This document shows, piece after piece, positions 1 to 64,000 of a stretch of 64,000 nt of DNA (position 1 is the stretch's first letter; each line of letters opens with the position of its first letter). Both the position numbers and the translations under genes were made by a program. A model generated the notes under the pieces. That model made no database searches and had not been told where the DNA came from. It was given only the letters and a program-made list of their open reading frames with translations. This stretch comes from Bacteroidota bacterium (GTDB lineage: Bacteria > Bacteroidota > Ignavibacteria > Tepidaquicellales > Tepidaquicellaceae): positions 125,283-189,282 of the forward strand of contig JAFDZP010000001.1 in the NCBI GenBank assembly GCA_018266835.1, written 5' to 3'.

Positions 1-401
1 TGTAAATGTCACATTATTGTCACATTTTGAGCTAAGCTCAGTATAGTGTTTAGCGGAATCCTTTTTAACTTTTTCACTATTTAAAAATTGAATAGTCGCA
101 TTATTGTCACATTTCATTCCTCAACATTGAAAAAACAATATCCAATATTTTATTTTTAAAATTTTGATGGGTTTTTGACGGATTTTATTTTAGTTATGAG
201 TTATGAGTTACGAGTTATGGGATGTCCTTAGACTTATCGAATAACATTTAACTTTTCCCTATTTAAAATTTGAAACTTCACTATTTGAGCTGTACAAATA
301 TAATTATAAATGAAAAAGATTAAAAGAAATTCATCCCTATTAGCAGGTATAGGGAAAATTTTATAATTATATCCTAATTCTTTTCTTGTTATGTTTGCTA
401 T
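1..401. other. Intergenic region with short repeats
   Basis: No convincing gene is visible in these 401 bases. The stretch holds three copies of TGTCACATT (8-16, 19-27, 106-114), two of them inside a 16-base direct repeat CATTATTGTCACATTT at 12-27 and 99-114. It also holds two similar AT-rich segments near 66-92 and 250-274 (ACTTTTTCACTATTTAAAA-like), and four tandem TTATGAG-type heptamers at 194-221. A minus-strand reading frame at 234-503 overlaps the start of the next gene and has no recognisable protein character, so it is not called. Confidence 0.6.
194..221. repeat. Four tandem TTATGAG-like heptamers
   Basis: Four back-to-back 7-mers are seen: TTATGAG, TTATGAG, TTACGAG, TTATGGG. The unit matches the heptamers that flank the four-helix-bundle gene at 9411-9770 (ATTATGA and GTTATGA variants). 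No inverted partner array is visible nearby, so this is a solo array. It could be a remnant of an element like the one at 9396-9808, or an independent simple repeat. Confidence 0.7.
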
Positions 402-1181
402 ATGCTCAATATCGAAAACAAGCTCACTCTTGCCGCGGAAGAGGTAGCTCTTAAAAATTTCGAAAGCGCGATTGAATATATCGACGAAATTCTTGAAATT
501 CATCCTGCCAATAAAGATACTCTATGGCAGAGAATCCTAATTCCTTACAGGTATTACCTTGATATAATTTGTCACGATTTTAAGATAGAAGAGCAAATAG
601 CTTCAAGTGAAGGCTACGATATTGATTATGATCTCACTCCAAACGCAAAAAAAATTGCAGACCTGCGAAATCAAAGTCTCTACTACGCAAAAACATATTT
701 TCAGATATCGAATGAAAAAGAACGCAACGAGCTATTCATAAAAATTGATAAAGTTAGAATGATGCGTTTGTTTAGAAATGACCTGAACTATCTGCTTGAA
801 CTTGACGGAATTGCATTCGGCGCAAATGCTTATGTGAGCAAGTTAATCGTTGAGTATTGTAATAAAGTTTATCTGAATGACCTTAAGCATAAGTACGAAA
901 TTCCGCAGGGGATTATTGATATGAAAGCAGCTGCTGAGGCAAATCTTAAACAGGCAAATGCAGCAATGTTTCTGGAAGTGAATGAAAACTTTATGGATAC
1001 GAAAATCTGGATGGAAAAAATTTTAGCTGAAGACGAAGAAGAGAAGAAAAAAAAGAAAAAAGCTGAGGATAAGAAATTAAATAAGCCTAGATTAAATCCC
1101 ATTTATGTTTTTTCATTTCTGATTATTCTTGTAATTGTAATGTTCATAATCTTATATAAAATTCTTCAGAACTATACATGA
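402..1181 (+). CDS. TPR-like protein with C-terminal membrane anchor, function unknown
   Basis: A 259-residue protein. Residues about 10-45 (an AAEEVALKNFESAIEYIDEI-like stretch) read as one tetratricopeptide-type helical hairpin, followed by further charged helices. Near residue 205-225 there is a strongly charged run of Glu then Lys, and residues about 236-256 form one hydrophobic helix, so the protein is probably tail-anchored with its helical part in the cytoplasm. The ATG at 402 is the only reasonable start. The stop overlaps the ATG of the following acetyltransferase (ATGA), so the two are translationally coupled. No specific family is recognised; a scaffolding or protein-interaction role is inference from the TPR character only. 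Confidence 0.8.
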   Translation: MLNIENKLTLAAEEVALKNFESAIEYIDEILEIHPANKDTLWQRILIPYRYYLDIICHDFKIEEQIASSEGYDIDYDLTPNAKKIADLRNQSLYYAKTYFQISNEKERNELFIKIDKVRMMRLFRNDLNYLLELDGIAFGANAYVSKLIVEYCNKVYLNDLKHKYEIPQGIIDMKAAAEANLKQANAAMFLEVNENFMDTKIWMEKILAEDEEEKKKKKKAEDKKLNKPRLNPIYVFSFLIILVIVMFIILYKILQNYT

Positions 1182-1630
1182 TATTCCGTAAAGCAATACG
1201 TGAAGACCTTCCCTCAATTATTGAAATGCTTGCAAATGATTTTCTCGGAGCAACCAGAGAAAAATTTGAACTGCCACTGCCACAATCTTATTACGATTTT
1301 TTTGAACTTATAAATTCAGATTCATATCAGGAACTGACTGTTGCTGAAATCGATGGTGAAGTTATCGGTACAATGCAATTAACATTTCTGCCAAACTTAA
1401 ACTTCGGCGGAAGTATGCGGCTTCAGATTGAAAGTGTGAGAGTAAGAGATTCTTTAACAGGGAAGGGAATAGGAACGAAGATGATGGAGTACGCAATTGA
1501 AAAAGCTAAAGAAAAAAAATGCAGAATTGTTCAGCTCACAACAGATAAACGCCGGAAAGACGCTCACCGCTTTTATGAAAAGCTTGGCTTTACAGCTTCA
1601 CATGAAGGAATGAAACTGCATTTATATTAA
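1178..1630 (+). CDS. GNAT-family N-acetyltransferase
   Basis: A 150-residue single-domain GNAT protein, the usual length for the family. The acetyl-CoA pyrophosphate-binding loop is seen as LTGKGIGTKMMEYAI (around residues 93-107), where the canonical R/Q-x-x-G-x-G/A signature appears as T-G-K-G-I-G. The C-terminal AHRFYEKLGF motif is also typical. It would transfer an acetyl group from acetyl-CoA to an amine; the substrate cannot be read from sequence. Its ATG overlaps the stop of the TPR-like gene by four bases. It converges on the outer-membrane protein gene, leaving one base between the two. Confidence 0.92.
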   Translation: MIFRKAIREDLPSIIEMLANDFLGATREKFELPLPQSYYDFFELINSDSYQELTVAEIDGEVIGTMQLTFLPNLNFGGSMRLQIESVRVRDSLTGKGIGTKMMEYAIEKAKEKKCRIVQLTTDKRRKDAHRFYEKLGFTASHEGMKLHLY

Positions 1631-1631
1631 T

Positions 1632-2318
1632 TTACAGATCGTACTTCACACCTGCCAAAACTGAAAATGCATTGAAGCCTTCAGGATGGTCACTCCAATC
1701 TCTATCATCTTTTGATAATGATTTTTGCAAATCATATTTCATATCGAAGTTTAATCTTTTTCCAAGTTTTATATTAAATCCTACTCCGATGTTAAGACCA
1801 AATCTGATTGTATAATATTTATGATAATTTGAAGTATAGACAATCCCGCCGGAGTAAGTGGTTGTAGCGGAATAATTATCTACAAAACTTCCTTCCTGAT
1901 TTAAACCTGCCTGAAGATAAGGATTTACTTTGCTGTGTTTGCTTCCGGCATAATATCTCCCTCCGAATGAAAAAACAATTCTGTTTGTATATGGTTCATT
2001 AAAAGTCTGGTTGGATGAAGGATAATAGCCCATTAAATCATAGAAAGAAGTCTGAGTAAATTCATACAATCCTTTTATATAAATGGATAAATCACTGAAC
2101 TTAAAATATTCAATTTCAGTGGCAACAGAATTTATAAAATAATTTTTTTCATACACGGGCTTTTTACCGATATATGTGCCGGTATAAAATCCTATAGTGA
2201 AATAGTTCTTATCATATCTTTTATGCCGATGAGTATATTCACCGGAATCTTCATTCCGGTCCTGTGCAAATAAGCTAAAGTTTGTTAATATTAAAACAAA
2301 TAAAAATAATTTTTTCAT
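1632..2318 (-). CDS. Outer-membrane beta-barrel-like protein, paralogue 1
   Basis: A 228-residue secreted protein with an N-terminal signal peptide (KKLFLFVLILTNFSLFAQ; cleavage probably after Ala-Gln or just before Gln). The mature part has alternating hydrophobic/polar strands rich in Tyr, Phe, Gly and Asn and ends in a hydrophobic strand, VLAGVKYDL, as expected of an outer-membrane beta barrel. It is clearly paralogous to the gene immediately upstream (2326-2979): both begin the mature part with AQDR, then YFxIGxYxG, a shared YIKGLYEF segment, GxRYY, PYxQxGL and a final GxKY-L. The gap between them is 7 bases, so they share a transcript. Ligand or role unknown. Confidence 0.85.
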   Translation of the reverse strand: MKKLFLFVLILTNFSLFAQDRNEDSGEYTHRHKRYDKNYFTIGFYTGTYIGKKPVYEKNYFINSVATEIEYFKFSDLSIYIKGLYEFTQTSFYDLMGYYPSSNQTFNEPYTNRIVFSFGGRYYAGSKHSKVNPYLQAGLNQEGSFVDNYSATTTYSGGIVYTSNYHKYYTIRFGLNIGVGFNIKLGKRLNFDMKYDLQKSLSKDDRDWSDHPEGFNAFSVLAGVKYDL

Positions 2319-2325
2319 ATGGGTT

Positions 2326-2979
2326 TTATAAATTATATTTTAAACCAATTAGTGCTGAATATCCGGGTTTATGGTAGTTGTCTTTTCCAACGTATTGATA
2401 AACATCAGCCTGCATATCAACGGAGATTTTTTTATTTAGTTTTATTTTTCCTCCCACTCCAAAATCGAGTGAAAGATATTCATCAAAATAAGCTTTGCTT
2501 TTGTAAATTGAGTAACTTCCTATGCCGTCATTTAATTTGTACGAATAATCTCCCATATAAGAAGTTTCATGACTAAGGCCGCCTTGAAAATAAGGTGAAA
2601 CATTGCCATCAGTTAAATAATACCTTGCACCAAAATTAAATAAAAAAGAAAATGTATTAGGTTCCTTTACGTCAGTAAAGGTAAAATACTCTGCCTCCTG
2701 GTAGTAAAAAAGTTGTTTAATATCATGGGAGACAAATTCATATAGACCTTTTATATAAAATCCCCAGTTTTTTGTTTTCCGATATTCAATTTCACCTGAG
2801 ATTGAGTTAACCGGTCCCAGAGTTACATTAAAAGAATTGCTGACATGGCCTCCGCCATATAACCCTATTGAAAAATAGTCTCTTGAATGGTTTATTTCCT
2901 TTGTATCATTAACGTCCCGGTCCTGGGCAAATAAAGTGAAACTTACTATAGAAAATAATAATAAGAATAGGGGTTTCAT
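2326..2979 (-). CDS. Outer-membrane beta-barrel-like protein, paralogue 2
   Basis: A 217-residue secreted protein, first gene of a two-gene tandem with its paralogue at 1632-2318. It has a signal peptide (KPLFLLLFSIVSFTLFAQ) and a mature part made of probable amphipathic beta strands ending in ALIGLKYNL. Shared landmarks with the neighbour are AQDR, YFSIGLYGG, YIKGLYEF, GARYY and PYFQGGL. Divergence is high enough that this is an old duplication. Membership of the general OmpA/porin-like barrel superfamily is inferred from pattern, not from a diagnostic motif. Confidence 0.85.
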   Translation of the reverse strand: MKPLFLLLFSIVSFTLFAQDRDVNDTKEINHSRDYFSIGLYGGGHVSNSFNVTLGPVNSISGEIEYRKTKNWGFYIKGLYEFVSHDIKQLFYYQEAEYFTFTDVKEPNTFSFLFNFGARYYLTDGNVSPYFQGGLSHETSYMGDYSYKLNDGIGSYSIYKSKAYFDEYLSLDFGVGGKIKLNKKISVDMQADVYQYVGKDNYHKPGYSALIGLKYNL

Positions 2980-3085
2980 AGATTTATTTTAGTTTTCTTC
3001 AAGATAATCAATATATTATATAAAATCTATTTTGAATAATTCATCTTTGAATAGTATTAATTTTATAAATTAATTATTTTAAAAT

Positions 3086-3643
3086 ATGCCGGATACTTTT
3101 ATATATGGATTGATAGGAGCAGGGATTGCATTCCTTTTCTTAGTGCTTGTAAAATTATTTTCAGGAAGAGAAAAAAAATCAAAAGTATACTCTATCCCCA
3201 GAGATCAGCAGATATTTGCTCAGTCAACGGAGATATACGACTCTTCACTTGAAACAAAAAAGCATATCCGCTCAGCCGCTAAAAATATTAAGATGGTGGG
3301 GGAGATAGTTCCAATGATAGAATCAGGTAATAAAATTGATGCGATAAAATATGTTCAGCAGAAAGAACAACTGAGCCTGCATGATGCAAAAGCATTTGTA
3401 GATGAAGCTGAAGAAATAATGCACAGAATGCCGAGCTTGTTTAAATTCTCTTCCAATGGAGAAGAGAAAAAAGAAGTATTTGAAAACAATCTCTCTCAGC
3501 TTGAAACAAAAATGAAAGTACTTATTGAAAATGGCAATCTCATTACTGCAATCAAGTTATACAGGGAATCGTCAGGTGTCGGACTTGCAGAAGCAAAAGA
3601 GTACTGCGAAGAATTTGCCCGAAGAAACAATATTAAGATTTAA
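3086..3643 (+). CDS. Membrane-anchored protein with two L7/L12-C-terminal-like repeats
   Basis: A 185-residue protein with an N-terminal membrane helix (residues about 5-24, ending before a basic GREKKSK stretch), a linker, and two copies of a roughly 40-residue helix-rich unit: residues about 70-112 (MIESGNKIDAIKYVQQKEQ then LHDAKAFVDE) and 142-182 (LIENGNLITAIKLYRESSG then LAEAKEYCEE). The pattern I-x-x-G-N/K-x-I-x-A-I-K-x-Y/V-R/Q, then L-x-x-A-K-x-x-V/C-E, matches the C-terminal domain of ribosomal protein L7/L12, which recurs in bacterial proteins outside the ribosome. Function is unknown; a protein-binding role at the membrane is inference. It stands alone between the divergent porin pair and mgtE. 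Confidence 0.85.
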   Translation: MPDTFIYGLIGAGIAFLFLVLVKLFSGREKKSKVYSIPRDQQIFAQSTEIYDSSLETKKHIRSAAKNIKMVGEIVPMIESGNKIDAIKYVQQKEQLSLHDAKAFVDEAEEIMHRMPSLFKFSSNGEEKKEVFENNLSQLETKMKVLIENGNLITAIKLYRESSGVGLAEAKEYCEEFARRNNIKI

Positions 3644-3757
3644 TCCTCTCTGAATATTTAATCAAACATTTACCGTTTTAAATTGAAACTCCGCCTTGTA
3701 ATTGATAACTTGCAAGACTTCAAATTTATTTTTTCCAGTCAATACCGGATTAATTAA

Positions 3758-5158
3758 TTGTCAAAAGAAAATACATATAAATCAGTTCTTGAAGTTGATA
3801 AAGAGATATTAGAGAATATCACCGGACTTATACATGATAAGTCAGATGGTGCGCTTCGTAATATCGTCGCCGACTTATATGATTTTGACATTGCAGTTAT
3901 CATTGAAAATCTGGAAGAAGATGATGACGCATTCTATCTCTTCTCTTTGCTGGACCATGAAACTGCAAGTAATGTTCTGCTTGAGCTATCCGATGAAAGA
4001 AAAGATGAGATTGTAGAGCGGCTTGAAGGCAAAAAGCTTAGCTCCATCGTAAGCGAGATGTATTCCGATGATGCTGCTGACTTTGTAAGCGAGCTTGATG
4101 ATAAAGAGAAGCATGAAGTTCTTCAGAACTTAGACTCGATTGATAAAGAAGATTCACAGGAAGTACGTGAGCTGCTTCAGTATGATGAGAATACTGCCGG
4201 CGGTATTATGGCTAAGGAGTTTGTTGTCATTCACTGCAACAGAACAGTAGCCGAGGCAATAGAAGAGATACAGCAGCAGGCTGATGAAGTTGACCAGCTT
4301 TATAACGTTTGGGTTGTTGAAGATGATAATAAACTTGTGGGAATAATTTCTCTCAAGAGAATTATTATCCTGATGAAAGAACCGGATAAAATTATTAACG
4401 ATGTAATGAATCCCGATGTTATATCTGTCCGCGCCGATGTTGACCAGCAGGAAGTTGCGAATATTTTCAGAAGCTATGATCTTGTGTCATTGCCCGTAGT
4501 TGATTTGCACGGAAGAGTAATTGGTAAAATTAGCTCTGACGATATCATGGACGTTATGGAAGAAGAATACTCTGAAGACGTTGCAAAGATGGTTGGTTCC
4601 GATTCTGAAGAGCTTGAAAAAAAATCTCCGTTCCAGATTGCGAAGTTAAGGCTGCCGTGGGTATTGATTACACTCGGTATAGAATTCATAGGCGGATTTG
4701 TAATCGCTTCTTACGATGAAACACTTCGCAAAGTAATATTACTCGCATCATTTATGCCCGTTATCTCAGCAATAGCAGGGAACACCGGACTGCAATCCGC
4801 GGCTATAGTTGTGCGCGCACTTGATACAGGCTTGATAAGTTTAGACAGATGGTTTGAACCGGTTAAAAGACAATTGCAGACTACTACCATAATAGGATTT
4901 GTTGTCGGAATAATTGTTGCATGCATCGGTTATATGTGGGAAGATACGAATAAATTTCTGTTCGGTCTTACTGTCGGGATTTCAATGTTTATATCAATTA
5001 ATCTATCCGGAGTAGTCGGAACAATTTTTCCTTTCTTATCTAAAAAAATGGGATTCGATCCCGCAATAACTTCAGGTCCGTTTGAAACAGCATTTCAGGA
5101 TGTGATTGGTGTTTCAATATTTCTTACACTTGCTACATATCTTTTAACCCATTTATAA
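3758..5158 (+). CDS. mgtE: Magnesium transporter MgtE
   Basis: A 466-residue inner-membrane Mg2+ channel/transporter of the usual MgtE length and order: a cytoplasmic acidic N domain of helical repeats (residues about 15-135, with SDDAADFVSEL), two CBS domains (about 140-265), the connecting plug helix, and five membrane helices (about 290-466) including the conserved GNTGLQSA segment and the Gly/Pro-containing pore helix. In the family the N and CBS domains sense cytoplasmic Mg2+ and close the pore. The start is a TTG at 3758 (TTG TCA AAA GAA); no in-frame ATG exists before the N domain. No M-box-like leader could be recognised in the 114 bases upstream. A TTG-started PAP2 gene follows after 25 bases. 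Confidence 0.96.
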   Translation: MSKENTYKSVLEVDKEILENITGLIHDKSDGALRNIVADLYDFDIAVIIENLEEDDDAFYLFSLLDHETASNVLLELSDERKDEIVERLEGKKLSSIVSEMYSDDAADFVSELDDKEKHEVLQNLDSIDKEDSQEVRELLQYDENTAGGIMAKEFVVIHCNRTVAEAIEEIQQQADEVDQLYNVWVVEDDNKLVGIISLKRIIILMKEPDKIINDVMNPDVISVRADVDQQEVANIFRSYDLVSLPVVDLHGRVIGKISSDDIMDVMEEEYSEDVAKMVGSDSEELEKKSPFQIAKLRLPWVLITLGIEFIGGFVIASYDETLRKVILLASFMPVISAIAGNTGLQSAAIVVRALDTGLISLDRWFEPVKRQLQTTTIIGFVVGIIVACIGYMWEDTNKFLFGLTVGISMFISINLSGVVGTIFPFLSKKMGFDPAITSGPFETAFQDVIGVSIFLTLATYLLTHL

Positions 5159-5183
5159 CTCTGATTAATTTTAATATCAATTA

Positions 5184-6131
5184 TTGATTGAAGATTTTAA
5201 AAATAGGTTACGATATTTAGAAGCCCCCGATAAAGCAAATCAGATCTTCCTTCTTATACTCAGCATTTTAAGTTTGTTCATTCTTCCTATCATGGGAAAA
5301 TTTATAATGATTGCTGTAAATTTTCTGCTGGGAATCGTTATAGTATATTGCGTAAGCATTTACGAAAAGAAGGATGACTTCGCAAAGAAGAAGCCCGGAG
5401 TTGCCCGCTTTATAAGATTTTTTTATCCGATATTGATGGTGCTGTTCTGTTTTAAACAGGTTTATTATCTGATGTTGTACTCAAGTCCCGTGCTGTATGA
5501 TAGCTACCTTGCAAATATTGACAGAGCGATTTTCGGAGTTGATCCGACTACAATGTCTCTCCACTTTAATCACCCGTGGTTCACTGAGTTCATACAAATA
5601 ATATACGGTATTTTTTATCTGATGCCTGTAATTTTCGCAATGGAGTTATACCTGTGGCACAGATATGAAGAGTTGAAGTATGCTATGTTCGTAGTATTCG
5701 TTGGCTTTTATCTTTCGTTCCTGGGTTACTTGCTAGTGCCTGCAATTGGACCAAGATTTACAATTCATGATTTTAATTCTATTAACACTGAGCTTCCGGG
5801 AATATTTTTTGCAAAGCTGCTAAGGCAGGTGATTGATTTCGGTGAGTCGATTCCGGTGGGAGTATCGAATCCTGAGGCTTTTGCTCAGCGTGATGCGTTT
5901 CCTTCGGGACATACAATTATGATTGTGCTAATTACTTATCTCTCAAGAAAAATCCGTTCAAATACTTTTTATTTTTATCTGCCTTATGCATGTCTCATGA
6001 TTTTTTCAACTGTATATCTCCGTTATCATTACGTTGCAGATTTGCTCGGAGCAGTACCCTTCATTCTTGTAACAATTCTCATCGCCCACTTTGTTTATAA
6101 AAATAAAAATATAAACTTTAGAAGTATTTAG
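5184..6131 (+). CDS. PAP2-superfamily membrane phosphatase
   Basis: A 315-residue integral membrane protein with about six to eight hydrophobic helices and the PAP2 acid-phosphatase motifs: FPSGHT at residues about 239-244 (catalytic His243) and YLRYHYVAD at about 278-286 (His282, Asp286). A weaker first motif may be GPRFTIHD near residue 192. Family members remove phosphate from membrane lipids such as phosphatidate or undecaprenyl diphosphate, or transfer head groups as in inositol-phosphoceramide-synthase-like enzymes; the exact substrate is not clear. The TTG at 5184 is taken as start. The 3' end overlaps the 3' end of the convergent hemW gene by 14 bases. Confidence 0.88.
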   Translation: MIEDFKNRLRYLEAPDKANQIFLLILSILSLFILPIMGKFIMIAVNFLLGIVIVYCVSIYEKKDDFAKKKPGVARFIRFFYPILMVLFCFKQVYYLMLYSSPVLYDSYLANIDRAIFGVDPTTMSLHFNHPWFTEFIQIIYGIFYLMPVIFAMELYLWHRYEELKYAMFVVFVGFYLSFLGYLLVPAIGPRFTIHDFNSINTELPGIFFAKLLRQVIDFGESIPVGVSNPEAFAQRDAFPSGHTIMIVLITYLSRKIRSNTFYFYLPYACLMIFSTVYLRYHYVADLLGAVPFILVTILIAHFVYKNKNINFRSI

Positions 6132-7236
6132 CCATAATTTCATCAGTAAGTTTGTATCCGCTTTCAGTCAGTTTAAATTCTTTTTCTAATATAATTCCTA
6201 ATCGGTTTCTTTGTAAATCATTTATTGAATGCTCATAGTCTTCGTAAAAATTTGTATTGAAGAATTTTTTATACCGTTCAAAATTTACTCCCGTGCTTCT
6301 TAAAGCCAGCATAATAAATTCCATCTTCATCATTTTTTCATCAAGATTAATTTCATTTTCAATCGGGAGCTTTCCATCCTGTAAATATATATTGTATTTT
6401 ATTATATCGCGGAAATTATTCCATCTCTTGCCATTATGAAGTGAGTGCGCAGAGGGACCGAAGCCAATGTAATTTTCATAGTTCCAGTATTTCAGATTAT
6501 GTTTAGATTCATAACCCGGTTTTGCATAGTTAGATACTTCGTAATGATTGAAGCCATGCTTTATCAGAAATTCCGATACATATGAATATAAATCTGATTC
6601 AACGGAATCTTCATTCTGCTTCACTAAATTTTTCTGAAGCAAAGTAAATAGCTTAGTTTGCTCTTCGAAGATTAAAGTATATGCAGATACGTGCGGAATA
6701 TTCAGCTCAATAACTTTATTAAGCGAGTATTCAAGGTTTTCTTTTGTCTGATTAGGCAGGGAATATATTATATCGCAGCTGACATTATCAAAAACTTTTC
6801 TGCATTCACGAATTACGCTCTCAGCCTGCTCAGCCGTATGCATTCTTGTTAAGAACTTTAACTCTTCATCTATAAATGACTGCACTCCGAAGCTGAAACG
6901 GTTTATTCCTGCTTCTTTATATTTCTGAAAATCTGCTTCAAAAAAATCTTCGGGATTTGCCTCAATTGTAACTTCGGAATTTTCCGATACAATGAAATTA
7001 TATTTTAACGTATCAATTATTTCTTTTAACCTTTCCGGCGGGAGCAGGGAAGGCGTACCTCCTCCGAAAAAAATAGTATCGTATTTTTCTTCTTTATATA
7101 ATTGCGCAGTGAGTTCAATTTCTTTTAACAAATTTGTAACAAATTTATCAACGATGTTTAAATTCGTTACAAGATAAAAGTCACAGTAAGTGCATTTGCG
7201 TCTGCAGAAGGGAATATGTATATAAAGTCCTGACAA
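6118..7236 (-). CDS. hemW: HemW-like radical SAM protein (coproporphyrinogen-oxidase-like, heme chaperone family)
   Basis: A 372-residue radical SAM protein. The N terminus LYIHIPFCRRKCTYCDF carries the 4Fe-4S CxxxCxxC motif (Cys11, Cys15, Cys18), followed by FFGGGTPSLL, a SAM-binding GGGTP motif, EANPE, and NRFSFGVQSF. The C-terminal HemN_C region contains GFGPSAHS. HemW proteins bind heme and insert it into haemoproteins and are often mis-named oxygen-independent coproporphyrinogen III oxidase; a true HemN usually carries an N-terminal extension and an additional Cys that are absent here. The TTG start at 7236 gives the normal family N terminus (SGLYIHIP). Convergent overlap with the PAP2 gene is 14 bases. 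Confidence 0.93.
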   Translation of the reverse strand: MSGLYIHIPFCRRKCTYCDFYLVTNLNIVDKFVTNLLKEIELTAQLYKEEKYDTIFFGGGTPSLLPPERLKEIIDTLKYNFIVSENSEVTIEANPEDFFEADFQKYKEAGINRFSFGVQSFIDEELKFLTRMHTAEQAESVIRECRKVFDNVSCDIIYSLPNQTKENLEYSLNKVIELNIPHVSAYTLIFEEQTKLFTLLQKNLVKQNEDSVESDLYSYVSEFLIKHGFNHYEVSNYAKPGYESKHNLKYWNYENYIGFGPSAHSLHNGKRWNNFRDIIKYNIYLQDGKLPIENEINLDEKMMKMEFIMLALRSTGVNFERYKKFFNTNFYEDYEHSINDLQRNRLGIILEKEFKLTESGYKLTDEIMAKYF

Positions 7237-7290
7237 TTTTATTTTAAAGTTTAATCATAATATTTATTTTAAAATGCAAAGGATATAAAA

Positions 7291-7320
7291 AAAGCTATGC
7301 GCATTTCTACGAATAGCTTT
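7291..7320 (-). terminator. Rho-independent terminator after terC
   Basis: An inverted repeat AAAGCTAT (7291-7298) / ATAGCTTT (7313-7320) is followed, on the minus strand, by a run of seven T (the A run around 7287-7293). It lies about 30 bases beyond the terC stop. One mismatch, then two more GC pairs, could extend the stem inward. Confidence 0.75.
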
Positions 7321-7349
7321 ATAGGGTACCTTTATTAAACAAGAACCTG

Positions 7350-8315
7350 TTATTGTTTTTCAGTCAGTCCATTCAATTGCACTCTTGGTTTTTTCTTCGG
7401 AAATATCAACGAGAAAATTACAGATAAAGCTAAAATTCCTGCGATAACTATAAGTGAAATCTCTGTTGCGATAACACCTTTATCCAATAACATTTTAGTG
7501 CCGACAAATGAAAGAATAACTGCCAGTCCGTAATTCAAGTAATGGAATAAGTGCATTATTCCGGCTAATGCAAAATATAAAGCGCGCAAACCTAATATTG
7601 CAAACACGTTTGAAGTATATACAATAAAAGGGTCATTTGAAATTGAAAGAATAGCAGGGATAGAGTCAACCGCAAAAATCAAATCAGTTGTTTCAATAAG
7701 AACTAATACAGCGAATAAAGGTGTCGCATATTTCACCTTATCTTTCTTTACGAAAAATTTATCGCCTACAAATCCCGGAGTCATTCTAAAAAATTTTTTA
7801 GTCAGCTTCAGAACAGGATTATCTTCAGGGTGCATTTCCTTATCTTTCTGAACCGCAATTTTTATCCCTGTAAAAATTAAGAATGCGCCGAAGACATAGA
7901 CTATCCATTCAAATTTATTAATCAAAGCAACGCCGGCAAAAATAAATACAACACGCATAATTAATGCTCCAAGAATTCCCCAGAACAATACTTTGTGCTG
8001 ATACTCGCTTGGAACTTTGAAGTATCCGAAAAGCAAAACAAACACAAATACATTATCAACGCTAAGTGATTTTTCAATAAGATAACCCGTCAGAAATTTC
8101 ATAGTTACATCTGTGTGGTCATAAGCTCCCTGATAAATCCAGCCCATCCAGAGCATTAAAGCAAAAATTAATGCAAATGCTATCCATACACCGCTCCATA
8201 TAAGTGCTTCTTTTATCTCAACTTTATGTGATTTTTTGTGAAATACTCCTAAATCCAATGCGAGCATTCCAACTACAAATATATTAAAAAGAATCCAGTG
8301 AAAACCTGTATCCAA
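7350..8315 (-). CDS. TerC/Alx-family integral membrane protein
   Basis: A 321-residue membrane protein of the TerC family (tellurium resistance/Alx), with about eight to nine hydrophobic helices and the acidic intramembrane signature residues: ALDLGVFH near residue 20, EKSLSVDNVFVF near residue 80, and ETTDLIFAVDSIPAIL near residue 210. Family members such as Alx and MeeY/MeeF are implicated in manganese export and in metallating exported proteins. The start is a TTG at 8315. No yybP-ykoY-type manganese riboswitch could be recognised upstream. It is transcribed on its own, between the lepB terminator and its own terminator. Confidence 0.93.
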   Translation of the reverse strand: MDTGFHWILFNIFVVGMLALDLGVFHKKSHKVEIKEALIWSGVWIAFALIFALMLWMGWIYQGAYDHTDVTMKFLTGYLIEKSLSVDNVFVFVLLFGYFKVPSEYQHKVLFWGILGALIMRVVFIFAGVALINKFEWIVYVFGAFLIFTGIKIAVQKDKEMHPEDNPVLKLTKKFFRMTPGFVGDKFFVKKDKVKYATPLFAVLVLIETTDLIFAVDSIPAILSISNDPFIVYTSNVFAILGLRALYFALAGIMHLFHYLNYGLAVILSFVGTKMLLDKGVIATEISLIVIAGILALSVIFSLIFPKKKPRVQLNGLTEKQ

Positions 8316-8412
8316 TATATCTCCATTTAATTTTGGTATTATTTAAAGCAACAAAGAAGAGGAAGGATTGGTTCAAATTTATGAAGAAAAATTTTCGCGG
8401 GTTTTTATAAAA

Positions 8413-8450
8413 AAAACTCTGATTTCATTAAATAATAAAATCAGAGTTTT
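8413..8450 (-). terminator. Rho-independent terminator after lepB
   Basis: A perfect 13-base inverted repeat AAAACTCTGATTT (8413-8425) / AAATCAGAGTTTT (8438-8450) has a 12-base loop. On the minus strand the stem is followed by a T run from the A tract at 8411-8416. It lies 24 bases past the lepB stop and separates lepB from terC. Confidence 0.85.
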
Positions 8451-8473
8451 CGAAAAATTAAAATTCTAAAATC

Positions 8474-9379
8474 TTACCTTATAAGATTTCCGATTCTGCC
8501 CCATCTTATTGAACCGAGCAGATCAAAGAAATGTGAGAACGGTATATTTGCATCCCATGACCAGTATAGCATAAACGCCTGTCCTACGATATTCTGTTCA
8601 GGCATAAATCCCCAGAAGCGGCTATCGAGAGAGTTGTTTCTGTTATCACCCATCATGAACAAATAATTTCTTTCAACTGTGTATTCGTTGTTAGGAAGAT
8701 TTACTCCGTCAGAAGAAATCACTCCGCCCGGATTCAGTTGTATTCTATGTCCTTCTTTCAAAGCAAACATTCTCCACTGGTCGAAATTTTTATCGTTAAG
8801 AGCAATCTTATCGCCTTTCTTAGGTACACGAATCGGTCCATAGTTGTCTTCAGTCCATGGAGCGCCTTTAGGAAAAATTCTTGCATTCCTTGTATCAAGT
8901 CCGCGCTGGACTTTATCAAATTGCGAGTTAGGCGGATTCGGGAAAATAGCTCCGTTTACATAAAGCTGCTTATCAACAACATGAATTGTATCGCCGGGTA
9001 AGCCGACACATCTTTTGATGTAATTTACAACCTCTTTTGATTCGAGTTCATCTTTGTCTCCTGGGAAATCAAATACAATTATATCACCTCTTTCAGGATC
9101 TTTAAAGCCGGGGAGTTTCCAGTAGGGAATTCTTATATCTGTGAAAGGAACATTTCGCGGAGTCGTTGCTCCGTAAGTAAACTTTGTTACAAGAAGAAAA
9201 TCGCCGACAAGCAGTGTGTTTTCCATAGAGCCTGTGGGGATCCGGTATGCTTCGAACAAAAATATTTTTATGATGAATGCTACAATTGCTGCGTAAACTA
9301 ATGCATCAAAAAACTCTTTTGGTTTATTCTTCTTTACTTTATTTTTATCTGTTTTTGTGGTCTTTTTTATTAATGCCAT
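8474..9379 (-). CDS. lepB: Signal peptidase I
   Basis: A 301-residue type I signal peptidase that removes signal peptides from exported proteins at the periplasmic face of the inner membrane. One N-terminal membrane helix (residues about 24-42) precedes the catalytic Ser51 in YRIPTGSMENTL (box B). The general base is Lys122 in NYIKRCVGLPGD (box D), and box E is GDNRNNSLDSRFWG. About 120 residues lie between boxes D and E, longer than the minimal enzyme, as in other Bacteroidota-type LepB proteins. ATG start at 9379. It would once have followed lepA directly; a 400-base element with a four-helix-bundle gene now lies between them. Confidence 0.96.
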   Translation of the reverse strand: MALIKKTTKTDKNKVKKNKPKEFFDALVYAAIVAFIIKIFLFEAYRIPTGSMENTLLVGDFLLVTKFTYGATTPRNVPFTDIRIPYWKLPGFKDPERGDIIVFDFPGDKDELESKEVVNYIKRCVGLPGDTIHVVDKQLYVNGAIFPNPPNSQFDKVQRGLDTRNARIFPKGAPWTEDNYGPIRVPKKGDKIALNDKNFDQWRMFALKEGHRIQLNPGGVISSDGVNLPNNEYTVERNYLFMMGDNRNNSLDSRFWGFMPEQNIVGQAFMLYWSWDANIPFSHFFDLLGSIRWGRIGNLIR

Positions 9380-9395
9380 TAAGCGTGTTTTTCGA

Positions 9396-9423
9396 ATTAT
9401 GAGTTAAGAATTATGAATTATGA
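9396..9423 (+). repeat. Left heptamer array of the IVS-like element
   Basis: Four 7-mers in tandem: ATTATGA, GTTAAGA, ATTATGA, ATTATGA. The array is inverted relative to the array at 9781-9808. Aligning GAATTATGAGTTAAGAATTA... with the reverse complement of the right array gives 28 of 33 matching positions. The last codons and stop of the four-helix-bundle gene (read leftward) lie inside this array. Confidence 0.85.
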
Positions 9424-9770
9424 GTTCCACGTGAAGTGAGAATGATGGATGAAATAATTTTTCTTAATTCGAGAGTATCAAAAATTAAACTCTCGTACTG
9501 TTCATTTGTAATAAACTCTGTTTTATATAACAATTCCAACCAGTAAGATGTTTCATCAACTTCTTTTAAAGCTACAGATAGCTTATGGATGAAATCAGGT
9601 TTGGATTCAGCGCTTTGAGATTCACGTACATTTGCACCAATTGAGGTTACACATCTTAAAATCTGCTTTGACATCACATATTCTCTTTTCATTTCCAATA
9701 AAAATTTATATAAATTGACAATTCTTATCGCGAAATCAAAACTCTTAGTTACTACGATACTTTCTTTCAT
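9411..9770 (-). CDS. Four-helix-bundle protein, S23/IVS-encoded family
   Basis: A 119-residue small helical protein matching the four-helix-bundle family first known from open reading frames in 23S rRNA intervening sequences (S23 protein) and related to the Avd protein of diversity-generating retroelements. Landmarks: an N-terminal FAIRIVNLYKFL helix, QILRCVTSIGANVRES, a central helix with DFIHKLSVALKEVDETSYWL, and a last helix ending ELRKIISSI. Its biochemical role is not established; RNA or nucleic-acid binding is proposed for relatives. It sits between lepA and lepB, inside inverted heptamer arrays (9396-9423 and 9781-9808), a layout like an rRNA intervening sequence but here in a protein operon. 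The final residues THNS are encoded by the left repeat. Confidence 0.93.
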   Translation of the reverse strand: MKESIVVTKSFDFAIRIVNLYKFLLEMKREYVMSKQILRCVTSIGANVRESQSAESKPDFIHKLSVALKEVDETSYWLELLYKTEFITNEQYESLIFDTLELRKIISSIILTSRGTHNS

Positions 9771-9780
9771 ACGGTTTCAT

Positions 9781-9808
9781 TCATAATTCATAATTTATAA
9801 TTCATAAT
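9781..9808 (-). repeat. Right heptamer array of the IVS-like element
   Basis: Four 7-mers: TCATAAT, TCATAAT, TTATAAT, TCATAAT, the inverse of the left array at 9396-9423. The array begins 11 bases upstream of the four-helix-bundle start codon and ends 5 bases before the lepA stop codon at 9813. Confidence 0.85.
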
Positions 9809-9812
9809 TCCC

Positions 9813-11612
9813 TTAGTCATCCAGAGATAGCACTGCATGGAATGCTTCCTGCGGGATTTCCACTGAGCCAACCTGCTTCATTCTCTTCTTTCCTTCTTTT
9901 TGTTTTTCAAGAAGCTTTCTTTTTCTTGAAATATCACCGCCGTAACATTTTGCAATAACGTTTTTTCTCATTGCAGAAATTGTTTCTCTTGCAACAATCT
10001 TTGCGCCGATGGCTGCCTGAATGGCAACTTCATACATCTGTCTCGGAATAAGCTTTCTCAGTTTTGAACATAATCTCTTACCCCAGTCATGAGCTTTGGA
10101 ACGGTGAACAACGGTTGATAGAGCATCAACGGGGTCTCCGTTTAATAAAATATCAAGCTTTACTAAGTCAGATTTTCTGTAATCTTTTAATTCATAATCG
10201 AACGATGCGTAACCGCGTGAGTATGATTTTAATTTATCGTAGAAATCATAAACAATTTCACTCAGAGGTAATTCAAAATGCAGATCAACTCTTTTTGCAT
10301 CTACATAATGGCTGTTCACAAATACACCGCGTCTCTCATTTGCAAGCTTCATTAAGTTGCCCATGTATTCAGTAGGAGTAATAATGTTTGCAGAAATATA
10401 CGGCTCTTCTATGTAATCAATTAACTGCGGCTCGGGCATTGAAGAAGGATTATCAACAATGAGAACGTCTCCGTTTGTTTTGTAAATTTTATATTCTACG
10501 TTAGGAACGGTTGTAACAATGTTCAAATTATATTCGCGTTCAAGGCGTTCCTGAACAATCTCCATATGGAGCATTCCGAGAAATCCGCATCTGAAACCAA
10601 AGCCGAGCGCCAACGAACTTTCGGGGACGAAGGATAAAGCTGCGTCATTCAGTTTCAGTTTTGATAGCGAATCTCTCAATACTTCAAAATCATCTGCAGC
10701 AGAAGGATAAATTCCGCTGAATACCATAGGGAGAACTTCTTTATATCCCGGTAATGGTTCTGTTATAGGGTCTTCGGCATTAAAAATTGTATCACCGACT
10801 TTCGATTCGTTCACGTCTTTAATACCGGCAATTAAATATCCAACCTGTCCTGATTCCAGTTCTTTAGTCCGTACCTTATCCATCTTTAATATCCCTACTT
10901 CTTCAGCAACGAACTCTTTATTATTAAAGTAAAATCTTATTTTCTGTCCTTCTCTAAGTACTCCGTCAAAAACTCTTAAATAAATAATTACGCCTCTGTA
11001 GATATCAAACTTCGAATCAAATATAAGCGCTCGTAACGGCTTTTCGTTATTGATTGGAGCAGGAGGAATTCTTGATACGATTGCTTCAAGAATATCTTCA
11101 GTTCCAATATCTGCTTTGGCAGATGCTAAAATTATGTCTTCCTTTTTGCAGCCGATTAAATCAACAATCTGTTCCGAAACAACATCAGGCATTGCGTTTG
11201 GAAGGTCGATTTTATTGATGACGGGGATAATCTCAAGACCGTTATCTATTGCAAGATAAAGATTGCTGATTGTCTGTGCTTCAATGCCCTGAGTAGAATC
11301 CACAACAAGCAATGCGCCTTCGCATGCGGCAAGAGAGCGGGAGACTTCATAAGAGAAGTCAACGTGTCCCGGAGTATCAATTAAATTAAAAATGAAATCT
11401 TCGCCTGATTTTGATTTATACTTCATCTGAATTGCATGAAGTTTAATCGTAATACCGCGCTCCTGTTCAAGTTCCATATCGTCAAGTATCTGCTTGACCA
11501 TATCGCGCTCGGCAACAGTTTTGGTTTTTTCAAGTAAGCGGTCAGCTAAAGTGGATTTGCCGTGGTCTATGTGGGCAATAATGCAAAAATTTCTTATTCG
11601 TGATGTGCTCAA
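9813..11612 (-). CDS. lepA: Elongation factor 4 (LepA), ribosomal GTPase
   Basis: A 599-residue translational GTPase of the normal LepA length. The G domain carries AHIDHGKST (G1, residues 13-21), RGITIK (G2), DTPGH (G3), NKIDLP (G4) and SAK (G5). EF-G-like domains II, III and V follow, then the LepA-specific C-terminal domain with [33 protein letters not shown] and [18 protein letters not shown]. It acts on the ribosome in translation elongation or ribosome maturation. The start is a TTG at 11612, which gives the family-typical N terminus six residues before RNF-IAHIDHG; no ATG competes. The lepA-lepB order is conserved in many bacteria, but here a mobile-looking insertion separates them. 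Confidence 0.97.
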
Positions 11613-11658
11613 TTATGGCAATAGTTAAAATTTTGTGAATATATGTTCTTCTATTCTA

Positions 11659-11718
11659 TGTCCCAAACCCCTGTTTGGGACAATAATCTCTATACCACTT
11701 TCCGAAACAGGGGTTTCG
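11659..11718 (-). promoter_or_regulatory. Pair of mutually complementary hairpins in the lepA leader
   Basis: Hairpin A is TGTCCCAAAC (11659-11668) / GTTTGGGACA (11673-11682), a perfect 10-base stem with a CCCT loop. Hairpin B is CGAAAC (11703-11708) / GTTTCG (11713-11718) with an AGGG loop. The core of A, AAACCCCTGTTT (11665-11676), is also the exact reverse complement of the core of B, AAACAGGGGTTT (11705-11716), so a long-range 12-base helix could replace both local hairpins. The region lies 47-106 bases upstream of the lepA start. A regulatory switch or a repeated palindromic element are both possible. Confidence 0.55.
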
Positions 11719-11775
11719 AAAAGAGAAGTAAAAGTATATGTTAATTTCCCTGATGTTTGGCAAAAGGGTTGTATA

Positions 11776-11842
11776 AAAAAAAAGTGGATTCTAAATTAAG
11801 GTCCTACAAATGTAAATGCATTAACCCTTATTTAGATTCCAC
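11776..11842 (-). terminator. Terminator hairpin after the Hc1 gene
   Basis: The left arm GTGGATTCTAAATTAAGG (11784-11801) pairs with the right arm CCTTATTTAGATTCCAC (11826-11842), with one mismatch and one bulged T. On the minus strand the hairpin is followed by a run of nine T (the A run at 11775-11783). It lies 26 bases beyond the Hc1 stop codon and insulates that gene from lepA. Confidence 0.8.
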
Positions 11843-11867
11843 TCCGGAAGTAAAGAACAAGAAAAAA

Positions 11868-12056
11868 TTAACCTTCGGTTTTTCTTGATGCTCTTGTATC
11901 CTGAATTTCTTTACGGATATCGGAAGCAACCTTCTTTAATTCGTTTAAACTCTTTCTTAATCTGGTTCCTGCGGCATTTTGACCTTTAGAATAGAACTTC
12001 TCTATGTCAGTCTTCATGTCGTCAAGCTTTTTTTGCAGATCACTGAATTTTTCCAT
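11868..12056 (-). CDS. Histone H1-like protein, Hc1 family
   Basis: A 62-residue, Lys/Arg-rich, mostly helical small protein: an N-terminal MEKFSDLQKKLDDMKTDIEK helix, then FYSKGQNAAGTRLRKSLNEL and KKVASDIRKEIQDTRASRK. The segment FYxKGxxAAGTRxRKxLxELKK is characteristic of the histone H1-like Hc1 family known from Chlamydia and common in Bacteroidota and relatives. It is expected to bind and compact DNA or RNA; this short form lacks the long Lys/Ala-rich tail of chlamydial Hc1. ATG start at 12056. The gene lies downstream of sdhC-sdhD on the same strand and has its own strong terminator, as expected for an abundant protein. Confidence 0.9.
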   Translation of the reverse strand: MEKFSDLQKKLDDMKTDIEKFYSKGQNAAGTRLRKSLNELKKVASDIRKEIQDTRASRKTEG

Positions 12057-12141
12057 GTGGAGGTTTCCTTGTTTAGATTTTTGGTTAATTTAGCAAAAAT
12101 TATAAAATTACGTTAAAAAGTCAATTGTAAATTAATTGGAA

Positions 12142-12519
12142 TCAATGAATACTTGTAGTTCTGATGTAGGGGATTGAAAATATTATGTTCACGCCCCATG
12201 CGATAAAAGCTAATCCGAAAATCATTAAAAGCGCAATAATTGTGTAATTTTGCCATGTTTTTAGCTTGAAATCTCTGAAGATTCCCCATACTCCGTTGAG
12301 CCCGTGATACATACCTAATATCAGAAAACTGATATCAATAATTCTGTACCATGAGTAAGACATTCTGTTAAGTACTGCCTGATATGTGTGCCCGGAATCA
12401 GGATTGTAGTGCATTAAGATATAGTGGCCAATCATAAGTATTACAAGCGCAACGCCTGTTACCCTCTGGATTACCCAGCTTTTAGAACCTGATGTTTTTG
12501 AACTTTGATACTTGAACAT
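12142..12519 (-). CDS. sdhD: Succinate dehydrogenase membrane anchor subunit (SdhD-like)
   Basis: A 125-residue membrane protein with three hydrophobic helices (about 17-37, 58-78, 93-113). WVIQRVTGVALVILMIGHY carries the S/Q-R-x-TG motif, and His32, His37 and His72 are candidate haem b ligands. It anchors the flavoprotein and iron-sulfur subunits of succinate dehydrogenase/fumarate reductase in the inner membrane and helps form the quinone site. It follows sdhC by 18 bases. The catalytic subunits sdhA and sdhB are not adjacent: the next gene on this strand is Hc1, and the upstream neighbour is divergent. Confidence 0.9.
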   Translation of the reverse strand: MFKYQSSKTSGSKSWVIQRVTGVALVILMIGHYILMHYNPDSGHTYQAVLNRMSYSWYRIIDISFLILGMYHGLNGVWGIFRDFKLKTWQNYTIIALLMIFGLAFIAWGVNIIFSIPYIRTTSIH

Positions 12520-12537
12520 TTAAAATTTTTTTTCGAG

Positions 12538-12963
12538 TTATTTAGTTAATAAGCCGATTTCGTAAGAAAACATTAATACACCCATCATGACAAATAATAA
12601 TACACCTACAATCCATGACCATACATATAATGATTTCTGATATTTTGCGCCGTCAGCCCAGTCTACTAAAACTATTCTTATTCCGTTAAGCGAGTGGAAT
12701 AATACAAATGCAAATAAAAGCCACTCTAAGAACATAAAGAATGGAGTTGTAAAATTTTTCATCTTATCCGTGAATGCAGCTTCTCCCTGTGTTAGCGGGC
12801 TAAGCGAGTATATGTGCAGAAATAAGTATCCGATTAATGCTATTCCTGTGATTCTGTGTAAAATCCAGGCCCAGCTTCCGGAATCTTTTTTATATGAAAG
12901 ATTTTCCTTTACCCATCCTCTTTGATCAAAAGTTTTGATTTTAGAGTAATTATTTTGAGACAT
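12538..12963 (-). CDS. sdhC: Succinate dehydrogenase cytochrome b556 subunit (SdhC-like)
   Basis: A 141-residue membrane protein with three hydrophobic helices. WAWILHRITGIALIGYLFLH contains the family H-R-x-TG motif (His36) and His50, and His90 in LFHSLNGIRIVLVDW is the likely axial haem ligand. It forms the haem- and quinone-binding anchor with the SdhD-like protein encoded 18 bases downstream. ATG start at 12963. The gene is divergent from the helical unknown at 13130, with 166 bases between them and no obvious regulatory structure. Confidence 0.92.
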   Translation of the reverse strand: MSQNNYSKIKTFDQRGWVKENLSYKKDSGSWAWILHRITGIALIGYLFLHIYSLSPLTQGEAAFTDKMKNFTTPFFMFLEWLLFAFVLFHSLNGIRIVLVDWADGAKYQKSLYVWSWIVGVLLFVMMGVLMFSYEIGLLTK

Positions 12964-13129
12964 TAAATGAAGGTAGGTTTGAAATAATATTTAAAATTAG
13001 TGATTTTGTTCGTTATTTACAATTAAGTTTGATAGTATTTTGAAAATTTAATAAATAGAATTATTTGATTTTAGTGTTTTATATTATCCTCAATTTTACC
13101 AAATTTCAACTTTTATAACCCCAAGCTCA

Positions 13130-14602
13130 ATGCATAAACATAAAGCGATTGAAGCGCTGAAGACTTTCACACCTGATGAATTCAAAAGGTTTGAAAAATT
13201 TATTAAGTCTCCATATTTCAACACTGCAAAAGATACGGTAAAACTGTTTGATATAATTAAAACGTTTTATCCTGCATTCGATAGTCCCGCTTTGAAAATA
13301 GAGAGAGTCTCAAAAAAATTAAAAACTAAGGGCAGGGCAACAAAAGAGGCGCGAATAAGAAATATTCTGACTGCTCTATTCCAACTGACAAAAAAATTCC
13401 TTTCAACTGAGTACTATACTACTTCCGAGCACCATATGAAATTCGCAGAGGTTCACAAGCTGTATCACAAAAAACTTACCAATGCTTATAAAAAGGAAGT
13501 AACAAATTATTTTGAAAAGTACAAAGATATTCAGAGTCCTTCAGATTCCAATATGTTTGAAATTTTCCAAACTGCCAATCTTTACCTTATGGATTTAATG
13601 AATAAGGCGCTTCCATATAAAGATTCTGCTATGTTCAGCTTCCAATCGGAAGTGGCAGCCTTGATTGCATTGGATATAATAATCTCTAATGCAAAAGTTG
13701 CTCCAATGGCAAAATTTTCATCCAATCTTCAGTATGCTGATATATGCGGGGAGATATTCAAGCTGTTCGATTTTGAAAAATTTATTGAAAGGAGTAAAAA
13801 GATTTCTCCTAAGGTTTATGATATAATAAATCCCGAATATTACCTGATGAAAATTTCTATGAACAAAGATTTTGAGGACAGCTATAAAAAAATAACTGAC
13901 AATTTCTTTAAAAGAAAAAATCATAGATTTACTTCTTATACAACAATTTTTACAATTAACAGTATAAACACAATTGTAAATCTAGCGAGGTATAATACAC
14001 CTTACGATAAAGCTCCTGCCATTGCAAAAAAAGCAATTCCTTTAATGGAATTTTTTCTGAAGAATAAACTCTATAAGCCAATATCGCCTGATTTACCTTT
14101 AATAAATTTTATCGGATTTTTAAATAATGCTTCTCTGGCAAAGGATTATGACTGGATGAAGCAATTCATTGAAAATCATTCCGGTGAGTTAAATATACAG
14201 GATAAAGATTTTACTATAGGTCTTGGCTTAGGAATGTATAACACCTATACAGGAAATTTCAGAGAAGCACTTTCTCTTCTATCAAAGTTAAGCGGCGGCT
14301 CGACGTTTCTTGTAAACTTTGCAAAATTTCATATGATATTATGCCACTATGGACTGGGTAATTATGAAACAGCTTTATCAATGGCAGATGCCTATGTAAA
14401 ATTTCTTGAACGCAAATACGAAACAAGCGAAAGACCTGATATAATTGAAATGAAATTTTTCAAAAAATTTTTGAAAATAGTGCAGGGAAATTCTTTATCG
14501 GGATTAAGGGATCTTGAAGGCGAAGTGAAAAGAACTTTAAAAGGCAGCTCATACATATTAAATTACATCAGCAAGCTTAAGAAAAACAATAAAACTAATT
14601 AA
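13130..14602 (+). CDS. Large helical protein of unknown function
   Basis: A 490-residue, almost entirely helical, Lys- and Phe-rich soluble protein without signal peptide or membrane helices. The N-terminal region has FTPDEFKRFEKFIKSPYFN, which suggests a conserved helical domain; the rest looks like degenerate TPR-type hairpins (for example a stretch near residue 410, FHMILCHYGLGNYETALSMA). No catalytic motif is visible. Similar proteins with this N-terminal F-x-KFxxSPYFN pattern occur in Bacteroidota and Ignavibacteria-like genomes as hypothetical proteins (recollection, not checked). The DinB-like gene follows after 5 bases, so the two are co-transcribed. Confidence 0.85.
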   Translation: MHKHKAIEALKTFTPDEFKRFEKFIKSPYFNTAKDTVKLFDIIKTFYPAFDSPALKIERVSKKLKTKGRATKEARIRNILTALFQLTKKFLSTEYYTTSEHHMKFAEVHKLYHKKLTNAYKKEVTNYFEKYKDIQSPSDSNMFEIFQTANLYLMDLMNKALPYKDSAMFSFQSEVAALIALDIIISNAKVAPMAKFSSNLQYADICGEIFKLFDFEKFIERSKKISPKVYDIINPEYYLMKISMNKDFEDSYKKITDNFFKRKNHRFTSYTTIFTINSINTIVNLARYNTPYDKAPAIAKKAIPLMEFFLKNKLYKPISPDLPLINFIGFLNNASLAKDYDWMKQFIENHSGELNIQDKDFTIGLGLGMYNTYTGNFREALSLLSKLSGGSTFLVNFAKFHMILCHYGLGNYETALSMADAYVKFLERKYETSERPDIIEMKFFKKFLKIVQGNSLSGLRDLEGEVKRTLKGSSYILNYISKLKKNNKTN

Positions 14603-14607
14603 ATTTT

Positions 14608-15099
14608 ATGCAGCAAAATTTCCGCAAAGGCAGCATTGGAGCAATTCTTGATGAATATGAAATTGCATTGGCAGATTTAAAGAAAACAATAAGAAAAATT
14701 TCAGATGCAGATCTGATTAAAATTGTCGATTCTAAAACAAGAAATCCTGCTTGCAAATCAATTCAGACAATTTTATCTCATGTTGTAATCTGTGGATATT
14801 TTTATCCAACGAGAATATTGCAGCATAAATTTCCTGACAAAAAGTTTGACCTTCCTGAAATAGTTTACCTGAACAAAGTTTCAGAATATATAAAAGCTCT
14901 TGATGAAATGTTTAAGTTTAATGTAGAAGCATTATCTAAAATAAAAGAAAGGGAAATGCTTCAGGCAGATGCTGATAAACATATAAAAACTAACTGGGGA
15001 AGTTATGATTATGAACAGATAATGGAGCATGCTATAGTTCATATCTACAGACATAGAAGGCAGATTAGACAATTTTTATTAAAACTACATCAAGGCTAA
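14608..15099 (+). CDS. DinB-superfamily protein
   Basis: A 163-residue four-helix protein of the DinB/YfiT-like metal-binding superfamily. Candidate metal-ligand histidines lie in ILSHVVICGYFY (about residue 61) and in the C-terminal EHAIVHIYRHRRQIRQFLLKL (about residues 138-159), matching the H...HxxxH arrangement of the family. Related proteins are thiol-dependent transferases or damage-inducible proteins; the substrate is unknown. ATG start 5 bases after the previous stop. Confidence 0.85.
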   Translation: MQQNFRKGSIGAILDEYEIALADLKKTIRKISDADLIKIVDSKTRNPACKSIQTILSHVVICGYFYPTRILQHKFPDKKFDLPEIVYLNKVSEYIKALDEMFKFNVEALSKIKEREMLQADADKHIKTNWGSYDYEQIMEHAIVHIYRHRRQIRQFLLKLHQG

Positions 15100-15179
15100 A
15101 TATTTTTTTCCCGTGAGCATGCACAAAAATAAATCATCAAAAGCTTAAAATAAATCTATCCGAGTTATACAATGATATA

Positions 15180-15998
15180 TTAGTTTATCATATTTGTTAT
15201 ATCGCATACCGCAGGATTTCTATCTTCAAACACTGTTATCGTATTTCTTATTTCATCGACTATATCTAAATCAATTTCTGTGGTTAATAAAGTCTCGTCT
15301 TTGTCGTTTCCCTGTACAAGAACTTTTCCCCATGGATCTATAATCATAGAGTTTCCAAAGTAAGTTACTGAGCCGTTTGAGCCGAAGTCTTCATCTCCCA
15401 CCTGGTTAATCGCTGCGACAAACATTTGATTTTCAATTGCTCTTGCTTTGGTAAGAGTTTGCCAGTGTTCCAGTCGTGGATATGGCCAGGCGGCAGGATG
15501 AATCTGAAGTTTTACTCCATTGATTGCATAAGTCTGAAACATTCCGGGAAATCGTAAATCGTAACAGACAGAAAGTCCTGTTTTACCCCAGGGAGTATTT
15601 GTTACTGCAAGTTTATTTCCCGCTGCAAGATGTTCATTTTCTTTCATGTAACTGAAGAGGTGTATTTTTCTGTATGTAGCTGCACGTTCACCGTTTGAAT
15701 CAAATAAAATTGAAGTGTTACAGATTTTTCCTTCTTCGTTTAATTCAGGAACAGAACCGTTAATCCAGATTTTATATTTTTTAGCGTAACATGATAATGT
15801 GTTTATGTAGCTTTCAAAATTATTTTTATCTGAGTTGAGAAAATCCCAGTTGAATCCCGTGATGAACATTTCAGGAAAGCATATTAGCTCAATATTTTGT
15901 GATGAAGCATCTGACATAAATTTTTCTGCTTTTTGTAAGTTTTCTAATGATTTGGAATTAATGACTTTGAACTGTGCCAGTGCTATTTTTAGTTTCAT
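15180..15998 (-). CDS. Carbon-nitrogen hydrolase, probably omega-amidase (Nit2/YafV-like)
   Basis: A 272-residue nitrilase-superfamily enzyme with the Glu-Lys-Cys catalytic triad: Glu43 in CFPEMFITGFNW, Lys111 in YRKIHLFS and Cys145 in LSVCYDLRFPG. The FPEMF-TGF and CYDLRFP contexts and the short single-domain length fit the omega-amidase branch, which hydrolyses alpha-ketoglutaramate or ketosuccinamate; this sub-assignment is inference and other amidase activities are possible. ATG start at 15998. The gene is monocistronic and divergent from hisC. Confidence 0.9.
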   Translation of the reverse strand: MKLKIALAQFKVINSKSLENLQKAEKFMSDASSQNIELICFPEMFITGFNWDFLNSDKNNFESYINTLSCYAKKYKIWINGSVPELNEEGKICNTSILFDSNGERAATYRKIHLFSYMKENEHLAAGNKLAVTNTPWGKTGLSVCYDLRFPGMFQTYAINGVKLQIHPAAWPYPRLEHWQTLTKARAIENQMFVAAINQVGDEDFGSNGSVTYFGNSMIIDPWGKVLVQGNDKDETLLTTEIDLDIVDEIRNTITVFEDRNPAVCDITNMIN

Positions 15999-16032
15999 AT
16001 TTTATATTTGAAATCAATTTAAAGAAATTTGT

Positions 16033-16096
16033 AAAATGTAACAGCAGAGAAAATTAAGAAACTATTAAGAATTTATAGCTGTAAATATTACATTTT
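16033..16096. repeat. Inverted repeat between the nitrilase and hisC
   Basis: AAAATGTAA (16033-16041) followed by CAGC (16042-16045) can pair with GCTG (16078-16081) and TTACATTTT (16088-16096), leaving a 6-base bulge and a 32-base AT-rich loop. It ends 44 bases before the hisC ATG, so it could be part of a leader structure or an operator in the divergent promoter region. Confidence 0.45.
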
Positions 16097-16140
16097 CACT
16101 TAAAATTAATAAAGCTATTTTGCTTAAAATAAAAAGAAAA

Positions 16141-17229
16141 ATGTCCCTTATACCTTCACATATAAAAAGTTTAAGACCTTACGTTCCGGGCAGAACTATT
16201 GAAGAAATACAGAAAGAATTTAATCTCGAAAAAGTTTATAAGCTTGCGTCCAATGAAAATCCTTTGGGACCATCACCAAATGCAGTTGCTGCAATGATAA
16301 AGTGTATGGAAGATGTGCACCGATATCAGGATGTCGGAGCAATTGAACTGCGAACACTCATTGCTAAAAAATATGATTTGCATATTGATAACGTTGCAGT
16401 CGGCAGCGGAAGTGAGGGGATTATCTCTTACATTTTAAGATGTTTCCTTCAGGATGATGACGAGCTGTTAACATCGGCCGGGACGTTCATAGGATTTCAG
16501 GTACTGGCAAAATCAAGCGGCAAGAAGTTTACCGAAGTTCCTATGAAGAAAGGATATAAATTTGATCTTGATACGATACTAAATGCAATAAATGAAAAGA
16601 CAAAAATAATTTATTTATGTAATCCTAATAATCCTACAGGTACAATATTCACGAGAAAAGAATTTGAAAGTTTTGTTGATAAAGTCCCTGATGATATAAT
16701 TGTAATTTTAGATGAAGCGTATTTTGAATTCGCTCAGGATAAACCTGAATATCCTGATTCACTTCATTACAGACACGATAATGTAATCACACTCAGAACA
16801 TTTTCAAAAGTTTACGGTATTGCTGCAGTCCGCATAGGTTACGGCTTTGGACAAAAGGATTTTATTGAAAGCATAATGAAAGTAAAGATGCCGTTTGAGC
16901 CTTCACTTCCTGCGCAAGTAGGTGCAGTGGCATCAATCGAAGATGAAAATTTTCTTGCGAAGTCGCTTTCAGTAAATAAAGAAGGATATAAATTAATTAC
17001 GGAAGAGTTTACAAAAATGGGACTGAACTGGATTCCTTCATATGCAAATTTTGTAATGATAGATTTCGGTGACGAAAATAAAGTTGCGCAAATAAATGAG
17101 AGCATGCTCAGAGAAGGGATTATTATACGCCCGCTTAAACCGTTTGGTTTAGGTCATTGTCTTAGAATTACTGTAGGACTTGAAGAAGAAAATCTTGCAA
17201 TGCTTAAAGCATTAAAAAAATATATTTAG
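16141..17229 (+). CDS. hisC: Histidinol-phosphate aminotransferase-like PLP enzyme
   Basis: A 362-residue fold-type I aminotransferase. The PLP-binding lysine is Lys223 in TFSKVYGIAAVRIGYG; other landmarks are LASNENPLGPSP, LCNPNNPTGTIF, DEAYFEF and a late LRITVGLEEEN. It would convert imidazole-acetol phosphate to histidinol phosphate with glutamate as amino donor, though HisC-like enzymes can also act on phenylpyruvate or related ketoacids, and no other his genes lie nearby. The ATG at 16141 is preferred over a TTG at 16120, because the latter adds only a Lys-rich extension and the ATG gives the family N terminus SLIPSHIKSLRPYVPG. Confidence 0.92.
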   Translation: MSLIPSHIKSLRPYVPGRTIEEIQKEFNLEKVYKLASNENPLGPSPNAVAAMIKCMEDVHRYQDVGAIELRTLIAKKYDLHIDNVAVGSGSEGIISYILRCFLQDDDELLTSAGTFIGFQVLAKSSGKKFTEVPMKKGYKFDLDTILNAINEKTKIIYLCNPNNPTGTIFTRKEFESFVDKVPDDIIVILDEAYFEFAQDKPEYPDSLHYRHDNVITLRTFSKVYGIAAVRIGYGFGQKDFIESIMKVKMPFEPSLPAQVGAVASIEDENFLAKSLSVNKEGYKLITEEFTKMGLNWIPSYANFVMIDFGDENKVAQINESMLREGIIIRPLKPFGLGHCLRITVGLEEENLAMLKALKKYI

Positions 17230-17231
17230 CC

Positions 17232-17999
17232 ATGAAAACACTTATCCAGTTTTTTTTCCTTCTTTTTTTATTTATCAATTCATTAGCATTTGGACAAGAG
17301 CTTCAGGTAGATTCTGCCTTTTATAAAGAGCAAGGGATTATAAATAAATATGCTTATATGCTGGATTTGAAATATCCCAAATTCAATTTTGGTCCTGATG
17401 CTTTAATGGGAGTCCGCGGAATTGCAAGTGATATGAATACTTACATTGATACTCTGGAAAAAAGCTGGGTGAAAGGATTTAAAGAGAATCTGAATTTATT
17501 TACATATGATACTGCGTTCAATGATATGACTTCGGAACTGGTAACTGATTACAAAACCTCCTATGCTATGAATTCGTTTGTGAGCATTGAATTATCCTGT
17601 TATGAATTTATTGCAGGCACTGCTCATCCGAATTATTTTACTCAGACATATAATTTTGATTTTAATGCATGTGTATTAAGTTTTGCAGATCTATTTAAAG
17701 AGAATTCTGTGAATAAAGACGGATACTTAAAATTTGTTTCTGAATATTGTAAAAAGAGTTTGATTGAACAGCAGGAGAAAAACGGAATGACAGGAATGGA
17801 AGATATGATAAGTGACGGTACTGCTCCCAAGCCGGATAACTATAAAAATTTTGTTGTCGATGAAAAGGGGATTACCATTATTTTCAATCCATATCAGGCA
17901 GGACCTTATGCAGTTGGTGAACAGAGAGTTTTTATTCCCAAAATTGATATATCAGGATATGTAAATTCCGGCGGTCCATTATCATTCTGGTGGAAATAA
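17232..17999 (+). CDS. Secreted DUF3298/RsiV-like domain protein
   Basis: A 255-residue exported protein with a signal peptide (residues 1-21, cleavage probable after AFG before Gln22). The core matches the DUF4163/DUF3298 pair found in RsiV-type and other envelope proteins: SIELSCYEFIAGTAHPN around residue 120 (the A/G-x-A-HP motif), a TQTYNFDF strand, and a C-terminal ITIIFNPYQAGPYAVGEQ followed by FIPKIDI. Function is unknown in free-standing versions; RsiV binds lysozyme. It begins 2 bases after the hisC stop and is followed after 1 base by the GTG-started NUDIX gene. Confidence 0.88.
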   Translation: MKTLIQFFFLLFLFINSLAFGQELQVDSAFYKEQGIINKYAYMLDLKYPKFNFGPDALMGVRGIASDMNTYIDTLEKSWVKGFKENLNLFTYDTAFNDMTSELVTDYKTSYAMNSFVSIELSCYEFIAGTAHPNYFTQTYNFDFNACVLSFADLFKENSVNKDGYLKFVSEYCKKSLIEQQEKNGMTGMEDMISDGTAPKPDNYKNFVVDEKGITIIFNPYQAGPYAVGEQRVFIPKIDISGYVNSGGPLSFWWK

Positions 18000-18000
18000 G

Positions 18001-18435
18001 GTGAGTGTGGTTATTCATATAAGTTCAGTCATTACCAATGGAAGTAAAGTTCTCATGGTTAAGGAAGGCAAGCAGGTAAGTTACGGTTTATATAATTTCC
18101 CGGGCGGACATCTTGAGCCGAATGAAAATATTCTGGAGGGAGCTTATCGTGAAATAAAAGAGGAAACATCGGTTGAAGCAAAGATAGATTACTTAATAAA
18201 TATTCTTGTTACAAAAGGTGAAACAACATATATCAATTTTGTTTTTCATGCTGAATATATAAACGGAGAAGCAATACCACAGGAAGGTGAAATTCTCGAA
18301 TGCAGATGGATTGAAATAAATGATTTGATAAACGGATTTGATGGTGAGTTACTAAATAAAGAAAAGAAAATGAAAGTCCTTAGAGATTATCTTGAAGGTA
18401 AAAGAACTGAACTTGAAGTTCTTGTAAACTACTAA
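18001..18435 (+). CDS. NUDIX hydrolase
   Basis: A 144-residue NUDIX-fold pyrophosphohydrolase. The NUDIX box reads GGHLEPNENILEGAYREIKE then ETSVEA (about residues 38-62), preserving the G-x5-E-x7-REUxEE-x-G/S-U pattern apart from a Ser at the usual penultimate Gly. Family members hydrolyse nucleoside diphosphates linked to another group; the substrate is not deducible. The GTG at 18001 is used as start, one base after the stop of the DUF3298 gene. The last 4 bases overlap the convergent potassium-channel gene. Confidence 0.9.
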   Translation: MSVVIHISSVITNGSKVLMVKEGKQVSYGLYNFPGGHLEPNENILEGAYREIKEETSVEAKIDYLINILVTKGETTYINFVFHAEYINGEAIPQEGEILECRWIEINDLINGFDGELLNKEKKMKVLRDYLEGKRTELEVLVNY

Positions 18436-19514
18436 GCTACCTTCTCTACTAATAAAACTGATTTTAATTTTTCCAGTTGCTCTTTTGTCCCCAGAGCAAT
18501 GATGTTCATTTTTTCCTGAACGATTGTACCAAGGTCGGGATTTACATGAAACTTACCATCTTCAGATTTTAATCCGATTATCGTCGCTCCCGTTTGTTTC
18601 TTTACTGAAATATCTTTTATAGTTTTATTTTTATATTCGGGTTTTATATCTCCATGCTGAAATTCTTCGAATGAAAAAGATACTCCCGCCTGTCCAGTAA
18701 TTAAAGCAATAAATTCCATTATGTCGGGTTTGGTTACAAGTGTAGCCATATGTGTGCCGCCTATTCTTTCCGGCATAATTACATTGTTTGCTCCTGCGCG
18801 TTTTAATTTTGATTCGGATGATTCATCCGATGCGCGGCTGATGATAGTTATATCTGGATTCATTTCGCGCGCAGTTAATACAACGTAAACGTTATCAGGG
18901 TCAGTCGGTAAAGTTGTTATCAGTGCCTTGGCATCTTTTATTTTCGCTTTTATCAGCACGTCATCATTTGTTGCATCTCCGTCTATGAATAAATAACTTT
19001 TCAATTCTTTTATGTATTCAAGTCTCTCTTCGTTGCTTTCGATAATTATAAATGAACGGTTCTCCTTCACAAGCTCTTCGCATACCTGTTTGCCGTTTCT
19101 TCCGAATCCGCAGACAATTACGTGATTCTTCAGATCATTTATTTGCTTATTCATGGTATAGTTCTTTAAAAGTTTTATTATTTCTCCGTCAACAAGAAAA
19201 GATGTGATGGTTGAAATCCCGTATAATACAGTTCCGACAGATGATATTAAAAGCAACGATGTAAATACTCTGCCGATGGGGGAGAGTGCATGTACTTCCT
19301 GAAATCCCGTTGTAGTAATAGTTATTGTAGTCATGTAGAACGAGTCAAGCAAAGAATAATTCTCGATGAGTATGAATCCAATTACACCGATCAAAAAATT
19401 AATAGCTATAAGAAAAATAGCAAGCAGGACTCGTTTGAAATAAAAAAATTTAAGGCGGGAGTTTCGTCGCAAACGGTTGAATGAAAAAATCTTATTGAGT
19501 ACAGAGTTAACCAT
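18432..19514 (-). CDS. Potassium channel-like protein with TrkA/RCK domain
   Basis: A 360-residue two-helix ion channel subunit. Membrane helix 1 is at about residues 27-50, a pore loop at 57-72 has the filter TTTGF (residues 67-71), and membrane helix 2 lies at about 83-108. The cytoplasmic RCK/TrkA-N Rossmann domain follows (VIVCGFGRNGKQVCEELVKE, about residues 132-151, binding NAD(H) or a nucleotide) and a TrkA-C domain (about 275-355). This is the MthK/Kch-type architecture for K+ flux. The filter departs from the textbook TVGYG, so ion selectivity should be treated with care. ATG start at 19514. Confidence 0.9.
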   Translation of the reverse strand: MVNSVLNKIFSFNRLRRNSRLKFFYFKRVLLAIFLIAINFLIGVIGFILIENYSLLDSFYMTTITITTTGFQEVHALSPIGRVFTSLLLISSVGTVLYGISTITSFLVDGEIIKLLKNYTMNKQINDLKNHVIVCGFGRNGKQVCEELVKENRSFIIIESNEERLEYIKELKSYLFIDGDATNDDVLIKAKIKDAKALITTLPTDPDNVYVVLTAREMNPDITIISRASDESSESKLKRAGANNVIMPERIGGTHMATLVTKPDIMEFIALITGQAGVSFSFEEFQHGDIKPEYKNKTIKDISVKKQTGATIIGLKSEDGKFHVNPDLGTIVQEKMNIIALGTKEQLEKLKSVLLVEKVA

Positions 19515-19578
19515 ACATATTGGGGTATGGTTAAAAATAAAAATTTATATTGTTATTTGAACGTAAGAAATTTTTACA

Positions 19579-19986
19579 TTATGATTGTTCAGAGCTGAAA
19601 TAAGGAAGAAATTTTTTATGAAGCATCTTTAAATGATCATCCATAGCTCTTTTATATTTACAAGGGTCTAAGTCACCAACTTTATTTATAGGCATTAAAT
19701 GAATATGTAAATGCTCTTCACCGAAGCCTTCGACTGCAAGTCCTATTTTCTTTGCCTTAGTTACAGCTTTTAAATTTTTAGAAAGCTTTTTGGCAAGCTT
19801 CATTATTTCAGTGTAATCCGGTTCTTCTAAATCAAAAATATATTCAGAATGTTTCTTCGGAATAATCATAAAATGCCCTTCCTGAATAGGGCTTATATCA
19901 AGAAAAGCAAAAAATTTTTCATCTTCGTATAGCTTGTATGAATTTAATTCGCCTTTGGCAATTCTACAGAACTTACAATTTTCCAT
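19579..19986 (-). CDS. HIT-family (histidine triad) protein
   Basis: A 135-residue histidine-triad hydrolase/transferase. The triad is His92, His94 and His96 in EEHLHIHLMPIN, and an N-terminal CKFCRIAKGE provides the Cys4/Cys7 pair common in Hint-like proteins. HIT enzymes act on nucleoside phosphoramidates or dinucleotides. An upstream in-frame ATG at 20046 would add a 20-residue extension not found in the family, so the start is placed at 19986, where the family N terminus begins (ENCKFC). A GGAAG-like purine stretch lies about 11 bases upstream. Divergent from the HAD gene. Confidence 0.92.
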   Translation of the reverse strand: MENCKFCRIAKGELNSYKLYEDEKFFAFLDISPIQEGHFMIIPKKHSEYIFDLEEPDYTEIMKLAKKLSKNLKAVTKAKKIGLAVEGFGEEHLHIHLMPINKVGDLDPCKYKRAMDDHLKMLHKKFLPYFSSEQS

Positions 19987-20068
19987 AATTTTTTCTTCTT
20001 CCTTTAAAATATGAAATGATATCGGCAATTTAAATCCAATGTTCATTTTTAAAAATTATATTTAATGT

Positions 20069-20806
20069 ATGAAAGAACTAATTGTATTTGATCTTGACGG
20101 AACACTTGCAGAAAGTAAATTTCCAATAGATTCTGAAATGGCAAAATTATTAAGGGAGCTATTAACTGTTTTGAAAGTGGCTATAATTTCAGGAGGGGCT
20201 TTTGAGCAGTTTGAAAAACAGTTCCTTGCAAATCTTCACGCAGATGAAAATCTCAAAAATCTTTTCCTTCTACCTACCTGCGGTACAAAGTTTTATAAAT
20301 ATGAATCCGGATGGCAAAAATTATACTCGGAGGATTTTACAGAAGAAGAAAAAAAGAAGATTACCGATGCGTTAACTAAAGTCGCTTCTTCAGAAGTTAA
20401 GATTGAAAAAACATGGGGAGAGCAGATTGAAGACAGAGGAAGCCAGATAACATTTTCAGCTTTAGGTCAGCATGCGCCTAACGATGAGAAAAGTAAATGG
20501 GACCCGGATTTTTCTAAAAGGAAAAAAATGCAGGCAGAACTTGGCAAAATTATTCCCGAGTTTTCAGTCCGCTTAGGCGGAATGACTTCAGTAGATGTAA
20601 CAAAACCCGGAATTGATAAAGCTTACGGGATAAATAAACTCAAAGAAATTTTAAATATTCCAATAGATAAAATGATTTTTGTGGGAGATGCTATTTTTCC
20701 GGGAGGGAATGATTATCCTGCCAAAGAAGCAGGTGTGCTATCAATTCAGGTTAAAGGTCCGGCAGAAACAAAGCTGGTAATAACATCTGTTATTGCGGCT
20801 TTTTAG
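20069..20806 (+). CDS. HAD-superfamily (IIB type) phosphatase, phosphomannomutase-like
   Basis: A 245-residue HAD hydrolase. Motif I is FDLDGTLAES (nucleophile Asp8, acid/base Asp10), motif II is the Ser in AIISGG, and the later motifs are KAYGINKLKE (Lys) and FVGDAIFPGGNDYPAKE (acidic motif IV). The cap segment SQITFSALGQHAP and the FSVRLGGMTSVDVTKPGIDK segment resemble eukaryotic-type phosphomannomutase and trehalose/sucrose-phosphatase-type IIB HADs. It probably acts on a sugar phosphate, as mutase or phosphatase; choosing between them is not possible from sequence. Monocistronic, ATG at 20069. Confidence 0.85.
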   Translation: MKELIVFDLDGTLAESKFPIDSEMAKLLRELLTVLKVAIISGGAFEQFEKQFLANLHADENLKNLFLLPTCGTKFYKYESGWQKLYSEDFTEEEKKKITDALTKVASSEVKIEKTWGEQIEDRGSQITFSALGQHAPNDEKSKWDPDFSKRKKMQAELGKIIPEFSVRLGGMTSVDVTKPGIDKAYGINKLKEILNIPIDKMIFVGDAIFPGGNDYPAKEAGVLSIQVKGPAETKLVITSVIAAF

Positions 20807-20915
20807 CATTAAATTACAGTTGCGATTTTCTTCTTCCTTTAAAGTAAAAAACGATATTTGTAAATTATTTGTTCTAATATTGAAATCCAATAATTTAATA
20901 CAATAAAAATATATC

Positions 20916-22319
20916 ATGCAAGAATTTGACGTAACTGTTATCGGCAGCGGACCCGGCGGCTACACAGCGGCTATAAGAGCTTCGCAGCTTGGTTTTAAAA
21001 CTGCCATTGTTGAAAGAGACAGACTCGGCGGAGTATGCCTAAACTGGGGATGTATCCCTACAAAGGCATTACTGAAAAGCGCTGAATTGCAAAATAAAAT
21101 CGGTCACTTAAAAGAATACGGACTTAATGTTGAAAACTCAAGCTTCGATTTTCCTGCAATCATCCAGAGATCACGAGGGGTTGCTGATACATCTGAAAAA
21201 GGTGTGAAGTATTTAATGAAGAAGAACAAGATAACTGTACTTGAAGGCTCGGCAAAGTTTAATAAAGATAAGACGATTACAATAACAAATAAAGAAGGCA
21301 AGAGCGAACAGATAAAATCCAAACATACAATTATCGCAACAGGCGCAAGAGCAAGAAGCTTAGGTGATTTAAAGTTCGATGAAGAAAAAGTAATGTCATC
21401 AACCGGAGCGATGATTACAAAAACACTACCTAAGAGCATGACTATCGTTGGCAGCGGTGCAATCGGCTGCGAGTTTGCTTACTTCTACAGAAGCTTCGGA
21501 ACAGAAGTAACTATTATTGAAATGATGCCGACAATTTTACCTGTTGAAGATAAAGAAATTTCAGATGTTGTTGCAAGAGAGTTTAAGAAAAGCGGTATAA
21601 AAATATTTACTGAGACAAAAACGGAATCAGTAACCGTAAAAGGCGATAAAGTTATTACAAAGATTTCAGGCAAAGCTAATGAAGAGATTGAATCAGATGT
21701 AGTATTGGTTGCAATCGGTATTCAGGGAAATGTTGAAAATCTCGGACTTGAAGACATTGGCGTAAAACTGTTTAAAGGCAGAATCAATACTGATTCTAAC
21801 TACAAAACAAACGTTGAAGGAATTTATTCCATAGGTGATGTTTCATGTATTAATGAAACAATGAAACCTGCTCTTGCTCACGTTGCTTCATCTGAAGCAG
21901 TTAACTGCGTAGAAAAAATCAAAGGATTACATGCGCCTGATATAAATTATGATAACGTTCCCGGAAATACATACTGTGTTCCATCAGTCGGTTCTGTAGG
22001 TATGACTGAAGCAAAGGCAAAAGAAGCTGGATATGAAGTTAAGATAGGTAAGTTCCCATTCTCTGCAAACGGAAAATCACGCGCAGCAGGAGAGACAGTC
22101 GGTATGGTTAAACTGGTTTTCGATGCAAAGTACGATGAGCTTTTAGGGGCGCATATTGTCGGTAACGAAGCGACTGAATTGATTGCTGAGCTTGTTATGG
22201 TAAAATCATTAGAAGGAACAGGAGAATCAATTATCAGAACAATTCATGCTCACCCAAGCTTAAGTGAATCAGTGCTTGAAGCAGCAGGCGTTGCATACGG
22301 CGAAGCTATTAATATTTAA
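20916..22319 (+). CDS. lpdA: Dihydrolipoyl dehydrogenase (E3)
   Basis: A 467-residue flavoprotein disulfide reductase of the normal E3 length. It has an FAD-binding GSGPGGYTAAIRA (about residues 10-22), the redox-active disulfide Cys41-Cys46 in GGVCLNWGCIPTK, an NAD-binding GSGAIGCEFA, the second FAD motif YSIGDV, and the C-terminal HAHPSLSE with the His-Glu catalytic pair. It reoxidises dihydrolipoyl groups of 2-oxoacid dehydrogenase complexes or the glycine cleavage system, passing electrons to NAD+. It is transcribed alone and ended by the hairpin at 22341, so its E1/E2 partners are elsewhere. Confidence 0.96.
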   Translation: MQEFDVTVIGSGPGGYTAAIRASQLGFKTAIVERDRLGGVCLNWGCIPTKALLKSAELQNKIGHLKEYGLNVENSSFDFPAIIQRSRGVADTSEKGVKYLMKKNKITVLEGSAKFNKDKTITITNKEGKSEQIKSKHTIIATGARARSLGDLKFDEEKVMSSTGAMITKTLPKSMTIVGSGAIGCEFAYFYRSFGTEVTIIEMMPTILPVEDKEISDVVAREFKKSGIKIFTETKTESVTVKGDKVITKISGKANEEIESDVVLVAIGIQGNVENLGLEDIGVKLFKGRINTDSNYKTNVEGIYSIGDVSCINETMKPALAHVASSEAVNCVEKIKGLHAPDINYDNVPGNTYCVPSVGSVGMTEAKAKEAGYEVKIGKFPFSANGKSRAAGETVGMVKLVFDAKYDELLGAHIVGNEATELIAELVMVKSLEGTGESIIRTIHAHPSLSESVLEAAGVAYGEAINI

Positions 22320-22340
22320 TTAATAAATAAAATTTATTTA

Positions 22341-22373
22341 CGGCATCTTGTTTATGGCAGGATGCCGTTTTTT
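22341..22373 (+). terminator. Rho-independent terminator after lpdA
   Basis: A stem CGGCATCTTG (22341-22350) / CAGGATGCCG (22358-22367), 10 pairs including one G-U, with a 7-base loop, is followed directly by six T. It lies 21 bases past the lpdA stop. Confidence 0.88.
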
Positions 22374-22393
22374 ATTAGATATAAATTTTTCCT

Positions 22394-23878
22394 ATGAAAA
22401 AAACAGATTTCAACTCTTTACTTTCATACGATTTAGATTCCCGCCTTAACAGAATAAACACAGATAAGCTTGAGCAGCACATATTAGATTTGTTTTACAA
22501 AACAGCGTTGACTGTTCCTGCATATAAAAAATTCTTAGCAGAAAATAATGTTGGTGTTTCTTCAATACAAACTTTAGAAGATTTTCAGAAGATTCCGTTT
22601 GTAACAAAAGAAAATTACATAAAGAAATATCCAATAGCTGAAACCTGCAGATACGGAGATATGGCAAATCTCGATTTTATTTCTGTATCATCGGGTTCAA
22701 CAGGTGTGCCGACTTTCTGGATGAGAGATGCAGAAGATGAAATAAACATTTCTGAAAGGTTCGAACAGGTATTAACTGAGTGTTTTGTCCCACAGGCAAA
22801 ATCAAATCTTTGCGTTATCTGTTTTCCTTTAGGAACCTGGGTTGGAGGATTATTTACAACTAATTGCGTAAGATTTTTATCAATGAAGGGATATAGAGTA
22901 ACGATTATAGCTCCAGGAAATAATAAGGATGAAATTTTAAGAGTTGTGAGTGAACTAGGAAAGAAATTTGAACGGGTTATTTTATTCGGCTACCCGCCGT
23001 TTTTGAAAGATGTAGTAGATACGGGAATTTCAAAAGGTATGGACTGGAAGCAATTTGATAATAAATTAGTGATGGCTGGTGAAGTGATTTCCGAAGAATG
23101 GCGTACATTGATGAGCGAAAGGTTAGGAATTAAAGATGAACTTACTTCGTTTTCATCGTTATATGGAACGGCTGATGCCGGCGTGCTTGCAAATGAAACT
23201 CCGCTTACCATAAAAATAAGAAAGTTCTTTTCAAAACATCCGGAACTGACAAAACGTGTCTTTGGTCAGTCACGTTTGTCAAGCTTATGTCAGTATGACC
23301 CGTATAGCAGATATTTTGAGCAGCATGAGAACACTCTGCTTTTTACGGGAGATAACGGAATTCCTCTGATAAGATACCATATAAATGATGACGGTGGAAT
23401 TTATTCTTTTGATGAAATGATTTCAATTTTAAATGAGAACGGCTTCGATGTTTTAGCTGAAATGGAAAAAGATTATCCGGATTTGAAAATCCGAAATATG
23501 CCGTTTGTGTACGTTTTTGGCAGAAGTATGTTCACTTTATCGTATTTTGGAGCTAATATTTATCCCGAAAATATCTCAATAGGGCTGCAGTCAAACGAAG
23601 TAAAAGACATAGTCACAGGCAAGTATGTGATGCAGATTTTGGAAGATGAAGATAAAAATATGAGGTTCAGAATTACTGTAGAACTGGTTCAGGAACTTGA
23701 ACCGGATGAGGAAAAAAGGGAGTTAATCGGAAGGTCTATCTTGGCATCGATATTGCATATAAACAGTGAGTACAAAAACTATGTGCCGGCGGAATACCAG
23801 GTGCCGTTCATAGTTTTAAAAAAAGCAGGGGATAAAGAGTACTTCCCGGTTGGAGTAAAACACAGATATGTACGATAA
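22394..23878 (+). CDS. Phenylacetate-CoA ligase-like adenylate-forming enzyme
   Basis: A 494-residue AMP-binding enzyme of the PaaK-like branch. The N terminus (LNRINTDKLEQHILDLFYKT, then a TVPAYKKFL segment) and FQKIPFVTKENYIKKYP are typical of PaaK relatives. The nucleotide loop is SVSSGSTGVPTFW (about residues 94-106), and SSLYGTADAGVLANE and LLFTGDNGIPLIRY supply the later adenylation motifs. It would activate a carboxylic acid as an acyl-adenylate or CoA thioester; phenylacetate itself is not implied, as no paa genes are nearby. Similar proteins also occur in capsule and aromatic-acid pathways. ATG start at 22394. Confidence 0.88.
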   Translation: MKKTDFNSLLSYDLDSRLNRINTDKLEQHILDLFYKTALTVPAYKKFLAENNVGVSSIQTLEDFQKIPFVTKENYIKKYPIAETCRYGDMANLDFISVSSGSTGVPTFWMRDAEDEINISERFEQVLTECFVPQAKSNLCVICFPLGTWVGGLFTTNCVRFLSMKGYRVTIIAPGNNKDEILRVVSELGKKFERVILFGYPPFLKDVVDTGISKGMDWKQFDNKLVMAGEVISEEWRTLMSERLGIKDELTSFSSLYGTADAGVLANETPLTIKIRKFFSKHPELTKRVFGQSRLSSLCQYDPYSRYFEQHENTLLFTGDNGIPLIRYHINDDGGIYSFDEMISILNENGFDVLAEMEKDYPDLKIRNMPFVYVFGRSMFTLSYFGANIYPENISIGLQSNEVKDIVTGKYVMQILEDEDKNMRFRITVELVQELEPDEEKRELIGRSILASILHINSEYKNYVPAEYQVPFIVLKKAGDKEYFPVGVKHRYVR

Positions 23879-24039
23879 ATTATGAACTTTAAAACTACAT
23901 AATACGTATATAATTATAACGGGTAATATAATTGATTTAAGGGTTTTATATTACTATTTTTCAAACAAGGTTCAATGCTTATTTTAGATTTTTATCTGAA
24001 ACAGGCAGTGAGCGAAAACTTAATTTAAGGAGAAATACA

Positions 24040-24465
24040 ATGGAAGACAACAAAATGGCTAAAGGTTTAATGGTAGGTTTCTTGGCCGGAAGCGCAATCG
24101 GAGCAGCAATTGCTCTGCTATATGCACCAAAAAGCGGTAAAGAATTAAGAGCTGACATTAAAATCAAAAAAGATGAATTAATCGACGATGCTTCGGAATA
24201 CTGGGAAGTAACCAGAACCAAAGCAAATGATTATATGAATGAAGCTAAAGTAAAAGCACAGGATGTTATTTCACAAGCAAAGCAAAGAGCAAGCTCATTG
24301 ATTGACGATGCAAATCAGATTCTCAACGATGCAAAACAAAAGGCAACTACAACTTTGGAATCAACAAAGGAAAAAATTTCCAATGAAACACAGCATCTTA
24401 AAGATGCAGTCAAAGCCGGAGTTGACGCTTACAAAGACGAAAAAACAAAACAACAGCAAGCTTAA
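24040..24465 (+). CDS. YtxH-domain membrane-associated protein
   Basis: A 141-residue protein with a Gly/Ala-rich membrane helix near the N terminus (KGLMVGFLAGSAIGAAIALL, residues about 7-26) followed by YAPKSGKELR, which is the YtxH signature. The rest is a long Ala/Lys/Gln-rich amphipathic helix, probably coiled coil (residues 35-135), resembling LEA-like or apolipoprotein-like repeats. Relatives are general-stress proteins of unknown mechanism. It has one of the few clear ribosome-binding sites here, AAGGAG 8 bases before the ATG, suggesting strong expression. The YtxG/DUF948-like gene follows. Confidence 0.9.
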   Translation: MEDNKMAKGLMVGFLAGSAIGAAIALLYAPKSGKELRADIKIKKDELIDDASEYWEVTRTKANDYMNEAKVKAQDVISQAKQRASSLIDDANQILNDAKQKATTTLESTKEKISNETQHLKDAVKAGVDAYKDEKTKQQQA

Positions 24466-24480
24466 AATCATTTCATAATT

Positions 24481-24506
24481 AATCCGCCTGTTTATACGGG
24501 CGGATT
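24481..24506 (+). terminator. Intercistronic hairpin between ytxH-like and DUF948-like genes
   Basis: AATCCGCC (24481-24488) pairs with GGCGGATT (24499-24506), a perfect 8-base stem with a 10-base loop. No long T run follows (AAATATTTC), so it is more likely a partial terminator or a 3'-end-stabilising processing hairpin that lets some transcription continue into the next gene. Confidence 0.55.
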
Positions 24507-24523
24507 AAATATTTCACTTCACA

Positions 24524-25135
24524 ATGGCAGATACATTCATAATAATATCAGTAATTCTTCAGATTTTAACCATAGGTGTTTTAATAGGATTTGTTGCAGT
24601 CCTTATAAAGCTTATAAAAGCGCTGGCAGATAAAATTGAAAATCTTTCAGATGACGTACTTGATTTAAAGAAAAAATCTGAACCATTAATAGAAAACACT
24701 GCAAAGTTTTTGAACACTGCGAACAGAATAGCTGACTCAGTGGACAAAAACATGGATACTATTACTAACACACTTGATACGGTTAAAGATACTCTTACAG
24801 CAACTGCAGATACAGTAAAAGTAACTGTTACTCATATTACTGATTTAGTCGAAGACGTGCGCGAAAAAGTTGCTCCCCCTGTACTTGAAACTGTGGCATC
24901 ATACAACGGGATTGTAAAAGGTATTAAAGTATTTTTTGATGCTATAAAACACAGGACCGGCAGCAAAAGCAGCAGCAAAGAAACTCATGACGATGAATAC
25001 AATATTGATTACGATGAAAGTTATCTGAAGAAACAAAGAAAAACATACAACCAGTCAACTTCCGAATACTCTGAGCTTGATAACATCAATGCTGAACTTA
25101 ACGAGCTAAGAAGAAAAATTCAAATGGAAGATTAA
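24524..25135 (+). CDS. DUF948/YtxG-like membrane protein
   Basis: A 203-residue protein with one N-terminal membrane helix (residues about 5-30), then a long helical region with heptad-like repeats (NTANRIADSVDKNMDTITNT, then TLDTVKDTLTATADTVKVTV; residues 55-125), and a charged Ser/Lys/Asp/Tyr-rich tail. This is the layout of DUF948/YtxG proteins, which are usually encoded next to ytxH as here. Probably a stress-related envelope protein with a cytoplasmic coiled coil; function unknown. The GT39 gene follows after 14 bases. Confidence 0.82.
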   Translation: MADTFIIISVILQILTIGVLIGFVAVLIKLIKALADKIENLSDDVLDLKKKSEPLIENTAKFLNTANRIADSVDKNMDTITNTLDTVKDTLTATADTVKVTVTHITDLVEDVREKVAPPVLETVASYNGIVKGIKVFFDAIKHRTGSKSSSKETHDDEYNIDYDESYLKKQRKTYNQSTSEYSELDNINAELNELRRKIQMED

Positions 25136-25149
25136 TATTTCCCGGAATT

Positions 25150-26676
25150 ATGAAAAGACTCTTTTCATCTGTTCCTGTAGAAATAATTATCTTCGCCATC
25201 CAATATTCAATTTTTCAAATTATAGCCGGTTTAAATTATCCTATTTTCAGGGATGAATTTTATTATTTAGATTGTGCAAAGCACTTATCATTCGGTTATG
25301 TTGACCATCCCGCCTTTTCAGTCCTGATACTTAAAATATGGATTACAATTTTTGGTGATTCACAATTATCGATACGAATAATTCCTGCACTGCTTGGAGC
25401 TTCACTGTTTGTTATTTCTGCTTTAATTAATAAAGAAGTGGGAGGTAATAAATATTCTTTGTATTTAAGCTGCATTTGTATTCTGTATATTCCGACCAAT
25501 CTTGCGAACTGCGGATATTACTCTATGAACTCATGGGAAATAGTCATATGGACATTATTGTTTTATATATTAATCAGGTTAATAAACTCAAATGATAAGA
25601 AACTTTGGATTTACTTCGGAATTATTGCAGGGATAGGTTTTAATAATAAAATCGGAATTCTGATTCTTCTTGCTTCAATTTTAATTTCATTACTTTTTAC
25701 AAAAGAAAGAGAATATTTAAAATCAAAATACTTCTGGATTGGAGCAGTAATAATATTTTTATCATTAATACCTTATGCACTTTGGAATTACTTCAATGAT
25801 TTTGCTACTCAGCAGTTTATCTCAAACGCAGCCAAGTACAAGAATGCAGATTTCTCTTTAGCTGCCTTTATAAAATCACAAATCACAGATTACGGTCCGA
25901 TAAATTTTATAATATGGCTTACCGCGCTCGTTTCACTTTTATTCTTATCAATGAAAAAATACAGAGTGATTGCATTCATCTTTCTTATTTGCTTTATAAT
26001 GTTTTCTTTGAATAAAGCGAAGCCTTATTATCTTGAGGGACTTTATCCTGTTCTTATAACAATCGGTTCTGTAGTTACAATCAAATTATTTGAAAGAAAG
26101 AATCTTCATAAATTTAAAATTATTTTACCCGTAATAATATTTTTTCTTGGATTGATAATAATTCCTTTAGTAACTCCCGTATTAAGTCCCGATAATTTTA
26201 TAGCATATCAGAATAAGCTTGGAGTAAAACCGGGCGAATCTGAAAAACATGAGCAGGGGATTTTACCTCAATTCTTTGCAGACAGATTCGGATGGACTGA
26301 GATGACTGCAAAAGTTACTGCAGCTTATAATTCTCTTCCCGAAAGTGAAAGAAAATTTACAGGTATTTACGCACAGAACTACGGTGAAGCCGGAGCTATT
26401 AATTACTACGGGAGAAAATATAATCTCCCTGAAGTTTTATGCGGGCATAATAATCATTATTTATGGGGAGCAGAACGAAATGATTCTATAAACACTTTGA
26501 TAATTATCGGCGGAGAATTAGAAGACCACCTAAGTATATTTGAGGAAGTTTCTAAGGTTGATTCGACATCAAATAAATACTCAATGCCGTATGAAAATAA
26601 CTTACCGATTTATATAGCAAGAAAACCGAAGGTAAGACTAAAAGATATTTGGAAAGATACTAAGCATTATATTTAA
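25150..26676 (+). CDS. Glycosyltransferase family 39-like membrane protein
   Basis: A 508-residue polytopic membrane protein (about 10-12 helices in residues 8-350) with a soluble C-terminal domain of about 150 residues. The first outside loop holds FRDEFYYLDCAKHLSFGYVD (Asp35-Glu36), the acidic motif of GT-C fold enzymes such as ArnT and protein O-mannosyltransferases, which use polyprenyl-phosphate sugars. It would transfer a sugar to a lipid or protein on the outer face of the inner membrane. No O-antigen cluster is adjacent. ATG start at 25150. Confidence 0.88.
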   Translation: MKRLFSSVPVEIIIFAIQYSIFQIIAGLNYPIFRDEFYYLDCAKHLSFGYVDHPAFSVLILKIWITIFGDSQLSIRIIPALLGASLFVISALINKEVGGNKYSLYLSCICILYIPTNLANCGYYSMNSWEIVIWTLLFYILIRLINSNDKKLWIYFGIIAGIGFNNKIGILILLASILISLLFTKEREYLKSKYFWIGAVIIFLSLIPYALWNYFNDFATQQFISNAAKYKNADFSLAAFIKSQITDYGPINFIIWLTALVSLLFLSMKKYRVIAFIFLICFIMFSLNKAKPYYLEGLYPVLITIGSVVTIKLFERKNLHKFKIILPVIIFFLGLIIIPLVTPVLSPDNFIAYQNKLGVKPGESEKHEQGILPQFFADRFGWTEMTAKVTAAYNSLPESERKFTGIYAQNYGEAGAINYYGRKYNLPEVLCGHNNHYLWGAERNDSINTLIIIGGELEDHLSIFEEVSKVDSTSNKYSMPYENNLPIYIARKPKVRLKDIWKDTKHYI

Positions 26677-26692
26677 GAAATAACTCCTTTCA

Positions 26693-27007
26693 TTATTCCC
26701 TTATCCAAAGCCCAAGCAAAAATAAGGCTGCAACAGCCGCCAGAATACCGGCAATTATCATGTAACCAATAAAAGGTTGATGCTTCTTTTCAAATCTTTC
26801 CTGGTATTTAATTCCGTTATCCTGAATATCTGCGAGAAACTCTTTCGCTTTTTCAAAGTCTTCTTCCTTTACAAGAAGCTCAAACTGAGTGTACTCAAGC
26901 CCTGCAAGGTTTTCTCCTTTCGGAATAAAAGGAATTTGGTTTTTTTCCAAAATAGATTTTGCAATTACAAACGTGCCTGAGTTTTTAGAATTGAAGGCGC
27001 TTACCAT
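26693..27007 (-). CDS. DUF2007-domain membrane protein
   Basis: A 104-residue protein with an N-terminal DUF2007-type domain (residues 1-65: VSAFNSKNSGTFVIAKSILE, GLEYTQFELLVKEEDFEKAK) and one membrane helix (about 80-101). DUF2007 is annotated as a putative prokaryotic signal-transducing domain of the PII-like/ACT-like fold; the function is not established. It lies 9 bases downstream of the dehydrogenase gene on the same strand, so it is the last gene of the xthA-dehydrogenase operon. Confidence 0.85.
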   Translation of the reverse strand: MVSAFNSKNSGTFVIAKSILEKNQIPFIPKGENLAGLEYTQFELLVKEEDFEKAKEFLADIQDNGIKYQERFEKKHQPFIGYMIIAGILAAVAALFLLGLWIRE

Positions 27008-27016
27008 ATAAAAAAA

Positions 27017-28024
27017 TTAAATTCTTATAACTATCTTTCCCACCTGTTCACCGCTATCCATTCTTAAAAAAGCATCAGCTCCGTTTTCTATTGAATATTC
27101 ACTATCAATTATCGGAACAATTTTATTTTTCTCTATAAAATTAAGCATGTCGGAAAAATCTTTATCTGAACCCATAGTAGTTCCGAAGATCTTTAACTGC
27201 TTCCAGAATACTTTTCTTATTTCAAAATTTTTTACTGCTAATAATGTTGCTCCGTAAGAAACAATTGTTCCGCCCTCTGTACAGATATCCAGACATTTGG
27301 CCAGTGTATCACCGCCTGCTCCGTCAATTACAACATTTATCTTAGGGTGTATTTCCTTGAATCTTTTTTCCCAGCCGTCATCGTGATAATTTATTCCGCC
27401 GATTGCCCCATGCTTTATAGCGAATTCTATTTTTTCATTCGAGCCCGATGTTACAAATACATTTGCTCCCGCTGCTACTGAATATTGTAATGCGAATGCT
27501 GCAACTCCGCCTCCAATTCCTGTAATAAGAACATTATCACCTTTGGAAATATTTCCCTTTACAAAACATGCTCTGTATGCTGTTAGCCCTGCAAGAGGTA
27601 TAGCTGATGCTTCTTTTAAATCTAAATGCTGCGGTTTTTTATATATATTTTTCCCCGGAACACAGACATATTCTGCTAAAGTGCCGTTATCGGGAAGGCC
27701 GAGTATTCTGAAGTTTTTATTTTGGAAGTCCTGATTGTCGCCCCAATCAATAGTAGGATTAATAATTACTTCGCCGCCTTCTTTAACATTTCCTCCCATA
27801 CCCTTTGCAACAACTCCGGCTCCATCGGAGCCAAGAACAACGGGAGTTTTGATTCCCGCATACATACCTTTTGTAATCCACAAGTCCCGGTGATTTAGAG
27901 AAGCATAATTTAATTTTATTATTACTTCATTTTCTTTCGGAACAGGTGCATAAATTTCTTTTACTACTAAATTATTTTTTAATTCTTTTATATCGCCAAT
28001 TTTTTCAAGAACGAGTGCTTTCAT
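27017..28024 (-). CDS. Zinc-type medium-chain alcohol dehydrogenase/quinone oxidoreductase
   Basis: A 335-residue MDR-superfamily enzyme. The GroES-like N domain contains NHRDLWITKGMY and VVLGSDGAGVV, and the NAD(P) Rossmann fold has VLITGIGGGVAAFALQYSVA (about residues 164-183). The catalytic-zinc Cys at the start of the family (usually GxCxxD) is Asn in LNHRDLW, and no Cys cluster for structural zinc is visible, so it belongs to the zinc-free quinone-oxidoreductase-like branch. Substrate unknown. The ATG at 28024 overlaps the xthA stop by 4 bases. Confidence 0.9.
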   Translation of the reverse strand: MKALVLEKIGDIKELKNNLVVKEIYAPVPKENEVIIKLNYASLNHRDLWITKGMYAGIKTPVVLGSDGAGVVAKGMGGNVKEGGEVIINPTIDWGDNQDFQNKNFRILGLPDNGTLAEYVCVPGKNIYKKPQHLDLKEASAIPLAGLTAYRACFVKGNISKGDNVLITGIGGGVAAFALQYSVAAGANVFVTSGSNEKIEFAIKHGAIGGINYHDDGWEKRFKEIHPKINVVIDGAGGDTLAKCLDICTEGGTIVSYGATLLAVKNFEIRKVFWKQLKIFGTTMGSDKDFSDMLNFIEKNKIVPIIDSEYSIENGADAFLRMDSGEQVGKIVIRI

Positions 28025-28788
28025 TTCACATCCAGTGTGATTGAAATAGGGCAGTGATCACTTCCATAAACTTCGGAATGAATCTGCGCATCTGTTACAT
28101 GTTTTACCAAATCATCGCTAACCATAAAATAATCTATTCTCCAGCCTACATTTCTGTCACGGGCTTTTGTAAACTGATCCCAGTAAGTATATTGCTCGGG
28201 CTCCTGATTGAATGTTCTGAAAATATCAGTGTATCCCAGACCTATTACTCTGTCAATCCATTCGCGTTCGATAGGCATAAATCCGGATGTCTTTACATTT
28301 TCCTTAGGGCGCGCCAAATCAATTTCTTTATGTGCGGTATTGAAATCGCCTGTGACTATAACTCCTTTTCGTTCCTTGTAATTTTTTTGCAGATAGAAAA
28401 AAAGCGCATCATAAAAATCTAATTTATATTTTACTCTTTCCGGTCCTCTGCCGCCGTTCGGGAAATAAACATTTGCCAGCACAAATTTTTTGTATTCGGT
28501 AAGAATTACTCTGCCTTCAGTATCAAAAACTGAGTGGGAAAAGCCGAGTTTTACATCTATTGGTTCCTGCAGGCAATAAGTTGCTACGCTTGAGTAGCCT
28601 TTTTTTTCTGCTGAGAACCAGTAAGACTTATACTTTCCGATATTTTTTATTTCGTCTGCAAGCTGGTCGGGCTGTGCTTTGGTTTCCTGCAGGCAGATAA
28701 TATCACCCTTGCATTTTCCAAACCAATCCATGAAGCCTTTGTTCTGGATAGCTCTGATTCCGTTCACATTCCAGGAATATATTTTCAT
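28021..28788 (-). CDS. xthA: Exodeoxyribonuclease III
   Basis: A 255-residue AP endonuclease/3'-5' exonuclease of the EEP superfamily. Motifs: YSWNVNGIRA (Asn7), CLQETKAQ (metal-binding Glu), YFPNGGRGPERVKYKLDFYD, VTGDFNTAHKEIDLARPKEN (Asp/Asn), and the final YGSDHCPISI (Asp-His catalytic pair). It incises DNA at abasic sites in base-excision repair. First gene of a three-gene minus-strand operon with the dehydrogenase and the DUF2007 gene; divergent from xseA, another exonuclease gene. Confidence 0.96.
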   Translation of the reverse strand: MKIYSWNVNGIRAIQNKGFMDWFGKCKGDIICLQETKAQPDQLADEIKNIGKYKSYWFSAEKKGYSSVATYCLQEPIDVKLGFSHSVFDTEGRVILTEYKKFVLANVYFPNGGRGPERVKYKLDFYDALFFYLQKNYKERKGVIVTGDFNTAHKEIDLARPKENVKTSGFMPIEREWIDRVIGLGYTDIFRTFNQEPEQYTYWDQFTKARDRNVGWRIDYFMVSDDLVKHVTDAQIHSEVYGSDHCPISITLDVK

Positions 28789-28805
28789 ATTTTTCTGATT
28801 TTGAT

Positions 28806-28860
28806 AAAAAGTATTATTAACAATTTTTGTTTGATTTAACTCAGTTCAGAAATACTTTTT
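28806..28860. repeat. Inverted repeat in the xthA-xseA divergent region
   Basis: A perfect 10-base inverted repeat AAAAAGTATT (28806-28815) / AATACTTTTT (28851-28860) with a 35-base spacer lies 18 bases upstream of xthA in the 253-base region between xthA and xseA. AT-rich composition makes chance a real possibility. Confidence 0.35.
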
Positions 28861-29041
28861 GTTCACAAAAATAATCATATAAATCAGTTCATTCAACTGT
28901 CTTTGGTGTTATTTTGAAAAATTAATTCAGGTGTTTGTGCGTAACTATGTGATAGAAAATGCAATTATATTTACGGATAAATTTTTGTATTTTATAAAGT
29001 ATTCTATATTCATCAAACTACAGTAAAGTAATCCTAAAAAT

Positions 29042-30232
29042 TTGATAGAAAGCAAATTTCTTTCCGTATCTGATCTGACATTAATGATTAAAGGTGTTCT
29101 GGAAAATAAATTTCTTGAAATCATTTTCACGGGCGAAATTTCCAATTTTAAAAGGCATTTCAGCTCAGGACATCTTTACTTTACTTTAAAGGACGATAAA
29201 TCTCAGATTCCTGCAAAGATGTGGAAGACAAATGCAATGAGACTGCCTTTCGAGCCTAAGGATGGAATGAAGGTTTTGATTAACGGAAGTCTTGATGTAT
29301 ATGTTCCGCATGGAAGCTATTCTGTGACGGTAAGAGAGATGGAGCACTTTGGTCTTGGTGAACTCTTAGTAAAACTTGAGCGATTAAAATTAAAACTTTC
29401 AGCAGAAGGGTTATTTGATGCGGAAAGGAAAAAACCTTTACCAGAGTTTCCACGTAGAATAGGTATTATCACTTCTGAAACAGGAGCGGTTATACAGGAT
29501 TTTAAAAAAGTCGCTGCTAAACGTTATCCTATCGTTGAGATTTTGCTTTTTCATGCAAATGTTCAGGGACAGGGTTCAGTTGATAGCATTTGCAAAGCAG
29601 TTACACAAGCTAACAGGGAAGAGTATGACCTAGATGTAATAGTTATTGCAAGAGGCGGAGGTTCCATAGAAGATTTATGGACGTTCAACGAAGAATCCTG
29701 TGTAAGGGCAATAGCGGATTCAAGACTTCCTGTAGTTTCTGCAATAGGACATGAGACTGATACTACGCTTGCAGATTATGCAGCAGACTTAAGAGCTCCG
29801 ACACCTTCAGCAGCTGCAGAATTAATTTTACCGGACAGAAAAGATTTGCTTGAGAGATTATCACAAGCAGAAGGCATGATAAAAACGAATGTTCTCGGAA
29901 GAATGCAGAGTATAAGGGCAGTTGTAGAGAGCTTTTCAAAGAGTTATATTTTTAATAGAACAAAAGATTTAATTAACGATTATAAAATACGGTTGGACGA
30001 TTTAAGCTCAGAACTTCTTGAGAATGTAAATATGAAATTTTTAAACCATAAAAACGTTATAGATAACTACGAAAAAATCCTGAACAGCGTATCACCAGAA
30101 AGCACTCTTAAGCGTGGTTTTGCCATTATTGAAAAAGATGATAAGGTGATTTCACGAAGCAAGAAATTATCTCAAGGAGATAATGTAGTAATTAAATTTT
30201 ATGACGATACAAAGAAAGCAGTAATAAATTAA
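29042..30232 (+). CDS. xseA: Exodeoxyribonuclease VII large subunit
   Basis: A 396-residue XseA. An N-terminal OB-fold (residues about 8-105, LSVSDLTLMIKGVLE and GEISNFKRHFSSGHLYFTLK) binds single-stranded DNA; the catalytic region contains RIGIITSETGAVIQDF, VIARGGGSIEDLW and SAIGHETDTTLADYAADLRA (Asp/His active site), followed by a coiled-coil stretch and a TLKRGFAII motif. With XseB it degrades single-stranded DNA into oligonucleotides. The start is a TTG at 29042, since the next in-frame Met would remove part of the OB-fold. xseB follows after 4 bases. Confidence 0.96.
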   Translation: MIESKFLSVSDLTLMIKGVLENKFLEIIFTGEISNFKRHFSSGHLYFTLKDDKSQIPAKMWKTNAMRLPFEPKDGMKVLINGSLDVYVPHGSYSVTVREMEHFGLGELLVKLERLKLKLSAEGLFDAERKKPLPEFPRRIGIITSETGAVIQDFKKVAAKRYPIVEILLFHANVQGQGSVDSICKAVTQANREEYDLDVIVIARGGGSIEDLWTFNEESCVRAIADSRLPVVSAIGHETDTTLADYAADLRAPTPSAAAELILPDRKDLLERLSQAEGMIKTNVLGRMQSIRAVVESFSKSYIFNRTKDLINDYKIRLDDLSSELLENVNMKFLNHKNVIDNYEKILNSVSPESTLKRGFAIIEKDDKVISRSKKLSQGDNVVIKFYDDTKKAVIN

Positions 30233-30236
30233 TCCC

Positions 30237-30449
30237 ATGGCGAAAACTAAAGAAGATAACACATCATTTGAATATTCATTCAAGAAACTTCAGGGTATAA
30301 TGGAAGCTTTAGAAGACGGTTCAGAGGAAACTTCGCTGGACGAGCTTATAAAGCACTACCAGGAAGGTCTGCAGTTAATTAAAACATGCAGAGATAAACT
30401 GAATGAAGCAGAGTTAAAAATAGAAAAAATTAATTCAGAAAGTAAGTAA
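30237..30449 (+). CDS. xseB: Exodeoxyribonuclease VII small subunit
   Basis: A 70-residue helical XseB with the family signature FEYSFKKLQGIMEALEDG, SLDELIKHYQEGLQLIKTCR and DKLNEAELKIEKI. Several copies bind each XseA subunit to form active exonuclease VII. It lies 4 bases after xseA and 46 bases before dxs; the xseB-dxs neighbourhood is common in bacteria. Confidence 0.95.
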   Translation: MAKTKEDNTSFEYSFKKLQGIMEALEDGSEETSLDELIKHYQEGLQLIKTCRDKLNEAELKIEKINSESK

Positions 30450-30495
30450 GATTGTAAGAAGTAATAGTAAGCAAAAAACTAAAACTAAAAATAAC

Positions 30496-32412
30496 GTGGA
30501 AGAATTCGATATTGAAACGACGAAATTTTTAAAGCACATAAATTATCCTAAGGATTTAAAAAATCTGAATCTCATGGATTTAAGAGTTTTGTGTGATGAA
30601 TTGCGTGAATATTTAATGGATACGATTTCTAAAATCGGGGGACACTTAGGGGCATCACTTGGAGTGGTAGAACTCACACTGGCGCTTCATTATGTTTTCA
30701 ATACACCGGATGATAAGCTCCTGTGGGATGTAGGCCATCAGGGATACATTCATAAAATATTAACCGGACGCAGGGAAGCATTAAAATCTATAAGGCAAAA
30801 GGACGGTATCAGCGGATTTCTAAAAAGAAGCGAAAGTGAATATGATGTTTTCGGAGCAGGACATGCTACGACATCCATTTCAGCAGCGCTCGGAATAGCA
30901 ACTGCAAGAGATTTTCAGAAGAAGAATTATAAGGTTTGCGCAATAATCGGTGACGGTTCAATGACGGGCGGCATGGCATACGAAGCAATGAATAACATCG
31001 GTCTTCTTAAAAAAGATATAATAGTTGTATTGAACGATAATAAAATGTCTATTGCTCCTAACGTATGGTCAATACAGAATTATTTTAATGACATAGTAAT
31101 AAACGAATCGTATAATAAATTCAGAAGTAAGGTCTGGGATATGACAGGCAAGCTTGATAAGAGGACATCAGACAGATTAAGAAGGGTCGCTGCGAAAGTT
31201 GAAGGCGGATTGAAAAGCGTTATCACACCGGGAATGTTGTTTGAGTCACTTGGCTTCAGATATTTCGGACCTATAAACGGCCATAACGTTGTAAATCTTG
31301 TGAAGACATTGGAAGAAGTTAAAAAAATGTCCGGACCGATTTTACTTCACGTTATAACTGAAAAAGGCAAAGGACCATCTTATTCAAGCGCACACTTCCA
31401 AAAGCTGCATGCTTTAACTCCATTTGATAAAGCAACGGGAAAAGAACATAAGAAGGCAACAGTTCCGTCTTACACAAGTATATTTGGTAACGCATTAGTT
31501 GAGCTTGCAAAGAAAGATGAAAAAATTATCGGAGTGAACGCAGCAATGCCCGATGGTACAGGTTTGAGCAAATTACAGGAAACAATTCCTGAAAGATATT
31601 TTGACGTTGGTATTGCCGAGCAGCATGGAGTTACTTTCTGTGCAGGACTTGCTACCGAAGGATTTACACCTGTAGCTGCAATATATTCTACATTTTTGCA
31701 AAGAGCTTTCGACCAGATTATTCACGATGTAGCTATTCAAAAATTGCCGGTTGTTTTTGTAATGGATAGAGGCGGACTTGTGGGTGCAGACGGACCAACA
31801 CATCATGGAGCATTCGATTTAACTTATATGAGATTGATTCCCGGAATGGTACTAATGGCACCTAAAGATGAAAACGAATTACGCAACATGTTGTACACAG
31901 CTACACTCTATAAAAAAGGACCAATTGCTTTAAGATACCCGAGAGGAAATGCACTAGGAGTTGAAGTAGGTGAGTTCACACAGTTAGAAATCGGTAAAGG
32001 TGAAATTGTAAAAGACGGAAAAGATATTGCAATACTTGCAATCGGTAATATGGTTGACCATTCATTAAAAGCAGCAAAGCTTCTTGAAGAATACAGCATT
32101 AATGCTGAAGTTGTAAACATGAGATTTGTAAAACCGCTCGACAGAGAATTATTGTATGACGTGTTTACAAGATTTAAAAAAGTAATTACAATAGAAGATA
32201 ATACCATCATAGGCGGATTCGGAAGCGCAATATCAGAATTCATGGCACAGAATAATTTCAAGAATGATATTTTAATACATGGTATTCCTGACAGGTTTAT
32301 CGAGCATGGAAAACCTGAAGAGCTCTATGAAGAATTGAAAATGGATGCTAAAGGAATTGCAGAAGTTACAAGAGAGTTTTACATAAAGAACCAGGAATTA
32401 AAATTTGTTTAA
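30496..32412 (+). CDS. dxs: 1-deoxy-D-xylulose-5-phosphate synthase
   Basis: A 638-residue thiamine-diphosphate enzyme of the normal DXS length. It condenses pyruvate and glyceraldehyde 3-phosphate in the first step of the MEP isoprenoid pathway. Landmarks: HLGASLGVVELTLALHYVF, LWDVGHQGYIHKILTGR, the ThDP/Mg site IGDGSMTGGMAYEAMNN, LLHVITEKGKGPSY, the pyrimidine-domain PERYFDVGIAEQHGVTFCAG with the catalytic Glu, and the C-terminal transketolase_C segment. The start is a GTG at 30496 (GTG GAA GAA TTC). Isoprenoid precursors made here also supply the dimethylallyl group that MiaB's tRNA substrate carries; miaB lies two genes downstream. Confidence 0.97.
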   Translation: MEEFDIETTKFLKHINYPKDLKNLNLMDLRVLCDELREYLMDTISKIGGHLGASLGVVELTLALHYVFNTPDDKLLWDVGHQGYIHKILTGRREALKSIRQKDGISGFLKRSESEYDVFGAGHATTSISAALGIATARDFQKKNYKVCAIIGDGSMTGGMAYEAMNNIGLLKKDIIVVLNDNKMSIAPNVWSIQNYFNDIVINESYNKFRSKVWDMTGKLDKRTSDRLRRVAAKVEGGLKSVITPGMLFESLGFRYFGPINGHNVVNLVKTLEEVKKMSGPILLHVITEKGKGPSYSSAHFQKLHALTPFDKATGKEHKKATVPSYTSIFGNALVELAKKDEKIIGVNAAMPDGTGLSKLQETIPERYFDVGIAEQHGVTFCAGLATEGFTPVAAIYSTFLQRAFDQIIHDVAIQKLPVVFVMDRGGLVGADGPTHHGAFDLTYMRLIPGMVLMAPKDENELRNMLYTATLYKKGPIALRYPRGNALGVEVGEFTQLEIGKGEIVKDGKDIAILAIGNMVDHSLKAAKLLEEYSINAEVVNMRFVKPLDRELLYDVFTRFKKVITIEDNTIIGGFGSAISEFMAQNNFKNDILIHGIPDRFIEHGKPEELYEELKMDAKGIAEVTREFYIKNQELKFV

Positions 32413-32442
32413 TTAATATTGCCATAAAATTTTATTAAGGAC

Positions 32443-32904
32443 TTGATAAAAAAAATAATCCCATATTGTTTTATTCTTATACTTGTAGTTTCATTTTCTT
32501 CATGTAAAGATAACAGTGTTGATACAACAACACCTTCTTATGATTTGAAATTTGAAAGGGACGGATTGCTGGATAGCATTGTCGGCGATTGCAGTACAGT
32601 GCTTACACGGGTAATTCCGCTGGATTCAATAGACTTTCGAGGAGTATCAAAATTGAAAATGCAATATAACGCACACACTGATGCAGATATTTCTTTTCTG
32701 AGATTTTTTTACATTAATGCTGATACAGCAGTAAATTTTGTTTCACTTGAAGGAACTGACGCAATTTCCAATATGAATTCAGTTGAAGTTGATGTTCCAC
32801 AAACAAAACAATATTTCTATTTAAGAATGGCGCTTCGCTCGTCAGTTTGTACAGGAGATATTTTCCATATAAAATTAAGAGATCTGAAAATATATACAAG
32901 ATGA
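32443..32904 (+). CDS. Small lipoprotein, function unknown
   Basis: A 153-residue exported lipoprotein. Residues 1-20 form a signal peptide with a lipobox SFSS before Cys21. The mature part has predicted beta strands and two further Cys residues (GDCSTVLTR and RSSVCTGDIF) that could form a disulfide. No domain is recognised. The start is a TTG at 32443, two bases after an AAGG. Its stop overlaps the miaB ATG (ATGA), placing it firmly in the dxs-miaB-lpxL transcript. Confidence 0.82.
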   Translation: MIKKIIPYCFILILVVSFSSCKDNSVDTTTPSYDLKFERDGLLDSIVGDCSTVLTRVIPLDSIDFRGVSKLKMQYNAHTDADISFLRFFYINADTAVNFVSLEGTDAISNMNSVEVDVPQTKQYFYLRMALRSSVCTGDIFHIKLRDLKIYTR

Positions 32905-34325
32905 TTGAATTAAATAACCTGATAATAAATAATCCGCAGGAAACTGCCGTTCGGAATTTCAACAAAGAATCGAACGACAAAAAAGTTTACATTGAAACAT
33001 TCGGATGCCAGATGAATTTTTCAGATACTGAAATAGTTTTATCAGTACTAAGTAAGTCCGGCTATAATGAGACTTCAGATATAGATGACTCAGATGTAAT
33101 ACTTATCAATACATGCGCAATCCGCGATAACGCAGAGCAGAGAGTTTATAAAAGATTGGATGACTTAAAGAAATATAAGAAGAGTAATCCGAATATGATT
33201 ATCGGAATTCTCGGTTGTATGGCTGAAAGACTTCGAACAGATTTGCTTGATAAAAAGAAAATGGTTGATTTAATTGTCGGTCCCGATGAATACAGAAAAG
33301 TCCCGCATCTAATAGACAGTGCAATGGAATCAGGTGAGAAAGGAAGCGCAGTAAAACTTTCTAAAACCGAAACTTACGATGATATTGTACCAATAAGAAA
33401 AGAAGGTATCAGCGCATGGCTTACTATTATAAGAGGGTGCGATAAGTTCTGCACATTCTGCGTCGTTCCGTTTACAAGAGGAAGAGAGCGAAGCAGAAAT
33501 TATAAAAATATTGTAGATGAAGCGAAGATGTTATTTGACAGCGGAGTGAGAGATGTAACTTTGCTCGGACAAAATGTAAATTCATATGATTATGAAGGAA
33601 TGGATTTTCCCGATTTGTTGAAAACAGTTGCGAAGGCAGTTCCTGATATGAGAATACGTTACTCTACTTCTCATCCATACGATTGCGATACAAAACTTCT
33701 TGAAACAATGGCTGAGTTTGATAACATTTGCAACTATCTTCATTTGCCTGTACAATCGGGTTCTGATAGAATATTAAAAATGATGAACAGATTATATTCT
33801 GTTGACCATTACATGAAAGTTATGCAGAAGGCAAAAGACTTGATGCCGGGTATCGGTCTATCGACGGATATTATTTCATGCTTTCCTTCAGAAACTGAAG
33901 AAGACCATAAAATGACCATAGATTTAATTAAGGAAGTAAGATACGACGGCGCTTACACTTTTATTTATTCTCCTAGAGAAAATACAAAAGCATATAGACT
34001 GCCTGACAGATTAAGTGATGAAGTAAAAAAACAAAGAATGGATGAACTTATATTTGTGCAAAGAGAGATTTCTACTGAGATACACAGGTCACTGATAGGA
34101 AAAGAAATGGAAGTGCTTATAGAAAGCTATAGCAAGAAATCAAATGAGCAATTTATGGGAAGGACGGATTGCAATAAATCTGTTATTCTTCCTAAAGATG
34201 TAACATTTGTAAATGAAAGCGGCGACTTGATAAAAATGAAGGAATTGAAAATAGGCGATAAAGTAAAAGTCAAAATTGTCAAAGCTAACTCAGCTACATT
34301 ATTCAGTGAACACATAGTAAATTGA
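32901..34325 (+). CDS. miaB: tRNA-2-methylthio-N6-dimethylallyladenosine synthase
   Basis: A 474-residue radical SAM methylthiotransferase. The N-terminal UPF0004 domain has VYIETFGCQMNFSDTE, LINTCAIRDNAEQ and GILGCMAERL, whose three Cys hold the auxiliary 4Fe-4S cluster. The radical SAM motif is RGCDKFCTFCVVPFTRGRER (CxxxCxxC). A TRAM domain lies at the C terminus. It adds the methylthio group at C2 of i6A37 in tRNAs. An in-frame ATG at 32847 would add 18 residues from inside the lipoprotein gene; the ATG at 32901, overlapping the lipoprotein stop as ATGA, is preferred. The stop overlaps the next start as TTGA. Confidence 0.95.
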   Translation: MIELNNLIINNPQETAVRNFNKESNDKKVYIETFGCQMNFSDTEIVLSVLSKSGYNETSDIDDSDVILINTCAIRDNAEQRVYKRLDDLKKYKKSNPNMIIGILGCMAERLRTDLLDKKKMVDLIVGPDEYRKVPHLIDSAMESGEKGSAVKLSKTETYDDIVPIRKEGISAWLTIIRGCDKFCTFCVVPFTRGRERSRNYKNIVDEAKMLFDSGVRDVTLLGQNVNSYDYEGMDFPDLLKTVAKAVPDMRIRYSTSHPYDCDTKLLETMAEFDNICNYLHLPVQSGSDRILKMMNRLYSVDHYMKVMQKAKDLMPGIGLSTDIISCFPSETEEDHKMTIDLIKEVRYDGAYTFIYSPRENTKAYRLPDRLSDEVKKQRMDELIFVQREISTEIHRSLIGKEMEVLIESYSKKSNEQFMGRTDCNKSVILPKDVTFVNESGDLIKMKELKIGDKVKVKIVKANSATLFSEHIVN

Positions 34326-35188
34326 CAGCACTAGCAAAACTATTAGGTTTTATAGTAAGGTTGTTCCCTTTAAGTTTAGTCCAAAGAGCAGGTGTAATCT
34401 TTGGACTTTTTCTTTTTTATATAATTCCCGTCCGCAAAAAAGTAGCGCTGTATAATTTAAATCTGGCGTTCCCTGAAAAAGATAATGTTTGGTACAAATC
34501 CGTTCTTAAAGATTGCTACATAAATCTCGGCATAAATATATTTGAACTCTTTTATCTCCCGAAAATAAATAAAAAAATGAGTGATGAACTTATTAAAGTT
34601 AATAATGCCGAGATATTTGAAGAGGGAATGAATAAAGGAAAAGGAATTATTCTTATGAGCGCGCATTTTTCCAACTGGGAAATGTTTGCATATGCCTTTC
34701 CGTATTTTGGTTTACAGAATTTAAATATAGTTGCAAAGACTCAGGCAAGTGAAGGACTTAACAAATATATAATGGAACTGCGGCAATCATCAGGCAATTC
34801 GATAATAAATTTAGGCCTTGGAATAAAAGAAGCTTTCACAAAAATAAAAGAAGGCGAGATAGTAAGTTTTCTTATTGATCAGTCAGCGCATAGCCAGTAT
34901 GCAGAATATATAAAGCTGTTTGGTATCAGTGTTCCAGCTTTTCCGGGAGCGGTGAAGATAGCTTTAAGGACAGGCTGCGAGTTAGTTTTTGCTTATGGAA
35001 TCAGGAAAAATTTCAAGTATGAAATCTTTGTAGAAAAAATAAATACCACTGCTTACGATAGCAAAAAAGATGAAGATGTAAATGCGCTTGTGCAGTTAGT
35101 TAATAAAAAACTTGAAGAAGTTATAAGGAAATATCCCGGGCAATGGCTGTGGTTTCATAAGAGATTCAAAGATGCAAGGTTTGATTAA
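34322..35188 (+). CDS. Lipid A biosynthesis acyltransferase (LpxL/HtrB-like)
   Basis: A 288-residue inner-membrane acyltransferase of the LpxL/LpxM superfamily. A hydrophobic N-terminal segment (about residues 5-40) is followed by the catalytic HX4E motif in MSAHFSNWEMFA (about residues 113-124), FLIDQSA at about 180, a FPGAVKIALRTG segment and WLWFHKRFK near the end. It would add secondary acyl chains to lipid A precursors at the cytoplasmic face. The TTG start at 34322 overlaps the miaB stop by 4 bases; no nearer ATG exists. The lpxB-lpxK operon is about 7 kb downstream on the opposite strand. Confidence 0.92.
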   Translation: MTALAKLLGFIVRLFPLSLVQRAGVIFGLFLFYIIPVRKKVALYNLNLAFPEKDNVWYKSVLKDCYINLGINIFELFYLPKINKKMSDELIKVNNAEIFEEGMNKGKGIILMSAHFSNWEMFAYAFPYFGLQNLNIVAKTQASEGLNKYIMELRQSSGNSIINLGLGIKEAFTKIKEGEIVSFLIDQSAHSQYAEYIKLFGISVPAFPGAVKIALRTGCELVFAYGIRKNFKYEIFVEKINTTAYDSKKDEDVNALVQLVNKKLEEVIRKYPGQWLWFHKRFKDARFD

Positions 35189-35197
35189 TTTAATTTT

Positions 35198-36208
35198 ATG
35201 AGTAAAAGAGTATTAATAATACAGACAGCATTTCTTGGTGATGTAATTCTTACACTGCCAATGGTTCAGGTTTTAAAAAAACAAAACCCTGACTGGTCAA
35301 TTGATTTTCTCTGCATTCCTGCTACTTCAATTCTATTTAAACATAATCCTTTAATAAATAAATTAATTGTTTACGATAAACGAGGCAGTGATTCATTTTC
35401 AAGAATTAAACAAGAGGTAAAAAGTAATTACGATATTGTTATTTCTCCTCACCGTTCTGCTCGTTCAAGTTTAATTTCGTATTTTAGCAAGGCTAAGAAA
35501 AGAATTACATTTGATAAATCTTCTTTAAGTTTTTTATATTCTGATAAAGTAAAATATTTAACAGGAATTCATGAAATACAAAGAAATCTTTCTTTGCTTA
35601 AACCGCTAGGGATTACAGAGGAAAGTATAGTTAAGCCTGAGTTGTATTTAAGCCATGACGAAGAAAACAGAGTTGATAAATTATTGAACGACGAAAATAT
35701 AAATAGTGGAGTTGATTTAATTGCTTTAGCTCCCGGTACAGTCTGGTACACAAAAAAATATCCTGTGGAAAATTTTGCTAAAGTTTTAAATCTTTTAAAA
35801 AATACTAATTCAAAAGTATTTTTAATTGGAGGAGAAGCTGATAAGGAACTTGGAGATTATCTTGTTACTAATTCTAATAACGAAAATATTATTAACACGA
35901 TAGGGAAGTTAAATGTTCTGGAATCAGCTGAATTAATACGAAGATGCAGAGTGCTGCTAACAAATGATTCCGCACCTTTGCACCTTGCAAATTCAGTAGG
36001 TACAAAGGTTGTCTCATTGTTTGGAGCAACAATTCCTCAGTTTGGGTTTTTTCCGTATGGAAAAGATGATATAATATTGGAAACGGAAGGATTGAAATGC
36101 AGACCGTGTTCGATTCACGGAGGAGACAAATGTCCAATCGGCACGTTTATCTGTATGTACAATATTAAAGAGCAGACTGTTTACGAATTACTTATTCCTA
36201 AAACTTAA
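35198..36208 (+). CDS. Glycosyltransferase family 9 (heptosyltransferase-like)
   Basis: A 336-residue GT-B enzyme resembling WaaF/WaaC ADP-heptose:LPS heptosyltransferases. The N domain starts RVLIIQTAFLGDVILTLPMV, and the C domain has ALAPGTVWYTKKYP, VFLIGGEADKELG, LTNDSAPLHLANSVGTKVVS (the sugar-nucleotide-binding D-S-x-x-x-H segment) and a Cys-rich LKCRPCSIHGGDKCPIG loop also seen in WaaF-like proteins. It probably adds a heptose or related sugar to the LPS core. It follows the LpxL-like gene by 9 bases. Its last 4 bases overlap the convergent gene at 36205. Confidence 0.92.
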   Translation: MSKRVLIIQTAFLGDVILTLPMVQVLKKQNPDWSIDFLCIPATSILFKHNPLINKLIVYDKRGSDSFSRIKQEVKSNYDIVISPHRSARSSLISYFSKAKKRITFDKSSLSFLYSDKVKYLTGIHEIQRNLSLLKPLGITEESIVKPELYLSHDEENRVDKLLNDENINSGVDLIALAPGTVWYTKKYPVENFAKVLNLLKNTNSKVFLIGGEADKELGDYLVTNSNNENIINTIGKLNVLESAELIRRCRVLLTNDSAPLHLANSVGTKVVSLFGATIPQFGFFPYGKDDIILETEGLKCRPCSIHGGDKCPIGTFICMYNIKEQTVYELLIPKT

Positions 36209-36486
36209 GCAAGATATTCAGCAAGCTTTTCATTTATCTGGATTACACTCATCGCTTCTTCTTTTTTATTCATCTCATCTAAAATTTCTTTCAATATTTT
36301 TTTCGCTTCTTCTTTTTTAGAATCTTTCAAAAATCCGTCAAACACTGATTCGCCATCCATTGCGCGGTTTATCTCAGCTTCCTTATTGTGCTCATTAAGC
36401 TCAGTATATATTATTAATTTAAACTTCTTGTTGAAATCTTTCTGTCTGTAAATTTCAAACATCGACTTTGCTGAAACTGCTGCCAT
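36205..36486 (-). CDS. Small charged helical protein, function unknown
   Basis: A 93-residue protein of mixed charge, mostly helical, without signal peptide or membrane helix. Landmarks are KSMFEIYRQKDFNKKFKLII, a central DGESVFDGFL and a KKEEAKKILKEILDEMNKKE helix. No family is recognised. It lies 2 bases downstream of ribE and is the last gene of the envC-GT2-ribD-ribE operon. The 3' end overlaps the convergent GT9 gene by 4 bases. Confidence 0.75.
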   Translation of the reverse strand: MAAVSAKSMFEIYRQKDFNKKFKLIIYTELNEHNKEAEINRAMDGESVFDGFLKDSKKEEAKKILKEILDEMNKKEEAMSVIQINEKLAEYLA

Positions 36487-36488
36487 TA

Positions 36489-37094
36489 TTATTTCCTTAA
36501 AATTCTTTTAACGTACTTTCCGAGAAGATCGAATTCGATATTCACAATATCTTTTTCTCTCAGAAATTTAAAATTGGTGTGGTTAAATGTATGGGGTATT
36601 ATTGAAATTCTTATAGTAGTATTTTTATTTCCTTCTTTTACAATTTCTGCTATAGTTAAGCTCACTCCGTTTATTGCTATAGAGCCTTTATAAATTACAT
36701 TGTCCGAAAATTTGTTTGAGAATTTTATAAAAAACTCCCAGCTGTCTTCGTTCTCAATGACTTTATCTACTAAACCGATTGTATCCACATGTCCCGAAAC
36801 AATATGACCGTCAAGCTTTGAATTCATAGTCATGCTTTTTTCAAGATTTATATACGAACCTGTTTCTAATTTTCCTAAATTAGTTTTGCTCAAAGATTCT
36901 GCAATTGTTGTAAACTCAAAGTTATCTTTCGAGTAACTTTCCACTGTCATGCACGCGCCGTTAACGGAAATACTATCACCGGTTTTTACACCTTGCAAAA
37001 AAATATCATGTACTTCAACTCTGAATTTTTTTGAATCTCCTTTATTATCTGAAGAAAGTATTCTGCCTGTATCCTGTATTATTCCTGTAAACAT
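36489..37094 (-). CDS. ribE: Riboflavin synthase alpha chain
   Basis: A 201-residue riboflavin synthase with the two tandem lumazine-binding domains of the family: domain 1 starts MFTGIIQDTGRI and contains GDSISVNGACMTVES; domain 2 starts GHIVSGHVDTIG and contains GSIAINGVSLTIAE. It dismutates two 6,7-dimethyl-8-ribityllumazine molecules to riboflavin. Its ATG overlaps the last base of the ribD stop, so the two are coupled. ribBA and ribH are not in this window. Confidence 0.95.
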   Translation of the reverse strand: MFTGIIQDTGRILSSDNKGDSKKFRVEVHDIFLQGVKTGDSISVNGACMTVESYSKDNFEFTTIAESLSKTNLGKLETGSYINLEKSMTMNSKLDGHIVSGHVDTIGLVDKVIENEDSWEFFIKFSNKFSDNVIYKGSIAINGVSLTIAEIVKEGNKNTTIRISIIPHTFNHTNFKFLREKDIVNIEFDLLGKYVKRILRK

Positions 37095-38146
37095 TATTTT
37101 TTATAATAGAGTAAAATATCGTTATCTAAATTTTTTTGATACTCAAATTTTAAGTCCTTTGCCTTGTCTAAATTTTTGATTCTGAAACCATTGAAAGCCT
37201 GCAATCCGCTGCCTAGAATTTTAGGCGCTATAAAAAAATAAGCGTCATCGAACAAATCTTCCTCTAAAAATTGAGAAAATATATGAGCGCCTCCTTCAAC
37301 TAAAACACTATTAATTTTCTGCTCATAGAGATTCTTTAATATCTTCTTAACGGTGATTTTATTTTTGATGTGAATAACATTTCTCGATTTATCTTTTTCA
37401 TTTGATACAATGAACGTTTTAGAATGATTTTCATCAGAGAAAAGTTTTAAATCCTTTGGAAGTTTCAGATTGCTATCAATGACAATTCTATAAGGATGCC
37501 TGCCTTCGATTTCTCTTACAGTTAAATCAGGGTCATCGCACTTTGCCGTATTTTTACCTATGAGAACTGCATCGTACTCGCTTCGTAACTGATGAACAAT
37601 TTTTCTCGAAGCCTTATTTGTTATGTACTTTGATTTATTGTTATGCAGTGCTATAACTCCGTCAATGCTCTGCGCAATTTTCAACGTTACATACGGTCTG
37701 TTTTCAGTGACGTATTTTATGAAAAATTTATTCAGCTCTTTGCATTCATCCTCTAAAATTCCGATTGTTACTTTTATTCCTGTATCTTTTAATTTTTTTA
37801 TACCGAGTCCGTTAACTTCTTTGTATGGATCCTGCATTCCTATATAAACTTCAGAAATTTTTTCTTTGATAATTAAATCAGCGCAAGGCGGGCGTTTTCC
37901 CGTGTGTGAACACGGTTCAAGATTTACATAGAGCTTTGCGCCCTCTACTGAAAAACCTTTCTTCTTCGCATCTTCAATTGCATTGGCTTCAGCATGCGGT
38001 TCACCGTATTTTTTATGCCATCCTTCACCGATAATTGCATCATCTTTTATTATTATACATCCGACTAAAGGATTTGGCGAAACATATCCGGCGCCCCGTT
38101 TTGCAAGAGCAATACATCCGAGCATTATTTTTTCATCAACTGTCAT
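37094..38146 (-). CDS. ribD: Bifunctional riboflavin deaminase/reductase RibD
   Basis: A 350-residue two-domain enzyme. The N-terminal deaminase carries the zinc site HAEANAIEDA and EPCSHTGKRPPCADL (His, Cys, Cys), and the C-terminal RibD_C reductase starts around residue 150 (RPYVTLKIAQSIDG) with VLVEGGAHIFSQFLEEDL near residue 290. It deaminates and then reduces the pyrimidine intermediate of riboflavin synthesis. It follows the GT2 gene by 4 bases and is fused translationally to ribE by a 1-base overlap. Confidence 0.96.
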   Translation of the reverse strand: MTVDEKIMLGCIALAKRGAGYVSPNPLVGCIIIKDDAIIGEGWHKKYGEPHAEANAIEDAKKKGFSVEGAKLYVNLEPCSHTGKRPPCADLIIKEKISEVYIGMQDPYKEVNGLGIKKLKDTGIKVTIGILEDECKELNKFFIKYVTENRPYVTLKIAQSIDGVIALHNNKSKYITNKASRKIVHQLRSEYDAVLIGKNTAKCDDPDLTVREIEGRHPYRIVIDSNLKLPKDLKLFSDENHSKTFIVSNEKDKSRNVIHIKNKITVKKILKNLYEQKINSVLVEGGAHIFSQFLEEDLFDDAYFFIAPKILGSGLQAFNGFRIKNLDKAKDLKFEYQKNLDNDILLYYKK

Positions 38147-38150
38147 TAAA

Positions 38151-38804
38151 TTACTTTCTCTGTTTTAATTTATTTGTTACACTATCAGGTAAGTTTCTAT
38201 AGTATATATAAGTAGCACTTTCAAATTTAACTACATTATAGCCACTTTTGATTGCCCGCTTATAAAAATCAAAATCAGCCGAGTACTTATCTTTGAAGCC
38301 TTTTAAATTTATGAAGACATCTCTTTTGCCAAATAATGTTGCTCCGATGATACAATCATTAATATGAATCAGCTTTTTCTTATTCCGCGCATCAGGCAGG
38401 TACATATCTTTTTCTTTACCGATTAACTCAGCAGGGGAGTGCAGCAAATCAACCGATTTATTCTTATTCATAAAATCTACCCTTAACTTCAAATGTTCTT
38501 TATTGTACTCATCATCTGAATCCAGCAGCGTTATATATTTCCCTGTTGCCATTAGAAATCCGGTATTAACAGACAGCGGATTTTTTCTGTTGGAGTGCCT
38601 TATGTATTTAAAGTTAGAATACTTTTTGATGTAAGAAAAAATTATTTTTTCAGAATTGTCATCACTGCCGTCATCTACGATTATTACTTCATAATTTTTA
38701 AACGACTGCTTCAAAATTGATTTAATTGCTCTGGGTAAATACTTTTTTCTGTTGTAAGTAGTAAGTATTATTGAAACAGTATATTTATTTTTTTCAATCT
38801 GCAT
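38151..38804 (-). CDS. Glycosyltransferase family 2
   Basis: A 217-residue GT-A glycosyltransferase. It has VSIILTTYNRKKYLPRAIKS at residues about 10-29, EVIIVDDGSDDNS, and the metal-binding TLLDSDDEYN (D-x-D equivalent). It is short for the family, with little beyond the catalytic domain and no membrane helix, so it likely acts on a cytoplasmic or membrane-surface acceptor. Its place between the envC-like gene and ribD is unusual; spacing of 6 and 4 bases makes it part of that operon. Substrate unknown. Confidence 0.9.
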   Translation of the reverse strand: MQIEKNKYTVSIILTTYNRKKYLPRAIKSILKQSFKNYEVIIVDDGSDDNSEKIIFSYIKKYSNFKYIRHSNRKNPLSVNTGFLMATGKYITLLDSDDEYNKEHLKLRVDFMNKNKSVDLLHSPAELIGKEKDMYLPDARNKKKLIHINDCIIGATLFGKRDVFINLKGFKDKYSADFDFYKRAIKSGYNVVKFESATYIYYRNLPDSVTNKLKQRK

Positions 38805-38810
38805 TAACTC

Positions 38811-39998
38811 TTAATTAACCTTTACCCATTGTTTCGGGTCAAGCGCGCGGCTCCATCTCCATAATTCAAAATGAAATGACTGACCGTTCTCATTATCCGA
38901 TGTATAAGCAATAACATTACCCGCTTTGATAACATCTCCGGGCTTCACTTTCATATTTTCAATAACTCCATAAACTGATTTTATTCCTTCGCCATGATTG
39001 ATGAAAATCATATTGCCGTACATCGGAATAAAGACAATTGATTCGACAGTCCCGCTTGCAATTGCTTTTACTTCAGAGCCTTTGGCTATTGATACATCTA
39101 TGCCGGTATTATAAGTATAAATCCTGTGATTGAAGTCAAATCCCAAACCGAAATCTTTCAATATATATGTGCTTAGCACAGGTACAATTAGTTTACCTTT
39201 AAGTGAGGAAACAGGCTGGCCGTCATAGGTAACATTCTGGTCAAGTGTAACATATCTGTCAAACGATTTATCGGCAAGCTGGTTCTCAATAAGCCTGATA
39301 TTTTTTGCTACAAAATCTTTTCTTCGTTCAAGTTCATCAACTCTGTACTTTAATGACTTAACTTTATTTTCAAATTGAATTTTCTTTTCCATTAAGGACT
39401 GCTTATCCTCAGACTTTCCTTCGATTACTTTCATCTTCTGGGCATAAGAAAGTGTCATAATTCGTTTCGCTTCCTGTAACACTTTCTGCTCTTTGCGGAT
39501 TTTTTCAATCTCAGATTTTCTTATTTTAGTTGCTTTCTCAAGATATGCAAGTCTAACATAAAAATCATTCAGCGATTTTGAACTGAACAGAAGTTCACTT
39601 TCATAATTTTCCCCGTTTTTATATAGCCATATTACTCTTGCGCCGAACTTTGCTTTAATCTTTAACAACTTATCATTCACTTTTTTAAGCTGTTCATCCA
39701 TTAAAATCAAAGCACGTTCCTCTTTTAAGGTATCAGGCTGGACCTTCTTCAGCAGATCTGCAACAGCTGATACTTGAAAAGTATAGTTTTTTAATTGTTC
39801 AGAGTTTAAAGTAATTGCGCTTTTAGTATCAAGAATATCTTTTTCAATTTTGGCAAGTTCCTGTTTGTAAATTTCCAGCTGATTCGATTTATCGGTTCTG
39901 AAGTCAAAATCCACCAGACCGTAAAATAGAAAAAGTGAGAAACTCAATAATAAAATTTTATAATTTAATATTCTCTTATATGTGTATATTTTAATCAA
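38811..39998 (-). CDS. EnvC-like periplasmic coiled-coil protein with degenerate LytM (M23) domain
   Basis: A 395-residue exported protein: an N-terminal signal/anchor helix (about residues 12-28), a long coiled coil (about 35-255), and a C-terminal M23/LytM domain (about 290-390). In active M23 peptidases the zinc site is HxGxD ... HxH; here the first His is Asn (YNTGID), the YAH position is YGV, and the last motif is SFHFELW instead of HLHFE. Only the Asp and the final His remain, so it is probably catalytically dead, like E. coli EnvC, which activates cell-separation amidases. The start is a TTG at 39998. Only 11 bases separate it from the divergent lipoprotein gene. Confidence 0.88.
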   Translation of the reverse strand: MIKIYTYKRILNYKILLLSFSLFLFYGLVDFDFRTDKSNQLEIYKQELAKIEKDILDTKSAITLNSEQLKNYTFQVSAVADLLKKVQPDTLKEERALILMDEQLKKVNDKLLKIKAKFGARVIWLYKNGENYESELLFSSKSLNDFYVRLAYLEKATKIRKSEIEKIRKEQKVLQEAKRIMTLSYAQKMKVIEGKSEDKQSLMEKKIQFENKVKSLKYRVDELERRKDFVAKNIRLIENQLADKSFDRYVTLDQNVTYDGQPVSSLKGKLIVPVLSTYILKDFGLGFDFNHRIYTYNTGIDVSIAKGSEVKAIASGTVESIVFIPMYGNMIFINHGEGIKSVYGVIENMKVKPGDVIKAGNVIAYTSDNENGQSFHFELWRWSRALDPKQWVKVN

Positions 39999-40009
39999 AA
40001 ATAAACCCC

Positions 40010-40669
40010 GTGATAATGAAAAAATTTTACAAACAAATTTTAATTTTACTTCCTTTTGTATTTCTGTTCAGTTCGTGTGTTGATATAACCAGAAATATAA
40101 AACTGAACAAAGACGGTTCAGGTTCAGAAACTATGAACATAAACATTTCATCTCAATTTTTTCAAATGATGAAAGGACTTGCTGCCTTAGATACCACTAA
40201 AAAAATTGATGTATATCAGGACTCTACTATAATTTCTGAAATAAAAAAGAACTTCAAAGGAAACGATTTAATAGAACTTAAAGACTTAACATCTGCAAAC
40301 ACACCTGACTCCGGCAAGAATTTAAAAGTTGACTATGACTTCAAAGACATAAAGGCAATTGCAGTTTCAATGGATGACGATGAGGCATCAAAGAGTAAAT
40401 CAAGCATTTATATGAAAGAGCAGGGTGACATTATAAAATTTTATTACGAGATGGCTAATCAGGATTCAGAAAATGATAATTCAATGAGCGAACTTAATGG
40501 GCAAATGTTTGAAGGAAGACAGTTTATTCTTTCAATCGAATTTCCTTATGATGTAATTTCATCCAATGCAACTACCCAAGAAGGAAGAAAATTAACATGG
40601 GTGCGACCTATGAATGTTATTTCAAAAGCAGGCAGCAAAGAAATTTTTGAAGCCGAACTGAGAAAATAA
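40010..40669 (+). CDS. Lipoprotein of unknown function
   Basis: A 219-residue lipoprotein with a signal peptide and lipobox FLFSS before Cys23 (Cys21 if the second ATG at 40016 is used). The mature start, VDITRNIKLNKDGSGSETM, resembles the opening strand of a family of bacterial lipoproteins with a beta-sandwich domain in which a K/N-x-D-G-S-G turn is conserved (DUF3153/LppM-like in character; weak). Function unknown. The gene stands alone: divergent from the envC-like gene with an 11-base gap, and ending exactly one base before the stop of the convergent DUF4292 gene. Confidence 0.8.
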   Translation: MIMKKFYKQILILLPFVFLFSSCVDITRNIKLNKDGSGSETMNINISSQFFQMMKGLAALDTTKKIDVYQDSTIISEIKKNFKGNDLIELKDLTSANTPDSGKNLKVDYDFKDIKAIAVSMDDDEASKSKSSIYMKEQGDIIKFYYEMANQDSENDNSMSELNGQMFEGRQFILSIEFPYDVISSNATTQEGRKLTWVRPMNVISKAGSKEIFEAELRK

Positions 40670-41452
40670 TTACCACTCTATAACTTTTGCTGACTTGGGG
40701 TATTTAATTTTATATCCTAAATATCCCTTGTTCAGTTCCTTCTTACTGTAATCAAGAAATACATATTCATTCATTGCTGCTCTTGAAATTTTAATCTTGT
40801 TCGGGAAATAGTATCCGTCTTCCTCAGAAAAATTTGTATACTCTACCGTTAGCTTTTCTTTTCCGTTTTTATCGTAAACATTGTATTGCTTTATATACCT
40901 TTTTAATGGATGAATAAAATATTTTTTAGTTTCATCCTGTGTTTTTTGGATCAAGACTAAATTGTCTTCACTTTTGCTAAGGGTAAAATTCTGTGAGTTC
41001 GTATCTGCAAAATTATATGAGCCGGAAAATCCGTTTATGAAATCATCAAAATCCAAAGCTATTCTCAACACAGCTTTTATATTTGTTCCTGTTGATGGCG
41101 CTATGATAACACGGTTATCCTGAATATTATAATAAGTGAATCTGCTTCTCTCCAAAAGTATTGCTGCAATGCTTACTCCAAATGGGCCTTCAAGCTTTAT
41201 ATATAGACTATCCGGTTTGACAATGCTTAACGTAAATGATCCCGAATTACTCATATCAGGTGAATCAATTGAAATTACACCTTCGCCTTTCATTGATTTC
41301 AATTTTTCAGAATTTTTATTAACTGAAGAAATAATATCTCCAATGGAATAATCATTTTCATTAATTGAACTTCCGCCGGAAGTACAGGAATACAAAAAAG
41401 CCAATGGCACCACAAGCAGATACAACAATATTTTTTTATTTATTACACTCAC
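40670..41452 (-). CDS. DUF4292/LolB-like outer-membrane lipoprotein
   Basis: A 260-residue lipoprotein: signal peptide with lipobox FLYS before Cys23, then a LolA/LolB-type half-barrel fold. Landmarks are KLKSMKGEGVISIDSP, SLYIKLEGPFGVSIAAILLE, RFTYYNIQDN and FPNKIKIS. DUF4292 proteins are thought to carry or receive lipoproteins or lipids in the envelope, like LolB; this is inference from fold similarity. The start is a GTG at 41452, inside the last codons of the amidotransferase gene (17-base overlap). Last gene of the lpxB operon. Confidence 0.85.
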   Translation of the reverse strand: MSVINKKILLYLLVVPLAFLYSCTSGGSSINENDYSIGDIISSVNKNSEKLKSMKGEGVISIDSPDMSNSGSFTLSIVKPDSLYIKLEGPFGVSIAAILLERSRFTYYNIQDNRVIIAPSTGTNIKAVLRIALDFDDFINGFSGSYNFADTNSQNFTLSKSEDNLVLIQKTQDETKKYFIHPLKRYIKQYNVYDKNGKEKLTVEYTNFSEEDGYYFPNKIKISRAAMNEYVFLDYSKKELNKGYLGYKIKYPKSAKVIEW

Positions 41453-42119
41453 TTAAAAATCTCTCCAGTAAATTTTTTGATGCGGCTTTTTCAAAATTTA
41501 AAAATCTTTCGGGGTGGTATTGAACAGCAATCATAAAGTTCTTATTTAATTTATCTGCATATTCAATTGCTTCTATTACTCCGTCGGGTGATTTTGCTGA
41601 AATCATAAGACCTTCTCCAAGCCTGTCCGCAGATTGATGATGTGAACTGGTAACTTCGGCTGTATCTTCTTTTATTATTTCTTTAAGCAGTGTATCATTA
41701 AAAATTCTTATCTCGTGAATTCTGTCTTCCGTCTCCGAAATTTTTCTGTGATTTACATTTCTTATCTCTTCCAGATCAAAAATAAGACTGCCTCTGAAAA
41801 ATACATTTATTAATTGCAGCCCTCTGCAGATTCCAAGAATAGGTTTCTTCTGCCTGATAGCTTTTTCAATCAGCTTCATTTCAAATCCATCGCGCTCAGG
41901 GATGTATGTTCCTTTTGTTTCGGGAGTGTCCCAGTCACAGTAAATTTCGGGGTAAATATCCACTCCGCCGGAAAGAATTAGCCCCGCGCAATCATCAAAT
42001 TTTTGTAAATCCTTTTCATGATTTTCGTAATCAAGTACTTCATAGTTTACTTCAAAGTGGTCAAGCCACTTTGTATATCTTTCAAACTTAGATTCAGATT
42101 TTGAAATTCCTATTTTCAT
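41436..42119 (-). CDS. Class I glutamine amidotransferase-like (peptidase C26) hydrolase
   Basis: A 227-residue gamma-glutamyl hydrolase-like enzyme. The nucleophile is Cys98 in ILGICRGLQLINVFFRG, the oxyanion region is LILSGGVDIYPE (about 48-59), and the His-Glu pair is in VQYHPERFLN near residue 210. Members include PuuD-type gamma-glutamyl-GABA hydrolases. The substrate is unknown; its place inside the lipid A operon, with a 1-base overlap with lpxK and a 17-base overlap with the DUF4292 gene, is not explained by that activity. Confidence 0.9.
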   Translation of the reverse strand: MKIGISKSESKFERYTKWLDHFEVNYEVLDYENHEKDLQKFDDCAGLILSGGVDIYPEIYCDWDTPETKGTYIPERDGFEMKLIEKAIRQKKPILGICRGLQLINVFFRGSLIFDLEEIRNVNHRKISETEDRIHEIRIFNDTLLKEIIKEDTAEVTSSHHQSADRLGEGLMISAKSPDGVIEAIEYADKLNKNFMIAVQYHPERFLNFEKAASKNLLERFLSECNK

Positions 42120-43114
42120 TATAAAATTATTTCTTTAATTCTGTTTTCAAAAATATCTTTTCCCTTTTTAAACTGAACGTCTATCTTAAGGCAAACGATT
42201 CTGTATTTCTTAAATAACTCTTTCATACATTGCAGTTTTACGAAATCTTTTTCAGTAGTAACAATTACTTTTTCCTTATCAATTCCCGTAAAAAGTTTTT
42301 CGAGTTCTTCCTCTTTAAATATATGATGGTCGGGAAATTCAAACTTTCTTAAAATATTTAATTTATCCGTATTAATAAGTGAATAAAAAGAGTGGGGATT
42401 TGCAATTCCGCATAAAGTATAAACAGCATTATCTAATTGAACCTGTGCGCCGCTCAGGTCAAAATAACCTTTGTTTATATATTTTATAGAAATCAAATCG
42501 TTTGTTTCTATTATTTGAGATTTATTATTCCTAATGACAATGGAAGCTCTTTTAAGACCTGAACTTGTTTCTCTCAGATTTCCGGCAGGAAGCAAAATTT
42601 TATCCTGTAATGTTTGAGGATGTTCAATTAATACTATGTCTATATCGCGAAACAAGTCCCTATGCTGAAACCCGTCGTCAATAATTATCACATCCGGCTT
42701 ATATTTTTCAGAAGTGATTTTTGAAGTAGAATATTTTTTCCCGCCTGAAGCAAGAATAAAATTATCTGAAATATTTTTTAATCTGGTGAAGATAAGAAAG
42801 GGCTCATCGCCAAGATTTTTTATAGCTGGAGATTGCTCTTTTCCGGTTATAAAATAAATTTCGTCAACATTTTCCTTTTTATAGCCTCCTGAAACTATGG
42901 CAACTTTTAAATTTCTCTTCAATAGAAATTCTGCCAAAAAAATTGTGAACGGCGTTTTTCCTGTCCCGCCTGTTTTTATATTACCGATAGAAACAACAGG
43001 AACATTCAGCTTTACCTGCTTTATTATTTTCCAATCATAGAGTTTATTCCTTACCAGAACAATAAGCAGAAAAATTAAACTAAACGGTAATAAAAATAAT
43101 CGCAGGTAATTCAA
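42119..43114 (-). CDS. lpxK: Tetraacyldisaccharide 4'-kinase
   Basis: A 331-residue membrane-associated kinase that phosphorylates the 4' position of the lipid A disaccharide. An N-terminal hydrophobic anchor (residues about 3-24) precedes the P-loop variant GNIKTGGTGKTPFTIFLAEF (about residues 42-61), then IIIDDGFQHRDLFRDIDIVL and ILLPAGNLRE, all family hallmarks. The TTG start at 43114 overlaps the stop of the DUF374 gene (TTGA) and the gene is followed by a 1-base overlap with the amidotransferase gene. Confidence 0.96.
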   Translation of the reverse strand: MNYLRLFLLPFSLIFLLIVLVRNKLYDWKIIKQVKLNVPVVSIGNIKTGGTGKTPFTIFLAEFLLKRNLKVAIVSGGYKKENVDEIYFITGKEQSPAIKNLGDEPFLIFTRLKNISDNFILASGGKKYSTSKITSEKYKPDVIIIDDGFQHRDLFRDIDIVLIEHPQTLQDKILLPAGNLRETSSGLKRASIVIRNNKSQIIETNDLISIKYINKGYFDLSGAQVQLDNAVYTLCGIANPHSFYSLINTDKLNILRKFEFPDHHIFKEEELEKLFTGIDKEKVIVTTEKDFVKLQCMKELFKKYRIVCLKIDVQFKKGKDIFENRIKEIIL

Positions 43115-43692
43115 AGTTCAGATGCTAATTGTTTTTTAAATTCAGTAAGTCTTGCTTCATCAAGATACTCATCGTATTTATATTCTTTGCCAAATTTTAC
43201 ATTACATTTTGAAAACGGATAGGGGATTTCAAATTTATCCCAGCTCTTTAATATTTTTTTTGAAGAGTAATTAATCTTTACAGGTATAACCGGAATTTTA
43301 CATTCATGAGAAACTATGAGTGCGCCGTTTTTAATTTCTTTCAATGGTCCGCGCGGACCATCAGGTGTAATCACAATATTGTATCCGTCCTTAGCTACTT
43401 CAAATAAATCGTTCAATGCTTCCTTTCCGCCTTTTGAACTAGAGCCGCGGCTTACTTTGTAATTCCACTTTTTTAAAAGTGTAGATAATATTTCTCCGTC
43501 TTTACTCTGAGAAACCAATGCGCATGATTTTTTATTCTTAAATAAACTCCAGCCCAGCAACATTTGTGAATGCCAGAAAATAAATACTGCCTGTTTGTTT
43601 AAAGCACTTTCATTGGTAATTTCAACTCTCAGGGTACTGACTAAAACTCTTATTAAAAAAGGTAAAACACTATATTCTAAAAAACTCTTCAA
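43111..43692 (-). CDS. DUF374-family lysophospholipid acyltransferase-like protein
   Basis: A 193-residue protein of the DUF374/LPLAT family. Landmarks are FIFWHSQMLLGWSLF (an H-x4-type acyltransferase motif in which the His is followed by SQMLL), SQSKDGEILSTLL, RGSSSKGGKEALNDL and VITPDGPRGPLKEIKNGAL. Genes of this family are commonly found near lpxB and lpxK or kdtA, and a role in acylating a lipid A or related precursor is inferred from that. The start is a TTG at 43692, 2 bases after lpxB. Confidence 0.88.
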   Translation of the reverse strand: MKSFLEYSVLPFLIRVLVSTLRVEITNESALNKQAVFIFWHSQMLLGWSLFKNKKSCALVSQSKDGEILSTLLKKWNYKVSRGSSSKGGKEALNDLFEVAKDGYNIVITPDGPRGPLKEIKNGALIVSHECKIPVIPVKINYSSKKILKSWDKFEIPYPFSKCNVKFGKEYKYDEYLDEARLTEFKKQLASEL

Positions 43693-43694
43693 TC

Positions 43695-44828
43695 TTACTT
43701 CAAATAGGTTGAAATTATTTCTGCGGCATTCTGTGAAGCATTTTTATCTGTCAGTATTTTTTTCATTTCTTTGAAATCGTTCTTCATTTGCTCGGCATAT
43801 TTTTTATCAGTTAAAATCTTTTTTGCTTCATTAAAAATATTTTCAGAAGTCATATTTTCCTGTATAAATTCTTTTACGGCTTTGCGTTTCAGTAGTATAT
43901 TTACCATTGCAAAGTTATCTATCCTTACAAGATTTTTACCTATTAGGTAATTCATTTTACCTGCTTTGTATCCGGATATAAATGGAGTTTCAAGCAATGC
44001 GCATTCCATTGAAGATGTCCCGATTTTTGTGATGACCAAATCAGAATCCAGAATAGTTCTATACAACGCTTCACTTGAATTATTGAGAATGAAATTAAAA
44101 TTCTCTATGCCTTTGAATTTTTTATAAAACTCCATCGGGAAATTCTCCGAACAAATCACATTAACTTTGCTGCTGAATTCTTTAATTAATTTGTTACCTG
44201 TCTCAATGAAAACAGGAAAGATTCTGTCAATTTCTTCTTTTCGGCTTCCGGGCATTAAAGATATTATCTTTGTTCTGCCTTCGGTTTTTTTGTTTTCACT
44301 TAAATATTTATTTATACGATTATTCAGCGGATGACCTACAAATTCAGCTGCGACTCCTTCCTTCTCATACATTTCTTTTTCAAAAGGAAATATAACAAGC
44401 ATTTTATCTATAAGCTTTTTAATTTTTTTTATCCTGCTGTAATGCCATGCCCAGATTTGCGGAGAGATATAATAAATAATTTTGCCGGTATAAAACACTC
44501 TGATTTTCTCTGCGAGCTTTAAATTGAATCCCGGAAAGTCCACAAGAATTACCAAGTCGGGTTCAAAACTCTTTATTTGCTTTACAGTATCATTTAAAAC
44601 TCCGGTAATTTTTTTTAAATTCTTTATTACTTTGGTAAATCCTATAAAGTTAATTTCTTTAAAATTGTGAATAAGTTCTACACCGCTGTTTTCAAGTTCG
44701 TTTCCCCCAATACCTTTTAAAGAAACGTCCGGATAAATATTAGTCAATGCACGAATTACATTAGCCCCATGGAAATCTCCTGAGGATTCTCCTGCGACAA
44801 TAAATATTTTTTTACTGGATGTGTTCAA
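43695..44828 (-). CDS. lpxB: Lipid-A-disaccharide synthase
   Basis: A 377-residue GT19 glycosyltransferase that joins UDP-diacylglucosamine and lipid X to make the lipid A disaccharide. It has IFIVAGESSGDFHGANVIRA at the N terminus, LVDFPGFNLKLAEK, YYISPQIWAWHYSRI, EFVGHPLNNR, SLMPGSRKEEIDRIFPVF and TKIGTSSMECALLETPFISG. The start is a TTG at 44828 (TTG AAC ACA TCC). First gene of the operon lpxB-DUF374-lpxK-C26-DUF4292. It is divergent from the giant secreted-protein gene at 45128, with 299 bases between. Confidence 0.96.
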   Translation of the reverse strand: MNTSSKKIFIVAGESSGDFHGANVIRALTNIYPDVSLKGIGGNELENSGVELIHNFKEINFIGFTKVIKNLKKITGVLNDTVKQIKSFEPDLVILVDFPGFNLKLAEKIRVFYTGKIIYYISPQIWAWHYSRIKKIKKLIDKMLVIFPFEKEMYEKEGVAAEFVGHPLNNRINKYLSENKKTEGRTKIISLMPGSRKEEIDRIFPVFIETGNKLIKEFSSKVNVICSENFPMEFYKKFKGIENFNFILNNSSEALYRTILDSDLVITKIGTSSMECALLETPFISGYKAGKMNYLIGKNLVRIDNFAMVNILLKRKAVKEFIQENMTSENIFNEAKKILTDKKYAEQMKNDFKEMKKILTDKNASQNAAEIISTYLK

Positions 44829-45127
44829 AATTACCCTAAATTAGTTAAATAATTACTCTTTATCAGAATAAAAAAAAATCCATTAAAAGTATTACTATTA
44901 AGAATTTAGGACTCCAAAATACCATGTCACAAACGTCTGAAAATGTCAGTGTTATAAGACTAATTATAATTGAAAACAAATCGTTTTTAGTCTATTTTAC
45001 AGAGTTAAACCTATTCCGACTCAACTATTTTTGCAAAATTCTGATTAATTCAGAATTTTGCCATATTTTATAATTTTTTTTCTAAAACATTACTTTTTTT
45101 ATTTATCAATTTAACCAAACTCACTCT
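44829..45127. promoter_or_regulatory. Divergent intergenic region, lpxB and giant secreted protein 1
   Basis: This 299-base AT-rich region must hold promoters for lpxB (leftward) and the 2476-residue protein (rightward). It contains a perfect hairpin, GCAAAATTCTGA (45033-45044) / TCAGAATTTTGC (45050-45061) with a 5-base loop, 67 bases before the start codon and followed after about 14 bases by an eight-T run. It also contains CCATGTCACA at 44922-44931, 206 bases before the start; the same 10-mer lies at a similar distance before the second giant gene (52962-52971). Confidence 0.5.
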
Positions 45128-48100
45128 ATGAGGAAATCTTTAGTATCTCTATTGGCGTGTATTGCTGTTTTGTTTCTCACGCTCACAGCAAACGCGCAAG
45201 TTGATGTCAGCGGAGCATTGGTAGGAAACGGTTCCTACACAACCCTTGGCGCAGCGTTCACTGCAATTAACGGCGGGGCTCAGACGTCAGCCGTAATAAC
45301 CATCGGAATTTCCGGAAATACATCTGAAGGTTCAGCAACTGCAACTTTAAATGCAGGTGTATGGACATCAATAACTATCTCTCCTACAGGCGGGGCTTCC
45401 AGAACAATTACAGGAGCAACCACAGCGGGTAGTCCTATGATAGATTTTTCAGGTGCAGACAACGTCACGATTGACGGTCTGAACACCGGAGGCAACAGCT
45501 TAACTATTTCTAATACTACAGCATCTGCTACTTCAGTTACCAGTACTATCAGGTTTATTGGCGGTGCAACAAATAATACAATTACAAATTGCAGTTTGCA
45601 AGGTTCAGGAAATGCATCAGTTGCCACTAACGGTGCAGTGGTGTTCTTTTCTACAGATGCAGTTACAGCTAACGGAAACGATAACAACACAATTTCTAAT
45701 TGTGATATCGGACCGGCAGGTGTTAACTTACCTACAAAATGTATTTTAGGTAACGGTTCAACTACAACCACAGCTATTGGTAACAGCGGAATAGTTATTA
45801 GCAATAATACTATTCACGATTATTTTTCTGCAACCGTAACCAGTGCCGGGGTAGCTACAAACGGCGGATGTAATAACTGGACAGTTACAGGAAATAAATT
45901 TTATCAGGGCGCAACCAGAACATGGACAACAGGCGCAGTACATAATGCAATTTTGATGGGTCCATCAACTGCAACTTCAGGGATGCAGGGAGCTATAATA
46001 ACAAATAATATTATCGGTTATGCAACTAATTCTCAGACAGGTACATATACTTTAACAGGAAGCACAGGTATATTCAGAGCTATTCACCTTACTGCTATTA
46101 CAAGCGGTACATTAAACAGAATTTCAAATAATACAATTGCTGCTATCAGCTTAACCGGTGTTACATCAAGCGGAACAAGCACAAGCACACCTTTTGCATG
46201 TATACTTGCAAACACAGGTCTTACAAATACTGATAGTAATACAATCGGAAGCCAGTCAGCAACAGGCTCAATAGTTTATTCAACAAATACAACTACAGCT
46301 ACAGATGTTTATGGTTTCTACAACTTCGGTTCAAATGACTGGAATTGCAGAAATAATACAATCGGCGGGTTTACTGCAAATAATGCAGGCGCATCCGGAG
46401 CTTTTATATTTTACGGAATAAGATGTAATACAGGTGCCGCACTGGTATTCACTGCTTCCAATAATTTAATAGGTGGTACGGTTGCAAACTCTATTTCGAG
46501 TAACTCAACTTCTACTACTGCTCAGATGATTGGTATGCAGATAGCAACCGGTAACGGAAATCTATCAACTAACACAATCAGAAACATAACTGCAGCAGGC
46601 GGTACCGGAACAGGAACAGGAGCTTCCGTTATGGGTATTGCAACAAATGCCGCTACAAGCAGTAACCATACATTAACATCAAATTTAATTCATACCTTAT
46701 CTAATACAAGTGCTGCAGGTGCAGTAACTGTAACAGGTATTATGTACGGTTCAACTACGGGAACAAATACAATAGAAAGGAATTTTATTCATTCTTTCAG
46801 TATTGTTTCATCCAGCGCATCAGCTACAATGAACGGTATATCCGTTAACTCGGGTACATCTACTTATAAGAATAATATGATCCGTCTTGGTATCGATGCT
46901 GCAGGAAGTTCAATTACTGCAGGTATCGTTATCAACGGTATTAACGAACAGGTAGCAGGTACAGATAATTTTTACAATAACAGTGTATATATCGGCGGTT
47001 CAGGTGTTGTTACAACAGCTGCAAATACTTATGCCTTTATAAGCACTATAACCACCAATACCAGAAATTTCAAAGATAATATTTTCTGGAATGCAAGAAG
47101 TAACGGAACCAGCACAGGTAAACACTATGGTATCAGAGTAGGCGGTACCGCAGCAAATCCTACAGGCTTAGCTTCCGATTATAACCTCGTATATGTTAAT
47201 GGAACAGGTGGTGTGTTCGGATTTTTTAACTCTTTAGATGTTGCTAATTTATCAGCATGGAAAGTTGCAACAGGTCAGGACGGTTCAAGTATTGAAGGAT
47301 ATGATCCTCAGTTCCTAACACCGGCAGGAACTTCTTCTACGGTGGATTTACATATTAGCCCGACAAATCCTACAGTTATCGAAGGTTCAGGTATTGCTGT
47401 TGCCGGAGTAACAGATGATTTTGACGGACAGACAAGAAGCACATTAACACCAACAGATATGGGTGCCGATGCAGGTAACTTCGTAGCACAGGATGTTTCA
47501 GGTCCTGCAATATCTTATACACCATTGACTAATACAATAGTTGGAGCAAATCAAACACTGACTGCTACAATCACAGACGCTTCAGGCGTAGGTTCAGGTG
47601 CAGGTTTACCTACACTTTATTATAAACTTAATGCAGGAGCATACTCAGCTGTAACTGGAACTGATATCGGTTCAAATCAATACACATTCACTTTTGGTTC
47701 AGTAACATCTGCCCCGGGTGATGTAATTTCATATTACCTAGTTGCTCAGGATGCGGCAGGATCACCGAACTTCTCATGCTCTCCTTCATTAGGAGCTTCA
47801 GGATTTACAGCTAATCCACCGGCAGTTTCAACTCCTCCTACAACTCCAAATACATTTACAGCTGTAGGTTCAATTTCAGGAACTAAGACAGTAGGTTCAG
47901 CCGGAAGAGATTATGCAACTTTAAAAGCAGCTTTTGACGATATTAACACAAAAGTACTTACAGCAAATCTTATTCTTGATATTCAGGCAGAAGGTACCAC
48001 TGAAACTGCAACGGCAGTATTAAACACAGTTTCAAATTATGGCGGCTCATTTACATTAACAATAAAACCAAACTCAACCGCAACAGTAACAGGTTCAATT

Positions 48101-51100
48101 CCAAGTGCTGCACTTATCAAATTGAACGGATCAGATAATGTAATTATAGATGGAAGTAACAGCGGCGGTACAGATAAGAGCCTAACAATTTCAAATACAA
48201 ATACAACATCACCAACAGTCATATCCCTTGTAAGTTTAGGTACTGGCCAAGGTGCAACAAATAATACAATTAAAAATTGTATCATGAGCACTGGTGCAAG
48301 TACTGCAACCGGATACGGTATTGCAGTCGGCGGAAATACTCCCGGAACTTCAGGTGCAGATAATGATAATGTTACAATTCAAAATAATACAATAACAGTT
48401 GCCACTGTAAGCATTTATGTAGCAGGTACTGCTTCTGTAACTTCAGGCGGTGATGATAATTTAAACATTACCGGTAATAATCTGAATTCAAACACAACAA
48501 TTCAGACACAGGCAATCCAGGTAGGAAATGCATTAACCAGCTCAATTTCTCTAAACACAATCAGTGTTACTACATCTGGTGCTTTTCAACCTGTCGGTAT
48601 TTCACTTGAAACAGGTTTTGTATCATCAACTGTTACCAGAAATTTAATTACTAACATATTGGCAACCAATACAGGCGGTTACGGCGGCAGAGGTATTACC
48701 GTTGGAACAGGTACTGCTTCCAGCTCATTGACAATTGCCAATAACGTAATTTATGGAGTAAACGGTTCCAACTGGAATGCTTTCAGTAATTCATCTTCTG
48801 CGGGTATATGGATTGGAACAGTCGGAGGTTCAACAACTATTTCCACAACTGCAGGCGGTGTTTCGTTATACTATAATAGTGTGAGCATGACAGGAAGTAT
48901 GGGTTCAGGTTCAACGACTGCTATTACTGCAGCGTTATATGTCGGTTCAGGTGCAAGTGCATTAGATATTAGAAATAATGTTTTAGCAAATACTCAGACC
49001 GGTACCAGTACTACACAAAAGAACTATGCTATTTATAGTGCAGCTGCAAATACAGCTTTCACTAATATAAACTACAATGATTATTATGTAGCTAATACAT
49101 TTAACGCTGCATCGGCTATTCCGGGATTTTTAGGTTCGGACAGAACAAATCTCGCCGGAATACAAACAGGATTCGGTGGAAATGCAAACTCATTAGTAGT
49201 CGATCCTACATTCAGTAATGCAACCAATGACCTTAGAATTCTGGCAGGTTCACCTGTTTATCACGTTGGAACACCTGTAAGTGTTACGACTGACTACACA
49301 GGAGCAACCAGAGATGCATCAACTCCTACATTAGGCGCTTATGAAGCAACTTTAAATGGAGGTCCGGTAATTACATATACAGCATTAACAGGAACAAGTA
49401 ACTTAAATTCCAGATCTCTCAACAGTGTCAGCATTACAGATGGTGACGGAGTTGCCGGCGGCGGAAACGCTCCAAGAGTTTACTGGAAAGTAAATGCAGC
49501 TGCATTCAGCTTGGCAAACAGCGCAGCAGGTGTTTATAACGGTTCCACATACGACTTCACAATCGGAACTTCCGGTTTATCAGTTGCAGATGTAGTTTCA
49601 TATTTCGTTGTTGCTCAGGATAACCTTGGTGCAGTTAATTCTAATCCTGCAACAGGTTTAGTTGCTACAGATGTTAATACAATTACAACATATCCAACAT
49701 CACCTAATACTTACACTATTGCAGCACCACCGCTTTCAGGTACCTATACAGTGGGAACCACTTTATTCAGACCTATCGGCGGAGGCAAGCTCGAATTTGA
49801 AACTCGTACAAGACAGGTTCAAAGAAGAGTTTTAGCGGACAACGATGCAGCGAAAGTAGATACTAAATCTAATCCAAATTCAGAAGCACTTAATAAACTT
49901 CCTGAATACAAAGAGAGTGATTATGTATTTACAACTGTAGAAGAAACATATCAGGTACCTATGGTTAACGGTGTAGAATACAAAGGAACCCTTTATCATG
50001 AATTCACTAAAGAAGAAAAATTACAGTTAGGTTTACCTGATGCAATGGTTGGGGACTTTGCTACATTAGCTTCAGCAGTTTCAGCTTTTAATTCAAGAGG
50101 TGTAAACGGAGCAACTGTATTTTCATTGACAGATGCATCTTATGCAGAAGGTAACATAGTTCTCAATAATGTAAGTGATGCGCCAACTACTGCAGTTAAT
50201 ACTTTGAAAATAAGACCTGCAGCAGGTGTAAGTGTATCTATTTCTTCTTCACAGGCATCACTTCCGATCATTAAATCTATCGGATTAAACTACTTTACGA
50301 TAGACGGTAATCCATTCGGCGCAGAAGCACTGACAATTACAAACAGCAGTGCAACAGCACCTATTGGTATTCATATTGCTTCTTCAGGTACAACAACTAT
50401 TACTCAGGACACTGTTAAAAATGTAACAGTAGTCGGAGGATTAAATTCAGGAACAACTACCACCGCAATTGGTATTACAATTTCTGACCAGGCAGCAGGC
50501 GGTTTCGGAAATGGTTACGGTAATGGAATTGTTGTTACAAACTGTACATTCCAGAAATCAATGTTTGGTGTTTTAAGCGTTGGCGGCTCGGCTGCAGGTA
50601 CTAATAACATGACCAACATTTCATTTACAAATAATAACTTAGCAACATCCGGAGCAAATTGCATCGGTTTCTGTGGTATCGGTATGCAGGGAACAAACGG
50701 CGGATTGATTTCACAAAACACCATTGCAAACTTTGAAACAGTTTCTGCGCTTGACCACAGAGGAATCTGGCTCCCAACAGCTGCTAAAAATATAGTTGTT
50801 GAAAGAAATAACATTAACACCTTAGGATATACCGGAACCAGTGGTTATGGTAATTATGGAGTGCTTCTTACAACAGGTGAAACTGCTTCTAATAACATTG
50901 TAAGAAACAACGTTATTGCTGATTTATGGGGTGACGGATGGACGCACTTAACAGTACTTGGAGATAATACTCACGGTGTTTACGCTACAGGCACACAAAC
51001 AGGTATCAAAATCTACAATAACTCAATCAGCCTTGGAAGAAATACACTAAACCAAACAGATGCTTTAACTACAGGTATCTGTCTAGCAACAGGTTCTACG

Positions 51101-52558
51101 GCTGATATAAGAAACAACTCAATTGTAAACAATGCAGGATTATCTGCAGCAACAGGATACGGCTCAACTTGTATTTATTTACAATCTGCTGCATCTCAGT
51201 TAGAAAATTCTAACTATAATAATTTATATGATAATGCAACAGGTTCAGGCGTTAAATTAGCCGGAAAAATTGCAACAACTAACTACACTACATTAGCTCT
51301 TTATAAAGCAGCTACTTCGTTAGATTCATACTCATTATCGGGTGACCCTGCTTATACATCTTCAACAAATCTATTACCTGATGTAAATAATGCTAATTGC
51401 TGGTTATTAAGCGGTAATGGTCTTCCGGGATTAGTAACAAACGACTATAACGGAACAGCCAGAAGCGTAACAGTAGCAGGCGGAGCAGTTGATATTGGTG
51501 CGTACGAGTTCGTTCCGGTAGCAGCAGCACCATCAGTAGCAGGAAGCCCTGCAGCTCCTCCGGTAGGCGGCGGTACACAAACATTTACCTCTAACGGTAA
51601 ATTACTTGCGCAAATTGATTGGGGTGCCACAGGAACAAATCCATCAGCTATTACATTTACATTCTACCCTGGAACAAATCCTCCGGGATCAACAGGTTTC
51701 AATGTTGGTAACGGTTACTGGGTTATCACTGTTCCTGACGGTACAGGATTCACATACGATTTAACTTTATATTATGATCCGGCTCAATTAGGTACTATTC
51801 CTGCTGATACAAACGTTGTAATCTGTAAATCTGAAGATGGCGGCGGTGTTTATGCTCCGTTCCTCGTTTATGGTACGAACCCGGGGGAATACGAACGTAA
51901 TTCAGCACAGCACAAAATCATCATTCATGGATTGTCATCATTCTCAACATTCGGTTTAGGTGATAACAATGCACCTTTACCTGTTGAACTTGCTTCATTC
52001 ACAGCAAACATTGACAGAAGAAATGTAAACCTTAATTGGTCTACAGTTTCTGAACTGAATAATGCAGGTTTTGATATTGAAAGAAAGATTTCAACTTCAC
52101 AAACATGGACAAAAGTCGGTAACGTAGCCGGTAACGGTACATCAGCTACTACTCATAGCTATAGCTTCATTGATAGAAACATTGAGTCAGGAAAATACAA
52201 CTACAGATTGAAACAAATCGATAATAACGGAAACTTCAATTATCATCAGTTATCTTCACTTGTAGATGTAGGTATTCCAACTAAATTTGATATTAGCCAA
52301 AACTATCCGAATCCGTTTAATCCAACAACAAAGATTAATTACGATTTGCCATTCGATAGCAAGGTTTCTATCATGCTATATGATATGACAGGAAGACAAG
52401 TTGCTACAATTATTAACGCAACTCAGTCAGCAGGTTATCATACAGTTCAGTTCAATGCTTCAAATTTAGCAAGTGGTACATACTTCTACAATATTATTGC
52501 AGAAGGCGGTAATGCTTCTAAATTCATTACAACAAAGAAAATGGTACTTGTAAAATAA
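45128..52558 (+). CDS. Giant secreted beta-helix-type protein 1 with type IX sorting domain
   Basis: A 2476-residue exported surface protein. The signal peptide covers residues 1-23 (cleavage after ANA before Gln24). Three large modules follow, each opening with a short 'TLxAAFxAIN'-like segment and continuing as Thr/Ser/Asn/Gly-rich parallel beta-helix repeats (NNTIxNC, ISNNTI patterns): about 24-790, 915-1410 and 1537-2130. Modules 1-2 and 2-3 are joined by related Ig-like linkers (YTPLTNTIVGANQ at about 795; YTALTGTSNLNSR at about 1415). A Lys/Glu-rich insertion of about 90 residues (about 1548-1640) interrupts the opening of module 3. The end has LPVELASFTA, a RLKQIDNNGNF strand and NYPNPFNPTTK (about 2392), the Por/type IX C-terminal sorting domain. 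Binding partner unknown. Confidence 0.9.
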   Translation: MRKSLVSLLACIAVLFLTLTANAQVDVSGALVGNGSYTTLGAAFTAINGGAQTSAVITIGISGNTSEGSATATLNAGVWTSITISPTGGASRTITGATTAGSPMIDFSGADNVTIDGLNTGGNSLTISNTTASATSVTSTIRFIGGATNNTITNCSLQGSGNASVATNGAVVFFSTDAVTANGNDNNTISNCDIGPAGVNLPTKCILGNGSTTTTAIGNSGIVISNNTIHDYFSATVTSAGVATNGGCNNWTVTGNKFYQGATRTWTTGAVHNAILMGPSTATSGMQGAIITNNIIGYATNSQTGTYTLTGSTGIFRAIHLTAITSGTLNRISNNTIAAISLTGVTSSGTSTSTPFACILANTGLTNTDSNTIGSQSATGSIVYSTNTTTATDVYGFYNFGSNDWNCRNNTIGGFTANNAGASGAFIFYGIRCNTGAALVFTASNNLIGGTVANSISSNSTSTTAQMIGMQIATGNGNLSTNTIRNITAAGGTGTGTGASVMGIATNAATSSNHTLTSNLIHTLSNTSAAGAVTVTGIMYGSTTGTNTIERNFIHSFSIVSSSASATMNGISVNSGTSTYKNNMIRLGIDAAGSSITAGIVINGINEQVAGTDNFYNNSVYIGGSGVVTTAANTYAFISTITTNTRNFKDNIFWNARSNGTSTGKHYGIRVGGTAANPTGLASDYNLVYVNGTGGVFGFFNSLDVANLSAWKVATGQDGSSIEGYDPQFLTPAGTSSTVDLHISPTNPTVIEGSGIAVAGVTDDFDGQTRSTLTPTDMGADAGNFVAQDVSGPAISYTPLTNTIVGANQTLTATITDASGVGSGAGLPTLYYKLNAGAYSAVTGTDIGSNQYTFTFGSVTSAPGDVISYYLVAQDAAGSPNFSCSPSLGASGFTANPPAVSTPPTTPNTFTAVGSISGTKTVGSAGRDYATLKAAFDDINTKVLTANLILDIQAEGTTETATAVLNTVSNYGGSFTLTIKPNSTATVTGSIPSAALIKLNGSDNVIIDGSNSGGTDKSLTISNTNTTSPTVISLVSLGTGQGATNNTIKNCIMSTGASTATGYGIAVGGNTPGTSGADNDNVTIQNNTITVATVSIYVAGTASVTSGGDDNLNITGNNLNSNTTIQTQAIQVGNALTSSISLNTISVTTSGAFQPVGISLETGFVSSTVTRNLITNILATNTGGYGGRGITVGTGTASSSLTIANNVIYGVNGSNWNAFSNSSSAGIWIGTVGGSTTISTTAGGVSLYYNSVSMTGSMGSGSTTAITAALYVGSGASALDIRNNVLANTQTGTSTTQKNYAIYSAAANTAFTNINYNDYYVANTFNAASAIPGFLGSDRTNLAGIQTGFGGNANSLVVDPTFSNATNDLRILAGSPVYHVGTPVSVTTDYTGATRDASTPTLGAYEATLNGGPVITYTALTGTSNLNSRSLNSVSITDGDGVAGGGNAPRVYWKVNAAAFSLANSAAGVYNGSTYDFTIGTSGLSVADVVSYFVVAQDNLGAVNSNPATGLVATDVNTITTYPTSPNTYTIAAPPLSGTYTVGTTLFRPIGGGKLEFETRTRQVQRRVLADNDAAKVDTKSNPNSEALNKLPEYKESDYVFTTVEETYQVPMVNGVEYKGTLYHEFTKEEKLQLGLPDAMVGDFATLASAVSAFNSRGVNGATVFSLTDASYAEGNIVLNNVSDAPTTAVNTLKIRPAAGVSVSISSSQASLPIIKSIGLNYFTIDGNPFGAEALTITNSSATAPIGIHIASSGTTTITQDTVKNVTVVGGLNSGTTTTAIGITISDQAAGGFGNGYGNGIVVTNCTFQKSMFGVLSVGGSAAGTNNMTNISFTNNNLATSGANCIGFCGIGMQGTNGGLISQNTIANFETVSALDHRGIWLPTAAKNIVVERNNINTLGYTGTSGYGNYGVLLTTGETASNNIVRNNVIADLWGDGWTHLTVLGDNTHGVYATGTQTGIKIYNNSISLGRNTLNQTDALTTGICLATGSTADIRNNSIVNNAGLSAATGYGSTCIYLQSAASQLENSNYNNLYDNATGSGVKLAGKIATTNYTTLALYKAATSLDSYSLSGDPAYTSSTNLLPDVNNANCWLLSGNGLPGLVTNDYNGTARSVTVAGGAVDIGAYEFVPVAAAPSVAGSPAAPPVGGGTQTFTSNGKLLAQIDWGATGTNPSAITFTFYPGTNPPGSTGFNVGNGYWVITVPDGTGFTYDLTLYYDPAQLGTIPADTNVVICKSEDGGGVYAPFLVYGTNPGEYERNSAQHKIIIHGLSSFSTFGLGDNNAPLPVELASFTANIDRRNVNLNWSTVSELNNAGFDIERKISTSQTWTKVGNVAGNGTSATTHSYSFIDRNIESGKYNYRLKQIDNNGNFNYHQLSSLVDVGIPTKFDISQNYPNPFNPTTKINYDLPFDSKVSIMLYDMTGRQVATIINATQSAGYHTVQFNASNLASGTYFYNIIAEGGNASKFITTKKMVLVK
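49770..50050 (+). other. Charged, non-repeat insertion inside giant protein 1
   Basis: The segment encodes about 90 residues rich in Lys, Glu, Asp and Arg (for example TRTRQVQRRVLADNDAAKVD and LYHEFTKEEKLQLGLPDAM), in a protein otherwise poor in charged residues. It sits exactly where module 2 runs straight from TVGSAGRDYATL; in module 3 the text reads TVGTTLFRP, the insertion, then VGDFATLASAV. It stays in frame throughout, so it is part of the protein and not an intron. Confidence 0.7.
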
Positions 52559-52587
52559 GATCTAATATTTAAGTAGTATTTTTAAAG

Positions 52588-52620
52588 CCCGTCCTGATTT
52601 TTTATCGGGGCGGGTTTTTT
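52588..52620 (+). terminator. Rho-independent terminator after giant protein 1
   Basis: A stem CCCGTCCTGAT (52588-52598) / ATCGGGGCGGG (52604-52614), 11 pairs with two G-U, has a 5-base T loop and is followed by six T. It lies 30 bases past the stop codon. Confidence 0.92.
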
Positions 52621-53177
52621 ATTTTATACTCAATAAATTATTGAAAAAACGCATAGCGAAACTTACGCCCCCTCGTAAGATTTGCACTAAACCAATGAAT
52701 AAACAGTAATATATCAGGCTTTTTCGCATTAATAGTATTGTTAAAACAGTAATATACTCTTATCTTTTCTTTATTCTTTTCTGTAACCTTCAATTTCTGC
52801 AAATATTTCACAAATATTGATTTTTGTCACGTTCTATTTTTTGTATGATTTGTATATATAGTTTGTAAACTTCGTTTCCATTCATTATTTGCAATATCTT
52901 ATATTTTGAGGACAATTATTAGTAGTTTCAGCCTATTACTACTACAAATCTCTTAAAAAATCCATGTCACAATTCAAATAAGAAATTGGCATTTCCTTCC
53001 ATTTATAATATTGTATTGTTATTGCAATTATTCTATTTTAAACCACTTATTACTAAAATTGGCGTAGATATATTCATTATCCAAACCCCATTGGATTCTT
53101 GTTTTTATCTAATCTTTATAAAAATAAAATTTCATACAAAAAAAGTTTATTAAACGTAAATTTAACCTCTACCTCCT
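52621..53177. promoter_or_regulatory. Long leader/intergenic region before giant protein 2
   Basis: Over 550 AT-rich bases hold no recognisable gene. Visible structure: a small hairpin CTTACG (52662-52667) / CGTAAG (52674-52679) with a CCCCCT loop; a 13-base direct repeat AAACAGTAATATA at 52701-52713 and 52744-52756; an AGTAGT...ACTACT dyad near 52921-52943; CCATGTCACA at 52962-52971, shared with the leader of giant protein 1; and AAATTGGCGTA at 53056-53066, which also occurs at 60588-60598 before the third secreted-protein gene. The promoter itself could not be placed. Confidence 0.45.
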
Positions 53178-56100
53178 ATGAGAAAACTTACCCTGTTTGT
53201 TCTCTTTCTCATGTCATTTGTATTAATGACATCGTATTTGGCAAATGCGCAAAGTACAGCTAACTATACTTTGACTACAAATACAAACGGTTCACTGGCT
53301 GCCGATATGAACGGTAACACAGTTGATATGACAACCGGCGCGACTTCTTTGCTTGCCGCCGGTACAGACGATACTTCATCGCCATTAACCAGCATCGGCT
53401 TTGATTTCTTTTTTATGGCTTCAAGATATACTCAGTTTTCAATCAGTGATAACGGTATTATCACGATGGGCACAACAACAACTACCGGTCAATACGTGAT
53501 AGGAGGTAACTCTACTCCTGTTCTTGCTCCATTTGCCAATGATATGAGAGTTGGTACAGACGGAATTGTAAGATATAAAGTTGTTGGCTCAGCTCCTAAC
53601 AGAACTCTTGTTATCGAGTGGAGTAATACTATGATAAGATATTTAAGCACTGCTGCTGCAGGTACTGCAACTTTCCAGGCAAGATTATATGAATCGACCG
53701 GAGTTATAGAATATATTTACGGCACGATGACGACAAATAGTGCTGCAACCAATGTCTATTACGTAGGGTTCTCTAATAATACGACTGCTCTGAATATTAT
53801 GACTCTGAATACCAACACGAATGCTACTAATACAACCATTACTCAGACTTCAAATTCCTACTCAGCAAGTTCAACAATTACAGATTTGAATTCTGCTTCA
53901 AACGGAAGCAGAAAATACTACAGATTTACTCCTCCCGTTCGTACAGCTCCAACAAGTTTAAGCTTTACTTCTGTAGGTTCAAGCAGCATGACATTAAACT
54001 GGACAGATAATGCAACAGGAGAAAACGGTTACGTAATTTATAACTCAACTGACGGCGGTACTACATACAACTTTGTTCAAACTGCCGCTGCCAATGCAGT
54101 TACTGCAAATGTTACCGGACTTACGCTGAGCACAACTTACCAATGGAAAGTATTTGCTTACAGTGAAGGGGGATTCAGTACTGCTCTTACTGGTACACAG
54201 GCAACATCTGGACCGGTTACTAAAACAGCTTCAACAGGCGGTTGGAATACACCTGGTACTTGGACACCTTCGGGAGTGCCATCTTCGACTGATAATGTAG
54301 TCATTCCTGATGGGGTAACTGTTACAATTGATGCTACCGGTTTGGTATGTTATAATTTAACAGTTGGCGGCGGGACATCCGGGGTTCTTCAATATCAGGC
54401 AACTCCAACTGCAGGCTTACTTGTCTCGCAAACTGTTACTGTAAATGCAGGCGCTACATTCACCGCAGGATCAGGTTCATTGACAACAGCTACTTTAGGT
54501 ATAGGAACAAATGCAACAACTGCTACTACAGGAAGCCTTACGAATAACGGTACTTTCGATATGAATACAACAGCCGGAGTAATTACAACTTTCTTCGGAA
54601 ATCAAAATGGTACAATTTCAGGATCAGGAGGTACAACAGATTTTTATACCATCACTTTAAATAAAGGTACAACTCAAACCGGAGCTATTCTAGATGTTAC
54701 ATCTGTTATAACAATGCGCGCAATTGCTGCAAGTGCATTAGGAATTACTATGACTGCAGGAACTCTAAAAATTTCAAGTGCTACAACTATTACCCCATGG
54801 GGAGGCTCACAAACTATTATAGGTTTGAACTCACGATTGTGGTTAAACAATGCATCTTGCAGTATTTTAGCGGGATCTGCAGGTGCACCTACTATTAACG
54901 GAGAGCTTAGAATTGATAACGGTACTTTTACCTATGGTTCAGGAAATAACACAATGACTTTTGGAACTTCCGGTGTATTAAATATGTCAGGCGGGACTTT
55001 AAACATGAATGGAGCTGTAGCTTGGAATGCTGCTTCTACTTCTCAGTTACTGATGTCGGGCGGAAATTTTAATATAGATATAAATGCAACAAATGCATTG
55101 ACAACTGGTACTGCAGCATTGACGATTAACTCTACAATGACTGTTGTCTGGTCAGGCGGAACGATTACCATAGTAGATCCTCACAGCGCGGCAGGTGGTA
55201 CAGCTTTTTCCGGAACTACAGGCGGAACCAAAACTATAACCGGGGGTACTTTACAAATAGGGGACGGGACATCTACTACTTCTGGTGGTACTTTATCGAA
55301 CACATCAGGATTTGGACTAACAAGCACAATGTCACTATGGAATTTAAGTATCAATAACAGAACTGATGGATCAACATCAAGAATGGCTAGATTATTAAGC
55401 GACATAACTGTATTAAATAGCATAACAATCCAAAGTAATGCATATCTTTTCGTCGGCTCGGCTACAACAACTCGAGTTTTAACACTTACAGGAAATACTT
55501 TTACTAATAGTGGTACTTTAGCTGGTGATATTCCCGGAGGTACAACACAATTCTTAGGAACTCTTGCACTTTCGCCCACTTCAGGAACTATTGCCTTATC
55601 GGGTGCAGGCAAGTTTGCTGCACTGAGTACTATTCAGAATTCAGGCGATGTAACCCTTTCACAAACTGATACATTTGTTGTAAACAGAATAAATCTTTTT
55701 AGAGGTTTATTTACCAGGGTTTCTAATTTTAAAATTGGCAGACCTACTTCAATCGCAATTATACAGGTTGGTGGAAATGGTGGTGTTGCTGATGGAGGAA
55801 GTTTTGATGCAGTTCCAACAATTGTAACAACTGCAGGCAGCCCTTCATATTTCTATTCTACATCTACAGCGAATCCTGTTGTTATGGGTAATTATAATGA
55901 AATGGCGGCAGGTGACGTTTCAATAACTCAATTTTTATTGAATAATACAAATGGTTTAACTGTTAACAGAAATGTAACCCTTGTTAGGTTTCTTTCTATG
56001 ACTGCCGGAAATTTCAATTTTGGTACATATAATTTAACTATGGGGAGTTCGACCAATATTGATACAATACTCTATACTGCAGGTTTATTGAATTTTACAA

Positions 56101-59100
56101 CCGGAACCATTTCCAGATATTTTCCAACTACAGGGCTTCCTACAACCATGGGAACATTAGCAGCAGCCGGCACAAATAAAGGATTTTATCCAATAGCTTA
56201 CAATGGTAATAACAGAAATTTCTCTTTATCATTCAGTGTCCAAAACGCTCTATCCACGGGTGGTTATATAACTGTTTCGCATAGTAATAACTCCGGAACA
56301 ACTTCAATTAGCTCTTATACAGATGCAGCTGTTAGTGTTGATACACGGTCTAATGCTTCGTGGACAGTTACTCAAAGCGGATGTGTGTTAACGGGTACAA
56401 TAAATTCAAGAATACAAGGCTCGGGAGGTTTGTTCTTAGTAAATACACTTGCAAACCTTAGAATGGTGAACAGCACTTTAGCAGCTTTTGCAACATCATC
56501 AAATGGTACAAATACAGTAACAGACCCGCAGGTAAACCGAACAGGTATGAACCTGACTAATTTAGTATCTACCTTTTATTTCGGAGGAAATTCTGCAGAT
56601 ATTGGTTCAGTTATATCATGGGTAGGGACTACAGGAAACTGGAGTGACCCGACAAACTGGAGCAGTAATCCTTCGCTGCCCACTTCTACAGATAACGTTT
56701 CAATTGCACCCGGTTCAGCCGGAACTATCACTGTTGACGGAAATTATGCAGTCAATAGTCTTACCTGTGGAACGAATGCAACTATTTCACTTGGAGTGAA
56801 TACTTTAACAGTAAATGGCTCATTAACACAATCTGCAGGAGTAATAACACTTGGCTCCGGAACATTAAATGTAAAAGGAAACTTTACTAAATCCAGCGGA
56901 ACTTTTACACAGGGAACAGGAACATTATCTTTAACAGGAACGGCTGCTTCGCAGACAATTACATTTGGCGGTTCACAATCGTTATATAACCTTACTATGT
57001 CAGGCGGAAGCTCAGGCGGCTTCTCAAAAATATTTACAGTATCTCAAACTTTGACAGTAGGTAATAATTATACAGTTGAAACTACAGCAAAGCTTGCTCT
57101 TACTGCAGCAACTTCAACAACTCATAACATTGCAGGAAATCTGGTTTATTCAGGCGCAACGGGCGGATCAAATATAGGAAGTTTGACTCTTAATATGACG
57201 GGAAGCGGTAAAACAATTGACGGTTCTGTAACAGATAATTTCAGCACAGGAATAAATAGTATTTCATCAGCTAATCAGGAAAACAGATTTGATACGAAGT
57301 ATCAGTTTGTAAAAAATGACGAATCTGAAAATGCAATACAGATTATACAAAGAGAAAATCTGGCTTTTGATTATACAACAAGAAGTCAAAATGATGCAGG
57401 CATACAGCCTTCATTTGATCTTGATAGAAAAGATATAACAAGCAAAGAAGAAGTTCAAATAGTTAAAAATGGCGGTGATAAAGAATCAGTTATTAAAAAT
57501 GAAGAAGGAAAAGAAGTTAAGACAATTGACGATGTGAAACCGCGCCACACATATTATTATACTTACGAAAGAATGAAAAGCGTGGTCGACAGAATTTTTG
57601 AAGCGCAAAGACCAAATGAAAGAATTATTATAATTCTCGAAGACGCAACGCTGATTAAAAATCCGGATGAAGGTAATCTGGATGTAGCAACAACAACATT
57701 TGAATTCAATCTTACAATTGCCACAGCAGCTTCAATAACATTGAATGATAATATTTCAATGAATACCGGCAGAACATTGACAGTAAACGGAAGACTAAAC
57801 TGCGGAACACAAACAGTGGGCGGAGCAGGAAATATTACTGTTGTAGGTGCTACTCAATCAACAGCTGCGGGAGTTGTCGGAACATCTAATACATCTTCAG
57901 CAGGTTTCAATAACTTTACTGCTTCAGGTACAATTAACTGGACGACGGGTGGTACTACAGTAGGTATGGTAGATTACATGGCTAACGCAGACCAGACTAT
58001 AAATATTACAAATCACCCTGCGAATACATTTATCATGTGTTCTACCGGCGGAATAAAAACACAGTCTGCTGATTATACTTTCTCGGCAAATTCAGATTGC
58101 GGAGTATTAAGCGGTTCAACACCTGCAACCAATAAAGGAACACTTTTTGTAAATTCAGGAGCGACGTATGCCGATGGAGGATTTGCAATTACAACTCCAA
58201 ACAGTAATACTCCTTATAATCACTTTATAGTTTCCGGAGGATTTACTTCTACAGGTTCGGGTAAAATAAGAATGCTTGGCTCAACTGTTTCTTATTTTAT
58301 GGCTACCAATGGAGTTACATTCGGTGAGCTGCAGTTTTCATATTCATCTACAGGAAGCTGGAACTTTGCATCAGATGCGTCGGGTAATACATCAACAATT
58401 TCAATGAGAAAGCTGACATTAGACGGAACGACAACTCAGACACTAAATACGAGCGTTGTCGGAACAACTAATATCACAATAACCGGTGATATGGCTTGCA
58501 CTCCGGGAACGGCATCAAATGACCCGGGTGGATTCCAGGGCACGACTGCTAAAACAACAGTATTAAGAATACAGGGTAACTTTAATTCAACAAGTACAAA
58601 TACGTCGCAGAAGATAATGGGTTCAACCGGTACTAATACTGTTGAATTCAACGGCTCATCTGCGCAAACAATCGGATACCCGGCTTCTGTAACCTCGTTG
58701 ACTATTTTTGCAGGCGTTCAATTTAAGATAAATAACTCAGCAGGTGTAACATTAACTAATAACAGCGCAAGCGCATGTACATTCACCATGGGAGCAAGCA
58801 GCTCTTTTGTTGGAGCATTAGGCGCATTATCGTTAGGAGCGGCAGATATATTTGCATATCCTGCAAATGCGACAGCAACATTTTCCGGCGGTGTTATTTC
58901 AGATATAACCTGGCCGGCATCAAACGGTCCGGTAAATATTGTAATTGATGGCGCAGCAGTATTATCAGGCAATAGAACAATTTCCGGAGTACTGACATTA
59001 ACAAGCGGTACTTTAGATTTAAGCACTTTTTCACTAACCTTGACAGGAAGTTCTCCTGTAAGAACATCAGGCAGTATTGATGCAAGTAACGGAAGCGCGA

Positions 59101-60416
59101 ATATGATATTTAATAATTCGTCACCTATTACTTTGCCTGCCTCAATATTTACAGGAAATGTTAACAGACTCACGATGAATAATTCAGGTAACGTAACTTC
59201 AAGCGATGGAATTACTGTATCGGATTCCCTGGAAATGTCAAATGGTCTTTTGATTATGGGCTCTAATACTATAACTATTGGAACTTCAACATCGAATGTA
59301 GGCACATTAACAAGAACAGGCGGCTCAATAAGAGGTAACATTAGAAGATGGTTTGGAACAACTACAACAACAAATACAATATTTCCTTTAAACAATGGAG
59401 CTACAGATTATGTTGCTCCCGTTATTAGTTTTACAAATGCACCTACACAAGGCGGTACATTGACAGCTTCTTATCATACTTCAGGTTCAGGTACTTTATC
59501 TGATAATGGCGGTTTAGGATACATTCCTGCTCCACAGCTGGGTGTAAATTTCATTAACTTAGCTCCACAGTATTGGACTATAACTGCTGCCGATGGATTA
59601 GAAAGTGCTTCGTTTTTATATGATATTAAGTTCAAAGCAAACAACATGAATCTTAGTACAACAAACTATCAATACACAGGTCTCGCAAAAAGGCATGACA
59701 ACACACAGCCCTGGGCATGGGATTATACAAACCATACTACAACTGCTGATTCAAACGGGCTTTCACTTTTAACTGTAGCAGGTCACGGATTTAATTCGTT
59801 CTCTGATTTCGGTGTAGTTGGTAACGTAGATAACCTGCTTCCTGTTGAACTTTCTACATTTACAGCTAACGTTGAAAGAAGAAATGTAAATCTTAAATGG
59901 ACAACTGCGGTCGAAGAAAATAATGTAGGTTTTGATGTTGAAAGAAAACCAGAAGGAGCAGCAACATGGTCTAAGTTAAATTTTGTTAGAGGAAACGGAA
60001 CATCAAATTCCCCCCACAACTATACTTACGAAGATAGAAATATTTCTACCGGTAAGTATAATTACAGATTGAAACAAACGGATAACAACGGTAATTATAA
60101 ATATTACACATTGACTACACTGGTTGAAATTGGTGTACCGACTAAGTATGATATGAGCCAGAACTATCCGAATCCGTTTAATCCAACAACAAAAATAAAT
60201 TATGACCTGCCATTTGATAGTAAAGTATCTATCAGATTATATGATATGACAGGTAGAGAAGTAGCAACGATTCTCAATCAGAACGTTTCTGCAGGATACC
60301 AGACAGTTCAGTTCAATGCTTCAAACTTATCAAGCGGAACTTACTTCTATAATATTATTGCAGAAGGCAACAACTCTAAATTTATCACAACTAAGAAAAT
60401 GGTTCTGGTAAAATAA
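53178..60416 (+). CDS. Giant secreted repeat protein 2 with fibronectin type III and type IX sorting domains
   Basis: A 2412-residue exported protein. Signal peptide 1-24 (cleavage after ANA before Gln25). Residues 25-250 form a domain resembling nidogen/jelly-roll-type surface domains (GFDFFFMASRYTQFSISDNG). A fibronectin type III domain follows (about 255-345: PTSLSFTSVGSSSMTLNWTD ... TYQWKVFAYSEGG). Two 'GxWxxPxxW/TWTPSGVPSSTDNVVI' units (about 355 and 1150) introduce long stretches of Thr/Ser/Gly-rich beta repeats of the GTLNVKGNFTKSSGTF kind. A charged insertion of about 150 residues (about 1354-1504) interrupts them between KTIDGS and TTTFEFNL. The C terminus has LPVELSTFTA and NYPNPFNPTTK (about 2329), the type IX sorting domain. 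Probably an adhesin or sheath-like surface protein; partner unknown. Confidence 0.9.
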   Translation: MRKLTLFVLFLMSFVLMTSYLANAQSTANYTLTTNTNGSLAADMNGNTVDMTTGATSLLAAGTDDTSSPLTSIGFDFFFMASRYTQFSISDNGIITMGTTTTTGQYVIGGNSTPVLAPFANDMRVGTDGIVRYKVVGSAPNRTLVIEWSNTMIRYLSTAAAGTATFQARLYESTGVIEYIYGTMTTNSAATNVYYVGFSNNTTALNIMTLNTNTNATNTTITQTSNSYSASSTITDLNSASNGSRKYYRFTPPVRTAPTSLSFTSVGSSSMTLNWTDNATGENGYVIYNSTDGGTTYNFVQTAAANAVTANVTGLTLSTTYQWKVFAYSEGGFSTALTGTQATSGPVTKTASTGGWNTPGTWTPSGVPSSTDNVVIPDGVTVTIDATGLVCYNLTVGGGTSGVLQYQATPTAGLLVSQTVTVNAGATFTAGSGSLTTATLGIGTNATTATTGSLTNNGTFDMNTTAGVITTFFGNQNGTISGSGGTTDFYTITLNKGTTQTGAILDVTSVITMRAIAASALGITMTAGTLKISSATTITPWGGSQTIIGLNSRLWLNNASCSILAGSAGAPTINGELRIDNGTFTYGSGNNTMTFGTSGVLNMSGGTLNMNGAVAWNAASTSQLLMSGGNFNIDINATNALTTGTAALTINSTMTVVWSGGTITIVDPHSAAGGTAFSGTTGGTKTITGGTLQIGDGTSTTSGGTLSNTSGFGLTSTMSLWNLSINNRTDGSTSRMARLLSDITVLNSITIQSNAYLFVGSATTTRVLTLTGNTFTNSGTLAGDIPGGTTQFLGTLALSPTSGTIALSGAGKFAALSTIQNSGDVTLSQTDTFVVNRINLFRGLFTRVSNFKIGRPTSIAIIQVGGNGGVADGGSFDAVPTIVTTAGSPSYFYSTSTANPVVMGNYNEMAAGDVSITQFLLNNTNGLTVNRNVTLVRFLSMTAGNFNFGTYNLTMGSSTNIDTILYTAGLLNFTTGTISRYFPTTGLPTTMGTLAAAGTNKGFYPIAYNGNNRNFSLSFSVQNALSTGGYITVSHSNNSGTTSISSYTDAAVSVDTRSNASWTVTQSGCVLTGTINSRIQGSGGLFLVNTLANLRMVNSTLAAFATSSNGTNTVTDPQVNRTGMNLTNLVSTFYFGGNSADIGSVISWVGTTGNWSDPTNWSSNPSLPTSTDNVSIAPGSAGTITVDGNYAVNSLTCGTNATISLGVNTLTVNGSLTQSAGVITLGSGTLNVKGNFTKSSGTFTQGTGTLSLTGTAASQTITFGGSQSLYNLTMSGGSSGGFSKIFTVSQTLTVGNNYTVETTAKLALTAATSTTHNIAGNLVYSGATGGSNIGSLTLNMTGSGKTIDGSVTDNFSTGINSISSANQENRFDTKYQFVKNDESENAIQIIQRENLAFDYTTRSQNDAGIQPSFDLDRKDITSKEEVQIVKNGGDKESVIKNEEGKEVKTIDDVKPRHTYYYTYERMKSVVDRIFEAQRPNERIIIILEDATLIKNPDEGNLDVATTTFEFNLTIATAASITLNDNISMNTGRTLTVNGRLNCGTQTVGGAGNITVVGATQSTAAGVVGTSNTSSAGFNNFTASGTINWTTGGTTVGMVDYMANADQTINITNHPANTFIMCSTGGIKTQSADYTFSANSDCGVLSGSTPATNKGTLFVNSGATYADGGFAITTPNSNTPYNHFIVSGGFTSTGSGKIRMLGSTVSYFMATNGVTFGELQFSYSSTGSWNFASDASGNTSTISMRKLTLDGTTTQTLNTSVVGTTNITITGDMACTPGTASNDPGGFQGTTAKTTVLRIQGNFNSTSTNTSQKIMGSTGTNTVEFNGSSAQTIGYPASVTSLTIFAGVQFKINNSAGVTLTNNSASACTFTMGASSSFVGALGALSLGAADIFAYPANATATFSGGVISDITWPASNGPVNIVIDGAAVLSGNRTISGVLTLTSGTLDLSTFSLTLTGSSPVRTSGSIDASNGSANMIFNNSSPITLPASIFTGNVNRLTMNNSGNVTSSDGITVSDSLEMSNGLLIMGSNTITIGTSTSNVGTLTRTGGSIRGNIRRWFGTTTTTNTIFPLNNGATDYVAPVISFTNAPTQGGTLTASYHTSGSGTLSDNGGLGYIPAPQLGVNFINLAPQYWTITAADGLESASFLYDIKFKANNMNLSTTNYQYTGLAKRHDNTQPWAWDYTNHTTTADSNGLSLLTVAGHGFNSFSDFGVVGNVDNLLPVELSTFTANVERRNVNLKWTTAVEENNVGFDVERKPEGAATWSKLNFVRGNGTSNSPHNYTYEDRNISTGKYNYRLKQTDNNGNYKYYTLTTLVEIGVPTKYDMSQNYPNPFNPTTKINYDLPFDSKVSIRLYDMTGREVATILNQNVSAGYQTVQFNASNLSSGTYFYNIIAEGNNSKFITTKKMVLVK
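57238..57690 (+). other. Charged, non-repeat insertion inside giant protein 2
   Basis: About 150 residues rich in Lys, Glu, Asp, Asn and Gln, with segments such as NQENRFDTKYQFVKNDESEN, KNEEGKEVKTIDDVKPRHTY and YERMKSVVDRIFEAQRPNER. The flanking repeats read GSGKTIDGS before it and TTTFEFNLTIAT after it, which look like two halves of one interrupted beta repeat. The reading frame is continuous. No homology to the insertion in giant protein 1 is obvious by eye. Confidence 0.7.
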
Positions 60417-60455
60417 CTTTAAAAAGTAGCACCCAAATAAATAGTAAATTTGTAC

Positions 60456-60489
60456 AAACCCGTATTGTGTATAACAGTACGGGTTTTTT
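60456..60489 (+). terminator. Rho-independent terminator after giant protein 2
   Basis: AAACCCGTAT (60456-60465) pairs with GTACGGGTTT (60477-60486), 10 pairs with one U-G, and a run of six T overlaps and follows the stem. It lies 39 bases beyond the stop. Confidence 0.9.
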
Positions 60490-60654
60490 ATTTAGTTAAA
60501 GAAATTAAAAAATTAAGAATATTTCTTTTTTTTAATGAGTTGTAGAAATAATGAAGTATAATCATTAAATTGTGCTTAGCTGTGAGTAAATTGGCGTAAC
60601 ACTTCTAAGAAAACTCATTTACATTAAAATTTTTTCCCAAAGCAAAAACTAAAA

Positions 60655-63249
60655 ATGAAACTATTCACCATTGTTTTCTTTTTTCTATTCTTATGTATTT
60701 CTCAAACCTTTGCAACTTATTATACTCCTGGAACGGGGGTGCGTTGGACCATGGACGACCTCGTAACAAATTCCGGCGGAGTAGTAACTTTTGGTTCAGG
60801 GTATTACACAGTTAATGATACAATTAAAGTGAAAGCCGGCGACACACTTTATATTAATACAGATATAACTGTAAAGTTTGCCGCAGGCAGATCACTTGCA
60901 TGTGCAGGAACTTTGTACTTTAATCCTCCTACAGGAATTTTATTTACTCCGGTTGATACTACAACTAAATTTTCGGGAGTACGCATTGACTCAAGTAATT
61001 CCTCAGTCATCCGAAAGCTTACACTTGAGTATTCAGTTGCTCTAAGAGTTAATGACGGAAGCGCAATAGTTGACAGCTGTATATTCAGCAATAACGGTTT
61101 GATCGCTTCAAACTTTACTAATGCCGCAATTGTTGTTTTACGAACGAATAACAGGATGACCGTATCCAACTGTCAGTTTTTAAATAATTACCGTGCAGCT
61201 ATTCAATCGGGTTCTAATATTTCTACTCCTATGACCATTACTGATAATTATTTTATAGGGAATGACAGGCTGCTTGTAAATACGCCGCAGATAAATCTCG
61301 CAAACAGCGGAGTAGGGGATACTATAAAGATTACAAATAATACTTTGTTAAAACCTTCCACAAATTGCGGTGGAATATCTTTTTTAAGTTCATCAGGACA
61401 GCTTAACGCAATTGTTACAGGTAACGTTATAAAAAATAACAGATACGGAATTAACGTTCAGGGAGGTAACTCAATTACTTATGTAAGGATTGCATACAAC
61501 CAGATTGACAGCAATAATATACAAAATAGCCCGTCACTTGGCGGCAGCGGAATTGCATGCTCCGGCGGTACTGCTGTAAGTCAGCCAAATACAATTATAA
61601 CAGGAAATCTAATCCGATGGAATCTATGGGGAGTTACTATACAAAACAGGCATAAGCCCAATCTTGGAAATATTACAAATGCCGATACAAGCGATGACGG
61701 TAAAAATGTTTTTGTAAATAACACGAATGGAACTACACCATTTATTGATTTATATGATAACTCAATAGATTCAATTTATGCTCAGAATAATTTCTGGAAT
61801 ACAAGCAATATTGATTCAGTTGCGTTAAAAATATTTGACAATACAGATAACACTGCTTTGGGAGTTGTTTATTCTACTCCGATAAAATCGGCTACGCCCA
61901 AAGATCCGACAAATGTTTATTATGGTAATAATGGAGCTTCAGGCACTGCATTATATTATTTTGCAAACTCCTTGCCCGGAGGAACGCCGTCACCATCGCA
62001 GCCTGAATTTTCATGGCGTGACACAACGGGCAGTACGAGTCTTATCGTTAGCGGTGTAGCAGTAACAACCATTAGCGCAGGAACTGTTAATGACGGAAGA
62101 TTCGATGTAACAGGCCAGTTTGGAGGTGACTTTGTAAGATTTTTCGGAACAAGTTATCTGCAAATGTATGTTGGTACAAACGGAATTATAAACTTTAATC
62201 CGTTTACCCCTACAGGTTCTGCAGTTGCACCTCCTTCAACCGGATTACCAACAGGTTTAGTTACTACAGCTGTATTTCCATTATGGATGGATTTTGATTT
62301 TTCAACCGGACCTGTACCAAACAGACTAAGCTATAAAATTACTGCAAATGAAATTATTGTTACGTATGATAATGCTTTTGTTTCCGGAGGCAGTTCATCG
62401 GAATATGTTACTTTTCAGGTTGTAATGGAAAAACGAAGCAGCTCTTCACAAAACTCAAGAATAGTATACCAGTATGATTTTGATCATACAGGCGCAGATT
62501 TTATTAATCTATATAATAATAATACGCTGCCGACACATCTGGTAGGGTTAAATTTTCTCAGTTCAGGAAGCAATTATGCGATGTATAGATTTAAAACATC
62601 AAACACACTTGTTGCCGCAGGACCATTGTTTGGTTCACCATTAGCAGTTGCATTCGGACCTGATAATACTCAGCTGCCTGTTGAACTTGCTTCGTTTACT
62701 GCAAACACTGTTCACAACAATGTTAACTTAAACTGGAGCACGGTCTCTGAATTAAACAATAACGGATTTGATATTGAAAGAAAAACTGCTTCATCTTCAT
62801 GGGTAAAAGTCGGTTATGTTAACGGAAACGGTACATCAAATAATTCTCATTCATATTCTTTTGTTGATAATAATCTTTCTTCAGGAAAATATAATTACAG
62901 ATTAAAGCAAACAGATTATAACGGTAACTTTGAATACTTTAATTTATCAGGTGAAGTTATAATCGGAGTTCCTGAAAAATTCGAACTGAGTCAGAATTAT
63001 CCTAATCCATTTAACCCGTCAACAAAAATAGCTTACTCACTTCCTTTTGACAGCAAAGTTGAGATAAGGTTATATGATGTAATGGGTAGGGAAGTTATGA
63101 CTCTGGAAAACTCAGTTCAGACTGCAGGATATCATTCAGTTGTATTAAATGCATCAACGCTTTCAAGCGGCATATACTTCTATAAGTTAATAGCAAATTC
63201 AAATGAACAGCAATTTTCAAAAACATTAAAAATGCTTCTTGTAAAATAA
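60655..63249 (+). CDS. Large secreted beta-helix protein 3 with type IX sorting domain
   Basis: An 864-residue exported protein. Signal peptide 1-22 (cleavage probable after TFA). Residues about 80-420 form right-handed beta-helix repeats (DSCIFSNNG, VSNCQFLNNYRAAIQSGSN, ITNNTLL, ITGNLIRWN). A nidogen-like beta domain follows (about 440-670, VGTNGIINFNPF ... PLWMDFDFSTG). The C-terminal 190 residues repeat the layout of the two giant proteins: LPVELASFTANT, NWSTVSELNNNGFDIERK, YNYRLKQTDYNGNFEY, NYPNPFNPSTK (about 781) and a final LKMLLVK. The family uses the type IX system to reach the surface. Monocistronic, with its own terminator. Beta-helix plus surface domain would suit a polysaccharide-binding or lyase-like role, but no catalytic residues are evident. 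Confidence 0.88.
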   Translation: MKLFTIVFFFLFLCISQTFATYYTPGTGVRWTMDDLVTNSGGVVTFGSGYYTVNDTIKVKAGDTLYINTDITVKFAAGRSLACAGTLYFNPPTGILFTPVDTTTKFSGVRIDSSNSSVIRKLTLEYSVALRVNDGSAIVDSCIFSNNGLIASNFTNAAIVVLRTNNRMTVSNCQFLNNYRAAIQSGSNISTPMTITDNYFIGNDRLLVNTPQINLANSGVGDTIKITNNTLLKPSTNCGGISFLSSSGQLNAIVTGNVIKNNRYGINVQGGNSITYVRIAYNQIDSNNIQNSPSLGGSGIACSGGTAVSQPNTIITGNLIRWNLWGVTIQNRHKPNLGNITNADTSDDGKNVFVNNTNGTTPFIDLYDNSIDSIYAQNNFWNTSNIDSVALKIFDNTDNTALGVVYSTPIKSATPKDPTNVYYGNNGASGTALYYFANSLPGGTPSPSQPEFSWRDTTGSTSLIVSGVAVTTISAGTVNDGRFDVTGQFGGDFVRFFGTSYLQMYVGTNGIINFNPFTPTGSAVAPPSTGLPTGLVTTAVFPLWMDFDFSTGPVPNRLSYKITANEIIVTYDNAFVSGGSSSEYVTFQVVMEKRSSSSQNSRIVYQYDFDHTGADFINLYNNNTLPTHLVGLNFLSSGSNYAMYRFKTSNTLVAAGPLFGSPLAVAFGPDNTQLPVELASFTANTVHNNVNLNWSTVSELNNNGFDIERKTASSSWVKVGYVNGNGTSNNSHSYSFVDNNLSSGKYNYRLKQTDYNGNFEYFNLSGEVIIGVPEKFELSQNYPNPFNPSTKIAYSLPFDSKVEIRLYDVMGREVMTLENSVQTAGYHSVVLNASTLSSGIYFYKLIANSNEQQFSKTLKMLLVK

Positions 63250-63255
63250 TAGTTT

Positions 63256-63290
63256 AGCGGCTCTGAAATTTCAGAGCCGCTTAGTATTTT
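63256..63290 (+). terminator. Rho-independent terminator after secreted protein 3
   Basis: A perfect 11-base stem AGCGGCTCTGA (63256-63266) / TCAGAGCCGCT (63271-63281) with an AATT loop (13 pairs if the loop closes fully) is followed by TAGTATTTTTTG. It begins 6 bases after the stop codon. Confidence 0.9.
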
Positions 63291-63411
63291 TTGCATTTGA
63301 ATTGAAAATAATTTTTTTTATATTAATTACTCTTAAGTTGTTCACTTTTTAGACTTACAAGCTATAAACTATAGAATATAGTTTATAATTCTGAAGAGTC
63401 CCCCTATAAAC

Positions 63412-63462
63412 AAAACCCGATATTCCCTCTGGACCGCAAGGACTAAGGAGTTCGGGTTTTTT
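63412..63462 (+). terminator. Terminator-like hairpin with long structured loop
   Basis: AAAACCCGA (63412-63420) pairs with TCGGGTTTT (63452-63460), followed by T (63457-63462). The 31-base loop contains GGACCGCAAGGACTAAGGAG, in which CC-GCAA-GG can form a small hairpin with a GNRA-type tetraloop. No gene ends just before it except the already terminated protein 3, so it may end a short non-coding transcript starting after 63290. Matches no riboswitch that could be recognised by eye. Confidence 0.55.
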
Positions 63463-63673
63463 ATTTTCCTTCCTTTCTTTTATCATTTTCAGCAGTATTC
63501 TTACTTCTTTTTACTTCACTCTGCATATCTATAAATTGATAATCTGATACTATATTTTTCAAAAATCCACCCTGCATTTCCATCAAAATTTTGCATTATT
63601 TAAAAATCAAACATAGTCATTCAACTATAAAAGAGGGTAAAATAGTAGTGGTACTACTTCGATTTTTTTTTCA

Positions 63674-63760
63674 ATAGTTTATATACTATGCCATTTCTTT
63701 AAAAGATTTTTTATCAAGCATTCTCTATCAACTATATATTAAAGATAGTTATAATACTAT
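63674..63760. promoter_or_regulatory. Two ATAGT-N6-ACTAT dyads, candidate operators
   Basis: ATAGTttatatACTAT at 63674-63689 and ATAGTtataatACTAT at 63745-63760 share half-sites and spacing, with starts 71 bases apart. A third related dyad, AGTAGT-GGT-ACTACT, is at 63644-63658. A homodimeric regulator binding site is one reading; AT-richness makes partial chance occurrence possible. Confidence 0.45.
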
Positions 63761-63843
63761 TGGTGATAAAAAACTGCAAAATAGTATTTCCCTTGTTTTA
63801 TGGCATTGTCATTGATATAAATAAATCGAATTAACCCAAATTT

Positions 63844-64000
63844 ATGAGAAAAATTATCCCCATTTTAATTCTCCTTGCAATTTTAGGTTTTACAATCTCT
63901 GCGTTTGCCTCTCCAAAAGGCATCTCAGTGGCTAAAGTTACAGGCACGGATATTGGTAGTAATGTTGTCTTTACAAATCCTTATCCCCCACATGGAAACA
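63844..64000 (+). CDS. Secreted protein, 5' part only (runs off the window)
   Basis: An open frame of 52 codons starts with ATG at 63844 and has no stop before the window ends. The N terminus MRKIIPILILLAILGFTISA then FASPKGIS is a clear signal peptide (cleavage probable after AFA), and begins MRK like the two giant proteins. The visible mature part (ISVAKVTGTDIGSNVVFTNP) has no recognised domain. Given the run of type IX-secreted proteins before it, a fourth surface protein is likely, but the C-terminal sorting domain is outside the window. Confidence 0.8.
   Translation, partial: MRKIIPILILLAILGFTISAFASPKGISVAKVTGTDIGSNVVFTNPYPPHGN

Follow-up and report, generated by a model that had tools for sequence, protein, structure and literature searches.

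A small S23 gene boxed by inverted heptamer arrays that its own protein apparently reads

Why should a small gene of a family annotated as having unknown function lie between two housekeeping genes, enclosed by short repeats that face in opposite directions? The locus occurs in a window of 64,000 nucleotides from a Bacteroidota bacterium (Ignavibacteria; GCA_018266835.1, contig JAFDZP010000001.1, positions 125,283 to 189,282). An earlier note, made from the sequence alone, described a four-helix-bundle gene between lepA and lepB bounded by two opposed arrays of four 7-mers each. It compared the arrangement to the intervening sequences (IVS) of 23S rRNA that are cut out by RNase III, and inferred a minimal mobile or RNA-processed element that spread to intergenic sites. 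We asked whether the arrangement is real, whether it is peculiar to this locus, and what maintains it.

The cassette between lepA and lepB

Profile searches identified the gene as a member of the S23/four-helix-bundle family, matching Pfam PF05635 (E 2e-27) and NCBIfam TIGR02436 (E 2.8e-31), well above the curated cut-offs (95.9 bits against 33.8, and 107.9 against 24). The AlphaFold model has four helices with a pLDDT of 95, and the protein is 61% identical over 106 aligned columns to BT_0352, whose structure is solved (2RLD). Only PF05635 was found in the cassette protein, which thus has no recognised transposase or recombinase. The coordinates of the features are collected in Table 1.

Table 1. 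Features of the cassette and its host genes, in positions of the 64,000-nucleotide window
Feature	Position	Strand	Description
S23 gene	9411..9770	-	119 aa; PF05635 / TIGR02436
5' array	9778..9809	-	AATT-ATG-AATT-ATA-AATT-ATG-AATT-ATG-AATG; just upstream of the S23 start codon
3' array	9395..9426	+	AATT-ATG-AGTT-AAG-AATT-ATG-AATT-ATG-AGTT; inverted orientation
S23 stop codon	9411-9413		inside the 3' array
Inverted arms	9394-9423 / 9781-9810		90% complementary over 30 nt
Inserted cassette	9381..9810	-	approximate extent
lepA	9813..11612	-	elongation factor 4; upstream host gene
lepB	8474..9379	-	signal peptidase I; downstream host gene

The arrangement is real, including the stop codon lying within one repeat. 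On closer reading, however, the four 7-mers of each array are five 4-nt cores (ARTK) separated by four 3-nt spacers (mostly ATG), giving a unit of 32 nt. When the sequence was folded as RNA, the arms were predicted to close the structure (z -3.4).

We then searched 29 relatives with LepB. In the 26 genomes in which lepA and lepB could both be read, there is no S23 gene between them, including the sister species (genome G001; LepA 94% and LepB 86% identical), whose spacer is short and shows no array. The cassette is therefore most simply a gain in this lineage, although the intergenic sequences of G000 and G001 have diverged too far to define its boundaries or any target-site duplication. Order-level relatives (G031–G039, loci L252–L262) carry tandem lepB paralogues next to lepA. 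The closest S23 protein in the sister species (locus L100, 77% identical, array AATT-CTG/AATT-ATG) sits between a thiolase and a pgsA-like gene. The same site in the genome of the window has no S23, only a two-unit array remnant, so that a pure gain at that site is not favored and loss is as likely.

A second site is polymorphic in another genus: the junction between phoH and MBL carries S23 in G080, G214, G152 and G117 and lacks it in G091, G106, G225 and G121, with flanks 91–95% identical between G080 and G091/G106. The S23-less alleles of G091/G106 hold a short array of another word. The whole spacer differs in the S23-less alleles, and clean excision is therefore not shown. Other S23 sites are old and syntenic across genera, indicating that movement is rare. 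A group of S23 genes (L107, L122, L141, L144, L153, L160 and L170) lies next to a tRNA gene in several genera.

In this order and its phylum sample, 122 of 123 cassettes are co-oriented with the upstream gene, or 65 of 66 after orthologous sites are collapsed, and all seven interrupted S23 genes are also sense. The upstream gap has a median of 86 nt, which includes the array, and read-through transcription is therefore likely. The bias is not universal: outside this order it is weaker (69 of 85, with a crude ORF caller), and it is reversed in two loci on plasmids of Anabaena cylindrica and Nostoc (L452, L457), where the S23 gene is antisense between cas2 and cas1 and has inverted AAGTAAA-type arrays.

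Gene-private arrays across the S23 family

An initial scan for AATTATG alone suggested that the other four S23 genes of the genome lack arrays. This reading was rejected once each gene was allowed its own word. Among 96 related S23 genes with enough flank, 84% have an upstream/downstream inverted repeat scoring 30 or more, compared with 6% for swapped partners and 5% for a distal control. The absence of arrays from other copies, which had been set beforehand as grounds for rejecting the idea, was thus not observed. The other copies in the genome use AGTA-TAA/GAA, AGTT-GTC/GCC and AATT-TCA, while one (L096) has a 9-nt type with a weak 5' arm. L096 belongs to a lineage, with L103, L150 and L168, that uses 9-nt units (e.g., AGTGTATTG, AAGGTTCAT) instead of heptamers.

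The same test was passed by 71 of 91 loci (null 8%), comprising 80 from named genomes (Bacteroidota, Clostridia, Verrucomicrobia, Acidobacteria, Campylobacterota, KSB1 and Ignavibacteria) and 11 from viral contigs, and period 7 wins in 160 of 172 scoring arms. S23 genes occur on viral contigs (L404–L414) and in fecal phage records (MT835815.1, MT835590.1), and most of the viral-contig copies have inverted heptamer arrays. All 12 plasmid-borne S23 loci examined (Cyanobacteria, Treponema, Chloroflexota and Bernardetia) have them, and in two Nostoc plasmids both arms are AATTCGC-type arrays with five AATT cores or one base short of it. The layout surrounds most of the S23 genes examined in Bacteroidota, Ignavibacteria, Clostridia, Cyanobacteria, Spirochaetota and Chloroflexota. 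As a control of the method, period 7 wins with a score of at least 12 in 299 of 439 windows near the genes and in 29 of 425 distal windows. GxxExxY genes (PF13366; GxxExxY/PDDEXK_3 loci L204–L233 of relatives) were intended as a negative control, but proved not to be a clean one, because they are themselves boxed by inverted arrays of mixed 8/9-nt period (e.g., CACAGAGNN, CGCNAAGNN). They may be a second family of the same kind. A wide alignment contained no stretch usable for scans of the genome collection.

Array length peaks at 31–33 nt on both sides. Phased on the core, the columns are A.87, A.76/G.23, T.92 and T.59/G.27, followed by three positions with 0.07, 0.28 and 0.07 bits across genes. 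The commonest frame starts at a core start and ends at a core end, 32 nt in all. The phasing was seeded with an ARTK guess, but the array ends were found without it. Some arrays have more than five cores, and a minority of S23 genes have 9-mer arrays or a weak arm. The core is thus shared, while the spacer triplet is private to each gene: in 82 genes there are 35 triplets, and the two arms of a gene agree at all three positions in 72% of cases, compared with 3% for swapped pairs.

Heptamer distance grows with protein distance. A scan of all protein columns, thinned below 70% identity, gave residue 53 against the first spacer base (heptamer position 5) as the strongest pair (z 9.9). Arg53 occurs with a pyrimidine in 20 of 21 cases, and Gln, His or Asn with a purine in 31 of 32. 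Close contrasts are telling: L361 (Arg53, CAC) against L406/L409 (Gln53, GAC), and L372/L392 (Arg53, CAT) against L105 (Gln53, GAT). In genes left out of the discovery set, Arg53 goes with a pyrimidine 7 of 7 times, and Gln/His/Asn53 with a purine 6 of 7 times. We note that the covariation is partly confounded by ancestry, that column 53 was picked from a scan of all columns, and that there are exceptions (L355, L386). On a tree built without column 53 there are six informative independent contrasts, all in the predicted direction, with none opposite and one tie (p 0.03; pooled Fisher p 2e-12). In the AlphaFold model residue 53 lies in the loop after helix 2, and the next best columns, 68 and 75, lie on helix 3. 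This is evidence for direct reading of the arrays, not proof. Both solved relatives (2RLD and 2GSC) are entries with five chains, although five chains per entry do not prove a pentamer in solution.

Arrays without a gene are common in this genome. In 1.2 Mb of its contig C2, on which the unbiased counts rest, there are 24 period-7 arrays, against 0–6 for the other periods from 4 to 15. Most are solo, and the detected pairs without a gene are convergent, as in the cassette. Intergenic palindromic repeats (L048, L051, L052, L057 and L434; translated as LLFKEGVRGW-like ORFs, and TTGGTCAGGAGACCAAC / CTTCCCAAACCCCTGTTTGGGAAG) lie near heptamer arrays in this genome. AGTAGAA arrays give 23 and 24 matches in G000 and G008, the two genomes with an S23 of that word, 7 in G018, 3 in G016, 1 in G002 and none in 35 others. 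AATTAGT arrays are richest in G019, which has such an S23 (169 matches; next highest 21). Gene-less arrays are thus dispersed mainly in genomes that hold a cognate S23. The correspondence is not complete, as G018 has no S23, and the genome of the window has AATTAAT arrays without a cognate S23.

Reader, regulator or RNA element

Our preferred reading, to which we assign a probability of roughly 0.55, is that the cassette is a minimal self-recognizing element, composed of one gene and two copies of the site that its protein would bind. In this view S23 probably assembles as a five-membered ring, in which each member reads one ARTK core plus the following private spacer, so that one ring covers one 32-nt array. 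A 7-nt step would fit a single strand wrapped round a ring better than a B-DNA helix. Because the two arrays face each other, each DNA strand would carry the putative binding word near its 5' end, and in RNA the upstream arm would carry it. By holding its own ends, or those of its transcript, the protein may let the cassette, and gene-less arrays with the same word, be copied or inserted elsewhere by host enzymes. Insertion would favor intercistronic sites read in the same direction, where the promoterless gene would be transcribed by read-through. S23 has no recognizable catalytic domain, and mobility would therefore need a helper yet to be identified; a PF00078 search found no reverse transcriptase in this genome, and reverse transcription by an enzyme of its own was rejected on this ground. 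What the analysis establishes is the layout, the matched private triplets, the covariation of residue and base, the presence/absence differences between relatives, the dispersed cognate arrays, and the sense bias in this order; direct binding, the five-for-five stoichiometry and a single-stranded target are our inferences from these, and a role for S23 in driving the spread remains a proposal. More tentatively, and slightly less likely than not, S23 proteins may be ring-shaped readers with a recognition code of five subunits, five ARTK cores and a private triplet set in part by residue 53, each gene driving the spread of its own word, with or without the gene. This would provide both the origin and the reader of heptamer repeat families in Cyanobacteria, Bacteroidota and sulfur bacteria, and a class of self-recognizing element without its own nuclease.

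The matched arrays and the covariation require a reader but not mobility, and we therefore considered that S23 may be a sequence-specific RNA-binding regulator, ring-like in the manner of TRAP. Its 5' array would then be an operator on its own mRNA, with the 3' array pairing with it as a switch, and the dispersed arrays would be operators of a regulon, their spread being ordinary repeat turnover kept by selection. The position of the arrays next to start and stop codons, the predicted RNA stem, and the proposal by MacGregor of a post-transcriptional reader for TAACTGA repeats upstream of start codons (PMC4679880) agree with this. However, the presence/absence differences and the insertion between unrelated gene pairs look like spread rather than a fixed regulon, and on informal inspection we noticed no common function among neighboring genes. 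We consider this reading unlikely, though the strongest of the alternatives.

The interpretation in the earlier note is partly supported. A minimal cassette that inserts at intercistronic sites agrees with our results, whereas the mechanism of rRNA IVS and RNase III is not supported, and as an explanation we regard it as doubtful. In that reading the arms pair in the transcript over the gene and RNase III cuts the stem, so that insertions are tolerated and selection for pairing keeps the two arms alike; the predicted stem and the sense orientation in this order are in its favor. However, a fuzzy search for one conserved 23S motif found it in none of 432 loci, and an Rfam scan of 16 loci found only tRNA and SRP RNA. 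Mismatches show no bias towards G-U pairs in the transcript (156 versus 139, p 0.35), and deviant units are shared in register only weakly (32% versus 22%). The arms therefore share a word rather than an exact duplex, which favors a common reader, and pairing alone predicts neither a conserved core nor covariation of residue 53 with one base. Gene conversion between inverted repeats plus slippage within arrays, without any reading by the protein, could explain the homogenized units, the concerted change on both arms at orthologous sites and the weak in-register sharing, but it is very unlikely, because it does not explain the family-wide core, the 32-nt length, the covariation, or the dispersed arrays that track the resident S23. 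That the gene landed by chance among ordinary satellites, in a genome where arrays without S23 are common, is ruled out by the swapped-pair and distal-window controls.

Comparison with known systems

The S23 family is widespread, often with several copies per genome, and heptamer repeats have been noted in cyanobacteria and other bacteria without a known function or reader. Our data join the two, and predict which word each S23 protein binds and which residue sets one base of it. We found papers on heptamer repeats and on rRNA IVS but none linking these repeats to S23 genes, among open-licence papers only, so that prior art elsewhere cannot be excluded. If the reading is correct, this is a new kind of minimal selfish or regulatory unit, and a compact, programmable nucleic-acid reader.

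The 23S rRNA IVS of Coxiella and Leptospira share with the cassette an S23-family ORF, a size of about 430 nt, and terminal inverted repeats able to form a stem of about 30 bp; the Coxiella element has a 28-bp stem and is cleaved by RNase III (PMC4990558). The present cassette is not in rRNA, its ends are five-core heptamer arrays with a private triplet, and its processing by RNase III would be by analogy only. Like insertion sequences, it has terminal inverted repeats and sites in relatives that lack it, but no transposase or recombinase was found.

The heptanucleotide STRR repeats of cyanobacteria (PMC2670836) and the TAACTGA repeats of Beggiatoaceae, Cyanobacteria and Bacteroidetes (PMC4679880) are likewise 7-bp tandem arrays, intergenic and strain-specific. 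The former are described as of unknown function and the latter as sites for an unknown regulator. The reverse complement of TAACTGA reads AGTT-ATC, which fits core plus triplet, and S23 genes on Nostoc, Dolichospermum and Planktothrix plasmids are boxed by such arrays.

Avd, the accessory protein of diversity-generating retroelements, has the same four-helix fold (4DWL, TM 0.75; DGR ribonucleoproteins 8UBE and 8UB7), but the genome studied here has no reverse transcriptase domain. REP/RAYT elements (REPtrons) also consist of one gene flanked by inverted copies of a short repeat that is dispersed without the gene; S23, however, has no HUH/Y1 nuclease fold, and its units are tandem heptamers with gene-private triplets. 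TRAP and other ring proteins that bind regularly spaced RNA motifs similarly present a ring-type oligomer to an array of equally spaced short cores, and the S23 system, in which both ring and binding are inferred, differs from them in its five cores at a 7-nt step, its inverted second array and its inferred mobility.
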